This document shows, one piece after another, positions 1-58,706 of a DNA stretch of 58,706 nucleotides (position 1 is the first letter of the stretch; each line of letters begins with the position of its first letter). A program made the translations under genes and the position numbers. The stretch is taken from the IMG/VR virus record IMGVR_UViG_3300042889_000326, positions 1-58,706 of that record; one strand, given 5' to 3'. The notes below the pieces were generated by a model. That model saw only the letters and a list, made by a program, of their open reading frames with translations. It was not told the origin of the DNA and did no database searches. This DNA comes from a virus.

Positions 1-1
1 A

Positions 2-952
2 CCAAGTCAACTAATAACTGTCGCATTAACTGGTTCTAGTATTACATCCAGTTTTGGTATTGAATCTAAAACTATATCAATTGCATTATCTGGTCTTAGT
101 AGTGTATCTAATAAGGGAATATTATCACCAAGTCAGATAGTAAATGTTACACTAAATGGTTCTAGTATTACATCTAATTTTGGGATATTGATACCAACTT
201 TTCCAGTTTCATTAACTGGTCTTAGTATTGTCTCCAATAAGGGAATATTAGTACCAAATCTAATACCATTATTAACTGGCTCTAGTATTACATCTAATTT
301 TGGTGTTGAATCTAAAACTATATCAATTGCATTATCTGGTTCTAGTATTGTCTCCAATAAGGGAATATTAGTACCAAGTCAACTAATAACTGTTGCTTTA
401 ACTGGTTCTAGTATTGTATCCAGTATTGGGATATTGATACCAACTTTTCCAGTTTCATTAACTGGTTCTAGTATTGTCTCCAATAAGGGATTATTAGTAC
501 CAAATCTAATACCATTATTAACTGGCTCTAGTATTACATCCAGTTTTGGTGTTGAAACACCTAGTCAAACAATAAATGTCACATTATCTGGTTCTAGTAT
601 TGTCTCCAGTGGAGGATCATTAGTACCAAATATACTATCAGCATTAACTGGCTCTAGTATTACATCCAGTTTTGGTATTGAAACACCTAGTCAACTAATA
701 ACTGTTGCATTGACTGGTCTCAGTATTGTATCCAGTATTGGGATATTGATACCAACTTTTCCAGTTTCATTAACTGGTTCTAGTATTACTAGTTATTATG
801 GTGATATATTTACATATATATCTATAGTAGATAACGCAAAAGTTAAATGGATTAGTGAATATAAATTATCATTAACATATGATATTGGACAGCAGTATAA
901 AGTTGACTTTGATAAAGAATATACATATATAACAAAACCCATCAAACTATAA
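2..952 (+). CDS. 5'-truncated repetitive fibre/tail-type protein
   Basis: The frame is open from base 2, so the start lies outside the window; 316 residues are visible. About 265 residues form a tandem array of 18-22-residue units built on the core LTGSSI(T/V)S, a short turn (SFGIE, NKGIL or SIGIL), then a PSQ, PTF or PNL strand. Such beta-rich repeats are common in phage tail and surface proteins and suggest an extended fibre or adhesin. The last ~50 residues, from DIFTYISIVDNAKVKW, are not repetitive and may be a cap or attachment domain. It lies just upstream of the neck genes. The DNA repeats are nearly identical, so unit number may vary by recombination. The family is not recognised beyond the repeat type. 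Confidence 0.7.
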   Translation, partial: PSQLITVALTGSSITSSFGIESKTISIALSGLSSVSNKGILSPSQIVNVTLNGSSITSNFGILIPTFPVSLTGLSIVSNKGILVPNLIPLLTGSSITSNFGVESKTISIALSGSSIVSNKGILVPSQLITVALTGSSIVSSIGILIPTFPVSLTGSSIVSNKGLLVPNLIPLLTGSSITSSFGVETPSQTINVTLSGSSIVSSGGSLVPNILSALTGSSITSSFGIETPSQLITVALTGLSIVSSIGILIPTFPVSLTGSSITSYYGDIFTYISIVDNAKVKWISEYKLSLTYDIGQQYKVDFDKEYTYITKPIKL

Positions 953-961
953 TTGGATATG

Positions 962-969
962 TATAAATA
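962..969 (+). promoter_or_regulatory. T4-type late promoter box
   Basis: TATAAATA followed by G, in the gap after the fibre-like gene and 25 bases before the next Shine-Dalgarno site (GGAG at 983). It matches the T4 late consensus recognised by the gp55 sigma factor and would drive the neck genes. Confidence 0.65.
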
Positions 970-993
970 GATGAATACAATAGGAGATTTTAA

Positions 994-1074
994 GTGACAA
1001 TACAATCAAGAGAAGATTTAAAACAATATATGTTCATCCAACTTCAACTGAAGCAAAACGTAGAAGAGGTTTAA
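994..1074 (+). pseudogene. 26-codon remnant duplicate of the gp13 N-terminus
   Basis: A GTG-initiated frame with GGAG 7 bases upstream encodes VTIQSREDLKQY and then a short unrelated tail ending in a stop at 1074. The next gene begins MAVNSREELKQY, so the first dozen codons are a near copy of the gp13 start, with visible DNA similarity (GAAGATTTAAAACAATAT against GAAGAATTAAAACAATAT). It is best read as the stub of a second neck-protein-like gene, or as a partial duplication that kept its ribosome binding site. It could be translated as a 26-residue peptide; no function can be assigned. Confidence 0.5.
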
Positions 1075-1077
1075 TCA

Positions 1078-2049
1078 ATGGCAGTTAATAGTAGGGAAGA
1101 ATTAAAACAATATTGTTTGCGTGCTCTTGGAAGTCCAGTCCTCGAAATAAATGTTGATGATGAACAACTAGAAGATAGACTAGATGAAGCATTAGAATAT
1201 TGGAGACAATATCACCCAGATGGCATAGAACAAATTTATATGAAGCAAATCATCACTGCTTCATCAATGAATCTTACTACCTCAGTTGCATCTACTTTTT
1301 CTATAGGTGAAATTGTTAGAGGTTCTACATCAAATGCAACTGCATTAATAACTGTTGAAGGAACAAGAGTTTCTTCTGGTTCTTTGCTACTAGTATATAA
1401 GATAGTTGGAACTTTTGTTGCTGGAGAAACTATTACTGGATCATCTTCTGGTCACACTGCTATTTTAAGCACCATACCTGTAGTAAAGGGGGTTTATGAT
1501 AATCAGTATATTACTGTTCCAGATTTGGTGTATGGAATTACCAATATTCTTCCAATTGGGAATACATATCAAAATTCCCAAAATCCTTTTGATAATATTC
1601 AATATCAACTTAGATTGAATAGTTTTGCTGATTTATCATCAATATCAATGGTATATTATACTACAGCAATGAGTTATTTAGATTTAGTTAATTTTGAATT
1701 AACAAGGAATCCAACTATAAGATTCAATCGTCTCCAAAATAGATTATATTTAGATATCAATTGGGCGACTGAGATTTTTGTTGGGCAATATGTAGTTGCT
1801 CAATGTTATAGAGTATTAGACCCAGAAGAATTTGTCAGAGTATGGTCTGAATCTTGGTTAAGACATTATGTAACAGCATTATTTAAAAAACAATGGGGAA
1901 CCAATCTTAAGAAGTTTTCTGGAATGCTGCTCCCAGGTGGTGTTCAAATAGATGGACAAGGGATATATGATGAGGGTGTTGGAGAAGCTAAAGATTTAGA
2001 AGATGAATTGATGAATAAATCTGCCCCTCTAAATTTCTTCTTAGGATAG
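1078..2049 (+). CDS. 13: Neck protein gp13
   Basis: Homologue of T4 gp13, which with gp14 forms the neck that closes the filled head and joins it to the tail. The start SREELKQYCLRALGSPVLEINVDDEQLEDRLDEALEY (read as motif segments at residues 5-41) is typical of the family in marine T4-like phages. Residues ~62-133 are an insertion of two repeated modules of the type FxxGExxxGSTSxATA, which are absent from T4 gp13. The core resumes at ITVPDLVYGI and ends in the conserved DEGVGEAKDLEDEL region. The start is the first ATG after the remnant ORF. Gene 14 follows 4 bases downstream. Confidence 0.9.
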   Translation: MAVNSREELKQYCLRALGSPVLEINVDDEQLEDRLDEALEYWRQYHPDGIEQIYMKQIITASSMNLTTSVASTFSIGEIVRGSTSNATALITVEGTRVSSGSLLLVYKIVGTFVAGETITGSSSGHTAILSTIPVVKGVYDNQYITVPDLVYGITNILPIGNTYQNSQNPFDNIQYQLRLNSFADLSSISMVYYTTAMSYLDLVNFELTRNPTIRFNRLQNRLYLDINWATEIFVGQYVVAQCYRVLDPEEFVRVWSESWLRHYVTALFKKQWGTNLKKFSGMLLPGGVQIDGQGIYDEGVGEAKDLEDELMNKSAPLNFFLG

Positions 2050-2053
2050 GGAT

Positions 2054-2962
2054 ATGGCTAGAAATATATATTTTTCACAAGGTTCATCAAATGAACAAGG
2101 ATTGATGGAGGATATCATTATTGAATCTATGAAGATTTATGGTAATGATATGTATTATATTCCTAGAACCTTAGTTTCTAAAGATGAAATTCTTGGAGAA
2201 GATAGATTATCAGAATTTAAAGACAGTTATCCTATAGAGATGTATTTTGAAAATATAGATAACTTTGATGGTCAAGGGGCATTCATTCAAAAATTTGGAT
2301 TAATGATGGATCAGACAGCAACATTAGTAGTGTCTAGAAGAAGGTGGGAACAACTCATTGGAAATTATGGGACTACTATTATTCCTACTAGACCATGTGA
2401 GGGTGATCTTATATATTTTCCATTAACTAAGGGGTTATTTGAAATTAAATTTGTAAAACATCAAGATCCTTTCTATCAAATTGGTAAATTATATGTGTAC
2501 AAACTTCAAGTAGAATTGTTCCAATATGCATCAGAAAGAATTAATACTGGAATTGATGAAATAGATATTTTTGAATCTCTAAAAACTTTTTCCACAGATA
2601 TTGCTACCAGTTCTTTTGGTGAAGTTTCTAGTGTTACAATCATAAATCGTGGTTCAGGTTATACAACTGCTCCTGTTATAGCATTTACAGGAGGAGGTGG
2701 ATTAGGTGCTTCTGCAATAGCAATTCTTGGCACTGGAACTACTGCTAATAAGATTATTAGAATAGATGTTATTGATGGTGGAACTGGTTATACAACTGTT
2801 CCTAGTATAACATTTACAGGCGGTGGTGGAACAGGTGTTATAGTTACTGTGAATGTTACTGTAAATATTGATGATTCTGGATCTTTTGGGGATAATAACA
2901 ACTTTAAAGAACAAGCAGTTGGTATTGTTTTCTCTGAACAAAATCCATTTGGAGAAGTATAA
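2054..2962 (+). CDS. 14: Neck protein gp14
   Basis: Homologue of T4 gp14, partner of gp13 in the head-tail connector. Residues 1-180 carry the family signature, with ESMKIYGNDMYYIPR near the start, FGLMMDQTATLVVSRRRW near residue 90 and RPCEGDLIYFPL after it. From ~195 to ~275 there are two tandem copies of a GSGYTTAPVIxFTGGGG motif, a glycine-rich module seen in many phage structural proteins but not part of the T4 core fold. The end EQNPFGEV is the usual gp14 terminus. The stop codon overlaps the start of gene 15 by one base, indicating translational coupling. Confidence 0.92.
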   Translation: MARNIYFSQGSSNEQGLMEDIIIESMKIYGNDMYYIPRTLVSKDEILGEDRLSEFKDSYPIEMYFENIDNFDGQGAFIQKFGLMMDQTATLVVSRRRWEQLIGNYGTTIIPTRPCEGDLIYFPLTKGLFEIKFVKHQDPFYQIGKLYVYKLQVELFQYASERINTGIDEIDIFESLKTFSTDIATSSFGEVSSVTIINRGSGYTTAPVIAFTGGGGLGASAIAILGTGTTANKIIRIDVIDGGTGYTTVPSITFTGGGGTGVIVTVNVTVNIDDSGSFGDNNNFKEQAVGIVFSEQNPFGEV

Positions 2963-3708
2963 TGTTAAATAATTCAGTACATTACTTTGGGACGATTAGG
3001 AAAACTATTATTGCATTCGGTAATTTGTTTTCTAATATATATATAGATCGTAAACAAGGAGATTCTGTAACTGGAACTACTATTCAAAGACTTCAGATAC
3101 CTCTTGCCTATTCTAATAAGGAAAAGTGGGTTCAAAGATTAGATGGAGATCCTAATTTAGAAAACAATACATATACTACATTACCTAGAATGGCATTTGA
3201 AATTGTTGGCTATGCATATGATGCGACTAGAAAAGCTAATAAGATGCAAAAAATAACATGTGCTTCAGGTAATACATCTTATTCAACAGTTCAAAGCCCT
3301 GTACCATATAATATACAAATTAATCTTTATATATTAACAAAGACGCAAGAAGATGGTTTACAAATATTAGAACAAATACTACCTACATTTACACCAGATT
3401 ATACTGTATCAGTTAATGTAATTCCAGATATGAATATCATTCAAGATGTTCCTATAATTCTACAAGATGTAACTGTTGAAGATGATTTTGAAGGAGATTT
3501 CTTAACTAGAAGATTTGTAACACACACTTTAACATTTACTCTTAAAACAAATTTATATGGATCAAATACTAATAGAAGTATAATTAAACAAGTACATGCA
3601 AATGTTAAAGATATAGTTAATACATCTAGTTCATATGCAAATTATGAAGCAATAGCAAATGAGACAACTAAATTAGTAACATCTGAATCTTGGTTAGAGG
3701 ATTTCTAG
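2962..3708 (+). CDS. 15: Tail completion / sheath stabiliser gp15
   Basis: Homologue of T4 gp15, the hexameric terminator that caps the tail tube and sheath and joins the tail to the neck. The start VHYFGTIRKTIIAFGNLFSNI, the RLQIPLAYSNKEKWVQR motif near residue 45 and the FEGDFLTRRFVTHTLTFTLK stretch near 180 are typical. At 248 residues it is close to T4 gp15. The ATG overlaps the gp14 stop (TAATG). Gene order 13-14-15-17 lacks a small-terminase gene at this position. Confidence 0.92.
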   Translation: MLNNSVHYFGTIRKTIIAFGNLFSNIYIDRKQGDSVTGTTIQRLQIPLAYSNKEKWVQRLDGDPNLENNTYTTLPRMAFEIVGYAYDATRKANKMQKITCASGNTSYSTVQSPVPYNIQINLYILTKTQEDGLQILEQILPTFTPDYTVSVNVIPDMNIIQDVPIILQDVTVEDDFEGDFLTRRFVTHTLTFTLKTNLYGSNTNRSIIKQVHANVKDIVNTSSSYANYEAIANETTKLVTSESWLEDF

Positions 3709-3743
3709 GGGTTACTTTTAAATTTGCTTTACAAATATTTGTT

Positions 3744-3822
3744 CAAGCTATCTCATGACGGGACTACAGATATATGATAACACTGATTTGCAAGCTTGTC
3801 AAACTTTTGGATGAAAATAAAT
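3744..3822 (+). repeat. 79-bp dispersed repeat, copy A (candidate structured RNA)
   Basis: Copy A of a sequence found again at 19010-19088. The first 31 bases are identical and contain ATCTCATGACGGGACTAC; the 3' part shares GCAAGCTTGTCAAACTTTT and ATGAAAATAAAT. The ends can pair (CAAGCT with AGCTTG), closing a stem-loop. Here it fills the gap between gene 15 and the terminase start, ending one base before the ATG. It contains no strong Shine-Dalgarno, so it may form the leader that controls terminase translation. Function is unknown. Confidence 0.7.
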
Positions 3823-3823
3823 A

Positions 3824-5404
3824 ATGAGTATTTTTTATAACAATAATATTAATCTTAAAGCAACTAACAATGCTATTCAATTTACTGAAGAACAAGTTGC
3901 TGAATACATTCTTTGTAAAAATGATCCAATATATTTTATAAAGAAATATTGTAAAATTATATCGTTAGATCAGGGTCTAATTGACTTTAAATTATTTGAT
4001 TACCAAGTAAGATTTATAGAAGTCTTACATAACGAAAACCGCATTGTTTCAATGCAACCAAGACAGAGTGGTAAAACTCAAGTAGTTGCTGCTTATGTTT
4101 TATATTATAGTTTGTTCAATGATAACAAAACAATTGCTATTCTTGCTAATAAATCTGTTGCTGCAAGAGAAATTTTATCTAGATATCAATTGATGTATGA
4201 ATACCTCCCAAACTTTCTTCAACAAGGTGTTAAAACTTGGAACAAAGGTGATATTGAATTAGAAAATGGCTCAAAAGTATTCACATCAGCTACATCATCA
4301 TCTGGTATTCGTGGTAAATCTGTAAACATTTTATATATTGATGAGGTATCAATCGTCCCAAATAATGTTGCTGAGGATTTCTTCACATCAACTTATCCTA
4401 CTATATCATCTGGTACAACTACCAAAATTATTCTTACATCAACTCCATTAGGATACAACCACTTTTGGAAGTTCTGGAACGAAGCTGAAACTGGTGTTAA
4501 TGGATTTTCACCAGTAAGGGTAAATTATTGGGAACATCCTAATAGAGATGAAGCTTGGGCATTAAAACAAAAAGAGTTACTAGGAGAACTAAAATTTAAT
4601 CAAGAAATTTTATGTACTTTTCTTGGTTCATCCTCAACTCTGATAAATAGTGATACTCTTGCTAGACTTTCTGCCTCTTTAATTATCTACGCTAAAGATA
4701 ATCTTGATGTTTATGAAAGACCTATGATAAATAGAGTATACACAATGATTGTTGATGTTGCAAAGGGTGTTGGGGGAGATTATTCTGCTTTTACTCTTAT
4801 AGACATAACCGATACACCATATAAAGTAGTTGCTAAATATAGAAACAATCTAATTAGTCCTATGTTGTTTCCAAATGTTATATACAAGATAGGAACTGAA
4901 TACAACAATGCTCATATTCTAATAGAGGGTAATGTTGGAGAACAGGTAGGTTATATACTTTACAATGAGTTGGAGTATGAAAATATATTATTTATAAATA
5001 GAACCACACAAGGTCAAGCTATTACTGGTGGCTTTGGTTCTGGAAAAGCTCAAGTTGGTATTATCACTGATAAGAAAGTTAAGCGTATTGGTTGTTCTTC
5101 TCTTAAGATGTTAATAGAAGAGAACAAATTATTGATACCTGATGCAGATATTATATCAGAATTATCTACTTTTATAGAAGTTAGAGAATCCTTTGCTGCA
5201 GATAATGGTTATCATGATGATTTAGTGATGACTTTAGTTCTATTTGGGTGGTTAGTAACACAACCATATTTTAAAGAATTAAACAATATAGACTTGCGTT
5301 ATATGATTTACCAAAATCAAATGAAGCAAATAGAAGATGAATTAACCCCCTTTGGGTTTTATAATGATGGTACAGAGGAAGAACTTAGTTTAGTGAATTT
5401 TTAA
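3824..5404 (+). CDS. 17: Terminase large subunit gp17
   Basis: DNA-packaging motor ATPase and headful nuclease. The N-terminal ATPase domain shows a Q motif (FDYQVRFIEVLH ~60), Walker A (QPRQSGKTQV ~80), Walker B with catalytic glutamate (ILYIDEVSIV ~173) and the coupling motif LTSTPLGYNHFWKFW ~205. The C-terminal RNase-H-like nuclease carries acidic residues in VDVAKGVGGDYS (~310), ILIEGNVGEQ (~365) and YHDDLVMTL (~470). At 526 residues it is slightly shorter than T4 gp17. No intein or intron interrupts it, although this gene is a frequent intein host in related phages. The ribosome binding site is weak and overlaps the dispersed repeat just upstream. Confidence 0.96.
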   Translation: MSIFYNNNINLKATNNAIQFTEEQVAEYILCKNDPIYFIKKYCKIISLDQGLIDFKLFDYQVRFIEVLHNENRIVSMQPRQSGKTQVVAAYVLYYSLFNDNKTIAILANKSVAAREILSRYQLMYEYLPNFLQQGVKTWNKGDIELENGSKVFTSATSSSGIRGKSVNILYIDEVSIVPNNVAEDFFTSTYPTISSGTTTKIILTSTPLGYNHFWKFWNEAETGVNGFSPVRVNYWEHPNRDEAWALKQKELLGELKFNQEILCTFLGSSSTLINSDTLARLSASLIIYAKDNLDVYERPMINRVYTMIVDVAKGVGGDYSAFTLIDITDTPYKVVAKYRNNLISPMLFPNVIYKIGTEYNNAHILIEGNVGEQVGYILYNELEYENILFINRTTQGQAITGGFGSGKAQVGIITDKKVKRIGCSSLKMLIEENKLLIPDADIISELSTFIEVRESFAADNGYHDDLVMTLVLFGWLVTQPYFKELNNIDLRYMIYQNQMKQIEDELTPFGFYNDGTEEELSLVNF

Positions 5405-5407
5405 TTT

Positions 5408-5416
5408 TGATAAATA
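5408..5416 (+). promoter_or_regulatory. Late promoter box before sheath gene
   Basis: TGATAAATA, the variant late box also seen before 14376 and 43958, lies in the 59-base gap between gene 17 and gene 18. A late-type promoter here fits the need for high sheath and tube expression. Confidence 0.55.
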
Positions 5417-5463
5417 TAATTAGAATTGAACACTTAACTTAACACAACACAATGGAGAAAAAC

Positions 5464-7833
5464 ATGCCTATACTATTAAGTCCTGGCGTTGCAGTAGTAG
5501 AAAAAGACTTTACAAATATTGTTCCCGCAATCGCATCATCTGCATGTGGTTTTGCAGGAACATTTGCTTGGGGTCCAGTTTTATTTCCAACTACTGTAAT
5601 TTCGGAAAATAATCTAGTTTCACAATTTGGGAAACCAAATGCTTCAAATTCACAATCATTTTTTACTGCAGCAAATTTCTTATCTTATTCAAATAATTTA
5701 TTGAATATTCGTATTGATACTGTTGGTCAAGTAAATGCTGTTTCAAACGGTACTGCTGTAAAAATTAACAACCCTGATACATATCTTTCAAATTTTTCAG
5801 GTTCAAATACACAAAAATTTGCTGCCAAATATCCTGGATCTTTAGGTAATAGTATTGGTATTGAGATTGCAGATGCTGGAACATATGTTGCTACGACTTT
5901 GCTGGGTACTATAACTACAAGTAGTTCAACTGCTACTCTGACTGGCTCATCCGCATCAATAACCCCAACAAATTATATCGGTAATGGTTCAACAACTGTT
6001 ACAGCTACTATTGCTTCAACTACTGGGTTTACTATAGGCGATCCTATTATAATCTCTGGAGCTAGTGAACCAGAATCTGGTAAAGTTGTTGGTACTTGGT
6101 CTATCGCTAGTATTATTGGTGCAACTTCCTTTACATTTAAAATTACTCAACAATTAGCTAGTGCAACATATACTACAAATCTTGGAACTATTGTTAAACC
6201 AGTTTCACGTTTTACTTCACAATTATATATCGGTGCTATAGTTAAATCTTCAGCTATGTCATATACGAATGTTACCACTTCTATATCTACTAAAACATTA
6301 GCTGGTGTTGGTACATCTTTTCTATCACAATTATATGTCGGTGCTATTGTAAAATCTACCACTGGTGTCGTTATAGGTGTTGTTGCTTCTATTGGTGATA
6401 ATTCTACTGCAACTTTTGTTGATAATTCTACTGTCGCTCTTACAAATGGCGCAGCTAATGTAGATTCTGTTACATTAGGAACTGTTACTGCTGTTACTAA
6501 TGATATTACTGCTACATTCTCTGCAAATTCTACTTTTACAGTATCTGGAGCAACACCTGCTACTATCCCTTGGAAATATAGTTCACAATTTACATCTGCT
6601 CCTGGTACTTCATCATTTGCTACTAACGCAAATGCACCATTAGCTTCTGATGAATTACACATCTTAATTTTGGATGTTAATGGTGCTTGGACAGGAACTC
6701 CTGGAGCTGTATTAGAAAAATATGCATTTGTATCAAAAGCATCTAATGCTAAAACAGAAAATGGAACTAATAATTACTTCAAAGATGTTTTGAATAATAC
6801 TTCAAATTATGTTTGGTGGTTATCAACTCCAACCACTGGTTCTGGTCAAACTGCTTGGGGACAACCAATTGTTGGTGGTAGTATTTTTAATTCTTTATTA
6901 GGAAACTATTCAGTATCTCTTTCTGGTGGTGTTGATAATTTTGTCGCAACAGATGCAGAAAAAATTGCTGCATTTTCATTGTTCGATAACACTGAATTAT
7001 ATCAAATTGCTTACATTGCTGCTGGTCAAGCTACTACTGCAGTTGCAAATTATATAATTAGTAACATAGCTGAAGTCAGAAAAGATATTATTGCTTTTGT
7101 TTCCCCAGAAGATGTTTCAACTGCTGCTGTTATTATTGGAAGTGGTTCTGTTGCAACTGCCAAAATTAATGCATACAGAAATGCTTTACCATCTACTTCT
7201 TTTGCTGCAATTGATACTGGTTACAAATATCAATATGATAGATATAATGATGTGTATCAATATGTTCCATTGAATGGTGATGTGGCTGGTTTATGTGCTA
7301 GAACTGATGCAACTAATGATCCTTGGTTTTCGCCTGGTGGTTTAAATCGTGGTCAAATTAAAAATGTTGTTAAATTAGCAGTTAATCCATCTCCTGCTGA
7401 TCGTGATGCTCTATATACAAATGGTGTAAATCCTGTAGTTTCATTCCCAGGACAAGGTGTTGTCTTATATGGTGACAAAACTATGTTAGCCAAACCATCT
7501 GCATTTGACAGAATTGGTGTTCGTAGATTGTTTATCATTCTTGAAAAATCAGTTGCTATTGCTGCTAAATTCCAATTGTTTGAATTCAATGATGGATTTA
7601 CCAGAAATCAATTTAAAAATATGATTGTCCCATTCTTGAGAGATATTCAAGGTAGACGAGGTATTAATGATTTCCAAGTTGTTTGTGACGGTACTAACAA
7701 TACAGATCAAGTAGTTATGTCTAACAATTTTGTTGCTGATATCTATATCAAACCAAATTATTCTATCAATTATATCACACTAAACTTTATTGCTGGTCGT
7801 CAAGCAGTTGCGTTTAGTACAACTGGCGCATAA
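5464..7833 (+). CDS. 18: Tail sheath protein gp18
   Basis: Contractile sheath subunit. MPILLSPGVAVVEKDFTNIV is the classical gp18 start, and the C-terminal third (LFIILEKSVAIAAKFQLFEFN, then INYITLNFIAGRQ) is the conserved sheath core that interlocks around the tube. I start at 5464 rather than the in-frame ATG at 5452, because GGAG at 5454-5457 is the ribosome binding site of the later ATG. At 789 residues it is much longer than T4 gp18. Residues ~160-390 hold threonine/serine-rich inserted modules, including two copies of a SQLYxGAIVKS motif, probably loops facing outward on the sheath. Confidence 0.95.
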   Translation: MPILLSPGVAVVEKDFTNIVPAIASSACGFAGTFAWGPVLFPTTVISENNLVSQFGKPNASNSQSFFTAANFLSYSNNLLNIRIDTVGQVNAVSNGTAVKINNPDTYLSNFSGSNTQKFAAKYPGSLGNSIGIEIADAGTYVATTLLGTITTSSSTATLTGSSASITPTNYIGNGSTTVTATIASTTGFTIGDPIIISGASEPESGKVVGTWSIASIIGATSFTFKITQQLASATYTTNLGTIVKPVSRFTSQLYIGAIVKSSAMSYTNVTTSISTKTLAGVGTSFLSQLYVGAIVKSTTGVVIGVVASIGDNSTATFVDNSTVALTNGAANVDSVTLGTVTAVTNDITATFSANSTFTVSGATPATIPWKYSSQFTSAPGTSSFATNANAPLASDELHILILDVNGAWTGTPGAVLEKYAFVSKASNAKTENGTNNYFKDVLNNTSNYVWWLSTPTTGSGQTAWGQPIVGGSIFNSLLGNYSVSLSGGVDNFVATDAEKIAAFSLFDNTELYQIAYIAAGQATTAVANYIISNIAEVRKDIIAFVSPEDVSTAAVIIGSGSVATAKINAYRNALPSTSFAAIDTGYKYQYDRYNDVYQYVPLNGDVAGLCARTDATNDPWFSPGGLNRGQIKNVVKLAVNPSPADRDALYTNGVNPVVSFPGQGVVLYGDKTMLAKPSAFDRIGVRRLFIILEKSVAIAAKFQLFEFNDGFTRNQFKNMIVPFLRDIQGRRGINDFQVVCDGTNNTDQVVMSNNFVADIYIKPNYSINYITLNFIAGRQAVAFSTTGA

Positions 7834-7844
7834 GGAGATTAAAT

Positions 7845-8471
7845 ATGCAAACTATAGATAGCTTTAAAACCGCATTATCACAAGGTGGAGCAAGAGCAAA
7901 TCAATTCCAAGTAAATTTAAGTTTTCCAACAGCCGTTGCTTCTGGTACCGCTGCTATTCAAGGGAATTTTCTTTGTACAGCAGCTTCATTACCAGCATCT
8001 ACTATTGAAAATATCTCTGTACCATATAGAGGAAAAATTGTAAATTTTGCTGGCGAACGTGTATTTGAACCTTGGTCTGTTACTATCATTAATGAAAATG
8101 ATTTTAATATCAGAAGTGCTTTTGAAAGATGGATGGATTATATAAACAGTAATGCTGCTGTTCAAGGTGCTCTTTATCCTGGTGGATATGTAGGTGGTGG
8201 TTATCAGGTCAATATGAATGTAACTCAAATGGACAGAAATAATAGCCCACTTATGGAATATATCTTCCATGATGCATATCCTGTTAATGTTAGTGAGATT
8301 GCTCTAAATTATGGTGATGGCGCAACTATAGAAGAATTCACAGTACAATTTGCGTATAACTTTTGGGTCAATAAAAATACTGATGGAACTGGTCAAAGTG
8401 GGTTATTTGGCGCAAATGGCAATATATCTACACCTATAGGCAATATCCCTATTCCTGGAATAGGGTTTTAA
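7845..8471 (+). CDS. 19: Tail tube protein gp19
   Basis: Major tail tube subunit, through which DNA passes. Family features are MQTIDSFKTALSQGGARANQF at the start, CTAASLPASTIENISVPYRGK near residue 45 and FEPWSVTIINENDFNIRSAFERW near 75. The 208 residues compare with 163 in T4; the extra length is in the glycine-rich C-terminus and an internal loop. It follows gp18 by 11 bases with an AAGGAGAT ribosome binding site, so the two are co-expressed. Confidence 0.93.
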   Translation: MQTIDSFKTALSQGGARANQFQVNLSFPTAVASGTAAIQGNFLCTAASLPASTIENISVPYRGKIVNFAGERVFEPWSVTIINENDFNIRSAFERWMDYINSNAAVQGALYPGGYVGGGYQVNMNVTQMDRNNSPLMEYIFHDAYPVNVSEIALNYGDGATIEEFTVQFAYNFWVNKNTDGTGQSGLFGANGNISTPIGNIPIPGIGF

Positions 8472-8476
8472 TACTA

Positions 8477-8484
8477 TATAAATA
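8477..8484 (+). promoter_or_regulatory. T4-type late promoter box before portal gene
   Basis: TATAAATA followed by GTATTG in the 45-base gap between genes 19 and 20. It is a good late consensus and probably starts the head-gene transcript. Confidence 0.65.
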
Positions 8485-8516
8485 GTATTGATACTTAACT
8501 TTGATAAAGGCACTAT

Positions 8517-10007
8517 ATGAATCCACTAGATATGTTTGGTTTTAATTTAACTAAAAAGAAAGCAAAACCTAATATAGTTGCTTCTGTAGTGCCACCATCT
8601 CAAGAAGATGGTGCTTCAATCGTTTCTGCTGCAAGCTATTATGGTCTTGCAGTAGATCTTGATGGAGGCATTAAAAATGAAAACCAACTAATACAAAAAT
8701 ATAGAGAAACTGCTCAATATCCTGATTGTGATTCTGCAGTTGAAGATATTATAAATGAGGCAATTGTATATGAATCTACAAATCCTCCAGTTGAAATAGT
8801 ATTAGATGAATTGAATTTATCGGATAGCATTAAAACTAAAATCACAGATGAATTTAAAGAAGTATTGAGACTTTTAAAATTCTATGATAGAGGTCATGAT
8901 ATTTTCAGATCTTGGTATATTGATGGAAGAGTATATTATAACATATTAATAGATGAGGCAAATAAGAAAAATGGTATATCTGAATTAAGGTATATAGATC
9001 CTCAAAAAATTAGAAAAGTCAAATCCGTCAAAAAAGGTAAATCTATAAACGGATTAGATATAACAACAGGCATAGAAGAATACTACTTATACAATGACAA
9101 GGGGCTAACTGCTCAAACTAGTCAAGGTATTAAAATGAGTATGGATTCTGTTGCTTATTGCCATTCAGGTTTGATAGATAGTAATACTAATACAGTTTTA
9201 AGTTATATGCACAAGGCTATTAAGCCTACTAATCAACTTAAAATGATAGAAGATGCACTAGTCATCTATCGTGTTGCTAGAGCACCAGAAAGAAGAATAT
9301 TCTACATAGATGTGGGTAATCTACCAAAACTGAAAGCAGAACAGTATGTGTCAGACATCATGAATAAGTTTAGAAATAAACTAGTATATGATGCAACTAC
9401 TGGAGAAATTAAAGATGACAAAAAACATCTTTCAATGATGGAAGATTTTTGGATGCCTAGAAGAGAGGGTGGAAAAGGTACAGAAATTACTACATTGGAT
9501 GGTGCACAGAATTTAGGACAAATAGAAGATATCAACTATTTTCAAAATAAATTATTCCAAGCATTGAATGTTCCAATGTCTAGATTAAGACCTGATACTG
9601 GATTTTCTATAGGGCAATCATCAACTATTACAAGAGATGAGATTAAATTTTCTAAATTTATTGGTCGTTTAAGAGCTAGATTTTCGTGTTTGTTTTCGGA
9701 TGTTCTTAAGATTCAACTGATTATAAAGGGAATCATATTACCAGAAGAGTGGGATGAATTGGGTCAACTGATTCGTTATGATTTCAATAAAGATAATCAT
9801 TTTGAGGAGATGAAAAATTCTGAAATCCTAATTGGTAGATTGAATACTCTTCAACTTGCTGATCCATATATTGGGAGATATTTCTCAATAGAATGGGTTC
9901 GTAAAAATATATTACTACAATCAGAAGATGATTTTAAAGATATTGATAAACAAATGGCAGCAGAAGCACCAATGCTTCAAGCACAAGCTGAACAACAACA
10001 AGAATAG
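8517..10007 (+). CDS. 20: Portal vertex protein gp20
   Basis: Dodecameric portal at the unique head vertex and prohead assembly initiator. Conserved blocks are REYAQYPDCDSAVEDIINEAI-like sequence at ~63-80, YYNILID ~144, YIDPQKIRKVK ~162, RAPERRIFYIDVGNLPK ~255 and DGAQNLGQIEDINYFQNKLF ~327, followed by LNVPMSRL. It is 496 residues long (T4 gp20 is 524). The C-terminus is glutamine-rich. It is followed after 8 bases by the prohead core gene. Confidence 0.95.
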   Translation: MNPLDMFGFNLTKKKAKPNIVASVVPPSQEDGASIVSAASYYGLAVDLDGGIKNENQLIQKYRETAQYPDCDSAVEDIINEAIVYESTNPPVEIVLDELNLSDSIKTKITDEFKEVLRLLKFYDRGHDIFRSWYIDGRVYYNILIDEANKKNGISELRYIDPQKIRKVKSVKKGKSINGLDITTGIEEYYLYNDKGLTAQTSQGIKMSMDSVAYCHSGLIDSNTNTVLSYMHKAIKPTNQLKMIEDALVIYRVARAPERRIFYIDVGNLPKLKAEQYVSDIMNKFRNKLVYDATTGEIKDDKKHLSMMEDFWMPRREGGKGTEITTLDGAQNLGQIEDINYFQNKLFQALNVPMSRLRPDTGFSIGQSSTITRDEIKFSKFIGRLRARFSCLFSDVLKIQLIIKGIILPEEWDELGQLIRYDFNKDNHFEEMKNSEILIGRLNTLQLADPYIGRYFSIEWVRKNILLQSEDDFKDIDKQMAAEAPMLQAQAEQQQE

Positions 10008-10015
10008 GAAATACA

Positions 10016-10606
10016 ATGAGTGATTTAACAAGAAATTTAATAGATGCAATAATCTCTGGTAAAGCAACTGATATTGAAACTACTTTCCAAGCTACTATGG
10101 CAGAAAAAATTGCTTCTAATATGGGTGATAAGAAAGTTGAAGTTGCACAAAGTATGTTCACTAAAGAATCAACTCAATATGAATCTGGTGATTGGCATGT
10201 TACTGATAATCTTAATGGTGGTATCCATTCTACTCATTCTACACCAAGAAAAGCAAAGAATATGGCAGAAAAATTAAATGCCAAAGATTATGATGAAAAT
10301 AAAGAGGATGAATCTAGATCTTCTGGCAACATATTTCATAATAGATACGGCACTCAAGCTGCTTCTGATTATGATAAGAAAGGAATGTGTAAAGAATCTA
10401 TTGAAGAGTTAGATGAAAGTTTAATTGATGCTAGATTAAAAGCTCAAGAAGCTAAAGCAACTGCACAAAAGCTTACTGCTCATGCATCTGCATTTCCAAG
10501 AGATGCTAAAGCTGGAGATGCATCACGAAGAGCATGGAAAGATCATGAAAAAGCTAATTCCCATCTTGCTAGTATGGAACTAGCATATAAAAATAATAAA
10601 GAATAA
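10016..10606 (+). CDS. Prohead core protein, gp67-like N-terminus
   Basis: The first ~45 residues (LTRNLIDAIISGKATDIE, then FQATMAEKIASNMG) match the helical motif of T4 gp67-type prohead internal proteins and of marine phage homologues, and it sits where T4 has genes 67 and 68. The middle (~55-110) is a hydrophilic segment with DWHVTDNLNGGIHSTHSTP. The end (~140-196) is an alanine/lysine-rich helix. The composite length of 196 residues is greater than T4 gp67 (80), suggesting fusion with other internal head sequence. LxE sites that gp21 could cleave are present (for example SIEELDES). The function is inferred from position and the N-terminal motif. Confidence 0.65.
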   Translation: MSDLTRNLIDAIISGKATDIETTFQATMAEKIASNMGDKKVEVAQSMFTKESTQYESGDWHVTDNLNGGIHSTHSTPRKAKNMAEKLNAKDYDENKEDESRSSGNIFHNRYGTQAASDYDKKGMCKESIEELDESLIDARLKAQEAKATAQKLTAHASAFPRDAKAGDASRRAWKDHEKANSHLASMELAYKNNKE

Positions 10607-10607
10607 G

Positions 10608-10925
10608 GTGGTTAAATCTAATATAGAATCTTCTATTAAAGAGCATTACGGAATAGACAATGTTCCTGATGTTCTATTAGAAAAATATAATACACTTATT
10701 AACTCTAAGAGATTTAGTGTTGATCCTGTTGTAATAGATATGAGAGAAAGTTCTTCAACAGTTTACAATAAATTGGATTATGTTTTAGATGATGGATCTG
10801 TAGTATCTATAGATGAAAGTTCAAGAGAAACAATGCAAAATTTATTTTTTGATAAATATAATGTAATAGAATATATGAATGAATGCAAAGAAAATTTCTT
10901 TAAAGTCGTTCAATTAATAATATAA
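10608..10925 (+). CDS. Small protein in gene 68 position
   Basis: A 105-residue acidic protein with a GTG start at 10608, one base after the preceding stop, so it is probably translationally coupled. The sequence (YGIDNVPDVLLEKYNTLIN, then VIDMRESSSTVYNKL) is not one I recognise. Its place between the gp67-like protein and the protease suggests a prohead core or scaffold role, as for T4 gp68, but no homology is evident. Confidence 0.55.
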   Translation: MVKSNIESSIKEHYGIDNVPDVLLEKYNTLINSKRFSVDPVVIDMRESSSTVYNKLDYVLDDGSVVSIDESSRETMQNLFFDKYNVIEYMNECKENFFKVVQLII

Positions 10926-10934
10926 GGAAGTTAT

Positions 10935-11339
10935 ATGGCTGTAACTAAAACGATACTAAAGCTAACAAATACAGAAGCTATAGTAAAAGTAACTGGTCTT
11001 ACTGGAGACACTACTACAATTTCCCTTGCTACTGATTTGTTATTAACATCTGAAGCATTGGTTGGCGGAACCCAAAAAGTAAATATCGCATCTGTAGTTT
11101 GCTATGGCATTCCAGGCGGATATGTAACCTTAGCTAGAAATAGCGTAACAATACTTAACATTGCTAATGATGGTTTGCAAATGGCAGATTTTCAAGGTGA
11201 TCCGTTTGTACCAGATTCAATTAACAACACCAATGATATTGTAGTTACTGTTTCTACTTCAGCATCTCAAGCGTACATATATTTAAAGAAGGTGTCTGGT
11301 TATAGATCTACTGATTCTTTATCTACTCAAAATTCATAG
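10935..11339 (+). CDS. Probable virion protein, beta-rich
   Basis: 134 residues, rich in Thr, Val and Ile with few charges, beginning MAVTKTILKLTNTEAIVKV. It looks like a beta-sandwich structural protein of the kind found between the core and protease genes of marine T4-like phages. It has its own AAGGAAG ribosome binding site. No specific function is recognised; a head decoration or completion role is inference from context. Confidence 0.6.
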   Translation: MAVTKTILKLTNTEAIVKVTGLTGDTTTISLATDLLLTSEALVGGTQKVNIASVVCYGIPGGYVTLARNSVTILNIANDGLQMADFQGDPFVPDSINNTNDIVVTVSTSASQAYIYLKKVSGYRSTDSLSTQNS

Positions 11340-11348
11340 GGACTTGAT

Positions 11349-11987
11349 ATGAAGTTAATAACAGAAACAGTTATGGATATGAGGCATTTAGTTGAATCTA
11401 ATGGTGATAAAAAATCTCATTATATTCAGGGTAAATTTCTTTCAACAGCACCTAACCGTAATCGTAGAATTTATTCAGAAGCTGTTTTAGCTCCAGAAGT
11501 TGCAAGATTTCAAACTGCAATTAAAGAAAAAAGATCATTAGGTGAACTAGGACACCCAGAAAATCCTTCATTAAATTTAGATAAGGTGTCTCATCTTATC
11601 ACAGAATTAAAATTTGATGGTTCTGATGTTATAGGAAAGGCAAAAATACTAGATACTCCAATGGGAAGGATTGCCCAAAATTTTCTTGAGGAAGGTGTAG
11701 GTCTTGGTGTTTCCTCTCGTGGTATGGGTAGTGTAATACGGAAAGGTGATATCAATGAAGTCCAAAATGATTATCGTCTTTCAACAATTGATATAGTTCA
11801 TGAACCATCTGGTATTGATTGTTGGGTAAATGGAATTATGGAAAATGCGGAATGGATTTACGAAGCATCATCTGATTCTTGGCATATTGCTGAACAGATT
11901 AAACAATCTCTTAAGAATAAAAATATGAAACAAATAGCTGAAAATCAAGCTAAGTTCTTTCAAATGTTCTTGAATAATCTTAAATAA
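11349..11987 (+). CDS. 21: Prohead maturation protease gp21
   Basis: Serine protease of the herpes/T4 prohead type, which digests scaffold and trims capsid proteins. The catalytic His is in SLGELGHPENPSL (~69) and the catalytic Ser in GLGVSSRGMG (~122); HEPSGIDCWVNG follows, as in the family. The 212 residues match T4 gp21. It lies directly upstream of its substrates gp22 and gp23. Confidence 0.95.
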   Translation: MKLITETVMDMRHLVESNGDKKSHYIQGKFLSTAPNRNRRIYSEAVLAPEVARFQTAIKEKRSLGELGHPENPSLNLDKVSHLITELKFDGSDVIGKAKILDTPMGRIAQNFLEEGVGLGVSSRGMGSVIRKGDINEVQNDYRLSTIDIVHEPSGIDCWVNGIMENAEWIYEASSDSWHIAEQIKQSLKNKNMKQIAENQAKFFQMFLNNLK

Positions 11988-12015
11988 ATATAACTACTTA
12001 CAATTAGGAGACATC

Positions 12016-12912
12016 ATGTCTATAGAAAAACAAATCGCAGATCTTCTAGAAGAATCCGCAAAACTAAAAATGCTGGAAGAAACTACTGAAGAAGAAGTAG
12101 TATTGGAAGATGAAGTTGTAGAAGAAGAAGCAGAACAAGTTGTTGAAGAATCTGTAGAAGAAACAGAACAAGTTGTTGATCACAAACTTGATATTCAAGA
12201 AGATGTTGATGCCCTTTTATATGGTGAAGATCTTACAGAAGAATTTAAAGTAAAAGCTGCTACTATTTTTGAAGCAGCAGTTATGACAAGAGTTAAGGCA
12301 GAAACACATACTCTTGCTGAAGCCTTTGATGCTCGTTTAGATGAAGAAGCTGAACTTGCTAAAGAAGAAATTATTGAAAAAGTTGATGGATACCTCAATT
12401 TTATAGTTGAGCAGTGGATGAGTGATAATGAGATTGCAATTGAAAAAGGTTTTAAAACAGATATTCTTGAAGGATTTGTTGATGGCTTGAAAACTTTGTT
12501 CCAAGAAAATTATATTGAAGTTCCAGAAGAAAGATTTGATGTTGTAGGTGATCTACAAGAGCAAGTCAATTTTCTTGAATCTAAACTTGATGAATCTCTA
12601 GAGCAAAATGTTTCTATGTCTAAACAAATTAATGAAATGACTCGTGATTCTGTCACTGATTCTTTCTGTGAAAGTATGACTGATACTGAAGTAGAAAAGT
12701 TTAAATCACTTGCTGAAGAACTTTCTTATGACAGTGAAGAAGTATACACAAATAAACTTCAAGTTATTAAAGAAAACTATTTCAATAGAAAACCGTCTGG
12801 TAATGTTGATTCTGTAGTAACAGATTCCCCTGTCCAGTTAAATGAACAAACATATACGAATATTGATAGCAATGTTGCTAAATATTTAGAAACTTTTAAT
12901 AGAATTAAATAA
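12016..12912 (+). CDS. 22: Prohead scaffold protein gp22
   Basis: Main internal scaffold, degraded during maturation. The protein is highly acidic with long glutamate-rich and coiled-coil stretches (residues ~10-60 and ~170-215), and it has the LYGEDLTEEFKVKAATIFEAAV motif (in segments, ~70-90) diagnostic of gp22. The 298 residues compare with 269 in T4. AGGAG lies 7 bases before the ATG. An AAATAAATA stretch just upstream (11985-11993) could be a degenerate late promoter. Confidence 0.93.
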   Translation: MSIEKQIADLLEESAKLKMLEETTEEEVVLEDEVVEEEAEQVVEESVEETEQVVDHKLDIQEDVDALLYGEDLTEEFKVKAATIFEAAVMTRVKAETHTLAEAFDARLDEEAELAKEEIIEKVDGYLNFIVEQWMSDNEIAIEKGFKTDILEGFVDGLKTLFQENYIEVPEERFDVVGDLQEQVNFLESKLDESLEQNVSMSKQINEMTRDSVTDSFCESMTDTEVEKFKSLAEELSYDSEEVYTNKLQVIKENYFNRKPSGNVDSVVTDSPVQLNEQTYTNIDSNVAKYLETFNRIK

Positions 12913-12922
12913 GGAAATAAAA

Positions 12923-14305
12923 ATGGCTACTCGTCCCGAACTTTTAGAAAAATGGGCTCCAATCCTAGAGCATTCTGCTCTTCCAAAAATCTCTGACCAA
13001 TATCGCAAAGAAGTTACTGCAGTATTGTTAGAAAATCAAGAAGCTGCAATGCGTGAATCTGCATCTGCTGGTAATCTGTTTGAAGCAGATTCTATCGCTA
13101 ACGTTGGCGGTGCTGGTCTTGCTTTAGGTGGTGCTGGTACAAATGCAAATATGGCTGGTTATGATCCAGTTCTTATCTCTTTAGTAAGACGTTCTGTTCC
13201 ACAAAATATCGCTTTTGATATTTGTGGTGTACAACCAATGACACAGCCTACTGGTTTGATCTTCGCTATGAAGAGCCGTTATGCTGCTCAAAATGGTACA
13301 GAAGCTCTTTTCTACGAAGCAGATACTGCGTATTCTGGTCGTTTGTCTACTGATGCTACTGGCACAAATGCATTGTTTGATGGTTCTACTGATGGTACTG
13401 GTACTACTGGTATTGCACAAAGTGTACTTCAGAATGCTTTAAGTGGTACTGCAGAATCTGGTAACACTGGTACAGGTATGTCTACTGCAACTGGCGAAAC
13501 TAATGACGCTTGGACTGAAATGGCTTTCTCAATTGAAAAGACTTCAGTTATTGCTAAAACTCGTATGTTGAAAGCAGAATACTCTGAAGAACTTGCACAA
13601 GATCTTAAAGCTGTTCATGGCTTAGATGCTGCTGCTGAATTAAGCAATATCTTATCACAAGAAATCACTGCTGAAATCAACCGTGAAATTATTCGTAAAG
13701 TTTACATCTCTGCTGTTAAAGGTGCTAAAGTTGGTACTGCTGTTGAAGGTGTTTTTGACCTTGACGTTGATTCTAATGGTCGTTGGTCAGTTGAAAAATT
13801 CAAAGGTCTTATGTTCCAAATTGAACGTGAAGCTAATGCAATTGGTCAACAAACTCGTAGGGGTCGTGGTAACTTCATCATCACTTCTGCTGACGTAGCT
13901 TCTGCTTTAGCAATGGCTGGCGTTCTTGATTATTCTTCTGGTATATCAGGTCAGAATAATTTGAATGTAGATGATACTTCTACTACTTTTGCTGGTGTCT
14001 TGAATGGCAAATATAAAGTATATGTTGATCCATATGCACAAAATGTTAATGCAACTCAATTCTTTATAGTTGGTTATAAAGGTGCTTCTGCATTTGATGC
14101 TGGTATTTTCTACTGCCCATACCAACCATTACAAATGGTTCGTGCAACTGATCCTAGTTCTTTCCAACCAAAAATTGGTTTCAGAAGTCGTTACGGTATT
14201 GTTGCGAATCCATTTGCTTCCAATACCAATAATGTTGCAACTGATGGTTTGTTCATCAACAGTAACGTATATTACAGAAAAGTTTTAGTATCTAACTTGA
14301 TGTAA
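12923..14305 (+). CDS. 23: Major capsid protein gp23
   Basis: HK97-fold major capsid subunit. Signatures are LLEKWAPILEH at the start, MTQPTGLIFAMKSRY ~112, EMAFSIEKTSVIAKTRMLKAEYS ~198 and the ending VNPFxxxxNNVATDGLFIN. LFE followed by ADSIANVGG at residue ~54 fits the gp21 cleavage rule, so a mature N-terminus near 55 is likely. It is 460 residues against 521 in T4. Codon use shifts toward C-ending and CGT codons relative to its neighbours, as expected for the most highly expressed gene. A strong terminator follows. Confidence 0.97.
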   Translation: MATRPELLEKWAPILEHSALPKISDQYRKEVTAVLLENQEAAMRESASAGNLFEADSIANVGGAGLALGGAGTNANMAGYDPVLISLVRRSVPQNIAFDICGVQPMTQPTGLIFAMKSRYAAQNGTEALFYEADTAYSGRLSTDATGTNALFDGSTDGTGTTGIAQSVLQNALSGTAESGNTGTGMSTATGETNDAWTEMAFSIEKTSVIAKTRMLKAEYSEELAQDLKAVHGLDAAAELSNILSQEITAEINREIIRKVYISAVKGAKVGTAVEGVFDLDVDSNGRWSVEKFKGLMFQIEREANAIGQQTRRGRGNFIITSADVASALAMAGVLDYSSGISGQNNLNVDDTSTTFAGVLNGKYKVYVDPYAQNVNATQFFIVGYKGASAFDAGIFYCPYQPLQMVRATDPSSFQPKIGFRSRYGIVANPFASNTNNVATDGLFINSNVYYRKVLVSNLM

Positions 14306-14331
14306 AAGTTAGTCTTAGAACTAATGATATT

Positions 14332-14358
14332 AAAGGAGCTTTCGGGCTCCTTTTTTTA
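14332..14358 (+). terminator. Rho-independent terminator after gene 23
   Basis: AAAGGAGC and GCTCCTTT form an 8-bp stem around a TTTCGG loop (UUCG tetraloop with one extra closing pair), followed by a T run. It ends the capsid transcript. Confidence 0.92.
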
Positions 14359-14375
14359 TGGGGAAATATTAATAA

Positions 14376-14535
14376 TGATAAATAGATATGTAACAAAAGG
14401 TGTTAGTCACGGATTGCACTCCTACTAACTCTAATCATTCAACTATTAATCACATGAATCAATATGACCAGCAAATCTATATATCAAAAAATGTACCTTT
14501 CCTGTCGTTCGTGGTGTATAATATATTCTTATTAG
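14376..14535 (+). promoter_or_regulatory. Late promoter with structured leader and 14-codon ORF
   Basis: TGATAAATAGAT (14376-14387), a variant late box, is matched by the inverted copy ATCTATATATCA at 14475-14486 with a single mismatch. Inside lies a GTTAGT/ACTAAC stem around CACGGATTGCACTCCT. The right arm is followed by AAAA and an ATG at 14491 opening a 14-codon frame (MYLSC..., stop at 14535). The layout closely resembles the leader of the GIY-YIG gene at 25073-25172, including CAAATCTAT and the ACGGATT loop. The reading frame has no homing-enzyme sequence, so this looks like the leftover leader of a lost gene. A TATAAT at 14517 without a good -35 may serve the next gene. Confidence 0.55.
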
Positions 14536-14548
14536 AAGGAATTATATA

Positions 14549-16291
14549 ATGACACTTAAAGAAAGACTAATCCTCTATAGAGAACTTAATCCAACACAAT
14601 GGGCTAAGATAATCTCAGACGAACAACTCAAACAAGATCTATTAGATTTTTCAGAATTCTCAGATATGCCACTTAACCAAAAAGCAGCAGCAATTATACT
14701 TGGGCATATACCTATATGTGAATGTGGCAATGAACTATCATTTCAAGGAAAAAGAAAAGAAACTATCAATGGAACTGTATATGGAGGATGGTTAGAATTT
14801 TGTTCTTCTAATTGCGTAAGAAATTCTCCCAAACTATTGGAAAAGAAACGTGCTAATTCTATAGAGAAATATGGAACTCCACATTGGACACAATCTAATC
14901 ATAAGCGAGAAGAAAGAGAAGAACTTTGGTCAGAAGATAAGAAAGCTTTATTTAATGCTAAAGCACTAATAACATATCAAGAAAAATATGGTGTAGGTCA
15001 TTTCAGCAAAACTCAAGAATATTTGGACAAAAGAACTTCAACTACATTAGAACAAACTAATGGTTTATATACAAACTACTTTCAAGATACTGATAAAATT
15101 AGAACAGTCAACAATGAAAAATATGGTGCAGATTATTATACACAAACTATTGAAGGTAGAAAAAGATTATCAGAAAATAATGGAATGAAAGAACCAACGA
15201 TTGCGTTAAAGTCTAAATTAAATAGAATATTAAAATCTAAAAAATATGGTGCATCATTATTTGATATTCTAATGAATAAAGATAGTGCACATTTTAAAGA
15301 ATTTATAGATAATATTGCTACTCTAAATAAGTATGTACATAGAATGCAGATAGCTAATCATTTAGATATTAGCTACTCTTGGTTGAATAATCTCTTCAGA
15401 CAACATGATATGAATAATGATTATTTAACATTAGGAACTTCTACATCCTTTAAGGAGTATGAATTGTTGCAATACGTAGAATCTTTAGGAGTTGTTGTAA
15501 AACATAGTGATAGAACTATACTAAATGGAAGAGAGATTGATATATTAATAGAAGATAAGAAGCTCGGTATAGAATTTGATGGATTAAGATACCATTCTGT
15601 TGTATCGGGTGGAAAAGACAAATATTATCACTTAGATAAAACAGAACTTGCTGAAATTAAAGGATACCAACTACTACACATATTTGAAAATGAATGGGAT
15701 GATACAGTAAAAAGATCTATATGGAAATCAATCATAAAATCTAAACTAGGGTTATCTGATAGAAGAATATTTGCTAGGAAATGTATACTAAAATCTATAT
15801 CATCAAAAGACAGTAGAGAATTCTTTGATAAGAATCATCTGTCTGGATTTATAGGGGCATCTATACATCTTGGGTTATTTTATAATGATGAATTAGTATC
15901 TGCTATATCTTATGGAAAGTCTCGTTTTGCTAAGAATGAGAATGAAATATATAGGTTTGCTTCTCAATTAGATTGCCAAGTTATCGGTGCACTGGGAAAA
16001 TTGTTATCTAAGTTGCCTAAAGAAAATTTAGTCTCTTATGCAGACCGAAGAATTTCTGGATTAGAATCTGCTTATGGGAAATTCTTTTCTAATAGAAAAA
16101 GTCTTCCTCCAACTTGGTGGGGAACTAAAGTTAAATTAGGAGAGCTCAGACATAGATTGAACTATACGAAATCTAAAGTTAAAGAAATGCTTGGAGATTT
16201 GTATGATGATTCCAAAACAGTCCAATATAATATGTTTAATAATAAGATTGATATAATTTATGATTGTGGCAACTGGAAATTCTACAACTAA
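14549..16291 (+). CDS. Free-standing homing endonuclease, Vsr-like nuclease domain
   Basis: 580-residue mobile endonuclease inserted between gene 23 and the next virion gene. N-terminal ~1-150 has a Cys-rich metal site (CECG ... CSSNC) and repeated EKYG motifs typical of homing DNA-binding regions. The nuclease core is at ~310-395: GREIDILIEDKKLGIEFDGLRYHS, then LLHIFENEW. This is the E-D-x-H-D pattern of the very-short-patch-repair fold reported for homing enzymes tied to fractured, split-intein genes. The C-terminal ~410-540 is a conserved domain (FFDKNHLSGFIGASIHLGL) often attached to such nucleases. The ribosome binding site is AGAAGGAATT. It would cut an empty site in related phages and promote its own spread. 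Confidence 0.8.
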   Translation: MTLKERLILYRELNPTQWAKIISDEQLKQDLLDFSEFSDMPLNQKAAAIILGHIPICECGNELSFQGKRKETINGTVYGGWLEFCSSNCVRNSPKLLEKKRANSIEKYGTPHWTQSNHKREEREELWSEDKKALFNAKALITYQEKYGVGHFSKTQEYLDKRTSTTLEQTNGLYTNYFQDTDKIRTVNNEKYGADYYTQTIEGRKRLSENNGMKEPTIALKSKLNRILKSKKYGASLFDILMNKDSAHFKEFIDNIATLNKYVHRMQIANHLDISYSWLNNLFRQHDMNNDYLTLGTSTSFKEYELLQYVESLGVVVKHSDRTILNGREIDILIEDKKLGIEFDGLRYHSVVSGGKDKYYHLDKTELAEIKGYQLLHIFENEWDDTVKRSIWKSIIKSKLGLSDRRIFARKCILKSISSKDSREFFDKNHLSGFIGASIHLGLFYNDELVSAISYGKSRFAKNENEIYRFASQLDCQVIGALGKLLSKLPKENLVSYADRRISGLESAYGKFFSNRKSLPPTWWGTKVKLGELRHRLNYTKSKVKEMLGDLYDDSKTVQYNMFNNKIDIIYDCGNWKFYN

Positions 16292-16303
16292 ATCATAAAC
16301 CAA

Positions 16304-16311
16304 TATAAATA
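16304..16311 (+). promoter_or_regulatory. T4-type late promoter box
   Basis: TATAAATA followed by GTATTATC, 33 bases before the ATG of the tube-like virion gene and just after the homing endonuclease. Confidence 0.65.
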
Positions 16312-16336
16312 GTATTATCTTCCTTGAGGTCATACT

Positions 16337-16864
16337 ATGATTACAACATGCCCATTTCCTGTTAATCTAAATCCATTATCTCCAAATGGGTTTGAATTTT
16401 CAATTAAAAAACTTCCAGAACTTACATATTTTTCTCAAGAAGTAACATTACCTAGCATAAATTTACCAAATGCTGTAATGAATACTAGATTCTCTCAAAT
16501 TAAAGTTGCAGGAACACTAATAGATTATGGTCAATTAGTAGTAGATTTTCTAGTGGACGAAAAGATGGAAAACTATCTTGCAATTCATGACTGGATTATA
16601 GCAATGGGGTTCCCTCATGATTTTGAGCAATATATAAGTTGGCAGAACAGAGAAAATACACCATTCTTAAGTGAACTTGCTAAAAACTTTTCAGATGGAA
16701 CTCTCACAATTTTAGGCTCTAATAATACACCAATAAGAAATATAACATTTGTTGATCTTATTCCAGTGTCTTTAGGAGAAATGCAATTTAAAACAACCTC
16801 TGAAGAAGTTCAGTATCTAACATGTTCAGCATCATTTGAGTACACTTATTTTAAATTTGACTAA
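16337..16864 (+). CDS. Tail-tube-fold virion protein
   Basis: 175 residues with the pattern of a T4 gp19-like beta-barrel: KKLPELTYFSQEVTLPSINL near residue 25, then GQLVVDFLVDEKMENYLAIHDWIIAMGFP near 62-90. Homologues are widespread in marine T4-like phages. Candidates are a baseplate tube initiator (gp54-like) or tail completion protein; sequence alone does not decide. It has its own late promoter and so is expressed with virion genes, although uvsY follows directly. Confidence 0.6.
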   Translation: MITTCPFPVNLNPLSPNGFEFSIKKLPELTYFSQEVTLPSINLPNAVMNTRFSQIKVAGTLIDYGQLVVDFLVDEKMENYLAIHDWIIAMGFPHDFEQYISWQNRENTPFLSELAKNFSDGTLTILGSNNTPIRNITFVDLIPVSLGEMQFKTTSEEVQYLTCSASFEYTYFKFD

Positions 16865-16873
16865 GGTTATATT

Positions 16874-17314
16874 ATGGCTAAGATAAATGAAATACAAGAT
16901 CTATGGGAACAAGACTGCATTATTGATAATAACCACTTAGATGATGAATCAATAAAAACTGCAAAACTTCATGCAAAGTACATCAATATGTTGATGGAAA
17001 CTAAATTAGGTATATCTAAAAGAAAAATAGAAATTAGCACCCTGAAGAGAAATAAGTATAGATATTACAAAGGGGAAATGACTAGACAAGAACTATTAGA
17101 TCAAGGTTGGGATCAATGGTTATATGCTAAACCTCTAAAATATGAATTGGAACAGTTATTAGAAGGAGATTCTGATTTAGTGACAATGAACTTAAGATTA
17201 GAATATCTTGAAGCAACATTATATCTTTTAGAATCAATACTTAAATCTATTGCTGATAGAACATGGTCAATACGCAATAGCATTTCATATAAATCTTTCT
17301 TAGCTGGTGTTTAA
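16874..17314 (+). CDS. uvsY: UvsY recombination mediator
   Basis: Small helical protein that loads UvsX onto gp32-coated single-stranded DNA. The 146 residues (T4 UvsY has 137) show the family pattern: INEIQDLWEQDCIIDNNHLDDES, then LHAKYINMLMETKLGISKRK, a KRNKYRYYKGEMT basic patch (~55-67) for DNA binding, and the C-terminal helix LYLLESILKSIADRTWSIRNSI. It is adjacent to uvsW, as in T4, with a one-base stop/start overlap. Confidence 0.85.
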   Translation: MAKINEIQDLWEQDCIIDNNHLDDESIKTAKLHAKYINMLMETKLGISKRKIEISTLKRNKYRYYKGEMTRQELLDQGWDQWLYAKPLKYELEQLLEGDSDLVTMNLRLEYLEATLYLLESILKSIADRTWSIRNSISYKSFLAGV

Positions 17315-18798
17315 TGCCGATAATTAAAGTAGAAAAATTTGATGAAGCATATATCAGATTATTTTCAGATATGGGTACAGAGCAAGAATTATCAGAATTT
17401 TTCACCTTTGAAGTACCTGGTGCTAAATACATGCCATTATTTAAAGCAAAGCTTTGGGATGGTAAAATTAGACTATATAATCTCCAAACAAAAAAACTAT
17501 ATTCTGGTCTTATAGAGTATGTAAAAGAGTTTGCTTCTCTGAATGATTGTGAATTAGAAATTGCTGATAATATCTCTTATGATATGAATATTTCTATTGA
17601 TCAAGTTTTAGAATTTGCTAAGTCAATTAATCCTTGCTCAAAAGGAGTGCCTATTGAGATTAGAGATTATCAAATAGAAGCAGTTCATAGAGCATTGAAT
17701 ACCTGTAAAACTATTTTGTTAAGTCCAACAGCATCTGGAAAAAGTCTTATAATCTATACTATGTTAAGATGGTTTCTAAACATGGATTTAAAATGTATAA
17801 TTATTGTTCCAACAACTAGTTTAGTGGAACAGCTGTATTCTGATTTTGAAGACTATTCAACAGGTAATGGGTGGGTAACATCAGAAAATTGTCAGAAGTT
17901 ATATTCAGGATTAACCAAAGATTTCAAGTCTAATATCTTAATTACTACTTGGCAAAGCACATATAAGTTACCTAAAGATTGGTGCAATCAATTTGATGTT
18001 GTAATAGCTGATGAAGCACATTTAGCTAAAGCTGCAAGTATGACAGGCATGTTTGAAAAGATGACAAGTGTCAAATATAGGATTGGAACAACTGGAACAA
18101 TAGATAATGAAAAAATAAATCAGTTACAACTTGAAGGAATAATGGGACCAATCCATAGAGTTATAACTACTAAACAACTTATGGATTCTAATAGAGTTGT
18201 AAATTTAGATATCAAATGTGTTCTCCTGAACTATGATGCTCAAACTAGATTAGCATTAAATAAATGTTCTTATCAAGATGAAATTAATTTTATTGTTGGA
18301 CATGATAAACGTAATAGGTTTATAGCAAATCTTGCTTTAAAACAAGATGGTAATACTCTAGTGTTGTTTCAATATGTTGCTAAACATGGAAAGATACTAC
18401 ATAAGATGATTCAAGATAGAGCTGAAGATGGAAGAAAAATATTTTTTGTATCTGGAGAAGTTAAAACTGAAATTAGAGAACAGATAAGAAAAGCAACAGA
18501 TAATGAAACTAATGCAATTATAGTAGCTTCTTTTGCTGTATTCTCTACAGGTATTAATATTCCATCTGTTGAAAATATAATATTCTCTAGCCCAACTAAA
18601 TCTAAAATTAGAAATTTACAATCTATTGGAAGAGGTTTAAGACTTAGAGAAGGTAAATCTAGTTGTGTTCTATATGATATTGCAGATAATATTTCACATA
18701 AATCTTACAAAAATCATACATTGAAACATTTAGCAGAAAGAATCAAAACATATTCAGAAGAACAATTTGATTACAATATATATAACATAGATCTATAG
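17314..18798 (+). CDS. uvsW: UvsW RNA-DNA/DNA helicase
   Basis: Superfamily 2 helicase that unwinds R-loops and branched DNA and switches origin use from R-loop to recombination-dependent replication. The N-terminal DNA-binding domain (~1-100) has AKLWDGKIRLYN. Motif I is SPTASGKSLI (~142), motif II IADEAHLAKA (~230), motif III GTTGTID (~265) and motif VI QSIGRGLRLREG (~430). The 494 residues match T4 UvsW (503). The ATG overlaps the uvsY stop. The T4 gene is expressed late; no late box is visible immediately here. Confidence 0.94.
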   Translation: MPIIKVEKFDEAYIRLFSDMGTEQELSEFFTFEVPGAKYMPLFKAKLWDGKIRLYNLQTKKLYSGLIEYVKEFASLNDCELEIADNISYDMNISIDQVLEFAKSINPCSKGVPIEIRDYQIEAVHRALNTCKTILLSPTASGKSLIIYTMLRWFLNMDLKCIIIVPTTSLVEQLYSDFEDYSTGNGWVTSENCQKLYSGLTKDFKSNILITTWQSTYKLPKDWCNQFDVVIADEAHLAKAASMTGMFEKMTSVKYRIGTTGTIDNEKINQLQLEGIMGPIHRVITTKQLMDSNRVVNLDIKCVLLNYDAQTRLALNKCSYQDEINFIVGHDKRNRFIANLALKQDGNTLVLFQYVAKHGKILHKMIQDRAEDGRKIFFVSGEVKTEIREQIRKATDNETNAIIVASFAVFSTGINIPSVENIIFSSPTKSKIRNLQSIGRGLRLREGKSSCVLYDIADNISHKSYKNHTLKHLAERIKTYSEEQFDYNIYNIDL

Positions 18799-18801
18799 AT
18801 A

Positions 18802-18967
18802 TTTGAACGGAGCGAAGCGTAGTGAACATCCGTAGGATGCAAGAATCTCTGTTCAAAATGTTACATAAATCTATAAATATTTAACAATATATAGAATATT
18901 CAAATATTCAACAACTTGTACAAGCTTCTGTCCCCTTCGGGGTTCACTACGCTTTGCTCCGTTCAAA
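18802..18967 (+). repeat. Large inverted repeat, candidate ncRNA or bidirectional signal
   Basis: The only long gap (18799-19177) outside the RNA cluster contains two 26-base arms, 18802-18827 and 18942-18967. They pair perfectly apart from one G-T (core GAACGGAGCGAAGCG with CGCTTTGCTCCGTTC). The 114-base interior holds further hairpins: CATCC/GGATG (18827-18839), the palindrome CTTGTACAAG (18914-18923) and CCCC-TTC-GGGG (18932-18942). The domain is richer in GC than its surroundings. It may be a structured RNA, a processing/termination element at the end of the uvsW transcript, or part of an origin. No reading frame is present. Confidence 0.7.
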
Positions 18968-19009
18968 GATTTGTTGTTTTGTGTTCAAGCTGCTTTTAAA
19001 TATATTGAA

Positions 19010-19088
19010 CAAGCTATCTCATGACGGGACTACAGATATAGAATAACATGGAAATGCAAGCTTGTCAAACTTTTACATGAAAATAAAT
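19010..19088 (+). repeat. 79-bp dispersed repeat, copy B
   Basis: Second copy of the element at 3744-3822, same length. The 31 bases from CAAGCTATC to GATATA are identical and the 3' block GCAAGCTTGTCAAACTTTT is shared. The end pairing is better here (ACAAGCT with AGCTTGT, 7 bp). It lies between the large inverted repeat and the promoter of gene 55, so it is not simply a terminase leader. No coding capacity. Confidence 0.7.
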
Positions 19089-19124
19089 GTACTAACACAA
19101 CAAAAAACTAATAGCAAGTAAAGT

Positions 19125-19153
19125 TTTACAAATATAGAGAATTGTGCTATAAT
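19125..19153 (+). promoter_or_regulatory. Host-type promoter for gene 55
   Basis: TTTACA (19125-19130), 17-base spacer, TATAAT (19148-19153). This is a sigma70-like early or middle promoter directly upstream of the late sigma factor gene. Confidence 0.75.
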
Positions 19154-19177
19154 ATGTCATTAACTTGGAGATAAATT

Positions 19178-19717
19178 ATGAGTAGATACATTAATAATAA
19201 AGATTTTTTTAATGCATTAGTTGAAAGAAAAGAGCTACTAATAACAGCAGATAAAGAAGGTAATGATGTTCCTCAAATCTCTAATTATCTTGGAGAATGT
19301 ATTCTCAAAATAGCAAACAATCTTGCTAACAAAGGAAATTTCTGTGGATATTCTTTTAAAGATGAAATGATATCTGATGGTATAGAAAATTGTATGAAGT
19401 ATTTTGACAAGTTTGATGTTACAAAATCTTCTAATCCATTTTCTTATTATACTCAGATTATCTACTTTGCATATCTACGTAGAATTGCTAAAGAAAAACA
19501 ACAACACATTCTGAAACATAAAATTATCCAATCTATAGATAATATAGTATTTGATCTTCAAGGTCATGATGATGATATGGAATTTATCAATTCTTATAGA
19601 GAATTCCTGAAAGAGATTTCTAATACAGAGATACCTATAAAAATACGTAAAGAAAGAACACTTAAACATGAACCAGTTGCTGTTCATTCTCTAGAAGAAT
19701 TCTTTGGTGATGAATGA
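19178..19717 (+). CDS. 55: Late-gene sigma factor gp55
   Basis: T4-type sigma factor that directs host RNA polymerase to TATAAATA late promoters. The segment KYFDKFDVTKSSNPFSYYTQI with FAYLRRIAKEKQ (~70-110) is the sigma region 2-like promoter-recognition core. The C-terminus SLEEFFGDE is a hydrophobic/acidic sliding-clamp-binding tail, consistent with clamp-activated late transcription. The 179 residues match T4 gp55 (185). The ribosome binding site is TTGGAG. Confidence 0.93.
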   Translation: MSRYINNKDFFNALVERKELLITADKEGNDVPQISNYLGECILKIANNLANKGNFCGYSFKDEMISDGIENCMKYFDKFDVTKSSNPFSYYTQIIYFAYLRRIAKEKQQHILKHKIIQSIDNIVFDLQGHDDDMEFINSYREFLKEISNTEIPIKIRKERTLKHEPVAVHSLEEFFGDE

Positions 19718-19741
19718 AAATATGTCTTCAATAGAACTGCT

Positions 19742-20005
19742 TTAGATCTGGATAATATTTTGATAAATTTCCTTTATCAAATGTAATGCGTGATCGACTA
19801 TGGATGTATCATAGTATAAATCAGAAAACCATATCGTCTCAACAAATTGCCTACCGTGTTTGTTAATATGAGCATTCCAATAAACACCGGAACCAAGATA
19901 TTTTATATGGTTGGGTGATGTAGTTTTGCCAAAGTATTTTTTCTTAGTAATAGAATGTTGTTTGATGTAAAGACGAGTTGGTATGATGGGTGTATAAATA
20001 TTCAT
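19742..20005 (-). pseudogene. Truncated GIY-YIG homing endonuclease
   Basis: The only minus-strand gene. 87 residues align with the first part of the GIY-YIG enzyme at 25173: RLYIKQHSITKKKYFGKTT against TYLYVKTHNITNLKYFGKTT, then GSGVYWNAHINKHG against GSGKYWTRHINKHG. The frame stops where the nuclease domain would continue, and no DNA-binding region follows. It keeps an AAGGAG ribosome binding site and an upstream late promoter. It is probably a decayed homing gene between genes 55 and 47, though a short peptide could still be made. Confidence 0.75.
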
Positions 20006-20064
20006 GCTGATACTCCTTAATAGTTTTAGAATAGGTAGATATGTCCAGTATCGTGACCTATAAT

Positions 20065-20072
20065 TATTTATA
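20065..20072 (-). promoter_or_regulatory. Late promoter box on the minus strand
   Basis: Read on the minus strand, TTTGTATAAATAATTATAGG lies 60 bases before the GIY-YIG remnant. The stretch before it (TAGTGAGTTTTCAA) matches the sequence before the GIY-YIG gene at 25173 almost base for base. Downstream, GATACT and AGTATC flank the ribosome binding site and could pair. Confidence 0.6.
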
Positions 20073-20090
20073 CAAATTGAAAACTCACTA

Positions 20091-20119
20091 TTTACTTTTA
20101 GGAAAATCTATAGTATAAT
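20091..20119 (+). promoter_or_regulatory. Host-type promoter for genes 47-46
   Basis: TTTACT (20091-20096), 17 bases, TATAAT (20114-20119), 35 bases before the inferred start of gene 47. It faces away from the minus-strand remnant. Confidence 0.75.
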
Positions 20120-20153
20120 AAGCAGAGTAATATAAATCATAAAGGAGAATCTT

Positions 20154-21206
20154 ATTAAAATCTGTCTACTTGGCGATGCCCACCTAGGAATTCAAAGTGC
20201 GAATCCTAACTTTATCTCATATTTTGATAAATTTTATACTAACGTCTTTATGCCATATCTAATCGATAATCACATCAAAACCGTGTTCCAACTAGGAGAT
20301 CTCTTTGATAAGAGACGTTCTATAGATTTTCTTTCGTTGGCTGAGAGCAAGAGGTTTCTATTCAAACCTTTGCAAAAAGCAGGAATTAATTTCCATACTA
20401 TTCTAGGTAACCATGATTTATATTACAGAGAATCCTTATCAATAAACTCAACAGGATTGTTGCTTGGCGAATTTGATAATATTCATATGTACGACAAACC
20501 AACTAAGGTTATGTTTGATGAAACGTCTATTGATGTTATACCTTGGATATGTAAAGAGAATGAATTAGATATATTTGAGTTTATGTGTGGTAGTAAATCT
20601 GATTTATGTTTTGGGCATTTTGCCATACTTGGTTTTAGTATGCAAAAGGGTATGAAATCACACGAAGGAATATCTACCGATCTATTTGCTAAGTATGAAA
20701 AGGTTTTCTCTGGTCATTTTCATACAAGGTCTGATAAAGAGAATATTCTTTATGTCGGAACACCATACGATAACACATATGCCGACTTGAACGACCCAAA
20801 AGGATTTCATATATTCGATACCGAAACTAGACAAACAGAATTCATTAAGAATCCATATACAATGTTTATCAGGCATGAATATGATGATGTAAAGAATGAT
20901 TATAATACTATAGATATGTCACAATTTCATCATAAGTATGTGAAAATTGTAGTTACTAATAAAACTGATTTTTATATGTTTGATAAGTTTTTGAAGAAAC
21001 TTTATGATGCAGATACATATGAAATAAAGATTCTAGAAGATCTATCAGACTTCTCAGAAGGTATTGTTGATACAGAAGAAGTTAGTATAGAAAACACTCT
21101 TGATGTACTTGAGCATTATGTTGATTCCGTGACTGATGAATCTAATCAAGAAAAGATTAAAACATTCATGAAAAGTTTATATTTAGAGGCACTTGAGATT
21201 CAATGA
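20154..21206 (+). CDS. 47: Recombination nuclease subunit gp47, apparent AUU start
   Basis: Mre11/SbcD-type metallophosphoesterase, partner of gp46 in end resection and host DNA degradation. Motifs are GDAH (residues 7-10), GDLFDKR (~47), GNHD (~84) and GHFHTR (~186). The first ATG, at 20250, would remove the metal-binding GDAH motif. The frame continues upstream as IKICLLGDAHLGIQSANP and has no ATG, GTG or TTG, but ATT at 20154 lies 6 bases after AAAGGAG. I therefore place the start at ATT. The resulting 350 residues fit T4 gp47 (339). The stop overlaps the gene 46 start by 4 bases. Confidence 0.85.
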   Translation: MKICLLGDAHLGIQSANPNFISYFDKFYTNVFMPYLIDNHIKTVFQLGDLFDKRRSIDFLSLAESKRFLFKPLQKAGINFHTILGNHDLYYRESLSINSTGLLLGEFDNIHMYDKPTKVMFDETSIDVIPWICKENELDIFEFMCGSKSDLCFGHFAILGFSMQKGMKSHEGISTDLFAKYEKVFSGHFHTRSDKENILYVGTPYDNTYADLNDPKGFHIFDTETRQTEFIKNPYTMFIRHEYDDVKNDYNTIDMSQFHHKYVKIVVTNKTDFYMFDKFLKKLYDADTYEIKILEDLSDFSEGIVDTEEVSIENTLDVLEHYVDSVTDESNQEKIKTFMKSLYLEALEIQ

Positions 21207-21439
21207 TATTATTTAAGAATATTGAATATAAAAACTTCCTATCAACAGGTAATGTAACCAATAGAATTTCTCTTAATGAGAACAATACTACATTGCTAGT
21301 TGGTAAAAATGGTCACGGAAAGTGTGTTTGTATAAATACACCTATAAAGATCCAGAATAAAAAAACTGGAGAAATAATAGAAACTACTATAGGTGAACTT
21401 TATGCACAAGAGAAACAGAACAACGGAAGAAAAGATTGA
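21203..21439 (+). CDS. 46: gp46 N-terminal fragment fused to N-intein
   Basis: Residues 1-40 are the start of gp46 (Rad50/SbcC-type ATPase): LFKNIEYKNFLSTGNVTNRI, then LLVGKNGHGK, the Walker A loop up to its lysine. Cys at 21323 begins an intein: CVCINTPIKIQNKKTGEIIE is a block-A sequence with nucleophilic Cys1. The frame stops after 38 intein residues. The matching C-intein is in a separate gene at 22438, so gp46 must be made by trans-splicing. The N-intein is short, like the atypically split phage inteins of the AceL-TerL class. It begins inside the gp47 stop (ATGA). Confidence 0.9.
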   Translation: MILFKNIEYKNFLSTGNVTNRISLNENNTTLLVGKNGHGKCVCINTPIKIQNKKTGEIIETTIGELYAQEKQNNGRKD

Positions 21440-22454
21440 AGATTGTTTAGATAATGCTATTAGAAATCTGCATCCTAAATTTAGGGAAGATCTATATCAA
21501 GTATTATTAAATAATCCAGAGAAAGCAAAAAGTGTATCTAAGAGTAAACAATTTATATATACTTTATATAAGTTTCCAGAACTAGGTATATTTACTAAAG
21601 AATATTGGCTTGCAAGAGGTTGGAGTGAGAGTGAATCTAACTATAAATCTAAACAAAGTAACACTAGAAAGAAAGTTCCATCTCCGTTTTCTAAGGAATT
21701 TTGGTTAGAAAAGATAAACCCAAACACATACACTTTATATTCAGAAATAGAAGCGGATTATAAGAGAAATTCTCAAAGACCGATACGAAAAGAATATTGG
21801 TTAGAGCTAGGACACTCTGAGCAAGAATCTATAGAATTGGCATTGCAACAAAAAGTTAGTAATAATAATTCTGGTGCTATATCTAGTGGGTCAAAAGATG
21901 AAGATTTATATAAATCAGTGTCTCCTAGATGTAAAGAATATTATATGTTACGAGGATTTACAGAAGAAGAATCTATTGATAAAGTGTCTGACGCTCAAGC
22001 AACATTTTCTAAAAATAAATGTATAGAAAAATATGGAACAGAAGAGGGTACTAAAATATGGCAAGAGCGCCAAGATAACTGGCAGAAAACTTTGTCCTCT
22101 AAAACTGAGGAAGAACAGGATTATATAAACAGAAGTAAAGCAACCAAAATAAACTATAGAACATTATGGGATAAAGATTTAAATACGTCTGGAATTCTTT
22201 ATTTACTAAAAGTGTATAAAGATGAAGAAGTGTTTTATAAAATAGGGATAACAACTAAAACTATACGACAGAGATATAATGGTTACACAATAGGTGGTTA
22301 TGATTATGAAATTATTAAAACTGTTAGTGATACTATCCACAAATGTTTTTTAATGGAACAAGATATCATTAAGAGTAATAAATCTATTAGATATAACCCT
22401 AATGAAAAATTTGAAGGTTGGACGGAGTGTTTTATAAATGAGCCAGTTATCTGA
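21402..22454 (+). CDS. Homing endonuclease inside the split gp46 gene
   Basis: About 350 residues in a different frame from both gp46 halves. I choose ATG 21402 (AGGTGA 7 bases upstream); GTG 21393 is an alternative. Residues ~50-190 contain three or four repeats around (F/I)xKE(Y/F)WLExGxSExES, probably DNA-binding modules, followed by KCIEKYGTEEGTKIWQERQ, seen in many homing enzymes. The C-terminal ~80 residues (GILYLLKVYKDEEVFYKIGITTKTIRQRY) look like a GIY-YIG/T5orf172-type nuclease. It overlaps the N-intein end by 38 bases and the C-intein start by 17, the tight packing expected of an endonuclease gene that invaded an intein and split it. Confidence 0.8.
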   Translation: MHKRNRTTEEKIEDCLDNAIRNLHPKFREDLYQVLLNNPEKAKSVSKSKQFIYTLYKFPELGIFTKEYWLARGWSESESNYKSKQSNTRKKVPSPFSKEFWLEKINPNTYTLYSEIEADYKRNSQRPIRKEYWLELGHSEQESIELALQQKVSNNNSGAISSGSKDEDLYKSVSPRCKEYYMLRGFTEEESIDKVSDAQATFSKNKCIEKYGTEEGTKIWQERQDNWQKTLSSKTEEEQDYINRSKATKINYRTLWDKDLNTSGILYLLKVYKDEEVFYKIGITTKTIRQRYNGYTIGGYDYEIIKTVSDTIHKCFLMEQDIIKSNKSIRYNPNEKFEGWTECFINEPVI

Positions 22455-24405
22455 AATAACAAATCGTAAGTTTATTGAAAGTTTTGAAGTGAATGAATGG
22501 AATATTGAAACGGATAAGGGGTGGTCTCCAATTACCCATATTCATAAAACTATCCCTTATCAAGAATGGTTATTAGTTACTGAATCGGGGTTTAGGTTAG
22601 AATGTGCTGATACGCATATTGTTTTTGATGAAAACTTCGCTGAGTTATATGTAAAAGATTGTATACCATTTGTCACTAGAATTATAACTAAATCTGGAAT
22701 TGAAACAATTGTGGAGGTTTCTAATATAGAAACCAAATCTAGTATGTATGATTTAACTATCGATTCTAACGACCATAGATTTTATACTGGAAGAATATTA
22801 TCTCATAACTCAACTATAATAGATGCGTTAACTTTCTCTCTGTTTGGAAAACCATTTAGAAATATAAGCAAAAACCAATTGATCAATTCTATCAATGGAA
22901 AAGCTACTCTAGTAACAATAGAATTTGATGTTGCTGGAAGTTCTTATAAAGTTATAAGAGGAATCAAACCAAACATATTTGAAATATGGAAAAATGGTGA
23001 GATGATTAATCAGGATGCTTCTGTAAGAGATTATCAGACTGTACTTGAACAACAAATTCTGAAGATGAATTATCGGGCATTTACTCAAATAGTTATTCTA
23101 GGTGCCGCAACTTTTGTCCCATTCATGCAATTAACTGCATCCAATAGAAGAGAAGTTATTGAGGATATTCTAGATATTAGAATTTTCAGTAATATGAATA
23201 TCATTCTAAAAGATAAAATTCAAAGCACTAAGAAAGCTATAGATGCTATTGATACTAATATACTACTAGTTAAATCCACTGTAGAGAATCAAAAGAAGTT
23301 GATTGATACAATGATGGCTAGTAAACAATCTCATATTGAAAGTGTTCAAAGTAGAATTGATAACAACAAACAAGAGATAAAATTAACTAAAACAAAATCA
23401 TTAGATATCATTAAAACTATTAATGATTTACAACAGCAAATTGTTGATGGTGTTTCTATACAGGAAACTATTTCTTGTGCAAAGGGTATGATCAGAAATA
23501 TTGAACATAGCAATAGCATAACTAAGAAATCTCTAGGTTTTTTTGATACGAATGACAATTGTCCATCATGTGCACAAAATATTTCGCATGAACACAAAAC
23601 ATCAATAAGAGATATATTGCAGATAGATTATGATTTGAATTTAGTAGAACTAGAAGAGTTGCAACAAGAATTAGAAAGATGTAATATCCGTAAAGCTGAA
23701 ATTGATAACATCACCGCAGAAGTTCTTGATGCAAAGAAAGTTATACATGGACATAAGTTTACAATTCTAGCATTGGAACAACAAATTGTAAATCTTGAAG
23801 AAGATATAAAAAATGCATTAAAAGACCAAGGTAACATAGATCTAGAACGTGATAAGTTAAAAGCATATGCCTCTGAAGCAATAGAGAATATCAATGCTAA
23901 GACCTTGTTACAAGAGCAAAGGAGCATTGAAGATATTGCTTCAGTTCTTCTAAAAGATACAGGAATTAAAACTGCAGTTATCCGCGAATATCTTCCAGCA
24001 ATGAATACTCTTATAAATAGGTATCTAACTGCAATGGATTTTTATGTATCATTTGAACTAGATGAATCATTTAATGAATCTATCAAATCTAGATATAGAG
24101 ATAATTTTACTTATGCTAGTTTCTCGGAAGGTGAGAAGAAAAGATTAGATCTTGCTATACTATTTGCATGGAGAGAAATTGCTAGACTGAAGAATTCTGC
24201 TAACACTAATCTATTGGTATTGGATGAAGTTCTGGAGGGATCACTTGACATCAATGGTACAGACTATATAATGACATTGCTATCTTCATTAGGTGATGAT
24301 ATTAATGTTTTTGTCATCAGCCATAATGTTGATCAGATTCAGGATAAGTTTGATAAGATTCTAACTGTAGAAAAGAAACATGATTTCAGTGAAATAAAAG
24401 ATTGA
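22438..24405 (+). CDS. 46: C-intein fused to gp46 C-terminal fragment
   Basis: Residues 1-124 are a C-intein: IETDKGWSPITHIHKT, block B ECADTHIVFDE with conserved His, block F SSMYDLTIDSNDHRFYTG and the terminal ILSHN. The next residue, Ser at 22810, is both the +1 splice nucleophile and the Ser of Walker A (GK|S). The remaining 531 residues are gp46: LFGKPFRNISKNQL, coiled coils, a CPSC zinc hook (~380 of this product), and the ABC signature FSEGEKKRLDLAILFAW with Walker B LLVLDEVLEGSLD. Ligation with the 40-residue N-extein gives 571 residues (T4 gp46 is 560). Without splicing neither half has a complete ATP site. Confidence 0.92.
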   Translation: MSQLSEITNRKFIESFEVNEWNIETDKGWSPITHIHKTIPYQEWLLVTESGFRLECADTHIVFDENFAELYVKDCIPFVTRIITKSGIETIVEVSNIETKSSMYDLTIDSNDHRFYTGRILSHNSTIIDALTFSLFGKPFRNISKNQLINSINGKATLVTIEFDVAGSSYKVIRGIKPNIFEIWKNGEMINQDASVRDYQTVLEQQILKMNYRAFTQIVILGAATFVPFMQLTASNRREVIEDILDIRIFSNMNIILKDKIQSTKKAIDAIDTNILLVKSTVENQKKLIDTMMASKQSHIESVQSRIDNNKQEIKLTKTKSLDIIKTINDLQQQIVDGVSIQETISCAKGMIRNIEHSNSITKKSLGFFDTNDNCPSCAQNISHEHKTSIRDILQIDYDLNLVELEELQQELERCNIRKAEIDNITAEVLDAKKVIHGHKFTILALEQQIVNLEEDIKNALKDQGNIDLERDKLKAYASEAIENINAKTLLQEQRSIEDIASVLLKDTGIKTAVIREYLPAMNTLINRYLTAMDFYVSFELDESFNESIKSRYRDNFTYASFSEGEKKRLDLAILFAWREIARLKNSANTNLLVLDEVLEGSLDINGTDYIMTLLSSLGDDINVFVISHNVDQIQDKFDKILTVEKKHDFSEIKD

Positions 24406-24430
24406 CAAAACCAAACCTCCATGCTATACT
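24402..24430 (+). promoter_or_regulatory. Host-type promoter
   Basis: TTGACA (24402-24407), which overlaps the gene 46 stop, 17 bases, TATACT (24425-24430). It drives the small-gene group that follows. Confidence 0.8.
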
Positions 24431-24457
24431 ATGTAATCATTGAATAGGAATTTAATT

Positions 24458-24613
24458 ATGAGAAAAAGAAATCCCAAGACCACAATTACTGGTCAAGCAA
24501 GAATCAAACCTTTGTCAATACCTCAACTGGAAAAATTGTTGGAAACAACTAAACGTCCAAGAGATAAAGATAAAGTAGTAAACCGTATTAAAATTTTGAA
24601 ATCAAGAGTATAA
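24458..24613 (+). CDS. Small basic conserved phage protein
   Basis: 51 residues, MRKRNPKTTITGQARIKPLS at the start, then QLEKLLETTKRPRDKDKVVNRI. It resembles small basic proteins found near recombination genes in many T4-like phages. The high Lys/Arg content suggests nucleic acid binding, but function is unknown. The ribosome binding site is TAGGAA; the next gene starts 3 bases after its stop. Confidence 0.65.
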   Translation: MRKRNPKTTITGQARIKPLSIPQLEKLLETTKRPRDKDKVVNRIKILKSRV

Positions 24614-24616
24614 GGT

Positions 24617-24805
24617 ATGAAAGCGACTGATAAGTTAAAAAAAGTAGATGATTCTCTGACTATTAATATGTATGATAATGGCTATATGGTTCAAATAACA
24701 GGTAGAGATTCTGAAGATGATTGGGTAACTTTGAAAATTATGTGTGATTCTTTAGAGAAAGTAAATGCTCTGGTAGCTGAAATTTCGGCATTACCAAGAG
24801 ATTAA
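24617..24805 (+). CDS. Small conserved hypothetical protein
   Basis: 62 residues (MKATDKLKKVDDSLTINMYD, then GYMVQITGRDSEDDW). The pattern of hydrophobic residues suggests a small beta-rich or ferredoxin-like fold. Similar short proteins occur in T4-like phages beside the preceding gene. Function is unknown. It is coupled to its neighbour with a 3-base gap. Confidence 0.65.
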   Translation: MKATDKLKKVDDSLTINMYDNGYMVQITGRDSEDDWVTLKIMCDSLEKVNALVAEISALPRD

Positions 24806-24824
24806 TAATTAATTAGGAGTTAAA

Positions 24825-25058
24825 ATGAAAAAAGTATTATTAGCAACAATGGTTGCAATGTTAGTCGTAGGTTGTGCAAGCAATGGTGATGTTGCGGATC
24901 TTCAAGCTCAAGTAGATTTATTGAAAACTTCTACTGCTGCTCAGATTGAAGCATCTACAGTAAAAGCTGGTTCAATGTGTACTGCTCATTGTGACAAAAG
25001 TGATAAAGATATGAATGATAAATTGGATTCTTTGTTTAAGAAATCAATGACTAAATAG
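24825..25058 (+). CDS. Lpp-like outer-membrane lipoprotein
   Basis: 77 residues. MKKVLLATMVAMLVVGC is a lipoprotein signal with lipobox VVGC; the mature part is CASNGDVADLQAQVDLLK with heptad spacing, alanine-rich, then a Lys-rich end KKSMTK. Length, lipobox, heptads and C-terminal Lys all resemble bacterial Lpp (78 residues), which trimerises and whose terminal Lys is linked to peptidoglycan. The interior CTAHCDKSDKD adds two Cys not found in E. coli Lpp. A phage copy could stiffen the infected cell's envelope, affect lysis timing or alter adsorption. AGGAG precedes the start. Confidence 0.7.
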   Translation: MKKVLLATMVAMLVVGCASNGDVADLQAQVDLLKTSTAAQIEASTVKAGSMCTAHCDKSDKDMNDKLDSLFKKSMTK

Positions 25059-25072
25059 TGAATTTTCAATTT

Positions 25073-25162
25073 GTATAAATAGATGTAGTTAGGGAAATGT
25101 TACTAGCATTTCCCAACTCGGCTACGGATTAACCTAGCTGTCCTACACAAATCTATTTATAC
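25073..25162 (+). promoter_or_regulatory. Late promoter inside an RNA switch-like hairpin
   Basis: GTATAAATAGAT (25073-25084), a late box, has a perfect inverted copy ATCTATTTATAC at 25151-25162, next to the GGGTG ribosome binding site of the GIY-YIG gene. Between them TGTAG/CTACA closes two hairpins, GGGAAATG/CATTTCCC and GGCTA/TAGCT with loop CGGATTAACC: a three-way junction. Readthrough RNA would form the 12-bp outer stem, while late transcripts starting near 25087 would lack its left arm. This resembles the T4 I-TevI arrangement. Confidence 0.7.
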
Positions 25163-25172
25163 GGGTGTCAAA

Positions 25173-25838
25173 ATGTTTAAACCAACATATCTTTATGTTA
25201 AAACGCATAATATAACAAATTTAAAATATTTCGGTAAAACTACTGCAAAAGATCCATATTCATATAAAGGTTCTGGCAAATATTGGACTAGACATATCAA
25301 TAAGCATGGTTATGATGTTTCTACTGAAATCATAGGTTATTATAATGATGAGCAAGAATGTATGAATATCGCATTACAATTCAGTAATGATAACAATATA
25401 GTAAAATCTTCAGAATGGGCGAATCTTAAAGAAGAAACTTTAGATGGAGGATGGGATTATATTAACGATAACGGTAAAAATATTTACGGAAAAAATGGTC
25501 AATCTAGATATGGTTTAGAAAATTTAATAAAAAACACTTCACAATATATGAGAGATAATGGAAGATATGAAGAATATATAAAATCTATTTCTAATAGTTT
25601 AAAAGAAGGATATAGTTCAGGAAGATTGATTAATCATTTTAAAGGAAAAACTCATACTGATGTTACAAAAGCAAAAATAGGTGCTGCGAGTTCATTAAGA
25701 GAATCTGGAAAAGGAAATTCACAATATGGTACTATGTGGATTACTAATGGAAAGGAAAATAAAAAGATTAAAAAAGATTATATTATACTTGATGGATGGT
25801 ATAAAGGTAGAACAGTAAAAAGTGAGCAGTGCTCTTAG
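25173..25838 (+). CDS. GIY-YIG homing endonuclease
   Basis: 221 residues. TYLYVKTHNITNLKYFGKTT at the start is the GIY-YIG motif region (YLYVK, YFGKT), with GSGKYWTRHINKHG next. The helix LQFSNDNNIVKSSEWANLKEE is typical of free-standing phage enzymes. Residues ~140-180 (SSGRLINHFKGKTHTDVTKAKIG) hold a NUMOD-like DNA-binding module, followed by GNSQYGTMWITNG. The stop codon lies within the acceptor stem of the tRNA-Asn that follows, so the gene is inserted right against the tRNA. Confidence 0.88.
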   Translation: MFKPTYLYVKTHNITNLKYFGKTTAKDPYSYKGSGKYWTRHINKHGYDVSTEIIGYYNDEQECMNIALQFSNDNNIVKSSEWANLKEETLDGGWDYINDNGKNIYGKNGQSRYGLENLIKNTSQYMRDNGRYEEYIKSISNSLKEGYSSGRLINHFKGKTHTDVTKAKIGAASSLRESGKGNSQYGTMWITNGKENKKIKKDYIILDGWYKGRTVKSEQCS

Positions 25839-25917
25839 GTACTCTAATGGTAAGAGATTTGACTGTTAATCAAACGTATACAGAAATGTTATGGGGGTTC
25901 GAGTCCCTCCCTAAGAG
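25833..25917 (+). tRNA. tRNA-Asn (GTT) with expanded variable region
   Basis: Acceptor TCTTAGG/CCTAAGA, D arm CTCT-AATGGTA-AGAG, anticodon arm TTTGA-CTGTTAA-TCAAA (anticodon GTT), T arm GGGGG-TTCGAGT-CCCTC. The region between anticodon and T stems is 18 bases instead of about 5, which is odd for a class I tRNA. The acceptor helix extends outward to 14 perfect pairs (GCAGTGC with GCACTGC). CCA is not encoded. The stop of the upstream homing gene overlaps the 5' acceptor strand. Confidence 0.75.
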
Positions 25918-25975
25918 CACTGCTTATTTAAACAAACTTCAAGGTAAAAACTTGAAAGAAAACACTTCAAATGTC

Positions 25976-26024
25976 GGGAGATACAATTTGAATAATGGTG
26001 CAGTAAAAGTCTGTGATATCTCCC
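25976..26024 (+). ncRNA. 49-nt acceptor-like stem-loop
   Basis: GGGAGAT and ATCTCCC form a perfect 7-bp stem closing a 35-base interior with one hairpin, CAG-TAAAAGT-CTG (7-base loop). It is not followed by a T run, so it is not a simple terminator. It could be a shrunken tRNA relic or part of tRNA-Asn processing. A second small hairpin (CTTCAAG/CTTGAAAG) lies at ~25937-25956. Confidence 0.4.
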
Positions 26025-26046
26025 CCTAATTATTATAAAATAAGTC

Positions 26047-26075
26047 TTTACTTTTTGAAATAGTCGTAGTATAAT
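26047..26075 (+). promoter_or_regulatory. Host-type promoter
   Basis: TTTACT (26047-26052), 17 bases, TATAAT (26070-26075). It precedes a 54-codon gene and the stable RNA cluster and may drive the whole RNA array. The following AACTTATAAATTAAATTATTGAGA is repeated almost exactly after the promoter at 56697. Confidence 0.75.
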
Positions 26076-26108
26076 AACTTATAAATTAAATTATTGAGAG
26101 ATTATATT

Positions 26109-26273
26109 ATGAAAGAAGTGAAATATGCTTATAAGGTAATGTGGTATGACGATTCCTGGATGGAAGAACCAAGGGTGGTGACCACTTGTGAAGATGAACA
26201 GACAGCGTACAACTTCATAGAGTGGAAGTATGAATCCGAATTCCATTATATTGAAAGAGAAATTGTTGAATAG
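26109..26273 (+). CDS. Small acidic protein
   Basis: 54 residues starting at ATG 26109, MKEVKYAYKVMWYDDSWMEE, ending IEREIVE. It is preceded by TTGAGAG in the same leader used elsewhere after host-type promoters. No family is recognised; the Trp/Tyr/acid-rich composition recalls small early phage proteins. Its stop codon is 5 bases before the first member of the repeated RNA family. Confidence 0.6.
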   Translation: MKEVKYAYKVMWYDDSWMEEPRVVTTCEDEQTAYNFIEWKYESEFHYIEREIVE

Positions 26274-26278
26274 ATTTA

Positions 26279-26358
26279 TCGTTTGTGAAGTTTTTAAACG
26301 AAAGTAAAACACTACGGTCTGGCATGGGACTGATAAATGGTGGGGTAAGAGTCCCTAA
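26279..26358 (+). ncRNA. Repeated structured RNA family, copy 1
   Basis: Hairpin 1 TCGTTT/AAACGA, conserved joint CGAAAGTAAAACACT, hairpin 2 CGGTC/GACTG, then GGTGGGGTAAGAGTCCCTAA, which is shared with copies 2 and 3. The stem sequences differ between copies while pairing and the single-stranded cores are kept. No known RNA family is recognised. Confidence 0.6.
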
Positions 26359-26383
26359 ATATGTCCCTAATTAAAAAGAATTA

Positions 26384-26466
26384 ATCGGAGTAATTTCCCG
26401 AAAAGTAAGCACTGCCAATAGTAGAAGGCGAATCTACTGGAACAACGGTGGGGTAAGAGTCCCTAA
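26384..26466 (+). ncRNA. Repeated structured RNA family, copy 2
   Basis: Hairpin 1 TCGG/CCGA, joint CGAAAAGTAAGCACT, hairpin 2 GTAG/CTAC flanked by CCA/TGG, AACAAC, then GGTGGGGTAAGAGTCCCTAA. The first 35 bases differ from copy 3 by only four substitutions. CACT can also pair with GGTG to enclose hairpin 2, and AATTAA/TTAATT flank the whole unit. Confidence 0.65.
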
Positions 26467-26482
26467 GTACGCGCTTAATTTT

Positions 26483-26557
26483 CGGAATGTAGCTCAGTTT
26501 GGTAGAGCAGTTTGTTAGTGATAACATTTAAGCATGAGTTCGAATCTCAGCGTTCCA
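26483..26557 (+). tRNA. Degenerate tRNA-like element, anticodon unclear
   Basis: GGAATG/CGTTCC acceptor pairs (first position C-A), canonical TA at 8-9, D arm GCTC-AGTTTGGTA-GAGC and T loop TTCGAAT with a 4-bp stem are all present. The anticodon arm does not fold normally. The aligned 7-base loop TTAGTGA would give AGT (Thr) on a stem with two mismatches, while a tight local hairpin TGTTA-GTGA-TAACA is stronger. It may be a decayed or unusual tRNA. Confidence 0.5.
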
Positions 26558-26566
26558 CACCTAATT

Positions 26567-26633
26567 ATCCTTGTCGTCTAGTTGGTTAGGACAATCGTAT
26601 TGAGGAGCGTGGGTTCAAATCCCACTGTAGGTA
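26567..26633 (+). tRNA. tRNA-like element A with shortened anticodon arm
   Basis: D arm GTCTAGTTGGTTAGGAC and a perfect T arm (GTGGG-TTCAAAT-CCCAC) in tRNA order, but only 16 bases lie between them instead of about 22, with a mini-hairpin (C)AAT-CGT-ATT(G) in place of the anticodon arm. Its own acceptor strands (ATCCTTG and TGTAGGT) do not pair; each instead pairs with a strand of the next element at 26636-26702. No functional anticodon can be read. Confidence 0.55.
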
Positions 26634-26635
26634 AA

Positions 26636-26702
26636 ATCTACATAGTCTAGTTGGTTAGGACACTCTAACAGAGAAACTTGGGTTCAACTCCCAACAAGAA
26701 TA
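26636..26702 (+). tRNA. tRNA-like element B with shortened anticodon arm
   Basis: The D arm is identical to element A, with T arm TTGGG-TTCAACT-CCCAA. Again exactly 16 bases lie between them, containing the mini-hairpin CTCT-AAC-AGAG. The 5' strand ATCTACA pairs 7/7 (one G-T) with TGTAGGT of element A; the 3' strand CAAGAAT pairs 6/7 with ATCCTTG of element A, extended by two further A-T pairs. A and B together fold as one closed two-lobed RNA. Confidence 0.55.
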
Positions 26703-26709
26703 ACTTCAA

Positions 26710-26753
26710 TGCCGAAAGATGGGACAACTGCGTAGCGGAAGTCAAAGACGGCA
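26710..26753 (+). ncRNA. Long irregular hairpin
   Basis: TGCCG/CGGCA encloses GAC/GTC and then CTGC-GTA-GCGG, giving one coaxial hairpin in the RNA cluster. It has no T run and no tRNA features. Function is unknown. Confidence 0.45.
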
Positions 26754-26754
26754 C

Positions 26755-26854
26755 TTTATAAAGCACATTCATTGGCTATCAGACAATACTGGTATAATCC
26801 CTTGTAACATATTTGAGATATATGGGGAGGTCATTCTCGGAGTGTGCTTTATAA
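26755..26854 (+). ncRNA. Stem-closed RNA unit 1 of the TTTATAAA array
   Basis: TTTATAAAGCACATTC and GAGTGTGCTTTATAAA form a 16-bp inverted repeat with one G-T. The interior has TATCAG-ACAATA-CTGGTA, CATAT/ATATG inside TCCC/GGGGA, and GAG-GTCATT-CTC. It has cloverleaf-like order but no T-loop consensus. The 3' arm TTTATAAA also opens unit 2. Confidence 0.5.
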
Positions 26855-26856
26855 AA

Positions 26857-26947
26857 CACATTCGCCCTTGATCAGGTTCAGCTGGATTGCTGAGTAAGTG
26901 CTGGTATGTACTATGCTTAACACGGTTCAATTCCGTGACAGAGTGTG
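26857..26947 (+). tRNA. tRNA-Ser-like (GGA) class II element, unit 2
   Basis: Closing stem CACATTC/GAGTGTG, short arm CCT/AGG, anticodon-like arm TTCAG/CTGAG with 8-base loop CTGGATTG (T33 then GGA), 26-base variable arm closed by TAAG/CTTA, and a perfect T arm CACGG-TTCAATT-CCGTG. The order and long variable arm fit tRNA-Ser. Abnormal points are the 8-base anticodon loop, a D arm without GG and three extra bases (ACA) between T stem and acceptor. No CCA is encoded. Confidence 0.5.
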
Positions 26948-26961
26948 TTTTATTAAACATA

Positions 26962-27012
26962 TTAGTCGGGTTTATATAAATTCGCTTACTCGTTAAGAAT
27001 AGAGGCGACTAA
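26962..27012 (+). ncRNA. Stem-closed RNA unit 3 of the array
   Basis: TTAGTCG/CGACTAA closes a 37-base interior with CTTA/TAAG; outside it AACATA (26955) pairs with TATGTT (27026) near the flanking TTTATTAAA segments. An alternative pairing GAATAG/CTATTC overlaps. It lacks T-loop and D-loop motifs. Confidence 0.4.
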
Positions 27013-27043
27013 AACTATTCTATAGTATGTTTTATTAAATATT

Positions 27044-27119
27044 GCGGACGTAACTCAATTGGTAGAGTATCTGATTTCCAATCAGAATGTTGCTGGATCG
27101 TACCCAGTCGTCCGCTCCA
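27044..27119 (+). tRNA. tRNA-Gly (TCC)
   Basis: A complete cloverleaf: GCGGACG/CGTCCGC, D arm ACTC-AATTGGTA-GAGT, anticodon arm TCTGA-TTTCCAA-TCAGA (TCC), variable ATGTT, T arm GCTGG-ATCGTAC-CCAGT. CCA is encoded after discriminator T. The T loop starts with A rather than T, which is unusual. Confidence 0.9.
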
Positions 27120-27124
27120 ATTTA

Positions 27125-27208
27125 ATCGGAGTAATTACCCGAAAAGTAAACACTTCCAGTAGGTCGGTGCTGGAACAATGGTGGGGTAAGAGTCCCTGAA
27201 CTCCCGAT
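27125..27208 (+). ncRNA. Repeated structured RNA family, copy 3
   Basis: ATCGGAG, hairpin region TTAC-CCGAAAA-GTAA, CACT, hairpin 2 TTCCAG/CTGGAA, CAAT, then GGTGGGGTAAGAGTCCCT and CTCCCGAT, which pairs with ATCGGAG with one bulge. In this copy the order (outer stem, two hairpins, GGGG-TAAGAG-TCCC hairpin, outer stem) mimics a cloverleaf, raising the possibility that the family descends from tRNAs. Confidence 0.65.
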
Positions 27209-27218
27209 CACAATTTAT

Positions 27219-27294
27219 TGTTCCCTAGTGTAACTTGGTAGCACATCTCCCTTTGACGGAGCTAGTACAGATTCAAATTCTGTGGGAACTGCCA
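27219..27294 (+). tRNA. tRNA-Gln (TTG)
   Basis: Acceptor TGTTCCC/GGGAACT (first pair T-T), D arm GTG-TAACTTGGTAG-CAC, anticodon arm CTCC-CTTTGAC-GGAG (TTG), variable TAGT, T arm ACAGA-TTCAAAT-TCTGT, discriminator G and encoded CCA. The region after it (27295-27364) holds small hairpins (CTACC-AGT-GGTAG, GCCG-TATCGTC-CGGC) and no gene. Confidence 0.85.
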
Positions 27295-27364
27295 AACTCA
27301 TCTACCAGTGGTAGAAGAAGAGGTTGCCGTATCGTCCGGCATCACAATAGACGACCATCATATC

Positions 27365-27440
27365 GGGGGTATAGCTCAGTTGAAAGAGCGGTGTAATAGC
27401 ATTACATAGGTCATAGGTTTAATCCCTATTATCTCCACCA
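27365..27440 (+). tRNA. tRNA-Ala (AGC)
   Basis: A full-length cloverleaf: GGGGGTA/TATCTCC (two G-T pairs), D arm GCTC-AGTTGAAA-GAGC, anticodon arm GTGTA-ATAGCAT-TACAT, variable AGGTC, T arm ATAGG-TTTAATC-CCTAT, discriminator A and encoded CCA. T33 is followed by AGC, reading Ala GCU. A34 is rare in bacterial and phage tRNAs, so the identity should be treated with care. The D loop lacks the usual GG. Confidence 0.75.
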
Positions 27441-27448
27441 AAAAAAGA

Positions 27449-27476
27449 TTGACATCCATCTAATATCAATTATAAT
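27449..27476 (+). promoter_or_regulatory. Host-type promoter
   Basis: TTGACA (27449-27454), 16 bases, TATAAT (27471-27476), between the last tRNA and the VWA gene. Confidence 0.85.
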
Positions 27477-27508
27477 AGCTCATACCTTACTTCTTGAGAG
27501 ATTATAAA

Positions 27509-29539
27509 ATGTCACAAAACGACTTGCTTGCTAAACTCCTAGCTTCTGAAAACATAGATATCATTAGAGGTTCAGTCAAAACTGCATCTTTTGATATTGT
27601 TAATCGTGTTTTAACATTACCACAATGGCAAGATATGACAGATAGTATTGAGCTGATGCTTAAGGCTCATGAGGTTGGTCATTGCTTATATTCCCATATA
27701 GAACTTTTAGATAATGATTCAAAGGTACCTAAATCTTACATCAATGTAGTAGAAGATGTAAGAATTGAAAGAAAAATCAAAATTGCTTTCCCAGGACTTC
27801 GTAAAGATTTCACTCAAGGATATAAAGAGTTAAATGATAGAGATTTCTTTGGAGTAGCTAATACAGACCTAGCAGACTTAAATCTCATTAACAGAATCAA
27901 CTTATACTTTAAAGCAGGATTTTCTTGTGGTGTTAAATTTGACACAGAAGAAATGATATTTGTTGATCGTGCTAAAACTGTTGATTCTATTGCAGATGTA
28001 ATCACATTATCAGAAGATATCTATAAGTTCTCAAAAGATAAACTTGATGATGATAAAGATAAATTAAAAGTCTTAATGGAAGAAGATGGTTATTCAGAAG
28101 CTTCTGATTCATTTGATGAATATGAAGATGATGATTCATATGACGATGAATATAATGATGATGATTCAGAAGAGGATATGTCAGAGGGTTCATCAGGCAA
28201 AGCAAGCGATTCTAAACAAGATCCGGAGTTAGATGTTTCTACTCAAGATAAATTTGACAAGAATCTTAATGAATTAGCAGATACTGAAATCTCTATCATA
28301 AATCATACAACAGATCTTGATTCAAACTTTAAGAATCCAATTATTGGTTATAAGAAAGTAATTGATGATTTATCTAATGCGTATTCCGTTGCTATTAATG
28401 AACGCTATATCAGAGATCAAACAGGAGAAAATAAAATATTCAAGACTGAATCAACTAATTATGTAAACTACTTAGTTAAAGAATTTGAAATGAAGAAGTC
28501 TGCAAGACGTTATGCCAGAACAGTTATTGCTAAGACTGGTCAGCTAAATGTTAACAAGTTATATGCTCATACTATCTCAGATAAGTTATTCAAATCTATT
28601 GCAACAGTTACTGATGATAAGAATCATGGCATGATATTTCTACTAGATTGGTCAGGTTCTATGATAGGTAGAATGGATGATACCCTGAAACAAGTTATAA
28701 ATCTTGCGATGTTTTGCCAAAGATCAGGTATTGCTTATCAAGTGTTAGCATTCACTACTCACTATGATCCAAATCCTGATATCAAACTTAGTAGTACCAT
28801 TATTGGTAATAACTTTAAATTATTAGAATTGTTCTCTAACAAAATGTCTTCATCAGAATTCAACAGAATGACTAATTATGTATTGTCTAATCCTTGGAGA
28901 TATCACCCAAGATATAGACTTGGAAATACACCATTAAATGCTGCGTTGTTCTATATGATAGATTATGTTGGAAAATTTAGTAGAATGAATAACTTAGAAA
29001 AAACTTCTTTAGTTACTTTAACTGATGGTATTAGTCACAAGATATATTTAAACGCAGAAGGAGAGGGGGATTACCTGTCTATCCACAAAATTCGTGATAC
29101 TATAACCAAGAAAGATTATAAAATTGATTGTTATGAGGCAGCAGAACAAACAGATGTCTTGTTAAAAATTATTAAAGATAGATATAACATTCCACTAATT
29201 GGATTCTTTATATCTGGTATTAGTAAAAGACATATCTTTACTTTCATAGAAACTTATATGATGACTGATTCTTATCTATATGACAGGTATTCAAAGATGG
29301 AAGAAAAATACCTAGAAATTAGAAGTAGTATAAGAAAAACTGGGGTATATTCTCATGAGCATTCTGCCTATGACGAATTGTACTTCCTACCAGATTCATC
29401 TAAAAAGGTAGAAAGTTCAGAGCTTGAAATTAAAACTAATATGTCTGCTGCAGGTATGGCAAAGCAGTTTGGCAAGTTTCTAGGCAATCGTAAAACAAGC
29501 AGAGTTGTTCTAGATAAATTTATTAAACAAATTGCTTAA
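27509..29539 (+). CDS. VWA-domain, HExGH metallopeptidase-like protein (CobT-like)
   Basis: 676 residues; I start at ATG 27509, since the in-frame TTG 27494 overlaps the GAGAG ribosome binding site. LKAHEVGHCLYSH (~52) is a zinc-binding HEVGH motif, followed by NVVEDVRIERKI. Residues ~195-250 are a long acidic linker. A von Willebrand factor A domain begins at IFLLDWSGSMIGRMD (~380), with the MIDAS DxSxS signature, TPLNA (~475) and LTDG (~510). Such proteins pair with MoxR/CobS-type AAA+ ATPases, and indeed one follows. Phage versions are often annotated CobT, but a role in cobalamin synthesis is unlikely; a remodelling or quality-control role is inferred. Confidence 0.8.
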   Translation: MSQNDLLAKLLASENIDIIRGSVKTASFDIVNRVLTLPQWQDMTDSIELMLKAHEVGHCLYSHIELLDNDSKVPKSYINVVEDVRIERKIKIAFPGLRKDFTQGYKELNDRDFFGVANTDLADLNLINRINLYFKAGFSCGVKFDTEEMIFVDRAKTVDSIADVITLSEDIYKFSKDKLDDDKDKLKVLMEEDGYSEASDSFDEYEDDDSYDDEYNDDDSEEDMSEGSSGKASDSKQDPELDVSTQDKFDKNLNELADTEISIINHTTDLDSNFKNPIIGYKKVIDDLSNAYSVAINERYIRDQTGENKIFKTESTNYVNYLVKEFEMKKSARRYARTVIAKTGQLNVNKLYAHTISDKLFKSIATVTDDKNHGMIFLLDWSGSMIGRMDDTLKQVINLAMFCQRSGIAYQVLAFTTHYDPNPDIKLSSTIIGNNFKLLELFSNKMSSSEFNRMTNYVLSNPWRYHPRYRLGNTPLNAALFYMIDYVGKFSRMNNLEKTSLVTLTDGISHKIYLNAEGEGDYLSIHKIRDTITKKDYKIDCYEAAEQTDVLLKIIKDRYNIPLIGFFISGISKRHIFTFIETYMMTDSYLYDRYSKMEEKYLEIRSSIRKTGVYSHEHSAYDELYFLPDSSKKVESSELEIKTNMSAAGMAKQFGKFLGNRKTSRVVLDKFIKQIA

Positions 29540-29544
29540 AGTTG

Positions 29545-29572
29545 TTGACAATGCCATTGTATAGTTTATAAT
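29545..29572 (+). promoter_or_regulatory. Host-type promoter for the AAA+ gene
   Basis: TTGACA (29545-29550), 16 bases, TATAAT (29567-29572). The ATG at 29571 overlaps the -10 box and so cannot be the start of the following gene. Confidence 0.85.
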
Positions 29573-29612
29573 GGCACATACCTTTACAAAACCAACCAAG
29601 AGATTATATATT

Positions 29613-30527
29613 ATGAAAAATGAATTCCTGAAAGTTGTTTCTGATACTTCTGCTTTGATCCCAACAGTAGATAACACATATGTTCCATTTGGCGTACATA
29701 AGGATGTTGAGAAAGTTATCAAGTCTAAGATATTTTACCCAACATACATCTACGGTCCAACTGGTAATGGTAAATCTACTACAGTTGAACAGATCTGTGC
29801 TAAATTGCAAAGACAAGTTATCCGAATCAACTTGAATAGTATGACCGATGAAGATCAGCTAATTGGTACTAAAACACTTACTGATGGTAATGTTGAAGTA
29901 ATTGAAGGTCCAATTGTTCGTGCAATGCGTATGGGATATGTATTGTTACTAGATGAAATTGATGCTGGTAATGCCAACACTCTGCTTTGTTTACAACCTA
30001 TCCTAGAAGGAAAACCATTCTACTTCAAATTGAAGAATGAAATGATTGTCCCAACTGTTGGATTTAACATCTTTGCTACTGCTAACACAAAGGGTAAGGG
30101 TTCTGAAGATGGTCGTTATATCGGAACTAACATTCTAAATGAAGCATTCCTTGAAAGGTTTGCTGTAACAATGGTTCAGGAGTATCCTAGTTCTGCAGTT
30201 GAGTTAAAGATCATCACTAATGTTATGAATCAGTTTGATTGCTATGATGAAGACTTTGCTAAAGATTTGGTACGTTGGGCAGATACAATTCGTAGAACAT
30301 TTGATGATGGTGGTATTGATGAAAACATCACTACCAGAAGACTTATACATATTGTGAAAAGTTTCTCTATCTTTAATGATAAGAAAAAATCAGTTGAATT
30401 GTGTGTAAACAGATTTGATGAATCTACTAGAACAAGTTTTATAGATTTGTTTGATAAGATCATAACTGAAGAAGAAGCAGAAATTATTTATGATGAATAT
30501 AATGACATAGCTGAAAATGTAGGGTAG
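29613..30527 (+). CDS. MoxR/CobS-type AAA+ ATPase
   Basis: 304 residues from ATG 29613. Walker A is YGPTGNGKSTTVEQI (~50), Walker B YVLLLDEIDAGNAN (~112), sensor 1 NIFATANTKGKGSEDGRY (~150), and an arginine-bearing FLERFAVTMVQEYP. It is the family labelled CobS in many T4-like phages. It probably acts with the preceding VWA/HExGH protein as a chelatase-like or unfolding machine. The target is unknown. Confidence 0.85.
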   Translation: MKNEFLKVVSDTSALIPTVDNTYVPFGVHKDVEKVIKSKIFYPTYIYGPTGNGKSTTVEQICAKLQRQVIRINLNSMTDEDQLIGTKTLTDGNVEVIEGPIVRAMRMGYVLLLDEIDAGNANTLLCLQPILEGKPFYFKLKNEMIVPTVGFNIFATANTKGKGSEDGRYIGTNILNEAFLERFAVTMVQEYPSSAVELKIITNVMNQFDCYDEDFAKDLVRWADTIRRTFDDGGIDENITTRRLIHIVKSFSIFNDKKKSVELCVNRFDESTRTSFIDLFDKIITEEEAEIIYDEYNDIAENVG

Positions 30528-30528
30528 T

Positions 30529-30939
30529 ATGATAGACTTATATGGTCAAGAGATAATTTTTGATACTAAATTATGCAGGAAATGTAATTTAGTATTACCT
30601 ATAGAGAATTTTCAAGTTAATAGAAAATTTTATGATAAAACATCAGACGTTAAATATAGAATATTGAGAAGACCTGATTGTGTCTCTTGTAGAAGTATTA
30701 AAGCACCAATTCGTAAAGGAACTAAAAAATTTTATCCTAAACCACTAGCACAGTTCAATTGTCCTATATGTGATAATATAGTTCTAGCAAAAGATGCTAA
30801 ATTAGATCATTGTCATACTAGTGGTAATATAAGAGGATATTTATGTAATGGGTGCAATACTTCTCTTGGTAGTTTTAAAGAATCTGTAGAAGTATTAAAA
30901 AAAGCTATATTGTGGTTACAATTAAATAATGAGGTGTAA
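30529..30939 (+). CDS. 49: Endonuclease VII-like nuclease
   Basis: 136 residues. Two N-terminal Cys pairs (CRKCNLVLP and CVSCRS), then CPICDNIVLAKDAKLDHCHT and YLCNGCNTSLGSF, the His-Cys metal and active-site block of T4 endonuclease VII (gp49), which resolves Holliday junctions before packaging. It lacks the longer C-terminal half of gp49 (157 residues), so it could be the resolvase or a small homing-type relative. It starts 1 base after the AAA+ stop. Confidence 0.75.
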   Translation: MIDLYGQEIIFDTKLCRKCNLVLPIENFQVNRKFYDKTSDVKYRILRRPDCVSCRSIKAPIRKGTKKFYPKPLAQFNCPICDNIVLAKDAKLDHCHTSGNIRGYLCNGCNTSLGSFKESVEVLKKAILWLQLNNEV

Positions 30940-30941
30940 TG

Positions 30942-31421
30942 ATGAGTGAAGCATGTAAAGATGAATTGGGTAGAATATTCTACTCAAAAGATCTTCGGGA
31001 TTGTGATAAAGATGAGTATCGTAGGAGGATAGATACAACTATTCCGAAGCCACCTTGGATGGATGCTTCAGTTCCTGCTGAGGTAGAGGTCGAAAAAGGA
31101 AGAAAATTCGATGGCGGTAAATTACAATATGGTTTATTACCACCATTAGCATTAAAAGAAACTGTAAAGGTTTTAACAATAGGGGCAGTAAAGTATGATA
31201 AAAACAATTGGCAAAAGGTGCCAGATGCTCGATCTAGATATTACGATGCTCTGCAACGACATCTTTGGGATTGGTTTGCAGGTGAGCAATATGATCCAGA
31301 AACAGGCATCAACCATTTGGCACATGGCATGTGTAATATCTTGTTCCTTCTGGAACGGGATCTACATACGGAAGAAGAGTGGGTAGAGATAGTCAAAAAA
31401 ACAAAGTTTGAAAAACAATAG
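30942..31421 (+). CDS. dATP/dGTP diphosphohydrolase-like protein
   Basis: 159 residues. GRKFDGGKLQYGLLPPLALK (~53) and LTIGAVKYDKNNWQKV, then YYDALQRHLWDWFAG and GINHLAHGMCNILFLLE, match the N-terminal domain family of phage dATP/dGTP diphosphohydrolases. It probably adjusts the nucleotide pool. ATG 30942 is preferred to 30939 on spacing from GAGGTG. It is one of three nucleotide pyrophosphohydrolase-like genes in the window. Confidence 0.75.
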   Translation: MSEACKDELGRIFYSKDLRDCDKDEYRRRIDTTIPKPPWMDASVPAEVEVEKGRKFDGGKLQYGLLPPLALKETVKVLTIGAVKYDKNNWQKVPDARSRYYDALQRHLWDWFAGEQYDPETGINHLAHGMCNILFLLERDLHTEEEWVEIVKKTKFEKQ

Positions 31422-31436
31422 CACTTGTGTTATAAT
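31408..31436 (+). promoter_or_regulatory. Host-type promoter for gene 45
   Basis: TTGAAA (31408-31413), 17 bases, TATAAT (31431-31436), beginning inside the end of the preceding gene. Confidence 0.75.
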
Positions 31437-31461
31437 ATTATATTATTGAAAAGGAAATGAA

Positions 31462-32121
31462 ATGAATCTATCTAAAGAAACAATTAACATATTAAAGAAC
31501 TACAGCACTATTTCACCAAACATTCTAATCCAAGAAGGTAGTGTACTAAAAACCAAATCTGTTCAGAATACTATCTTTTCATCTGTAACATTACATGATG
31601 TATTCCCATTGGATTTTGGTATATATGATCTTACTGAATTTCTTGGAGTATTAACTCTATTCAACAATCCCGATTTAGAGTTTAATGATAAGTTTGTAAG
31701 GATTTCAGAAGGAAGTACTTCTATCAAGTATTTTTCTGCAGATCCTTCAGTCCTTTCATATCCTAAGCAAGATGTAATATTTCCATCTGCTGACGTATCA
31801 TTTCTATTGAGCGCAGAAACACTATCATTGATTAGTAAAACAGCATCTGTTTTAAGAGTTCCTGATATTTCTTTTGTTGGTTCTGATGATATTTTGAATC
31901 TTATTGTTACTGATAAAAAGAATCCAACTAGTAATGCATTTGAAGTTAAGATTGGTGAAACTGATTCTAGTTTTCATATCAACTTTAAAATTGAAATGAT
32001 GAAGTTTATCAACAGCGATTATCAGGTAGAAATTTCATCTAAGAAGATTGCAAAATTTACTGCATCTAACTCAGATCTTCAGTATTTTGTTGGAGTGGAA
32101 GCAGATTCTACATTTGAGTGA
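31462..32121 (+). CDS. 45: Sliding clamp gp45
   Basis: 219-residue PCNA-like clamp: processivity factor for gp43 and, in T4, mobile activator of late transcription with gp55. MNLSKETINILKNYSTISPN at the start and the pattern of alternating strands match T4 gp45 (228). The stop TGA is 2 bases before the gene 44 ATG, so clamp and loader are co-translated. Confidence 0.92.
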   Translation: MNLSKETINILKNYSTISPNILIQEGSVLKTKSVQNTIFSSVTLHDVFPLDFGIYDLTEFLGVLTLFNNPDLEFNDKFVRISEGSTSIKYFSADPSVLSYPKQDVIFPSADVSFLLSAETLSLISKTASVLRVPDISFVGSDDILNLIVTDKKNPTSNAFEVKIGETDSSFHINFKIEMMKFINSDYQVEISSKKIAKFTASNSDLQYFVGVEADSTFE

Positions 32122-32123
32122 TT

Positions 32124-33077
32124 ATGAATATTAATGAAAGACAATTTTTATGGTGTGAAAAGTACAGACCTACAACTATTGACGAATGTGTTCTTCCAGA
32201 TTCTTTAAAGAACACATTCAAAGAGTTTATACAGTCTGGACAAGTCCCAAACTTTCTTTTTTCTGGAACAGCTGGTGTAGGTAAAACTACAGTAGCTAAA
32301 GCATTATGTAATGAGATTGGTGCAGAATATCTCATTTTAAATGGTTCTGATGAAGGAAGATATATTGATATATTAAGAGATAAAGTAAAGAGTTTTGCAT
32401 CTACTGTATCATTAACAAGTGCAAGAAAGGTTATCATTATTGATGAAGCTGATTATCTAAATCCTCAATCTGTTCAACCTTTCCTTCGCAATTTTATGGA
32501 AGAGTTTAGTGAAAACTGTAGGTTTATATTAACATGTAACTTTAAGAATCGTATCATAGAACCTCTACATAGTAGATGTACTTGTATTGAATTTAAGATT
32601 GATTCTAAAGACACACAAAGAATATCAGCATTGTTTTGTAAACGTATTTTTAATATTCTAAAAGTAGAAAATATTGAATATGATACTAAGGTTATTGTTG
32701 AATTAATAAAGAAACATTTTCCAGATTATAGAAGAATCTTAAATGAACTACAGAGGTATTCTGTTTCTGGTAAAATTGATTCTGGTATATTAGTAACTGC
32801 TAATGCAAGCACAATAGATCCATTATTGGATGCTTTAAGAGATAATAAATTTTCAGCTGTAAGATTGTGGGTTGGTTCTAATACTGATATTGATACATCT
32901 GAATTATTTAGAGTTCTTTATGATAGAGCAGATGATTATCTTGTGCAAGATAGTATAGCGGGGATGATAATAATCCTTGCAGATTATCAACATCGTGCTG
33001 CATTTGTCAATGATGCTGAGATAAACATTATGGCGGCATTAGTAGAATTAATGACTTCATGTAAGTTTAAAGGATAG
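32124..33077 (+). CDS. 44: Clamp loader large subunit gp44
   Basis: AAA+ ATPase that opens and loads gp45. WCEKYRPTTIDECVLP at the start, Walker A FSGTAGVGKTTVAKAL (~50), Walker B KVIIIDEADYLNPQ (~108), sensor 1 RFILTCNFKNRIIEPLHSRC with the SRC arginine finger. 317 residues (T4 gp44 has 319). I use ATG 32124 (GAG 5 bases upstream) over GTG 32118. Confidence 0.95.
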   Translation: MNINERQFLWCEKYRPTTIDECVLPDSLKNTFKEFIQSGQVPNFLFSGTAGVGKTTVAKALCNEIGAEYLILNGSDEGRYIDILRDKVKSFASTVSLTSARKVIIIDEADYLNPQSVQPFLRNFMEEFSENCRFILTCNFKNRIIEPLHSRCTCIEFKIDSKDTQRISALFCKRIFNILKVENIEYDTKVIVELIKKHFPDYRRILNELQRYSVSGKIDSGILVTANASTIDPLLDALRDNKFSAVRLWVGSNTDIDTSELFRVLYDRADDYLVQDSIAGMIIILADYQHRAAFVNDAEINIMAALVELMTSCKFKG

Positions 33078-33079
33078 AT

Positions 33080-33475
33080 ATGAATCCATTTGATTTTATT
33101 AGTGCTATATCTTATACCAAAGAAGATTTGTTTAAAGATCCACAAGCTAATAAGGATTATGATGCATTCATGGTCAATAGAGGTTTATCATATTTTGTAG
33201 ACACCTTATTTTATGCAAATAAAATGAACCAGTATCAAAATATGGGTAATGACCAGCAGTTTAAATTTTTACTAAATAGTTGTAGCAAGAAAAAAAGATT
33301 TTCAAAGTGGGCTAAAAAGTCTCTTGAGAATTATGATTTAGAAGCGATTTGTTCATATTATGGCTATTCAAAGAGATTAGCTAAAACTATGATAAATACG
33401 TTTACTGAAGAACAGCTACAACTAATTCGTGATAAATTTAATAAAGGTGGTAATACTGATGGGGGCACATATTGA
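33080..33475 (+). CDS. 62: Clamp loader small subunit gp62
   Basis: 131-residue partner of gp44. FVDTLFYANKMNQYQNMGND and SCSKKKRFSKWAKK are family features, and the gene order 45-44-62-regA is that of T4. It is shorter than T4 gp62 (187). It overlaps the start of regA. Confidence 0.88.
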   Translation: MNPFDFISAISYTKEDLFKDPQANKDYDAFMVNRGLSYFVDTLFYANKMNQYQNMGNDQQFKFLLNSCSKKKRFSKWAKKSLENYDLEAICSYYGYSKRLAKTMINTFTEEQLQLIRDKFNKGGNTDGGTY

Positions 33476-33899
33476 TTTGACTATTGATTCTATGTTAGAA
33501 ATAATAATACCAGAACCAGATAGTTTTTTAAAAATAAAAGAAACTTTAACTAGGATAGGTATTGCTTCTAACAAGGAAAATATATTATATCAATCGTGTC
33601 ATATTTTGCATAAACAAGGCAGATATTACTTAACACATTTTAAGGAATTATATGCCTTGGATGGTAATGAGACCAGTATAACAGAAAGTGATATTGAACG
33701 TAGAAATACCATTGCAATGCTACTTCAAGATTGGGGTCTTTTGAAAGTAGTAGATCCTTCTAAAACAGAAAACAGAACATCATTATCTTCTATTAAGATT
33801 CTAACATTTAGTGAGAAGCCTAATTGGATTTTGTCTGCTAAATATAGCATTGGTATTCGTAAAACAAAGATTATTAAAAACTCTAGGATTGAGGCATAA
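33459..33899 (+). CDS. regA: RegA translational repressor
   Basis: 146 residues. IPEPDSFLKIKETLTRIGIA, LYQSCHILHKQGRYYLTHFK and DWGLLKVVD align closely with T4 RegA, which binds ribosome binding sites of early mRNAs. I choose ATG 33459 (AAGGTGG 8 bases upstream), giving 11 residues more than the T4-like start at ATG 33492. It overlaps the gp62 end by 17 bases. Confidence 0.94.
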   Translation: MGAHIDLTIDSMLEIIIPEPDSFLKIKETLTRIGIASNKENILYQSCHILHKQGRYYLTHFKELYALDGNETSITESDIERRNTIAMLLQDWGLLKVVDPSKTENRTSLSSIKILTFSEKPNWILSAKYSIGIRKTKIIKNSRIEA

Positions 33900-33983
33900 A
33901 GGAATTGCATGGAGCACCTATTCTTGTGTAATGCAAGATTTTAACGATGCCTAGTGCATTATTTTTATACCATTGGAGATATT

Positions 33984-34163
33984 ATGGAAAACCCAGAAAT
34001 TAAAATTGAATTAACTTTGAATGAAATCAATATGATCTTAGCCTCTTTAGGTAAGCACCCTTTCGATGAAATATCACAGTTAATTGGAAAAATCAGAGAA
34101 CAAGGTGAAGCACAGATTCAAGCACTTCAAGCACAACCCTCAGAAGAAGCAACAGAAGAGTAA
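33984..34163 (+). CDS. Small conserved phage protein
   Basis: 59 residues from ATG 33984 with GGAG upstream: IKIELTLNEINMILASLGKH, then LIGKIREQGEAQIQAL. This one-strand, two-helix small protein is widespread in tailed phages; its role is unknown. An upstream hairpin TTGCAT/ATGCAA lies at 33905-33936. The gap after it (34164-34257) contains TGGGGA/TCCCCA and TTACC/GGTAA stems without a T run. Confidence 0.65.
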   Translation: MENPEIKIELTLNEINMILASLGKHPFDEISQLIGKIREQGEAQIQALQAQPSEEATEE

Positions 34164-34257
34164 GTACATTTGCGTGGGGAGAGCAATTTAAAAATTCCCC
34201 ATTTACCGTTACGCCTTCGGGGTAATAAACTTAACTCTCGCATAATTGGAGAAAAAT

Positions 34258-34746
34258 ATGACAACACAACAATTCAGATTTAATTCTATCAATAAATTTC
34301 CTAATATGATGGATCAGGATATGCTCAAATTCTTTATTGGATTTGATGCAGAAAATGAATCTATTAGAAAATCTAATGAGGCAATTTCAAGAAATCATTC
34401 AAACTATCCGCCTTATAATATTAGACAGTTTGGGGATACTAAATACATGATTGAACTTGCTGTCGCTGGTTTTAAAAAGGAAAATCTTGATATAGAATTG
34501 TTAAACAGGAATATTACTATTACTGGTAAAGCAACTGAAGAAGATGATGGGTGGATTGACACGCATAAAGGTTTAGCATCAAGAGCATTTACACGAGTTT
34601 TTAGTATAGCAGAACATGTAGAGATTTCTGATGTAGTATTACAAGATGGTTTATTGAAGATATATCTTGCACACATTATCCCAGAGTCGCACAAACCAAG
34701 GAAATTGGAAATCAATTCTCCGCACAATAAAATCCTTCTGGGATAA
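34258..34746 (+). CDS. Hsp20/alpha-crystallin small heat-shock protein
   Basis: 162 residues from ATG 34258 (GGAG at 34248; an upstream in-frame TTG is not needed). The alpha-crystallin domain runs from ~45: PPYNIRQFGDTKYMIELAVAGF, NRNITITGKA, ASRAFTRVFSIAEHVE, DGLLKIYLAHIIPE and a C-terminal I-x-I-like KLEINS. It resembles IbpA-type chaperones common in marine T4-like phages, perhaps protecting virion or replication proteins. A terminator follows. Confidence 0.92.
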   Translation: MTTQQFRFNSINKFPNMMDQDMLKFFIGFDAENESIRKSNEAISRNHSNYPPYNIRQFGDTKYMIELAVAGFKKENLDIELLNRNITITGKATEEDDGWIDTHKGLASRAFTRVFSIAEHVEISDVVLQDGLLKIYLAHIIPESHKPRKLEINSPHNKILLG

Positions 34747-34753
34747 ACTTTTA

Positions 34754-34782
34754 GGGGAAGGTAAAATCTTCCCCATTTTTTT
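34754..34782 (+). terminator. Rho-independent terminator after hsp20
   Basis: GGGGAAG-GTAAAAT-CTTCCCC, then A and seven T. Confidence 0.93.
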
Positions 34783-34796
34783 AAGGTAAATATAAT

Positions 34797-35096
34797 ATGA
34801 CTACAAAATGTTTCAAAATAGTAAGTGGGGAAGAATTACTGGCAGATATTGTTGACGAAGATGCCTTTCGTTATGTAATAACAAATCCTGCTCAAATTGC
34901 AATCCAACCAAAAGAAGATGGTACTATGGGTTTAATGATCGCACAGTATATGCCATACTCTGAGGGTGATGTTATACTTTTCAAATCTGCTATTGTATCT
35001 ATCGGCACTCCTGCTGAAGGATTAGTCTTAGAATATCAATCAAGATTTCAAGAAGCATCTTTAATAGAAGTTCCAAGTAAAAAAATAATCATATAA
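34797..35096 (+). CDS. Conserved T4-like protein, possible Sm-like fold
   Basis: 99 residues: MTTKCFKIVSGEELLADIV, PAQIAIQPKEDGTMGLMIAQYMPY, and AEGLVLEYQSRFQEASL near the end. This pattern occurs next to hsp20 in other T4-like phages and suggests a small beta barrel of Sm type. An RNA-binding role is inference only. Confidence 0.65.
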   Translation: MTTKCFKIVSGEELLADIVDEDAFRYVITNPAQIAIQPKEDGTMGLMIAQYMPYSEGDVILFKSAIVSIGTPAEGLVLEYQSRFQEASLIEVPSKKIII

Positions 35097-35105
35097 TATA
35101 AATGC

Positions 35106-35134
35106 TTGATATTCTCTTGAGTATCAAGTATAAT
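35106..35134 (+). promoter_or_regulatory. Host-type promoter for exonuclease and polymerase
   Basis: TTGATA (35106-35111), 17 bases, TATAAT (35129-35134). It makes ATG 35102 impossible as the start of the next gene. Confidence 0.8.
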
Positions 35135-35158
35135 ATCCTTTTGTTATGGAGAAATGTT

Positions 35159-35719
35159 ATGTATGTTTTTGATATTGAAACCTTAGATGTTGAATCTACC
35201 TCTGTAGTATTGTCATTAGCTATAGTCTATTTTGATGATACATCAACCTACCAAAGTTTACTAGATGAATGTCTTTTTGTTAAATTTGACGCTAGAGAAC
35301 AACTAAAAAATTATAAAAGAACAATTTCCAAATCTACTTTAGAATGGTGGGAAAAACAAACCGATCATGCTAAACAAATAAGTTTCTTTCCTTCTAAAGA
35401 TGACCTTCCAGCAATAGAAGGTTTACAAAAAATAAGAAGTTATCTGAGGCGAAAATCAAATGAAAAAACAATTATATGGTCAAGAGGATCAATAGATTCT
35501 GTTATTATGGATTCTTTATGTAAAGCCGTTGGTGTGAAACCTCTAGTATATTACAATCAACATAGAGAAATTAGAACTGCTTTAGATATAATGGCAACAA
35601 CTACAGTGAATGGTTATTGCAAAGTTAGTTTAGAAGGGTTTTCAAAAGATATGGTTAAAAAGCACGATCCTGTTCATGATGTGTGTTATGATGCTGTACA
35701 GTTGTTATATTTTATTTGA
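35159..35719 (+). CDS. DEDD-type exonuclease (DexA/Rv2179c-like)
   Basis: 186 residues from ATG 35159 (GGAG upstream). YVFDIETLDVESTSVVLSLA carries the Exo I D-x-E; WSRGSIDSVIMDSLCKAV (~105) the Exo II region; HDPVHDVCYDAVQLL (~170) the Exo III H/D. It resembles the 3'-5' exoribonuclease Rv2179c family and T4 DexA. A DNA or RNA substrate cannot be decided. It precedes the polymerase gene by 15 bases. Confidence 0.78.
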   Translation: MYVFDIETLDVESTSVVLSLAIVYFDDTSTYQSLLDECLFVKFDAREQLKNYKRTISKSTLEWWEKQTDHAKQISFFPSKDDLPAIEGLQKIRSYLRRKSNEKTIIWSRGSIDSVIMDSLCKAVGVKPLVYYNQHREIRTALDIMATTTVNGYCKVSLEGFSKDMVKKHDPVHDVCYDAVQLLYFI

Positions 35720-35734
35720 TATTATGGAATCGTT

Positions 35735-38230
35735 ATGGAAAAAAGCTTTTACACTTCAGTTGTACAACTCGGAAATAAATTACTAGTAAGATCTATTAGA
35801 GATGGGATGCCACAAAAACAGAAGATATCATATCAACCAACTCTGTTTACTAATACGAAACCAAAAAATGCTATTGATACCGAATGGAATACCTTATATG
35901 GTGTTCCTGCATATGAAATGAACCCTGGTGATATAAATGATTGTAAAGACTTTATCAAAACATACGAAGATGTTAAATCGTTTAATATTTTTGGGCAGAC
36001 TAATTATGCTCTGCAGTATATCTCTGATACTCATCCTGATGATATTGTATTTGATTCCGAGTTTCTAAAGATAGTTTCTATAGATATTGAAACTGCAACA
36101 GAAGCAGATGCCTTTCCAGAACCAAAATTTGCTGCAGAAGAAATCCTCCTAATCACAATCCAAGATAACAAGTCTAAAGAGTTCAAGACATTTGGTTCAA
36201 GACCTTATATAGGAAAGAATCAAAACAATTATGTCTTATGTAATAATGAGAAAGAACTATTAAGAAAGTTTCTAACACATTGGCAAAGTTCAACACCAGA
36301 TATTATTACAGGTTGGAATACTGACCTTTTTGATATTCCATATCTTGTTAATCGTATTAAGAAAGTTCTTGGGGATGACTATAAAAAATTATCTCCTTGG
36401 AACATCATCAACGAAAAGAAAACTAATGTACGTGGAACAGAAGAATTGATGTTTGATATTGTAGGTATATCATCATTAGATTATTATGCATTGTATAAAA
36501 AGTATACGTACACAACACAAGAATCATATAAGTTAGATCATATTGCTTTTATAGAATTGGCAGAGAAGAAATTAGACCATAGTCAATATGCTTCATTCAA
36601 AGAGTTCTATCAGAAAGATTGGCAAACCTTTGTGGATTATAACGTAAAAGATGTTGATCTAGTAGATAAGTTAGAAGATAAATTGCGATTGATTGAACTT
36701 CATTTGACCATGGCATATACTGCCAAAATTAACTATAATGATGCATTTAGTCCAGTAAAGTTATGGGATGCTATTATCTATAACGATTTGCTTAAAAAGA
36801 ATATTGTTATTCCCAATAGCACACATCATTCAAAAGGTGAAGCATTTGAGGGGGCTTATGTTAAAGACCCACTGAAAGGTATGCATAAGTGGGTAGCATC
36901 ATTTGACCTTGCCAGTTTATATCCTCATTTAATAATGCAGTATAATATTAGTCCTGAAACCATTACTAATACAAGACTAGAACTTTCTATTGATGGATTG
37001 CTTAATAAAAATCCAATACCAGAGACTGGATTATCTGTATCTGCAAATGGTTGGTGTTATACAAAAGATAAACAAGGGTTTCTTCCTAGTTTAATGCAAA
37101 CAATGTATACCGATAGAACTGTACATAAGAAAGCAATGCTTAAATGTGAGCAAGAATACGAACAAGACAAATCTAAGAAGCATTTATTGAAAGATATTTC
37201 TAGATTGACCAACCTACAAATGGCATTGAAGATTGCTTTGAACTCTGCTTATGGTGCTTTAGGTAGTCCATACTTTAGATATTATGATTTGAGAATGGCA
37301 GAAAGTATTACATTATCTGGACAACTCTCTATCAAATGGATTGCTAATGCTATTAACAGATACATGAATAAAGCATTAAGAACTAATGATAAAGATTATA
37401 TTATTGCTATTGATACTGATTCTGTTTATCTTTCATTGGAGAAATTAGTAGAAGAACACCTGCCAAAGAAAACTACTGAAGAAAAGATACAATTCATGGA
37501 TAAGTTCTGTGGACAAATTATGACACCTTTCATTGAAAAGTCTTATGCGGATCTGGCAATTTATATGAATGCATTTCAAAATAAGATGCAGATGAAACGA
37601 GAAGTTCTTGCTGACAAAGGCATCTGGTGCAAAAAGAAAAAGTATGTATTACGAGTACATAATTCCGAGGGTGTTCAATATGATCAACCTAAACTTAAAG
37701 TTATGGGGTTAGAGATAGTTAAATCATCTACACCAAGTGCTATTCGCGATAAGTTGAAATCAACTTTAGGTGTTATTCTAGATGGTACAAATGCAGATTT
37801 AATACAATTTGTAGATTCTGCTAAAAGAGAATTTCTACAAATCCCATTAGAAGAAATAGCATTTCCTAGAGGAGTGAATGGTGTTTATGAATATAGTAGT
37901 AATGCTACTATTTACACTAAAGGGTGTCCTATTCATGTGAGAGGTGCATTATTATATAATCATCTTATAAAGAAATTGGATTTGTCTCATAAGTATCAAC
38001 CAATAAAATCTGGTGATAAAATAAAATTTATATACCTTAAGAAACCAAATACTATCAAGGAAAATGTTATAGCATTTCCAAATGAGTTACCTGTTGAATT
38101 TGGTCTTCACAAGTATATTGATTATGACTTACAATTTGAAAAGGTGTTTGTTGATGCACTTGATAATATTATTGAACCAATTGGTTGGTCACTTGTAGAA
38201 AGAGCAACCTTAGATGCATTTTTTGGATAG
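35735..38230 (+). CDS. 43: DNA polymerase gp43
   Basis: Family B replicative polymerase with proofreading. The exonuclease domain has VSIDIETA (~110), GWNTDLFDIPYL (~195) and YNVKDVDLVDKL (~305); the polymerase domain has SFDLASLYPHLIM (motif A, ~390), KIALNSAYGALGSPYF (motif B, ~495), IAIDTDSVY (motif C, ~555) and the KKYVLRVHNSEG region. The C-terminus RATLDAFFG is a clamp-binding tail. 831 residues (T4 gp43 has 898), uninterrupted by inteins. Confidence 0.97.
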   Translation: MEKSFYTSVVQLGNKLLVRSIRDGMPQKQKISYQPTLFTNTKPKNAIDTEWNTLYGVPAYEMNPGDINDCKDFIKTYEDVKSFNIFGQTNYALQYISDTHPDDIVFDSEFLKIVSIDIETATEADAFPEPKFAAEEILLITIQDNKSKEFKTFGSRPYIGKNQNNYVLCNNEKELLRKFLTHWQSSTPDIITGWNTDLFDIPYLVNRIKKVLGDDYKKLSPWNIINEKKTNVRGTEELMFDIVGISSLDYYALYKKYTYTTQESYKLDHIAFIELAEKKLDHSQYASFKEFYQKDWQTFVDYNVKDVDLVDKLEDKLRLIELHLTMAYTAKINYNDAFSPVKLWDAIIYNDLLKKNIVIPNSTHHSKGEAFEGAYVKDPLKGMHKWVASFDLASLYPHLIMQYNISPETITNTRLELSIDGLLNKNPIPETGLSVSANGWCYTKDKQGFLPSLMQTMYTDRTVHKKAMLKCEQEYEQDKSKKHLLKDISRLTNLQMALKIALNSAYGALGSPYFRYYDLRMAESITLSGQLSIKWIANAINRYMNKALRTNDKDYIIAIDTDSVYLSLEKLVEEHLPKKTTEEKIQFMDKFCGQIMTPFIEKSYADLAIYMNAFQNKMQMKREVLADKGIWCKKKKYVLRVHNSEGVQYDQPKLKVMGLEIVKSSTPSAIRDKLKSTLGVILDGTNADLIQFVDSAKREFLQIPLEEIAFPRGVNGVYEYSSNATIYTKGCPIHVRGALLYNHLIKKLDLSHKYQPIKSGDKIKFIYLKKPNTIKENVIAFPNELPVEFGLHKYIDYDLQFEKVFVDALDNIIEPIGWSLVERATLDAFFG

Positions 38231-38231
38231 T

Positions 38232-38260
38232 TTGCACAACAATAAATTTTGTAGTATAAT
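38232..38260 (+). promoter_or_regulatory. Host-type promoter for uvsX
   Basis: TTGCAC (38232-38237), 17 bases, TATAAT (38255-38260). Confidence 0.7.
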
Positions 38261-38283
38261 ATGTTTTTAACTGAGGATAAATT

Positions 38284-39342
38284 ATGAGTCTAGTAGAACA
38301 ATTAAAAAAAGCAAGTACAATCAAAGCATCGGATATTTTAGAATCATCTAAGTTTTTCACTAAAGCTGATATGATTCCAACATCTGTTCCTGCTATCAAT
38401 GTAGCATTATCAGGTAAACTTAATGGGGGATTTGTTCCAGGTTTAACATTGTTTTGTGGTCCAAGTAAGCACTTTAAAACTTCTTTTGCTTTACTATTAG
38501 TTAAAGCATATATGGATAAGTATCCAGAATCTGCCTTACTATTCTATGATTCTGAGTTTGGAACTCCTCAAGATTATTTCAAATCTTTTGGTATTGATAC
38601 TTCAAGAGTTCTCCATACTCCAATTACAAATATTGAAGAGTTAAAATTTGATGTTGTGCAACAACTTGAAGCAATTGAACGTGGTTCAAGAATCATTGTT
38701 GTTATAGATTCAATTGGTAATCTTGCTTCAAAGAAAGAAGTTGATGATGCATTGGATGGTAAATCTGTAGCAGATATGTCACGAGCAAAAGCATTAAAAG
38801 GTTTGTTCAGAATGGTAACACCACATCTTGCAATGAAAGATATTCCAATGGTGGCAATCAACCATACTTATAAAACGCAAGAATTGTATTCTAAAGATGT
38901 AGTATCTGGTGGTACGGGAATTTACTATTCTGCGAGTAACATTTTTATCATTGGTAGACAACAAGAAAAGGAAGGAACTGATGTTGTGGGTTATAATTTT
39001 ATTATTAATGTAGAAAAATCTAGGTATGTGAGAGAAAAGGCAAAAATACCAATTACAGTTTTATTTGACGGTGGTATTAGTAAGTGGTCAGGTTTACTTG
39101 AAATGGCATTAGAATCTGGACATGTTATAAAACCTAGTAATGGTTGGTATTCAAGAGTTGATGCTGAAGGTATTATAGAGGAAAAGAAATTTAGATTGAA
39201 AGATACTCATAACAAAGATTTTTGGATGTCTGTTCTAACTCAAAAGACTTTTCAGACTTGGGTTGAAGATAATTATAAATTAACTGCTGAGTCTATAATG
39301 ACTGATGAAGAAATTGAGGAAGAATTAGAAAAAGTAGCGTAA
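38284..39342 (+). CDS. uvsX: UvsX RecA-like recombinase
   Basis: Strand-exchange protein for recombination-dependent replication. Walker A LFCGPSKHFKTSFALLL (~60) has the T4-type SKxFKT variant; Walker B RIIVVIDSIGNLASKKEV (~140); AINHTYKTQELYSKDVVSGGTGIYYS is the L2/ATP-cap region. The acidic C-terminus EEIEEELEKVA is typical. 352 residues (T4 UvsX has 391). A terminator follows. Confidence 0.95.
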   Translation: MSLVEQLKKASTIKASDILESSKFFTKADMIPTSVPAINVALSGKLNGGFVPGLTLFCGPSKHFKTSFALLLVKAYMDKYPESALLFYDSEFGTPQDYFKSFGIDTSRVLHTPITNIEELKFDVVQQLEAIERGSRIIVVIDSIGNLASKKEVDDALDGKSVADMSRAKALKGLFRMVTPHLAMKDIPMVAINHTYKTQELYSKDVVSGGTGIYYSASNIFIIGRQQEKEGTDVVGYNFIINVEKSRYVREKAKIPITVLFDGGISKWSGLLEMALESGHVIKPSNGWYSRVDAEGIIEEKKFRLKDTHNKDFWMSVLTQKTFQTWVEDNYKLTAESIMTDEEIEEELEKVA

Positions 39343-39351
39343 ACTGTATAT

Positions 39352-39378
39352 GGTGCTGTTAAACACAGCACCTTTTTT
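39352..39378 (+). terminator. Rho-independent terminator after uvsX
   Basis: GGTGCTGT-TAAAC-ACAGCACC followed by six T. Confidence 0.93.
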
Positions 39379-39398
39379 GTTATGGATAAGGAATTGTT

Positions 39399-39689
39399 AT
39401 GAGTTATGAAGTTATAGAATATTTTGTTGAGAATGGTGAGGATGCATTTGGGGATCAAATCCTTGCAGTAGAAATAATAGGAGGAGAATTTGATAATACA
39501 GTATTCTCTTATGGTAAAGTAGAGTTTCCAGATCCAGATGAACCAAATCTAAGCTTTACATATACAGTACATCATTCAGATGTTGATACGTCAAACGTTA
39601 GATTTAAAAATGCAATAGGAGATATATTGGTAGAGATGATAGAAGAATCACTTAAAAAGAATGAAACAGTGTTTGCAGGTGGTATTTAA
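39399..39689 (+). CDS. Acidic hypothetical protein
   Basis: 96 residues, strongly acidic (VENGEDAFGDQILAVEIIGG, then EFPDPDEPNLSFTYTVHHSD). No family is recognised. It lies between uvsX and the helicase gene, overlapping the helicase ATG by one base, so it is probably co-translated and may act in replication. Confidence 0.55.
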   Translation: MSYEVIEYFVENGEDAFGDQILAVEIIGGEFDNTVFSYGKVEFPDPDEPNLSFTYTVHHSDVDTSNVRFKNAIGDILVEMIEESLKKNETVFAGGI

Positions 39690-41065
39690 TGTCCAGAATT
39701 GAAACAACAATCCTCTCTAATCTGTTACATGATGAAGATTATTCCAGAAAGGTAATACCATTCTTAAAGAAAGAATACTTTTCTGATAACATTGAAGCTA
39801 TTGTTGCTGAAGAGATTTTTAAGTTCTTTGAAGTATTTACTAAATTAGCAACACCAGAAATATTATCTATAGAAATATCTAATAGAAGAGATATAAATGA
39901 TTCACAATTAGTAGATGCACATCAGTTGATTGATGCATTAGTACATACTGAAATCAATGCCACATGGTTATTAAATGAGACTGAATCCTTCTGCAAACAA
40001 CGTGCAGTATATCTTGCTATCCTTGACTCTATACAAATCATAGATGGTAAGGATAAACAATATACTCAAGAAGCTATCCCAACACTTTTATCAGATGCAC
40101 TAAGTGTGTGTTTTGATACTAATGTTGGTCATGATTATTTTCATGATTCAGATGAACGATTTGATTTTTATAGAAGAGTTGAAGAAAAGATACCTTTTGA
40201 TATAGAAATTCTCAATAAGATTACAGCAGGTGGATTATCTAGAAAGAGTCTTAACATTCTGTTAGCTGGAACTGGTGTTGGAAAATCTTTAGTAATGTGT
40301 CATTTTGCTGCATCAGCACTATCTCAAGGTAAAAATGTGTTGTACATTACTATGGAAATGGCAGAAGAACGTATTGCAGAACGTATAGATGTTAATTTAC
40401 TAAATCTTGGCATGAATGAGATTAAGACTATTGATAAGAATATTTTTGATAGTCGTATTCAAAAGTTAAGAAAAAAAGCACAAGGAACTTTAATTATTAA
40501 AGAATATCCTACTGCTTCGGCTCATGCTGGTCATTTCAGAGCATTGATAGAAGAGCTGAAATCAAAGAAAGATTTTGCTCCAGATATTATTTTTGTTGAC
40601 TATTTGAATATTTGTGCTTCTCAAAGAATGAAATTTGGTGCTGGTGTTAATAGTTATACCTATGTTAAAGCAATTGCCGAAGAACTGAGGGGATTGGCAG
40701 TTGAATATAATGTTCCTTTAGTTTCTGCTACTCAATCTAATAGAGAAGGTATTAATAGTTCTGATCTAGATTTAACAAACACTTCGGAATCTATAGGTCT
40801 CCCTCAAACATGTGATCTTATGCTTGCGTTGATATCTACAGAAGAGTTAGAAGAGTTGGGGCAGATCATGATTAAGCAGTTAAAGAATCGTTATAATGAT
40901 CCTAGTTATTATAAGAAATTTGTTGTTGGTATTGATAGAAATAAGATGAGAATATTTGATGTTGAGAATAGTGCACAAGAAACTATTGTGATACCACAAG
41001 ATTCTCAATCTCTTATACAAAGAGGTGGTAGGGTAATGCCAGATACATCAGGATTCAAATTCTAA
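39689..41065 (+). CDS. 41: Replicative DNA helicase gp41
   Basis: DnaB-like hexameric 5'-3' helicase. RecA-type core: Walker A LLAGTGVGKSLVMCHFA (~192), YITMEMAEERIAERID (H1a), Walker B DIIFVDYLNICAS (~307), VPLVSATQSNR (~345) and the arginine-finger region YKKFVVGIDRNKMR. 458 residues (T4 gp41 has 475). The gene is intact, although gp41 is a known split-intein host in metagenomic phages. Confidence 0.96.
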   Translation: MSRIETTILSNLLHDEDYSRKVIPFLKKEYFSDNIEAIVAEEIFKFFEVFTKLATPEILSIEISNRRDINDSQLVDAHQLIDALVHTEINATWLLNETESFCKQRAVYLAILDSIQIIDGKDKQYTQEAIPTLLSDALSVCFDTNVGHDYFHDSDERFDFYRRVEEKIPFDIEILNKITAGGLSRKSLNILLAGTGVGKSLVMCHFAASALSQGKNVLYITMEMAEERIAERIDVNLLNLGMNEIKTIDKNIFDSRIQKLRKKAQGTLIIKEYPTASAHAGHFRALIEELKSKKDFAPDIIFVDYLNICASQRMKFGAGVNSYTYVKAIAEELRGLAVEYNVPLVSATQSNREGINSSDLDLTNTSESIGLPQTCDLMLALISTEELEELGQIMIKQLKNRYNDPSYYKKFVVGIDRNKMRIFDVENSAQETIVIPQDSQSLIQRGGRVMPDTSGFKF

Positions 41066-41070
41066 AAATA

Positions 41071-41078
41071 TATAAATA
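41071..41078 (+). promoter_or_regulatory. T4-type late promoter box
   Basis: TATAAATA followed by CTAAATAAC, 38 bases before the next ATG; it switches from replication to late virion genes. Confidence 0.65.
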
Positions 41079-41116
41079 CTAAATAACAAAGAATTATTAA
41101 CCAACAGGAAACTAAC

Positions 41117-42376
41117 ATGTTAGGATTTAAAGAGTATCTAGAAGAAGCAAAAAAAGAGTTACTTACACCAAAAGAACATACACGTTTATATGATTTTTTA
41201 CATCATTTGTCTTCTCCAACTATTTCTGAAAAGGATACATTAGAAGAAGCACATGATGTTGAAACTGTTAAACAAGCTGGGTTGGATAATAAACCAGAAG
41301 GAAATCTATTCCAACATCTTAAGCAAGGGTTCCATGCTGCATTTCCTGAAGGAGAAACTCCAGAAGTAACTAAACAGAAAGCAATAGAATCAAGACAACA
41401 TTTTAGAACTTTTATGACTGAACGTGGTGGTCATGCTAAAAAGAACACATTGCAACTCACCAGTGAGAACGGTAAAACAGTTCTAAGTTCTGGTGCTGGT
41501 ATGCAAACAATTGGTTTAGCATTAGCTCCTCATACTTCTTCGGGCTATAAGCACAATTTGTGCCCTAAAGCTTCAAAAGAATGTGCAGAAAATTGTTTAG
41601 GATTTACTGCTGGTGGTAATAGACAATACCCAGAAGCATCGTTTAGAGCGAAATTATTAAGAACCCAATATGTTGCAGAGCATCCAGAACATGCCGCTAG
41701 ATTATTATCACATGAAATTGGTGAAAATGAAAGATGGACTGATGAAAATAGATCTATTCATAAAAAATCTGGTGAAATTGTTGGTTACCATAATATCAAA
41801 CAAGATAAAGTTAAATCTAGTAAACCTAAAGAAGAAAGTCATGCTTCTGTAGAAACAAAACTTAAATCTGGTGAATATGAGTCTAGAAAAATTAATTCTG
41901 GGTTTAGAGGTAATGTAACTTCTGATTTACCTTATGAAAAGTTAATGCCCCCTGCATATTTTGCCAAGCATAAGAAAACTCAGTTCTATGATTATACTAA
42001 GGTTGCTTCAAGATTGAAGAACCCAAAAGATCTTCCGTCAAATTATGAATTGGCGTTGTCCCATACAGGAACAGGACATATTGAGAGTAATGATAAGCAA
42101 GCTATTGAACATTTAGAACGGGGTGGTGTTGTTGCTATGGTTCATCAAAAAAGCAAAGTAATACCAACTCATGTTGAAGATGTTAAAACAGGAAAGCAAT
42201 ATCCAGTTGTTAATGGTGATAATGATGATAATGTTTATGACAGACATAGAGGTGCTGATATTCCAAAAACACAAGGCGTTGTTTCTGGTCTAAAGCTGAA
42301 GGGTGTTTCTAATGCTGCTGCAGGGCATTTTGCTAATCCAGTTGATGTAGATGGAATTATCCGTATAAATAAGTAA
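41117..42376 (+). CDS. GP88/DUF-type phage protein, late-expressed
   Basis: 419 residues. The core (GMQTIGLALAPHTSSG, then NLCPKASKECAENCLGFTAG with three Cys, EASFRAKLLRTQYVAEHPEH, KKTQFYDYTKVASRL, VVNGDNDDNVYDRHRG) matches a widespread phage family sometimes called gene product 88, with a likely metal-binding Cys cluster. The N-terminal MLGFKEYLEEAKKE resembles leader segments of virion-internal proteins in related phages, and a late promoter precedes it, so packaging into the head is plausible. The biochemical function is unknown. Confidence 0.65.
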   Translation: MLGFKEYLEEAKKELLTPKEHTRLYDFLHHLSSPTISEKDTLEEAHDVETVKQAGLDNKPEGNLFQHLKQGFHAAFPEGETPEVTKQKAIESRQHFRTFMTERGGHAKKNTLQLTSENGKTVLSSGAGMQTIGLALAPHTSSGYKHNLCPKASKECAENCLGFTAGGNRQYPEASFRAKLLRTQYVAEHPEHAARLLSHEIGENERWTDENRSIHKKSGEIVGYHNIKQDKVKSSKPKEESHASVETKLKSGEYESRKINSGFRGNVTSDLPYEKLMPPAYFAKHKKTQFYDYTKVASRLKNPKDLPSNYELALSHTGTGHIESNDKQAIEHLERGGVVAMVHQKSKVIPTHVEDVKTGKQYPVVNGDNDDNVYDRHRGADIPKTQGVVSGLKLKGVSNAAAGHFANPVDVDGIIRINK

Positions 42377-42384
42377 CAATCCAA

Positions 42385-42414
42385 AGCCTAGTCAACTGAT
42401 TGATTAGGCTTTTT
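42385..42414 (+). terminator. Rho-independent terminator
   Basis: AGCCTAGTCAA-CTGA-TTGATTAGGCT, an 11-bp stem with one G-T, then T residues. Confidence 0.92.
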
Positions 42415-42436
42415 CTTCCTACACCATGAGTACATT

Positions 42437-43933
42437 ATGAATACATGTCCAAGTTGTAATTCCTTATCTGTCATAAAAAAAGGCAAAGATTTTGCTAAGG
42501 GTATTGTAAAGCAAAGATACAAATGCAAATCCTGTGAAGTAAATTTCTATATAGAAGATCTCCCAATTCAAGAACTACCTTCTGAAGTATCACATGCTGG
42601 GAAGTGGGTAATCACTACTGCTATTAATGATACAGAAACTAATTATGAATTCTTAGAAACTCTATTAGAATATTGTGAAAGAAATTCTGCAAAACTATTA
42701 ATAGTTCCAATAAAATATAAGAATGATAATGAGGATTATACATGGGATTCAAACCTATTACAATACTTCATTTCTGAAAATACATTATTACTTAGTAATC
42801 TTCAACTATTAGCAGGTATTAACGTATCCCCAACTGTTGTTAATCCACTAACAAGTTTTGAAACTTTCAGCAAAGGCAAATCATTAATAATCCCACACCC
42901 TCAGATTATGATGAAATGTATTGCCGTGAATCATATAGAAAAGAGTGCTATACTTCATACTACTGGTTGTGTATCTTTACCAAATTATACACAAACTAAA
43001 TCTGGGGAACGTGCTAATATTTCACATGCATTTTCAGCAATTGTTATTGAAGAAGATTCAGAAATTGATGATTTTCATATTAGAGTTTTAAATTCTGATG
43101 ATTTTGGTGGTTTTCATGATATCAATCGGTACTACTTCGGCAACACAATGGAATTTTCTAAAACAGTTCCTGCTATAGTAATTGGTGATGAGCATGTTGT
43201 TCATATGGATGAAGAAGTAAAATGCGCAACTTTTACTAATGAAGATAGTATTATTTCTGTTTTAAACCCAGAATATATTGTTAGACATGATGTATTAGAT
43301 TTCTATTCCTCTAATCATCACCATAGACATAATTTCCTATTACAGTATAAGAAGTTTAATGATAACACAAATAGAGTAGAAGATGAATTATGTGATACCA
43401 TTGATTACTTGTTAAGAACAACCCCACTTGATTCTAAAAGTTTAATAGTTTCATCTAACCATAATGATCATTTGACAAGATGGCTTCAGGATTGTAATCC
43501 AAAATCAGAACCTTGGAATGCAAAATTCTATCATGGTTTGATGTATCTTATGTTAGATGATATTGATGATGGGAATTCTCACATACCATTTCAGCTTTGG
43601 TATAAAGAAAACTATGATATTGATAGGATTGAATTCATTAAAGAATCAGAATCATTTTTGATACGAGGTATTGAAGTAGCATTACATGGGCATTCTGGTA
43701 CAAATGGTTCAAGAGGATCTGCAACACAATTTAGTAAACTTGGGATGAAAACTATTATTGGTCACAGTCATACACCACAAATTGTCGGAGATTGTTTTCA
43801 AGTGGGTCATTCGTGTAAAGATAAAATGGGATATAATCAAGGACCATCTAGCTGGAATAATGCTCATTGTATTATCCATGAAGATGGTTCACGACAAATG
43901 ATTTTCATAAAGAAAGGTAAGTGGAAATTATAA
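42437..43933 (+). CDS. Zinc-ribbon metallophosphoesterase, T5 A1-like
   Basis: 498 residues. CPSCNSLSVIKKGK and RYKCKSCEVNFY form an N-terminal zinc ribbon. The body contains a calcineurin-like pattern: VALHGHSGTNGSRGSATQF (~420), then TIIGHSHTPQIVGD (~445), with SSNHNDHLTRWLQDC (~338). This resembles phage T5 A1, needed for second-step DNA transfer and host DNA degradation, and its homologues in myoviruses. It may be a DNase or regulator; similarity is motif-level only. No promoter of its own is evident after the terminator. Confidence 0.65.
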   Translation: MNTCPSCNSLSVIKKGKDFAKGIVKQRYKCKSCEVNFYIEDLPIQELPSEVSHAGKWVITTAINDTETNYEFLETLLEYCERNSAKLLIVPIKYKNDNEDYTWDSNLLQYFISENTLLLSNLQLLAGINVSPTVVNPLTSFETFSKGKSLIIPHPQIMMKCIAVNHIEKSAILHTTGCVSLPNYTQTKSGERANISHAFSAIVIEEDSEIDDFHIRVLNSDDFGGFHDINRYYFGNTMEFSKTVPAIVIGDEHVVHMDEEVKCATFTNEDSIISVLNPEYIVRHDVLDFYSSNHHHRHNFLLQYKKFNDNTNRVEDELCDTIDYLLRTTPLDSKSLIVSSNHNDHLTRWLQDCNPKSEPWNAKFYHGLMYLMLDDIDDGNSHIPFQLWYKENYDIDRIEFIKESESFLIRGIEVALHGHSGTNGSRGSATQFSKLGMKTIIGHSHTPQIVGDCFQVGHSCKDKMGYNQGPSSWNNAHCIIHEDGSRQMIFIKKGKWKL

Positions 43934-43957
43934 TCTTAAACCGCCAATTATTAATTT

Positions 43958-43966
43958 TGATAAATA
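43958..43966 (+). promoter_or_regulatory. Late promoter box
   Basis: TGATAAATA in the context TTAATTTTGATAAATATA, identical over that span to the box at 5408. It precedes two virion-type genes. Confidence 0.6.
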
Positions 43967-43996
43967 TACTATATTAACTTAATAATTGGCACACAG

Positions 43997-44728
43997 ATGA
44001 ATATTAGAGAACAATATATGAAAGGAAATATTTTCAATATTGGAGATACTGTTTTATTTAACAATCAAGAATTTACAATTAAAGAACGTGGCACTAATTA
44101 TTTATTTTTAGAAGATGCCTTCGGAAATCAAACCAAAAAATGGTTACAGGATGTTAAACCTATGGATAAGTATACTACAGAAAGTGATTCTACTAACACT
44201 CAACTTAGACGTTTGAAGATTAAGTATAAGGAAGAACAAGAACCTGATGATGATAAAGATGATGAAATTACAGACACAGACATTGATAAAATGGCATCTT
44301 CCGTAGATAGTTTAGAAGACATTGTTGATGCGTATGATGACGATGAACTCCATATTGTTGACCATGAAGGGAATCATGTATCAGATTTAAAAGAAGAACT
44401 TATACTTGAAGTTTTATCAAGGCAAGAAAGAATTAGAGCAAGTATACGATTTGCACAAACTGCTGGGAAACGTGAGCGTAGAATGAAAATTGCTTTACAT
44501 ACTAGATCTTCTCCAAAAAAGATAAACCGTAGAGCTAGAGTTATGGCAGAAAAGATTTTAAAAATGAGGATAATCAAGAAACCTTTAGCTGATTTAACTC
44601 TCCCAGAAAAAGAAAGATTAGAGAAAATTTTACATACAAAAAAAGACATTGTACGAAAACTAGCATTAAAGTTAGCCCCTAAAATAAAAGCAATTGAAAA
44701 TAAAAGACTACACCCAAGAGGAAAATGA
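43997..44728 (+). CDS. Conserved virion-associated basic protein
   Basis: 243 residues: an N-terminal beta domain (IFNIGDTVLFNNQEFTIKERG), an acidic middle (~75-110) and a highly basic C-terminal half with the family signature SRQERIRASIRFAQTAGKRE, KIALHTRSSPKKINRRARVM, MRIIKKPLADLTLPEKERLE. This basic motif recurs in virion proteins of many marine T4-like phages. A DNA-contacting internal head protein is inferred. Confidence 0.65.
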   Translation: MNIREQYMKGNIFNIGDTVLFNNQEFTIKERGTNYLFLEDAFGNQTKKWLQDVKPMDKYTTESDSTNTQLRRLKIKYKEEQEPDDDKDDEITDTDIDKMASSVDSLEDIVDAYDDDELHIVDHEGNHVSDLKEELILEVLSRQERIRASIRFAQTAGKRERRMKIALHTRSSPKKINRRARVMAEKILKMRIIKKPLADLTLPEKERLEKILHTKKDIVRKLALKLAPKIKAIENKRLHPRGK

Positions 44729-44729
44729 T

Positions 44730-45452
44730 ATGACAACTGAACAAATGGAAGCGATGAAAGCTATTCAAGACTCATATCTTGAAATGCAGGAAGCATCAAC
44801 GGGTAGAGAAGCACTAGCTGCAGCAGCAAAAAAGAAAGGTTTTGGTACTGCTGAAAGGGAAGCAGAACTTCTTAAACAGCAAGAAGAAATGAAAGCAAGA
44901 CATGCAAAAGCAGATACTGATTATGAAACTAGATATGGCAAAAAACCTTCTGTATGTGAAGAAACAGATCTTGAAGAAAAAGCATTAACACCTGCTGATG
45001 TTAGACAAAAAGAAAAAGTTGTAAAGGGTATGAAGAAAAAACTTGCTGATTTCAAAGCTAAATATGGTGAAAGAGCAAAAGGTGTTATGTATGCTACTGC
45101 TACTAAAATTGCTCAAAAGATGCCTGATGTTAATGAAGAAGCTGAACTAGAAGAAGCTATGACACCTATTGAAAGTGCTGTTCAAGCTCATAACTATAAC
45201 ATATATGCTAGAGAAAAAGGTACTGATTCAGAAAGTGGTAAACAATTATTCTCTATGGGCAAAGCAATTCTACCTGTATCTGGAAAAGATATTCCAGTCG
45301 GTAAAGAACCAGAAGGATATTATAGAGATAAAGCAACTGGTAAGATTTTAAAATCTGAAACACCAGAAGAAACATCTACAAGAACTGGACAAGAATCTGA
45401 CGCTTTAACTAAAGCAATGGGATATGGTAAAGGTCGCTATCAAGGCGATTGA
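44730..45452 (+). CDS. Alanine/lysine-rich late protein
   Basis: 240 residues from ATG 44730, one base after the previous stop. Rich in Lys, Glu and Ala with coiled-coil potential in ~25-75 and a helix ADFKAKYGERAKGVMYATAT (~110) seen in prohead-associated proteins of related phages. LExE sites could be gp21 cleavage points (for example DLEEKA, EAELEEA). Probably a packaged head protein; function is not established. Confidence 0.5.
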   Translation: MTTEQMEAMKAIQDSYLEMQEASTGREALAAAAKKKGFGTAEREAELLKQQEEMKARHAKADTDYETRYGKKPSVCEETDLEEKALTPADVRQKEKVVKGMKKKLADFKAKYGERAKGVMYATATKIAQKMPDVNEEAELEEAMTPIESAVQAHNYNIYAREKGTDSESGKQLFSMGKAILPVSGKDIPVGKEPEGYYRDKATGKILKSETPEETSTRTGQESDALTKAMGYGKGRYQGD

Positions 45453-45497
45453 ATTTACTAATAAATAACTAATAAACTTAATAAAAGGAATAAGAAA

Positions 45498-46064
45498 ATG
45501 GCATTATGGTCAAATACAGATGTTAATGGAAGTAAACCAAAATGGATCGCAACTGCTGATCTGCCGTTTACTTTTTTTGTAGACGAAACTGAAGGAGCTA
45601 AAAAAGCTAACAAAGACAAAGGCATTAATGGTGCAGGTTGGTGGGATATCAGAGAATACAAAGATAGTGTTGGTTCAACACGTTATAAAACTATTTTATT
45701 AGTTGCTATGTCTACTCCTGCTGCTACATCTGGTGATGCGGCTGATGATGTTACGGTTGCTGATATTGAAGCAGTTATTACAATTGGTACCCAACCAACT
45801 GCACAAAATACTTCAGGTGGTTCTGCAACATTCTCAGTGGTCGCAACAGTTGCTCCATCTGGAACAGTTACATATCAATGGCAAAAAGCAGTGTCTTCTG
45901 CTAATACTAAGTTTGCAAATGTTGTCGGTCAAACAGCTTCTTCTATTATATTAGCTGGTCAACTAGCTGGTAATACTGGCGATAGATATCGAGTTGTCAT
46001 ATCATCTACAACTGGTGCAGTGAAAGTTAATTCTAATGCAGTGATTCTAACATTCGTTTCTTAA
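45498..46064 (+). CDS. Ig-like domain virion decoration protein
   Basis: 188 residues. The N-terminal ~75 (MALWSNTDVNGSKPKWIATA, then FFVDETEGAKKANKDKGINGAGWWDI) is a conserved virion module. The C-terminal ~90 is an Ig-like domain: ITIGTQPTAQNTSGGSATFSV, TYQWQKA with the core Trp, and GDRYRVVISS. Display of such domains on capsids (as in T4 Hoc) is thought to aid weak attachment to surfaces or glycans. AATAAATAA upstream (45459) may be a weak late box. Confidence 0.75.
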   Translation: MALWSNTDVNGSKPKWIATADLPFTFFVDETEGAKKANKDKGINGAGWWDIREYKDSVGSTRYKTILLVAMSTPAATSGDAADDVTVADIEAVITIGTQPTAQNTSGGSATFSVVATVAPSGTVTYQWQKAVSSANTKFANVVGQTASSIILAGQLAGNTGDRYRVVISSTTGAVKVNSNAVILTFVS

Positions 46065-46067
46065 TAT

Positions 46068-46412
46068 ATGATTTTAACCTCTGAGAATTTTCTGCAGTTT
46101 GCTATGAACTGCTATGAAAATCCTCAGTGTTTTAACATCAAAGAGTTTGAAAATGACCTCAACAGATTTGATTATTTAAAGAAATTATTGAATAGATACA
46201 AATCTTTTGGGGAATTGAGAGAACGATTAATCCTCAATCATATTATAGTGATATATAATGTTTTTGGGGATTCTGCTACAGATATGATTTTGTTTAAATT
46301 ACCGGAACATAAAAGTTCTTTAATCACATTTATGATTTATCTTAATAGGATACCAGAAGATGTGGTTCATGAATTAGATGAAACAATAATAGAAGTACTT
46401 AGGAAAATATAA
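46068..46412 (+). CDS. Conserved T4-like hypothetical protein
   Basis: 114 residues, helical: NRYKSFGELRERLILNHIIV, YNVFGDSATDMILFKLPEH, FMIYLNRIPEDV. The pattern LILNHIIVIYNVFGDSAT is conserved in marine T4-like phages. Function is unknown. The stop overlaps the next start. Confidence 0.65.
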   Translation: MILTSENFLQFAMNCYENPQCFNIKEFENDLNRFDYLKKLLNRYKSFGELRERLILNHIIVIYNVFGDSATDMILFKLPEHKSSLITFMIYLNRIPEDVVHELDETIIEVLRKI

Positions 46413-46903
46413 TGTCTCGTATAATAGATAATGTTATAGCTTACAAAATACTTCGTATGCTTGTAACTCCTTTTGATAAAACTGATGCCTATAAACTTGG
46501 TATCATAGATGCTAAAGGAAAAGTTTTAAAAAAACCTAAAGATTTAGAAACAGAAAAAGAAAAGGAATCTTATGATTATCTACATAGATTGGTTTTTAAT
46601 CTTAAACGTCTTATAAATAAGTTACCTGGTGGTGAAAACTACACTAAGAATCTTGTGGCTGCATATTTCTTAATACGAGAATCATATGAGACATATAATA
46701 CTCATGAGGTTGAAGAAAGATTTCACACACTAAGAGAAACTTTAACTACCAACAATCTGATTCTTGTAGAAGAAGAAATTATAGTTAAAAGGTTTCTTGA
46801 AGATATTACAAATGTCACAACAGGAATTGCAAACCCAGAGCTTCCATTATTTAAGAAAAAAAACACAAATAAAGTTAAATCATTTATTATCAAAAGGAAA
46901 TAG
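46412..46903 (+). CDS. Conserved T4-like hypothetical protein
   Basis: 163 residues. LVTPFDKTDAYKLGIIDAKG, LHRLVFNLKRLINKLPGG are strongly patterned and recur beside the preceding gene in related phages, suggesting a functional pair. It is basic at the C-terminus (KVKSFIIKRK). A DNA packaging or virion role is conceivable from position; unproven. Confidence 0.65.
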   Translation: MSRIIDNVIAYKILRMLVTPFDKTDAYKLGIIDAKGKVLKKPKDLETEKEKESYDYLHRLVFNLKRLINKLPGGENYTKNLVAAYFLIRESYETYNTHEVEERFHTLRETLTTNNLILVEEEIIVKRFLEDITNVTTGIANPELPLFKKKNTNKVKSFIIKRK

Positions 46904-46906
46904 GGT

Positions 46907-47500
46907 ATGTTTTTCCTAACTCTGATACCAGAATGGTTATTCTATACATCAGCATTTGCGGGTGTGATAGGAACAGCTTTAGTTATGGTATTTGGAGGAA
47001 TGATACCCATACAATATAAGTTAGGAATACAAATAATATCTGTATTCTTATTGGCTATTGGTTTGTTCTTTATTGGTGCAATTTCTAATGAAGAAAAATG
47101 GCAACTGAAAGTTAAAGAAATGGAAGTAAAAGTAGCAAAACAAGAAGTTGCTGCTGCTGAAATGACAACTGAAATTATCACTAAATATGTAGACCGTGTT
47201 AAAATTGTTGAAGGAAAAACCCATGAGATTATTAAGAAAGTTCCAGTATACATCACTAAAGAATCTGATGATAAGTGTACTATTAATAATGGGTTTGTCA
47301 GCGTGTTCAACAGTAGTGCCAGTCAAACCAAAATTCCCAACACCACCAGAGATGTTAATGAGACAGCCTCCAATGTTAAACTCTCTACCGTTGCAACAAC
47401 AATTACCGAAAACTACGGAACCTATTATCAAGTAGCTGAACAGTTAAAATCTCTACAAGATTGGATTACACAACAAAAGGATTTAGATGATGGAAAATAA
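46907..47500 (+). CDS. Inner-membrane spanin-like protein (Rz)
   Basis: 197 residues. Two hydrophobic segments (FYTSAFAGVIGTALVMVFGG ~12-31 and IQIISVFLLAIGLFFIGAIS ~39-59), then a periplasmic coiled coil (~60-115, EVKVAKQEVAAAEMTTEI). A small Pro-rich lipoprotein gene is nested in another frame (47223-47435), the hallmark of Rz/Rz1 spanin pairs that fuse inner and outer membranes at lysis. Two membrane segments are unusual for Rz, which normally has one signal anchor. Confidence 0.72.
   Translation: MFFLTLIPEWLFYTSAFAGVIGTALVMVFGGMIPIQYKLGIQIISVFLLAIGLFFIGAISNEEKWQLKVKEMEVKVAKQEVAAAEMTTEIITKYVDRVKIVEGKTHEIIKKVPVYITKESDDKCTINNGFVSVFNSSASQTKIPNTTRDVNETASNVKLSTVATTITENYGTYYQVAEQLKSLQDWITQQKDLDDGK
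47223..47435 (+). CDS. Outer-membrane spanin lipoprotein (Rz1), nested gene
   Basis: 70 residues wholly inside the Rz-like gene in another frame. A start at ATG 47223 has AAGGA 8 bases upstream; ATG 47268 is an alternative. NLMISVLLIMGLSAC is a lipoprotein signal with lipobox LSAC, and the mature part is short and Pro-rich (VVPVKPKFPTPPEMLMRQPP). Lipobox, length, proline content and nesting together fit Rz1. Confidence 0.8.
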   Translation: MRLLRKFQYTSLKNLMISVLLIMGLSACSTVVPVKPKFPTPPEMLMRQPPMLNSLPLQQQLPKTTEPIIK

Positions 47501-47891
47501 TGTACTTGTTGAGGTAGCAGTCCTTCAAGCGGTAGTTTATAAAATAGATAACACTGTAGCAGAAATAGCAAAATCATCAACAGATATTATTAGACTTTTA
47601 GCTGTTCATGACTCTAGGATTAATAACTTGGAACTAGGAAATAAAGAGACAATTACCGATGTAAGGGATCTGTACAAGAAGATGAGTGAAAATACAAAGG
47701 AAATCTTGGAAAAGATAGATGATATGGAAGGTCGTATAGAAGATAAACTCAAAGAACATACCGATAAATCTTCTGTTCAACATAAAGTTATTTCTGATAG
47801 ATTAACTGTTCTAGAAAACTGGAGGTGGTTGATAGTCGGTGGTGCAATTGCGTTAGGCTTCCTATTAGACCATTTAGAGTTTTTTAAATAG
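47490..47891 (+). CDS. XhlA-like coiled-coil membrane protein, possible lysis accessory
   Basis: 133 residues: a soluble coiled coil (~1-105) followed by one C-terminal transmembrane helix (WRWLIVGGAIALGFLLDHLEF). This layout matches haemolysin XhlA-type proteins found next to holins. It overlaps the Rz-like gene by 11 bases, so it is part of the lysis module; no endolysin is in the window. ATG 47487 is an alternative start. Confidence 0.65.
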   Translation: MENNVLVEVAVLQAVVYKIDNTVAEIAKSSTDIIRLLAVHDSRINNLELGNKETITDVRDLYKKMSENTKEILEKIDDMEGRIEDKLKEHTDKSSVQHKVISDRLTVLENWRWLIVGGAIALGFLLDHLEFFK

Positions 47892-47892
47892 C

Positions 47893-47921
47893 TTTACAAA
47901 CCCAAACCTCTGGTATATAAT
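47893..47921 (+). promoter_or_regulatory. Host-type promoter for primase operon
   Basis: TTTACA (47893-47898), 17 bases, TATAAT (47916-47921), restarting early-type transcription after the lysis genes. Confidence 0.8.
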
Positions 47922-47944
47922 AATGTTTTATTATGGAGGTTTTT

Positions 47945-48964
47945 ATGAGTATGTCATATTATGTTGATGTAAAATACGCATCAATGATTTCTAGCAGAGT
48001 CCGCAATTTCAAAAGACAAAATGATAAAACATGGAACTTTAGTTGTCCATATTGCGGAGATTCAGTAAGAACAAAAAGCAAAGCACGAGGTTACATCTAT
48101 TCCAAAAAAGGAACTCTCCTTTATAGATGTCATAACTGTAATGTTGGTACGACTTTTGCAAAATTATTAGAGTTTCTAGATCCAAACATGTATTCAGAAT
48201 ATGTGATGGAGAAGTACAAATCTAATTGTACCCACAATCATACCCCCAAATTAACACCAACTCTTTTACCTGCTAAACCTATAAAGACATCTGCTTTAGA
48301 TGATTTACAGAGGATGTCTGATCTTGCTGAAGATCATCCTGCATTGTCATATATAAAGAAACGGTTGATTCCAAAAAAATATTTGAAACTTTTATACTTC
48401 TGTCCAAAATATAAACAGTGGGCAAATAAACATTATAAAGAATCTGATAAGAAAATTGAAAATGATATCCCACGATTGGTCATTCCACACTATAATCAAA
48501 AGAAAGAACTTATTGGATGGGCTGGCAGGGCATTTGGAAAAGAAACACTTAGATATCACAATGTAAAATTAGGTGATGAACAACTTCTATATGGTTTAGA
48601 AAGAGTAGATATTAATAAAACTATATATGTTACAGAAGGACAATTTGATTCTCTATTCATAGATAATTGTATATCAGCTTCTGGTGTTTCCGCATTTGAT
48701 TCAGAATTTATGCAACAACATAAAGACATGATAGTATTGATAATTGATAATGAACCAAGAAATATTAATATAGTAAAAAGTATTGAGAAATATATAAACT
48801 TATGCTATAGTGTGTGTTTATTCCCAAATACTGTGATAGAGAAAGATATAAATGAAATGATACTTGCAGGTTATACACAAGAAAATATTCAAACCTTGAT
48901 AACTAATAATACAGTATCAGGTCTTGAAGCAAAAATGAAATTTACACAATGGAGAAAAATATGA
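47945..48964 (+). CDS. 61: DNA primase gp61
   Basis: 339 residues from ATG 47945 (GGAGG 5 bases upstream). N-terminal zinc-binding domain CPYCGDSVRTKSKARGY with CHNC (~35-70) recognises priming sites; the catalytic TOPRIM core shows YVTEGQFDSLFID (~230) and VLIIDNEPRN (~263). It works with gp41 as the primosome. The stop overlaps the MazG start (ATGA). Confidence 0.93.
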   Translation: MSMSYYVDVKYASMISSRVRNFKRQNDKTWNFSCPYCGDSVRTKSKARGYIYSKKGTLLYRCHNCNVGTTFAKLLEFLDPNMYSEYVMEKYKSNCTHNHTPKLTPTLLPAKPIKTSALDDLQRMSDLAEDHPALSYIKKRLIPKKYLKLLYFCPKYKQWANKHYKESDKKIENDIPRLVIPHYNQKKELIGWAGRAFGKETLRYHNVKLGDEQLLYGLERVDINKTIYVTEGQFDSLFIDNCISASGVSAFDSEFMQQHKDMIVLIIDNEPRNINIVKSIEKYINLCYSVCLFPNTVIEKDINEMILAGYTQENIQTLITNNTVSGLEAKMKFTQWRKI

Positions 48965-49371
48965 CGCAACAAATTGATCTAAACAAATATTCTGATTTTG
49001 TAGCTGCAGTTACCTCAGAAGAATCTAATAATCATATTGCTTTTATAAATAGATTGCAAAACCTTAAACAGGAGGGTTGTGATATCTCATTACTAATGAC
49101 TTCTGCTTTTGGTTTATCTGCTGAATCTGGCGAATTTACAGAAGTTGTAAAGAAGATTGTATTCCAAGGTAAACCGTTTAATGACGATAACCATTTCCAT
49201 ATGTACAGAGAACTTGGTGATATCTGCTGGTATCTAATCAATGCTTGTAGAGCATTAGGTGTAGATCCAAATGAAATGTTTGCTGAGAATGTTAGAAAAC
49301 TTGAAGCAAGGTATCCTGGTGGTAAGTTCAATCCCTACTTTTCAGAAAACAGAGCTGACAACGATATCTAA
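48961..49371 (+). CDS. MazG-like nucleotide pyrophosphohydrolase
   Basis: 136 residues from ATG 48961. GLSAESGEFTEVVKKIVFQG and YRELGDICWYLINACRALG carry the E-x-x-E and E-x-x-D metal-binding helices of the all-alpha NTP pyrophosphatases. It probably cleans or shifts nucleotide pools, or lowers ppGpp as proposed for phage MazG. It is translationally coupled to primase. Confidence 0.85.
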   Translation: MTQQIDLNKYSDFVAAVTSEESNNHIAFINRLQNLKQEGCDISLLMTSAFGLSAESGEFTEVVKKIVFQGKPFNDDNHFHMYRELGDICWYLINACRALGVDPNEMFAENVRKLEARYPGGKFNPYFSENRADNDI

Positions 49372-49404
49372 TACATAGTATACAACATCAAATAGGGATT
49401 TATT

Positions 49405-50403
49405 ATGACAATACGGATCTTAACTCCAAAAAGTGAATACATTGTAGACTATCCAGTAGCAATAGAATTCGCAAAGCAACAAGCAGAAATCATCTGGTTT
49501 CCTGACGAAATAGAAGTAGAAAAAGATCTTCACGATCTTAAAACAAATTGTACACAGGCAGAATATCATGGAGTTATATCTACTCTAAAGTTATTTACCT
49601 TATATGAGTTGAATGTTGGTAATGATTATTGGCAGAATTATGTCTCAAAGGTATTTCCCAGACCAGATATACAAAGAATGGCAGCAACATTTTCCTTTAT
49701 GGAACTAGGAGTTCATGCTCCATTCTATAACAAGATTAATGAAGTGCTCGGTTTAGATAATGAGGAATTTTATAATTCTTACAAAGAAGATGAAGTTCTT
49801 GCTAATCGTATGGCTTGGATTGGAAAGAGAACTGAGAAACGTGATACTGTTTACAATATCTTAAAATCAGTTGGTATCTTTAGTATGATTGAGGGTGCAA
49901 TTCTGTATTCAAGTTTTGCATTCCTGAAATCATTTAACTCGGCTGGGAAAAACGCCCTTATTAATATTAATGCAGGAATTAACTTTTCTGCTATAGATGA
50001 AGGATTACATGCAGAAGCAGGGGCATGGTTGTTCAGAACATTACTAAAAGAAGCAGAAAATGATGGTCAATTTTCAACAGCACAATTAAATTTGTTGAAT
50101 CATGAATTGGAAGATACTGCTAGGGTAATACTAGAACACGAATCAGTTATCATTGACAAAATATTTGAGAAAGGTCATATCAAAGGTATTACGGAGAACC
50201 AACTAAAGCATTTTGTTGAATCTAGATTGGATATGTGTTTAGATAATTTAGGGTTCAAAGGTATATTTAAACCAACTTATAATCCTATAGCAAAATGGTT
50301 TTACAAAGATCTTGAAAGTTCTACTTTACACGATTTTTTTAGTGCTCAAGGTTCAGATTACAATAGATCATGGTCAGAAGGAAAGTTTACATGGGTGAAT
50401 TAA
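49405..50403 (+). CDS. nrdB: Ribonucleotide reductase beta subunit NrdB
   Basis: Class I beta subunit, 332 residues. Metal ligands appear in FSFMELGVHAPFY (~97), the second helix SMIEGAILYSSFAFLKSF (~160) and AIDEGLHAEAGAWLF (~200, with E and H ligands). A Tyr for the radical can be placed in the ligand helices but not assigned with certainty. It overlaps nrdA by 13 bases. Confidence 0.92.
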   Translation: MTIRILTPKSEYIVDYPVAIEFAKQQAEIIWFPDEIEVEKDLHDLKTNCTQAEYHGVISTLKLFTLYELNVGNDYWQNYVSKVFPRPDIQRMAATFSFMELGVHAPFYNKINEVLGLDNEEFYNSYKEDEVLANRMAWIGKRTEKRDTVYNILKSVGIFSMIEGAILYSSFAFLKSFNSAGKNALININAGINFSAIDEGLHAEAGAWLFRTLLKEAENDGQFSTAQLNLLNHELEDTARVILEHESVIIDKIFEKGHIKGITENQLKHFVESRLDMCLDNLGFKGIFKPTYNPIAKWFYKDLESSTLHDFFSAQGSDYNRSWSEGKFTWVN

Positions 50404-51518
50404 GTATTTACGATGAGTTAGGCGAAGAACGTAAGAAACTCCAAGAAGAAGATAAACTTCCAAAATGGGTTACAACTGCAGCATGGCAAATGCTTAAGGA
50501 GAATTATCTATCAAAAGATTACCCAGATCTAAAATCTGTTTATACTAGAGTAGCAAGGCATGCATCACAATACACCAATGATCCTTTATATTGGGAGACT
50601 AAGTTCTTTGAATTATTCTGGAAAGGTTACCTAGCAGCATCTACTCCAGTTCTTTCTAACATGGGAACAGGGGTTGGTTGTCCAGTAAGTTGTTCTGGTG
50701 GATTTATAAAAGATTCAGTATATTCATTCTATGGGTCACAACAAGAAGCAGCAGTATTATCCAAGAATGGATTTGGAACTTCAGGTTATTTAGGTTCAAT
50801 CAGACCTAGAGGTGCAAAGATTGCAGGTATGAAAGGTTCTGCTTCTGGTGTTCTACCAGTATTCAAGGACTTTGTTCAAATGTCAAGAGATATTTCTCAA
50901 GGTAGTCAAAGACGTGGTGCTTGGGCAGGTTACATAGAAATTGATCACGGAGACTTCTTTGAACTTATAAATTACATTAATAAGAATCCTGATGATGCTA
51001 ATATCGGTTGGAACATAACTGATAAGTTCATAGAAAGATTGGAAGCTGGCGATAAAGACGCTCTTGATAGATATCAAAAAGCATTAAAGTTAAAGATGAT
51101 TACTGGAAAAGGTTACTTTAATTTCATTGACAAAGTGAATCGTCAAAATCCTCAGATGTATAAGGATAAGAATTTAACAGTAAAGGCGAGTAATCTTTGT
51201 TTGACTGGCGACACTATAATTCAAATAAAAATGAATAAAACATCAGATATTGAAAGTGTTAGATTAGATGAGTTCATAACAAAATATGAATATGGTTATT
51301 ATACTGATGCATTAGTTAAAACCCATAATACAGAAGAGGTATCTTGGGCTAAAGTTAGTAACGCTGCTCAGACTGGGATTGTTGAAGAATTATATGAAAT
51401 AGAGTCTCCTAATGGTAATATTATACGATGTACTGCAGAACATAAAATATTTACACAAAATAGAGGTTATGTTGAAGCAAAAAATCTGTTAGAAACTGAT
51501 GTGTTATTAGAAATATAA
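50391..51518 (+). CDS. nrdA: NrdA N-terminal fragment fused to N-intein
   Basis: Residues 1-269 are the N-terminal part of the class I ribonucleotide reductase alpha subunit (TPVLSNMGTGVGCPVSCSGG, KNGFGTSGYLGSIRPRG, SQGSQRRGAWAGYIEIDHGD). After KASNL, Cys at 51198 begins a 106-residue N-intein: CLTGDTIIQIKMN (block A), IIRCTAEHKIFTQNRGYVEA (block B). The gene stops at 51518; the C-half is 900 bases away. ATG 50391 (AGAAGGAA upstream) is chosen. The split follows the layout of the known NrdA and NrdJ split inteins from metagenomic phages. Confidence 0.93.
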   Translation: MGELSIYDELGEERKKLQEEDKLPKWVTTAAWQMLKENYLSKDYPDLKSVYTRVARHASQYTNDPLYWETKFFELFWKGYLAASTPVLSNMGTGVGCPVSCSGGFIKDSVYSFYGSQQEAAVLSKNGFGTSGYLGSIRPRGAKIAGMKGSASGVLPVFKDFVQMSRDISQGSQRRGAWAGYIEIDHGDFFELINYINKNPDDANIGWNITDKFIERLEAGDKDALDRYQKALKLKMITGKGYFNFIDKVNRQNPQMYKDKNLTVKASNLCLTGDTIIQIKMNKTSDIESVRLDEFITKYEYGYYTDALVKTHNTEEVSWAKVSNAAQTGIVEELYEIESPNGNIIRCTAEHKIFTQNRGYVEAKNLLETDVLLEI

Positions 51519-51529
51519 ACTTGTTGTAG

Positions 51530-51576
51530 TGAGATTCTTATTTGTATAAATAGTAATATACAACAGGAGAATCTCA
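51530..51576 (+). promoter_or_regulatory. Late promoter embedded in an RBS-occluding hairpin
   Basis: TGAGATTCT (51530-51538) pairs with AGAATCTCA (51568-51576), which includes part of the AGGAGA ribosome binding site and the A of the start codon. TTGTATA/TATACAA pair inside. The late box TATAAATA (51545-51552) lies in the hairpin, so late RNA starting near 51558 would lack the left arm and expose the ribosome binding site. This is the T4 I-TevI style of control. Confidence 0.8.
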
Positions 51577-52442
51577 TGAACTACACAAAAATATATAAGA
51601 CTTTAATGGAAAGAGCTAAATCTGAAAATAGGAAAAAGGGTAATGGTGTATATTACGAATCCCACCATATTATCCCAGATTTTATGTTTAAGGAAAGAAG
51701 TAGAAAAGGTCCCAAAGGACATTTAAGTGGAAATCCTAATGATAAGAAAAATCTAGTATTATTGACAGAAAGAGAACATATTCTATCACATATTCTATTA
51801 TCTAAATCGTTAAAAGGTAAAAGATATTGGGCACAGTCTGCTTCTGCGTTGGTTTGGTTTTATACAAAGGTAAATGGTGAGCACCCTAGACAACAACATA
51901 GAATTGCAGGATCTATGAAAAAATATGAACGATATAGGTCATTGGGATTAGCTGGAATATCTGCTGCAAGAAAGGGCACTTTCCCAGCAGTAGATTTTAT
52001 CACTAAAGAAAGTGTTGGTTCAGTTTCAAACCAACATCCTAAAGTTTTATCTGGCGAATGGGTTCATCATAGCACAGGTAGAATTATTCCTGAATCACGA
52101 AAAGGAATTGGTACACAATACTATAGTGTGGGTGCAGCAAACTCAAATTATAAAGAGATGACGGAAGATAGAAAACAAAGAGTTTTTTCTCTAATACCGT
52201 TATCTTGTTATGATGAAAATGGGGTTATGATATTTTTGAGTATTGCTTTTGTACTGTTGCTTAAACAAGAATTTAAAGAATTCAAAAAAATATCCTATAA
52301 ATGGATAGAAAATAATTTTGGTAACCATAAAGATTTATTGAAATTATATAATTTAGAAACTAATTCTAATATTATACACAAACCTTATGGTAAAAAGAAT
52401 AAAATTGAGGAAACTAATTATGCTAAAAATAAGAAAAATTAA
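51576..52442 (+). CDS. HNH homing endonuclease inside the split nrdA gene
   Basis: 288 residues. YYESHHIIPDFMF (~27) and NDKKNLVLLTEREHILSHILL (~55-75) are the HNH core, similar to the phage family carrying YExHHIxP and KxNLVxLTxREHxxxH. The C-terminal half (~100-270) is probably DNA-binding and may recognise the empty nrdA site. It lies between the N- and C-intein genes in its own frame and overlaps the C-intein start by 23 bases. Expression late is suggested by its own promoter. Confidence 0.88.
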   Translation: MNYTKIYKTLMERAKSENRKKGNGVYYESHHIIPDFMFKERSRKGPKGHLSGNPNDKKNLVLLTEREHILSHILLSKSLKGKRYWAQSASALVWFYTKVNGEHPRQQHRIAGSMKKYERYRSLGLAGISAARKGTFPAVDFITKESVGSVSNQHPKVLSGEWVHHSTGRIIPESRKGIGTQYYSVGAANSNYKEMTEDRKQRVFSLIPLSCYDENGVMIFLSIAFVLLLKQEFKEFKKISYKWIENNFGNHKDLLKLYNLETNSNIIHKPYGKKNKIEETNYAKNKKN

Positions 52443-53418
52443 AATTGAACCAACCCCTGTTTTTGATATAACAGTCCCAGAAACAGAGTGTTTTTTTGCT
52501 AATGATATATTAGTCCACAACTGTTCTGAGATCCAACTTTTTTCTGATGAAGACCATACCTTTTCTTGTGTATTATCTTCAATGAATGCTAGTCTTTATG
52601 ATAAATGGAAAGACACTGATGCAGTATTTGTTGCAACAGTATTTCTAGATTGTGTGAATCAAGATCTAATTGAGATTGGCACAAAAACACAAGGAATGGA
52701 AAAGGTAGTTCGTTTTGCTAAGAAAAGTAGAGCACTTGGTTTAGGTATGTTAGGATTTCATACTTACCTTCAGGATCATATGATTGCATTTGAATCAATG
52801 GATGCCTATTACAAGAATACCGAAATCTTCAAACATCTTCACGATGAAACTTTAAGAGCAAGTCAGTGGATGGCAAAGGAGTTTGGAGAACCATTCTGGT
52901 GTAAGGGTTATGGAGTAAGAAATACTCATAGAATTGCTATTGCTCCTAACTTAAGTTCTGCTTTAATATGTGGTTCTGTCAGTCAAGGCATTGAACCGAT
53001 CTATAAGAATGCTTATGTGCAGAATACAGCAGCAGGTAAGATGGATAGAGTTAATCCTTCCTTATTATTGATAATGAAAGAGAAGAATATATACTCAGAA
53101 GAAACCGTTAAAGATATTATTTCTAATAACGGATCTGTTCAGCATGTAGATTGGTTGAACGATGAAGAAAAAGCAGTATTTAAAACTGCATTTGAGATAG
53201 ATCAAAAACAGATTATAAGATTAGCATCTGCTAGACAAAGATATATAGATCAAGCACAAAGTATTAATCTATTCTTTTCTGCTGATGAAGATGAATCTTA
53301 CATTAGTGAGGTTCATAAAATGGCATTCCTAGATCCATATATTAAAAGTCTTTATTATATTAGATCAGAATCTGGAGTTCAAGTAAACAAGAATGAATGT
53401 TTGGCGTGTCATTCGTAA
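52420..53418 (+). CDS. nrdA: C-intein fused to NrdA C-terminal fragment
   Basis: From ATG 52420 (GAGG 9 bases upstream) a 34-residue C-intein: KIKIEPTPVFDITVPETECF, then FANDILVHN (block G). The next residue is Cys 52522 of CSEIQLFS, serving both as +1 nucleophile and as the first redox-active Cys of NrdA (SNL|CxEI). The following 298 residues contain the alpha subunit core and end in NECLACHS with a C-terminal Cys pair. Joined to the N-part, NrdA is 567 residues, compact and without an obvious N-terminal ATP cone. Confidence 0.93.
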   Translation: MLKIRKIKIEPTPVFDITVPETECFFANDILVHNCSEIQLFSDEDHTFSCVLSSMNASLYDKWKDTDAVFVATVFLDCVNQDLIEIGTKTQGMEKVVRFAKKSRALGLGMLGFHTYLQDHMIAFESMDAYYKNTEIFKHLHDETLRASQWMAKEFGEPFWCKGYGVRNTHRIAIAPNLSSALICGSVSQGIEPIYKNAYVQNTAAGKMDRVNPSLLLIMKEKNIYSEETVKDIISNNGSVQHVDWLNDEEKAVFKTAFEIDQKQIIRLASARQRYIDQAQSINLFFSADEDESYISEVHKMAFLDPYIKSLYYIRSESGVQVNKNECLACHS

Positions 53419-53425
53419 GGAAAAT

Positions 53426-53851
53426 ATGAAAAAAATATTACTATTATTATTGTTATCAACATCTGCTTATGCAGACATACCTAAAGTAGCTATTAGAACT
53501 ACAGATATGAAAGATATTTGTACAACATTAACTAGCACTGTTAGGAATGTTCCTAAATCCCTTAAAAAACTTGTATATATAAGAGATAAAGGAAATTTAA
53601 GCAAACCTAAAGATTATGAAGTTGATCATAGAATTGCTTTAAGCTCTGGTGGTTCCAATGATATTAGTAATTTAAAATTACAATCATATTTTGGAAAATG
53701 TAACGCACATCATAAAGATGTGTTAGAAGTGAGAATTCATTCTCTAATATGTAAACAAAAAATGACTGTAAACAAAGCTCAAGATTACCTATATAATAAT
53801 TGGGAAACTGGATATGAACTATTCATTGATAAAAATGGATGCAATAACTAA
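53426..53851 (+). CDS. Exported HNH nuclease with signal peptide
   Basis: 141 residues from ATG 53426 (AAGGA upstream). MKKILLLLLLSTSAYADIPK is a classical Sec signal with predicted cleavage after AYA. The mature protein has an HNH core YEVDHRIALSSGGSNDISNL (~70) plus CNAHHKDVLE, with Cys pairs that could form disulfides in the periplasm. An exported HNH nuclease could degrade incoming DNA (superinfection block) or DNA released by lysis. It is not a typical homing enzyme. Confidence 0.75.
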   Translation: MKKILLLLLLSTSAYADIPKVAIRTTDMKDICTTLTSTVRNVPKSLKKLVYIRDKGNLSKPKDYEVDHRIALSSGGSNDISNLKLQSYFGKCNAHHKDVLEVRIHSLICKQKMTVNKAQDYLYNNWETGYELFIDKNGCNN

Positions 53852-53863
53852 TAAGGAAGAAAA

Positions 53864-54013
53864 ATGATTAAAAGACTATTTGTATGTGATGTATGTGGCG
53901 CTCAGGGGATGATCTCTATTAGTTCAGCAGATGTATCTGTTGAAGAAATATGCCATTGTCCCGTTTGTGGGGCACCATTACTAGCAGAAGATGATTACGA
54001 AGACGAAGAATGA
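53864..54013 (+). CDS. Small zinc-ribbon protein
   Basis: 49 residues. FVCDVCGAQG and HCPVCGAP form a two-knuckle zinc ribbon, with an acidic end EDDYEDEE. AAGGAAG lies 6 bases before ATG 53864. Its stop overlaps the next ATG (ATGA). Function is unknown; small ribbons of this sort are often transcription or protein-contact modules. Confidence 0.7.
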   Translation: MIKRLFVCDVCGAQGMISISSADVSVEEICHCPVCGAPLLAEDDYEDEE

Positions 54014-54432
54014 GTTGGTTATTTGAGGGGGTTGAGGTAACTGAACTCCCTGAATGTGTAGGATTTGTTTATTTGATAATAAATACCAAAAGCAGTAGAA
54101 GTTATATTGGAAAGAAGTTAAGTCATTTTTCTAAAACATCTATCAAAACCATTACTTTGAAATCTGGTATCAAAAAGAAGAAAAAAGTTAAAACGCAAGT
54201 TGAATCGGATTGGAGAACTTATTGGAGTTCTTCAGTTAAACTCCAAAATGATGTGAAAGAGTTAGGTGAAGAAAACTTTACCCGTGAAATACTCTTTTAT
54301 TGTCAGTCAAAAGGGAATCTGTCGTACATAGAATTAAGGGAACAAATCCTTAACAAGGTATTAGAAGATTCCACCCTCTGGTATAATGGAATTATCCAAG
54401 CAAAAATTCATAGGTCTCATGTAAAGTTATAA
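54010..54432 (+). CDS. SegE-like GIY-YIG endonuclease
   Basis: 140 residues. GFVYLIINTKSSRSYIGKKL is the GIY-YIG motif pair; a Lys-rich loop KSGIKKKKKVK follows, then SDWRTYWSSSVKLQNDVKEL and LREQILNKVLED. This short protein family is conserved in many T4-like phages and lacks a separate DNA-binding region, so it may be a resident nuclease rather than an active homing element. It is coupled to the zinc-ribbon gene. Confidence 0.8.
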   Translation: MSWLFEGVEVTELPECVGFVYLIINTKSSRSYIGKKLSHFSKTSIKTITLKSGIKKKKKVKTQVESDWRTYWSSSVKLQNDVKELGEENFTREILFYCQSKGNLSYIELREQILNKVLEDSTLWYNGIIQAKIHRSHVKL

Positions 54433-54433
54433 A

Positions 54434-55321
54434 ATGCCTAAAGATTCACTATCCAAACTCCTATTTCTTTGTGGTGTAGCCTTATCTACTATTGCTGTTA
54501 TTATAGCAATAAAGGGGATGATGGCTATCTTTCCTACATCTGAAATAATCATACCAACAATGATTGGTATTCTAGAAGTAACTAAACTTGTACTAGCAGT
54601 CTGGGTACATAGCAATTGGTCTTCTATCTCATTTATGATTAAAGGTTATATGTCAATGGCATTGGTAGTTCTAATGTTAATGACTTCTCTTTCAATCTTT
54701 GGATTCTTATCTAAAACTCATTTAGACCAAAATGTTCCTGCTGGTGATGTTGTAGCAAAGTTATCAATGATTGATGATAGGATACAAATTGAAGCAGATG
54801 CAGTGGCATATAACAGAAAACTTCTATCCCAAATGGACAATTCTGTAGAACAATTGGTATCTAGATCTGAAGATACCAAATCCATAGACAAATCTATTAA
54901 GGTTAGAAAATCCCAAGCAAAAGAACGCACTCTATTACAAACCACTATTTTAGAATCACAGAAGAAGATAACTGTTCTTAACGAAGAAAGATCCCCTATT
55001 GCTGCATCTGTTAGGAAAATTGACGCTGAAGTTGGACCGCTGAAGTATATTGCAGCTCTGATTTATGGCGATTCTTTAGATGTATCTTTACTAGAAAAAG
55101 CAGTTAGGATAGTTATATTGATGATTGTTTTTGTATTTGATCCATTAGCAGTATTGATTCTTATATCTGTTACTGGTAATCATAAGAATATAATTAAACT
55201 TATGGATAAAATAGAAGAGAACAAAGAAGACACACATACTTCTTATGAGATATACCTAGAAGATGATGTCGATGTTAATGATAATATAACGGTAGATTTA
55301 ATAAAAAAGGTTGACATCTAA
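54434..55321 (+). CDS. Membrane protein with central coiled coil
   Basis: 295 residues. Hydrophobic segments at ~8-30, ~37-60, ~68-92 and ~217-243 flank a long coiled coil (~100-200, with SQMDNSVEQLVSRSEDTKSI). The C-terminal tail is acidic. Similar membrane/coiled-coil proteins occur in marine T4-like phages without known function; the topology suggests a cytoplasmic or periplasmic stalk between membrane helices. It ends inside the next promoter's -35 box. Confidence 0.65.
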   Translation: MPKDSLSKLLFLCGVALSTIAVIIAIKGMMAIFPTSEIIIPTMIGILEVTKLVLAVWVHSNWSSISFMIKGYMSMALVVLMLMTSLSIFGFLSKTHLDQNVPAGDVVAKLSMIDDRIQIEADAVAYNRKLLSQMDNSVEQLVSRSEDTKSIDKSIKVRKSQAKERTLLQTTILESQKKITVLNEERSPIAASVRKIDAEVGPLKYIAALIYGDSLDVSLLEKAVRIVILMIVFVFDPLAVLILISVTGNHKNIIKLMDKIEENKEDTHTSYEIYLEDDVDVNDNITVDLIKKVDI

Positions 55322-55338
55322 TTTATATATTGTATAAT
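55311..55338 (+). promoter_or_regulatory. Host-type promoter
   Basis: TTGACA (55311-55316), 16 bases, TATAAT (55333-55338), overlapping the end of the membrane protein gene. Confidence 0.82.
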
Positions 55339-55373
55339 AACATATAAATTGAGTAAACCAAGTGAGAAAATAT

Positions 55374-55553
55374 ATGATGTCAAAATGTAAATTAGTGAAA
55401 CAGGACTTGCCAAGTTATTGGGATTATATGGCAAAGGACGATAGAAAGTGGTCGATCTACATCGGCGACAAGTTCCAAGACTTATTCGACAAGTATCCTA
55501 CAAAGAAAGAAGCACTTGCCGACGCCAAAAAATACGAATTCAAAATAATTTAA
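55374..55553 (+). CDS. Small hypothetical protein
   Basis: 59 residues from ATG 55374; ATG 55377 and GTG 55362 are alternatives. KLVKQDLPSYWDYMAKDDRK, then YPTKKEALADAKKYEFKII. No family is recognised. The leader AAGTGAGAA before the start recurs before 55566 and 56764, suggesting a shared ribosome binding site style for this operon. Confidence 0.55.
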   Translation: MMSKCKLVKQDLPSYWDYMAKDDRKWSIYIGDKFQDLFDKYPTKKEALADAKKYEFKII

Positions 55554-55565
55554 ACAAGTGAGAAT

Positions 55566-55910
55566 ATGATGAGACTACCAAAATCCAAAGTAAGTACCGC
55601 AAAACAACCCACTATCGATCAAGTATCAAATGCACTCAACATTGTTACTTTCTATGTGTTAAAGCTAAAGAAGAAAACATTTACAGACGATTCAGTTGCT
55701 TGTGAAGTCCAACGATTAGAACGATGTATTGAAGAATACTATGTTAAAGAAAAACACGATATGCAATTCCTCGAGTTTGCTTCTAACTTCCTAATAAAAA
55801 ACTACAAAGAACTTGTATTCGGAACACAGTTCAATGGTGATTACTTAGGTAGCGTTCAAGATGTGACTAAGGAAACTATTGATCCAACAGAATATTCGGT
55901 GATATTATGA
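55566..55910 (+). CDS. Hypothetical protein
   Basis: 114 residues starting MMRLPKSKVSTAKQPTIDQV, mostly helical with a conserved-looking EVQRLERCIEEYYVKEKHDM. No known family is recognised. Its stop overlaps the next start (ATTATGA), so it is coupled to the MazG-like gene. Confidence 0.55.
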   Translation: MMRLPKSKVSTAKQPTIDQVSNALNIVTFYVLKLKKKTFTDDSVACEVQRLERCIEEYYVKEKHDMQFLEFASNFLIKNYKELVFGTQFNGDYLGSVQDVTKETIDPTEYSVIL

Positions 55911-56173
55911 ATGAAAGAGAACGTGAAATCCTTTTGATTCTTCAAGAGGAATCAGCTGAAGTGATACAAGCAGTATCTAAGGTGTTCAGATTTGGTTGGG
56001 ATTCTGAATGGGATGGTCAAACTAACAGAGAACATCTTACTGAAGAAGTCGGTGACTATTTAGCAATGGTTCAGATAATGATTGATACAGGTATGATATA
56101 TCAAACTGAGGTGACAAACGCAAAACATAAAAAAATTGAAAAGTTAAAGAAATGGTCAAATATTTTTAAATAA
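55907..56173 (+). CDS. Short MazG-like pyrophosphohydrolase
   Basis: 88 residues. ILLILQEESAEVIQAVSKVF and EEVGDYLAMVQIMIDTGM contain the EExxE and ExxD helices of the MazG-like family. It is a second member of the superfamily besides 48961-49371, smaller and with a single short helical bundle; it probably works as a multimer. Confidence 0.8.
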   Translation: MNEREREILLILQEESAEVIQAVSKVFRFGWDSEWDGQTNREHLTEEVGDYLAMVQIMIDTGMIYQTEVTNAKHKKIEKLKKWSNIFK

Positions 56174-56186
56174 ATTAGGAATTATA

Positions 56187-56693
56187 ATGAGTTATTTAAA
56201 TATCAACACATACAAAGGTGATGGATTTAATAAAGTTTGTGATGTCAATGCCGACTGGGATGAATCTTGGTATTATACAAATATTGATAGAAAACTAATG
56301 TTTTCACCCCATAAGTCGTGGATTTATTTTATAGTATTAGATGATCAAATTTTTAAAATAGGGGAAACTGGCAATCCGCTTGGACTAGAGATGCCAATAC
56401 TTGATAATTATCCTGAAAAACAACCTAAAACAGGTACTAAGTCTAGACTTGGTAGATATCGAAAGGGGGATGGTACAGATAAAGCATTAAGGGATTTGTT
56501 AGAATATGAAGTCAGGAATAACAGAGTAAGCATTTGGGCAAAATATTGTGATCTAATAGAAATTGAGGTTTTAGTTGGAGGCAAGTTATCCAAAACACAT
56601 ACTTCTTATAATAAAGATATTGAACTTCGTTATCTTGATTATATTGTAAAACATACGGGTAAATTGCCTCTAGGTAATAAATGTAGAAAATAG
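56187..56693 (+). CDS. GIY-YIG-like nuclease-fold protein
   Basis: 168 residues. SWIYFIVLDDQIFKIGETGN (~45) is a GIY-YIG-type strand pair, with SRLGRYRKGDGTDKALRDLL (~92) and an acidic residue in LLEYEVRNNRVSIWAK. This resembles small free-standing phage proteins whose nuclease activity is not established. There is no zinc finger or NUMOD region. It has a single-gene position before a promoter. Confidence 0.6.
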   Translation: MSYLNINTYKGDGFNKVCDVNADWDESWYYTNIDRKLMFSPHKSWIYFIVLDDQIFKIGETGNPLGLEMPILDNYPEKQPKTGTKSRLGRYRKGDGTDKALRDLLEYEVRNNRVSIWAKYCDLIEIEVLVGGKLSKTHTSYNKDIELRYLDYIVKHTGKLPLGNKCRK

Positions 56694-56696
56694 ATG

Positions 56697-56725
56697 TTGA
56701 CATAGATTAAAAAATATATTATAAT
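56697..56725 (+). promoter_or_regulatory. Host-type promoter for the helicase gene
   Basis: TTGACA (56697-56702), 17 bases, TATAAT (56720-56725). The initial transcribed region AACTTATAAATTAAATTATT is identical to that after the promoter at 26047. Confidence 0.87.
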
Positions 56726-56763
56726 AACTTATAAATTAAATTATTGAGACAAGTGAGAGAAAA

Positions 56764-58194
56764 ATGAAAAATTTAGAATTGTTAGGAATAAATAGGCCAA
56801 ATTTGTATTTTGTAGCTTCTAATATGTTTGAAGTTAGAAATGTTAATAAAATTATTGTTCACGGATTATCGCAGGGTGAAGGTAAAACTACACTATGTGC
56901 AAAGATTACATATGAACGAGTTAAAAGAAATTTTATCAAGACAGAAAGATATATTGATTTATATGTAATTCCATTAGATCAAATTACTGATTATGTTAAG
57001 AATCAGTATGAACCGGTCAAAAAACTTTGTGAAGAAAATTATAACATTATTTACCTATGTCCTAAAAAATCTCTATATAAAGAATTCTATAATTTAGCTG
57101 ATAGTTATAATCTAACCATAGTTAATTCATATAAAGAGTTAAATAAACTTACCAAAAAGCCTAAGTTTAAAGACAGTGTAATTATTGGTGCCTCCTCTAG
57201 TCAATTGCTATATTCACAAAAAGCATATGCCCTACCAATATTGACAACCTGTGTATGTGATTTAGTTATTGATGAAGCAGATACTTTTATCGGTGTTACT
57301 ACAGCTTTAGGCTATAAAACAATATGCGAAAATCCTAAAGATTCTTTTAGTGCTAAATTCTTACACTCTGTTGTTTATAAAGTTTTAGAAAATACTAGAG
57401 CAAATATCAATGCTTTTACTGGTACACCAACTCAAGAGCAACGAGGAGTTGTTGTTAATAATGAAGAAAGTGTTTTTAAGTATTTTGAATATGAATCTGA
57501 TGAATCTACTAAAAAGCCATTAGAATCTATCACTTTTCTTAATGGTAAAAACTTTGGTGGTACTACGGATTATTTTGAAAAAGACTGGTCTTTAGCGGTA
57601 ATTAAAGGTAGCATAGATTGTGCTGTTAAAGATAGAGAAATACAAAATATTAAAACCAATACTGAAGATGGTTTAACTATGATTACTGTTGGTGTAGGTA
57701 TGATGGAGACTTTAATCGAGCAAGGTTATAAAGTTTATAATACTGATATGTCAAATGTATTATTTTATGCTTCTAATTCAAATATTAAAGGATCTATTCT
57801 TACTACACGAGGATATAAAATCATAGCAAAATCATTATCTGAATGTAAAATTCTATTAGAAGATCCTAACACACCTTATAATATTCTTGTTAATATTCGT
57901 GCCGGAACTAGAGGATTTGATGTTCCATTATTTGATACATTATTTCACTTAGCTGGTTCAGCCAAAAAATTAGAACAATATGCTTATTCACAATTACTAG
58001 GTCGTATCAATAGAGTATGTGGTAAAAAAACTACTAGACTATTCTTAAGAATGCGTGAAGGAACAATGAATGGTTTAAAATTCTACATAGAAAGAACTTA
58101 TAAAGAAGGTAGTTATACATCACGACAAATATTTGAAATGATGGAAAGTAATGACTATAAATCTTTAGAAAGTCTTCAAAATTTATTGAAATAA
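56764..58194 (+). CDS. Superfamily 2 helicase-like ATPase
   Basis: 476 residues. Walker A SQGEGKTTLCAKI (~38), motif II DLVIDEADTFIG (~168), motif III NAFTGTPTQEQ (~218), and a C-terminal RecA-like half with NIRAGTRGFDVPLF (~378) and a motif VI-like YSQLLGRINRVCGKK (~413). It lacks a recognisable N-terminal DNA-binding domain and is distinct from UvsW. It may be a DNA or RNA helicase in replication or takeover; a counterpart in T4 is not obvious. Confidence 0.72.
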   Translation: MKNLELLGINRPNLYFVASNMFEVRNVNKIIVHGLSQGEGKTTLCAKITYERVKRNFIKTERYIDLYVIPLDQITDYVKNQYEPVKKLCEENYNIIYLCPKKSLYKEFYNLADSYNLTIVNSYKELNKLTKKPKFKDSVIIGASSSQLLYSQKAYALPILTTCVCDLVIDEADTFIGVTTALGYKTICENPKDSFSAKFLHSVVYKVLENTRANINAFTGTPTQEQRGVVVNNEESVFKYFEYESDESTKKPLESITFLNGKNFGGTTDYFEKDWSLAVIKGSIDCAVKDREIQNIKTNTEDGLTMITVGVGMMETLIEQGYKVYNTDMSNVLFYASNSNIKGSILTTRGYKIIAKSLSECKILLEDPNTPYNILVNIRAGTRGFDVPLFDTLFHLAGSAKKLEQYAYSQLLGRINRVCGKKTTRLFLRMREGTMNGLKFYIERTYKEGSYTSRQIFEMMESNDYKSLESLQNLLK

Positions 58195-58196
58195 TA

Positions 58197-58225
58197 TTGA
58201 CTAATACCAAGGATGGTGTTATAAT
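58197..58225 (+). promoter_or_regulatory. Host-type promoter for DNA ligase
   Basis: TTGACT (58197-58202), 17 bases, TATAAT (58220-58225). Confidence 0.8.
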
Positions 58226-58255
58226 TACTCATACTTTGAATAACTGAGACATATA

Positions 58256-58706
58256 ATGATATACCAAATACTGCAAGAACTTGAATCTAATAATTCTAGA
58301 AACTTTAAGATAGAGTTGTTAACCAAAAATAAAGATAATGAACTCCTGAAAGAGGTTTGTCGGTTAGCAAACGACCCATTCACACAGTTCTACCAAAGAA
58401 AGATTCCAAAGTATGAACCAAATACTTTTCTTCTGAGTGATGATAATCTAGATTGGGCTATCCAAGAATTAGTTGAACAATTAGCCAGTCGCAAAATTAC
58501 TGGTAATAATGCTATTACACATTTGGAGTTTATTCTTGAAAATGTAACAGCAAATAATGCAAAAGTTGTTGAAAGAATCATACAGAAAGACCTTAAGTGT
58601 GGTGTTAATACTTCAACAATCAATAAGGTTTGGAAGAACCTAATACCAGAGTTCCCTTGTATGTTATGTTCACCATTTGAACAGAAATTGGTTGATAAGA
58701 TTACAT
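58256..58706 (+). CDS. 30: DNA ligase gp30, N-terminal part (3'-truncated)
   Basis: 150 residues before the window ends. LLTKNKDNELLKEVCRLAND (~22), ITGNNAITHLEFILEN and IQKDLKCGVNTSTINKVWKN (~108) match the N-terminal DNA-binding part of T4 ATP-dependent ligase, which seals Okazaki fragments. The adenylated-lysine motif would lie just beyond the window. The ATG is 31 bases after a host-type promoter; the ribosome binding site is weak (TGAGA). Confidence 0.9.
   Translation, partial: MIYQILQELESNNSRNFKIELLTKNKDNELLKEVCRLANDPFTQFYQRKIPKYEPNTFLLSDDNLDWAIQELVEQLASRKITGNNAITHLEFILENVTANNAKVVERIIQKDLKCGVNTSTINKVWKNLIPEFPCMLCSPFEQKLVDKIT

Follow-up and report, generated by a model that had tools for sequence, protein, structure and literature searches.

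Sequence evidence for an atypically split intein at the Walker A motif of phage gp46, with a GIY-YIG endonuclease gene between the halves

Fractured genes, in which split inteins occur together with a separately encoded homing endonuclease, were described by Dassa et al. in 2009 (cited in PMC7090010). The AceL-TerL and GOS-TerL inteins, of 25+104 and 37+115 amino acids (aa) respectively (PMC11766414), are split after the first helix, and in VidaL the split follows strand 2 and leaves an N-part of 16 aa (PMC13014065). In AceL NrdHF, a fractured gene of presumed phage origin, a GIY-YIG endonuclease lies between the pieces (PMC7891396).

The window analysed here, i.e. the whole stretch of DNA under study, is a 58.7-kb virus record from an assembled-contig collection (IMG/VR) and represents a fragment of a genome. 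It is part of a T4-like phage, with genes for sheath, major head protein, helicase and DNA polymerase; its terminase gene (3824-5404) is intact and intein-free. In an earlier note on this DNA, gp46 was claimed to be cut within Walker A between GK and S, by a 38-residue N-intein starting at Cys 21323 and a 124-residue C-intein ending in SHN before Ser 22810, with a homing endonuclease gene between the halves and three reading frames joined by short overlaps. The ORFs, residues and coordinates described below agree with these claims.

Organization of the gp46 locus

The gene for gp46 (SbcC/Rad50-like) is present as two ORFs on the plus strand, an N-half at 21203-21439 (78 aa) and a C-half at 22438-24405 (655 aa), and Walker A is divided between them, with GK in the first and ST in the second. 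The N-half encodes a 40-aa N-extein (21203-21322), which ends in ..VGKNGHGK, the first part of Walker A, and matches positions 295-333 of the SbcC-like PHROG profile phrog_77 (3e-08). It is followed by a 38-aa N-intein (21323-21436) with Cys1 (codon at 21323) and the stop codon (21437-21439), so that the ORF ends in GKNGHGK followed by CVCINTPIKIQNKKTGEIIETTIGELYAQEKQNNGRKD. The C-half starts with MSQLSEITNRKFIESF and encodes a 124-aa C-intein (22438-22809) with block B His60, block F Asp105/His113 and block G His123-Asn124. At the intein/extein junction (...RFYTGRILSHN/STIIDALTF) the Asn codon ends at 22809 and the Ser codon starts at 22810. The 531-aa C-extein (22810-24402; stop codon 24403-24405) begins with the +1 Ser of Walker A and matches positions 334-953 of phrog_77 (1.1e-133). 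Since positions 333 and 334 of the profile adjoin across the two halves, the cut entails no loss of gp46 sequence. The exteins joined in silico form a protein of 571 aa. When this sequence was compared with intact gp46 genes in viral contigs (tblastn), 77 of 80 alignments crossed the junction, and the junction (..NG.GK^ST..) was free of gaps in all 25 of those alignments that were listed.

Between the halves lies a homing endonuclease gene (HEG; 21402-22454, plus strand) of 350 aa from ATG 21402, with a match to the endonuclease profile phrog_681 (3.5e-14); GTG 21393 is a possible alternative start. The HEG begins inside the N-intein. The N-half, HEG and C-half occupy frames 2, 0 and 1 (mod 3), with overlaps of 38 nt between N-half and HEG (from ATG 21402) and 17 nt between HEG and C-half. 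Shine-Dalgarno-like stretches precede the HEG (AGGTGA ahead of 21402) and the C-half (CGGAG ahead of 22438). The layout is thus that of a fractured gene, as the earlier note had proposed.

A sequencing or assembly error could split an ORF that in reality is one continuous intein-containing gene. The origin of the window in a collection of assembled contigs is compatible with such an artefact, as is the existence of contiguous relatives of the intein in terminase genes. However, the same split, frames and 17-nt overlap recur in three contigs from other samples (L081, L082, L194), the overlap being exactly 17 nt in all four GIY-YIG gp46 loci. In most Vsr-like gp46 loci the endonuclease/C-half overlap is 25 nt, no gp46 locus is contiguous, and the HEG region of the window holds 19 and 60 stop codons in the other two frames. 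As the split architecture recurs in many independent contigs, it is beyond chance. Hidden frameshift errors, set out beforehand as what would refute the split, are contradicted by the comparative sequence of the relatives; the overlaps conserved in other contigs rule out a frameshift artefact, and an artefact of any kind is exceedingly improbable.

Removal of the insert at the RNA level, as a group I intron, or bridging by ribosomal frameshifting was also considered. A precedent for the former is a phage terminase gene that is spliced at the RNA level beside a T5orf172 endonuclease (PMC10448857). No Rfam intron family was matched, however, when the whole window was searched for a group I intron, the ends of the mobile unit described below are the intein ends (Cys and Asn codons), and the coding parts match inteins. 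Frameshifting would require two changes of frame, and a TAA directly precedes the ATG of the C-half. The probability of either route is practically negligible.

Upstream, the gene for gp47 (SbcD/Mre11-like nuclease partner; 20154-21206, plus strand; phrog_100 3.7e-93, Pfam Metallophos for 20250-21203) overlaps the start of the gp46 N-half with its 3′ end. Its start codon is probably a non-ATG codon (ATT, 20154-20156), because the first ATG comes only after the metallophosphoesterase motif GDAH, and AAGGAG precedes the ATT (from 20141-20160 onward: AAGGAG..ATT AAA ATC..GGC GAT GCC CAC). Three further homing-endonuclease-like ORFs (14549-16291, 19742-20005 on the minus strand, and 25173-25838) are found near the head gene and on both sides of gp47-gp46; one matches phrog_3339 (homing endonuclease), one is a short GIY-YIG-like piece and the third is GIY-YIG-like with a weak NUMOD3 match. 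A cluster of five tRNA genes (25833-27437) is located downstream of gp46.

Class and conservation of the intein

Judged by its residues and relatives, the insert that fractures gp46 is an atypically split intein of class 1. Position 1 and block A (CVCINTPIKI at 21323) are those of class 1, and the block B His, block F Asp/His, C-terminal His-Asn and +1 residue are all in place. Every gp46 N-intein located by a scan, the pattern of which accepted Cys or Ser at position 1, starts with Cys1. By tblastn, the C-intein is homologous to both contiguous and split terminase inteins in cultured phages (E down to 7e-25). With a C-intein profile of 13 sequences, the top matches among solved inteins were gp41-1 (2.1e-11) and VidaL (5.3e-9), and CatC, the AceL/GOS-TerL consensus, was matched at 2.5e-7; the resemblance to the AceL-TerL class proposed earlier is supported by these profile matches. 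As a single query, the window C-intein gave no significant match to VidaL/CatC-type inteins, and the 38-aa N-intein alone gave no match in cultured phages. The identity of the N-intein is based on its position and on alignment with contiguous relatives, in which both intein parts are present in one chain.

A Hint fold was predicted for the single chain of a contiguous homologue (L154) with a mean pLDDT of 88.9, and the best PDB match of the model was VidaL (6vgv; E 2.9e-10, TM 0.84 on target). In the model, strands 1-2 and helix 1 are followed by a low-confidence linker (about residues 36-60), and by this prediction the break in the window intein would fall there, in a disordered loop. The 38+124 geometry fits the AceL/GOS-TerL class, because the split follows helix 1 and the two parts are close in size to those of GOS-TerL. 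The N-part is one residue above the published range for atypical splits (about 15-37 aa) and was counted as atypical.

Among viral contigs, 28 distinct gp46 C-inteins were found, that of the window included, and 28/28 are split, none being contiguous. Invariant in all of them are A57, D58, H60, D105, H113 and L121-S122-H123-N124, and the +1 residue is always Ser or Thr. The gp46 genes belong to two distant lineages, and the intein layout is kept over many lineages. The same intein family occurs in terminase genes in both split and contiguous forms. Whether all gp46 inteins have one origin or arose by several jumps from terminase was addressed with a C-intein tree of only 124 columns, in which parsimony gives 4 changes and the well-supported branches force 1. 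On the gp46 tree, intein gain and loss amount to 3 changes, with long branches meeting. The dN/dS values relative to the window are 0.10-0.22 for the C-intein, and that of the HEG is about 0.20 (window versus L081/L082), which shows purifying selection on both.

We consider it highly probable that the fractured gene is explained by a trans-splicing split intein in gp46 together with homing by the GIY-YIG endonuclease. Two gp46 precursors would be made from the separate ORFs, each of which overlaps the HEG, and the N-intein and C-intein would associate into one Hint fold. Trans-splicing would then proceed by an N-S acyl shift at Cys1, transfer to Ser+1 and cyclisation of Asn124, joining ..GHGK to STIID.., whereby Walker A would be rebuilt and the gp46 ATPase restored. 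We infer that gp46 activity depends on this splicing. The endonuclease would cut near GK/ST in those gp46 genes of co-infecting phages that have no intein, and repair would copy the N-intein, HEG and C-intein into the cut genes.

A gp46 that works as two non-covalently associated chains would dispense with splicing. Genes split by an HEG that function as two peptides do exist, as in a phage ribonucleotide reductase that works as two non-covalent chains (PMC10448857). In gp46, however, the cut lies inside Walker A, intein sequence with invariant splicing residues is found at the cut in both pieces, and the C-intein is strongly constrained, which makes a two-chain protein very improbable.

The endonuclease and the mobility of the unit

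The earlier note had named no class for the endonuclease, and the mobility of the unit, the domain swap and the relatives that lack an endonuclease are additions to it. The HEG carries a GIY-YIG/T5orf172 catalytic domain (22191-22403, plus strand; GILYLLKVY..FYKIGIT..R..E) that matches Pfam PF10544 with an E-value of 0.0014 and 19.6 bits, just below the Pfam cut-off of 20 bits; the enzyme does not belong to the Vsr-like (EDxHD) family. An AlphaFold model of the HEG (mean pLDDT 63) was poor over the catalytic domain (<50) and was left out of the evidence. A Vsr/DUF559-like motif is found in the endonucleases of many gp46 relatives. The first 250 or so residues of the HEG (21402-22151) form an N-terminal module, delimited by alignment and by tblastn of L085-L097, that aligns with gp46-locus endonucleases that bear a Vsr/DUF559-like C-terminal domain. 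A common N-terminal module joined to differing nuclease domains indicates that the catalytic domains were swapped; target recognition is presumably the role of the module.

An internal deletion in L083 has left only the first 23 and last 20 codons of the endonuclease, and in L117, L122 and L149 no endonuclease is present between the gp46 halves. The halves are still separate in all four loci. Splitting thus outlives the mobile gene. These losses would also be in keeping with a dead gp46, of which the intein and endonuclease are relics. Against decay, the HEG, C-intein and 531-aa C-extein of the window are all open, the dN/dS values of HEG and C-intein are well below 1, and many lineages share the layout, so that relics are extremely unlikely.

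The N-intein, HEG and C-intein move as one unit between diverged phages, to judge from the change of identity at the intein ends and from the incongruence between host and intein. Between L081 and L082, nucleotide identity is 96.5% in the N-intein, 99.1% in the HEG and 99.2% in the C-intein, compared with 57.5% in the N-extein, 69% in the C-extein and 56% in gp47. In 30-nt bins, the identity is 66% before the bin with the Cys1 codon and 96% in it, and drops from 96% to 70% past the bin with the Asn codon. L083 and L194 share 80% aa identity in the gp46 C-extein and 65% in the C-intein; L083 and the window share 41% in gp46, 81% in the C-intein and 97% nt identity in the N-intein. The N-side identities of L083 were taken from a codon alignment, as this contig fell out of the binned DNA alignment at that side.

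Relatives in other P-loop genes and comparison with known systems

In seven terminase loci (L125, L179, L111, L135, L138, L141, L157) the intein ORF is open across an out-of-frame Vsr-like endonuclease region, with 0 stops over 281-316 codons versus 15-23 expected from synonymous-codon shuffling; zero stops were reached in 0/3000 shuffles. The same phase in the endonuclease genes of split loci contains 48-64 stops. The Vsr-like endonuclease thus looks to be nested in a contiguous terminase intein ORF by dual coding. L130 and L135 have near-identical terminase genes that differ by exactly 714 nt, in frame, at the endonuclease region, which is absent in L130; the flanks are 99% and 96% identical. 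An out-of-frame HNH endonuclease has been described in a phage methylase, in an element that its authors could not identify as an intein (PMC11855218).

Seven other terminases (L118, L119, L131, L132, L134, L169, L171) apparently have two split inteins, at Walker A and between HN and C[EH]FLGS, and would come in three pieces. Similar split inteins are seen at the P-loops of other ATPases, namely helicase-like (L156, L158, L184), clamp-loader-like (L186) and PhoH-like (LR756500.1 38000-43500 / L108) proteins, these host names being motif-based only. Two cultured phages, Campylobacter phage F379 (MT932329.1) and WX1 (OP654737.1), have near-identical terminase genes; that of F379 is split with a GIY-YIG gene between and that of WX1 is contiguous, a natural before/after pair.

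A tentative reading, to which we give somewhat less than even weight, is that one mobile intein family with an out-of-frame endonuclease has become a specialist for Walker A codons in the P-loop ATPase genes of phages, i.e. gp46 and terminase and, singly, the helicase-like, clamp-loader-like and PhoH-like hosts. In some terminase members the intein ORF would remain open across the endonuclease region; on closure of the intein frame the intein would become split, and the endonuclease would later be lost while the gene stays split. If true, the series would reveal both the way in which split inteins come about and the reason for their persistence. The relatives form a natural series of contiguous, dual-coded, split with endonuclease and split without, with two endonuclease types on one N-terminal module, so that hypotheses on how split inteins originate and spread can be tested directly.

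If gp46 is indeed spliced in trans, the core recombination nuclease of a T4-like phage depends on protein trans-splicing through its ATP-binding loop. Since a possible contribution of gp46/gp47 to homing in T4 has been suggested (PMC2988022), the element may occupy a gene used in its own movement. The gp46 family is also a source of many new pairs of atypically split inteins that are candidates for use in protein ligation.

AceL-TerL and GOS-TerL resemble the window intein in the short N-part and long C-part, the split after the first helix, the phage P-loop ATPase host and the CatC profile match. Their host is terminase, whereas that of the window is gp46, with Cys1/Ser+1, 38+124 aa and a GIY-YIG endonuclease. 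VidaL, the best structural match of the contiguous family member, differs in being split after strand 2. The endonuclease of the fractured genes of 2009 is reportedly Vsr-like, in contrast to the GIY-YIG enzyme of the window; Vsr/DUF559-like enzymes occur in many gp46 relatives. Those genes, in the account given in PMC7090010, share with the window a host gene in two ORFs with the endonuclease ORF between. AceL NrdHF is likewise a fractured gene with an intervening GIY-YIG endonuclease, but is of class 3, with a canonical split (98+48) and a ribonucleotide reductase host (PMC7891396). Homologous C-inteins, with 36-45% identity, occur in the terminases of F379 and of Ackermannviridae and Campylobacter phages in which the intein is contiguous (VP-1, allotria, WX1). 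The split terminase of F379 has the same order of N-half, GIY-YIG gene and C-half. The host is terminase in all four phages, and VP-1, allotria and WX1 are contiguous.

In the earlier note gp46 was not known as a described host for this class, and no such description was found in the literature searched, which did not include the founding 2009 paper on fractured genes; gp46 is likely a novel split-intein host gene. Fractured genes, atypically split inteins and a GIY-YIG endonuclease in a fractured gene (AceL NrdHF, PMC7891396) are already known. As far as could be checked, novelty lies in gp46 as a host represented by many members, in the sharply bounded signature of homing by a split intein unit, in the swap of nuclease domains, and in stable splits that have no endonuclease.
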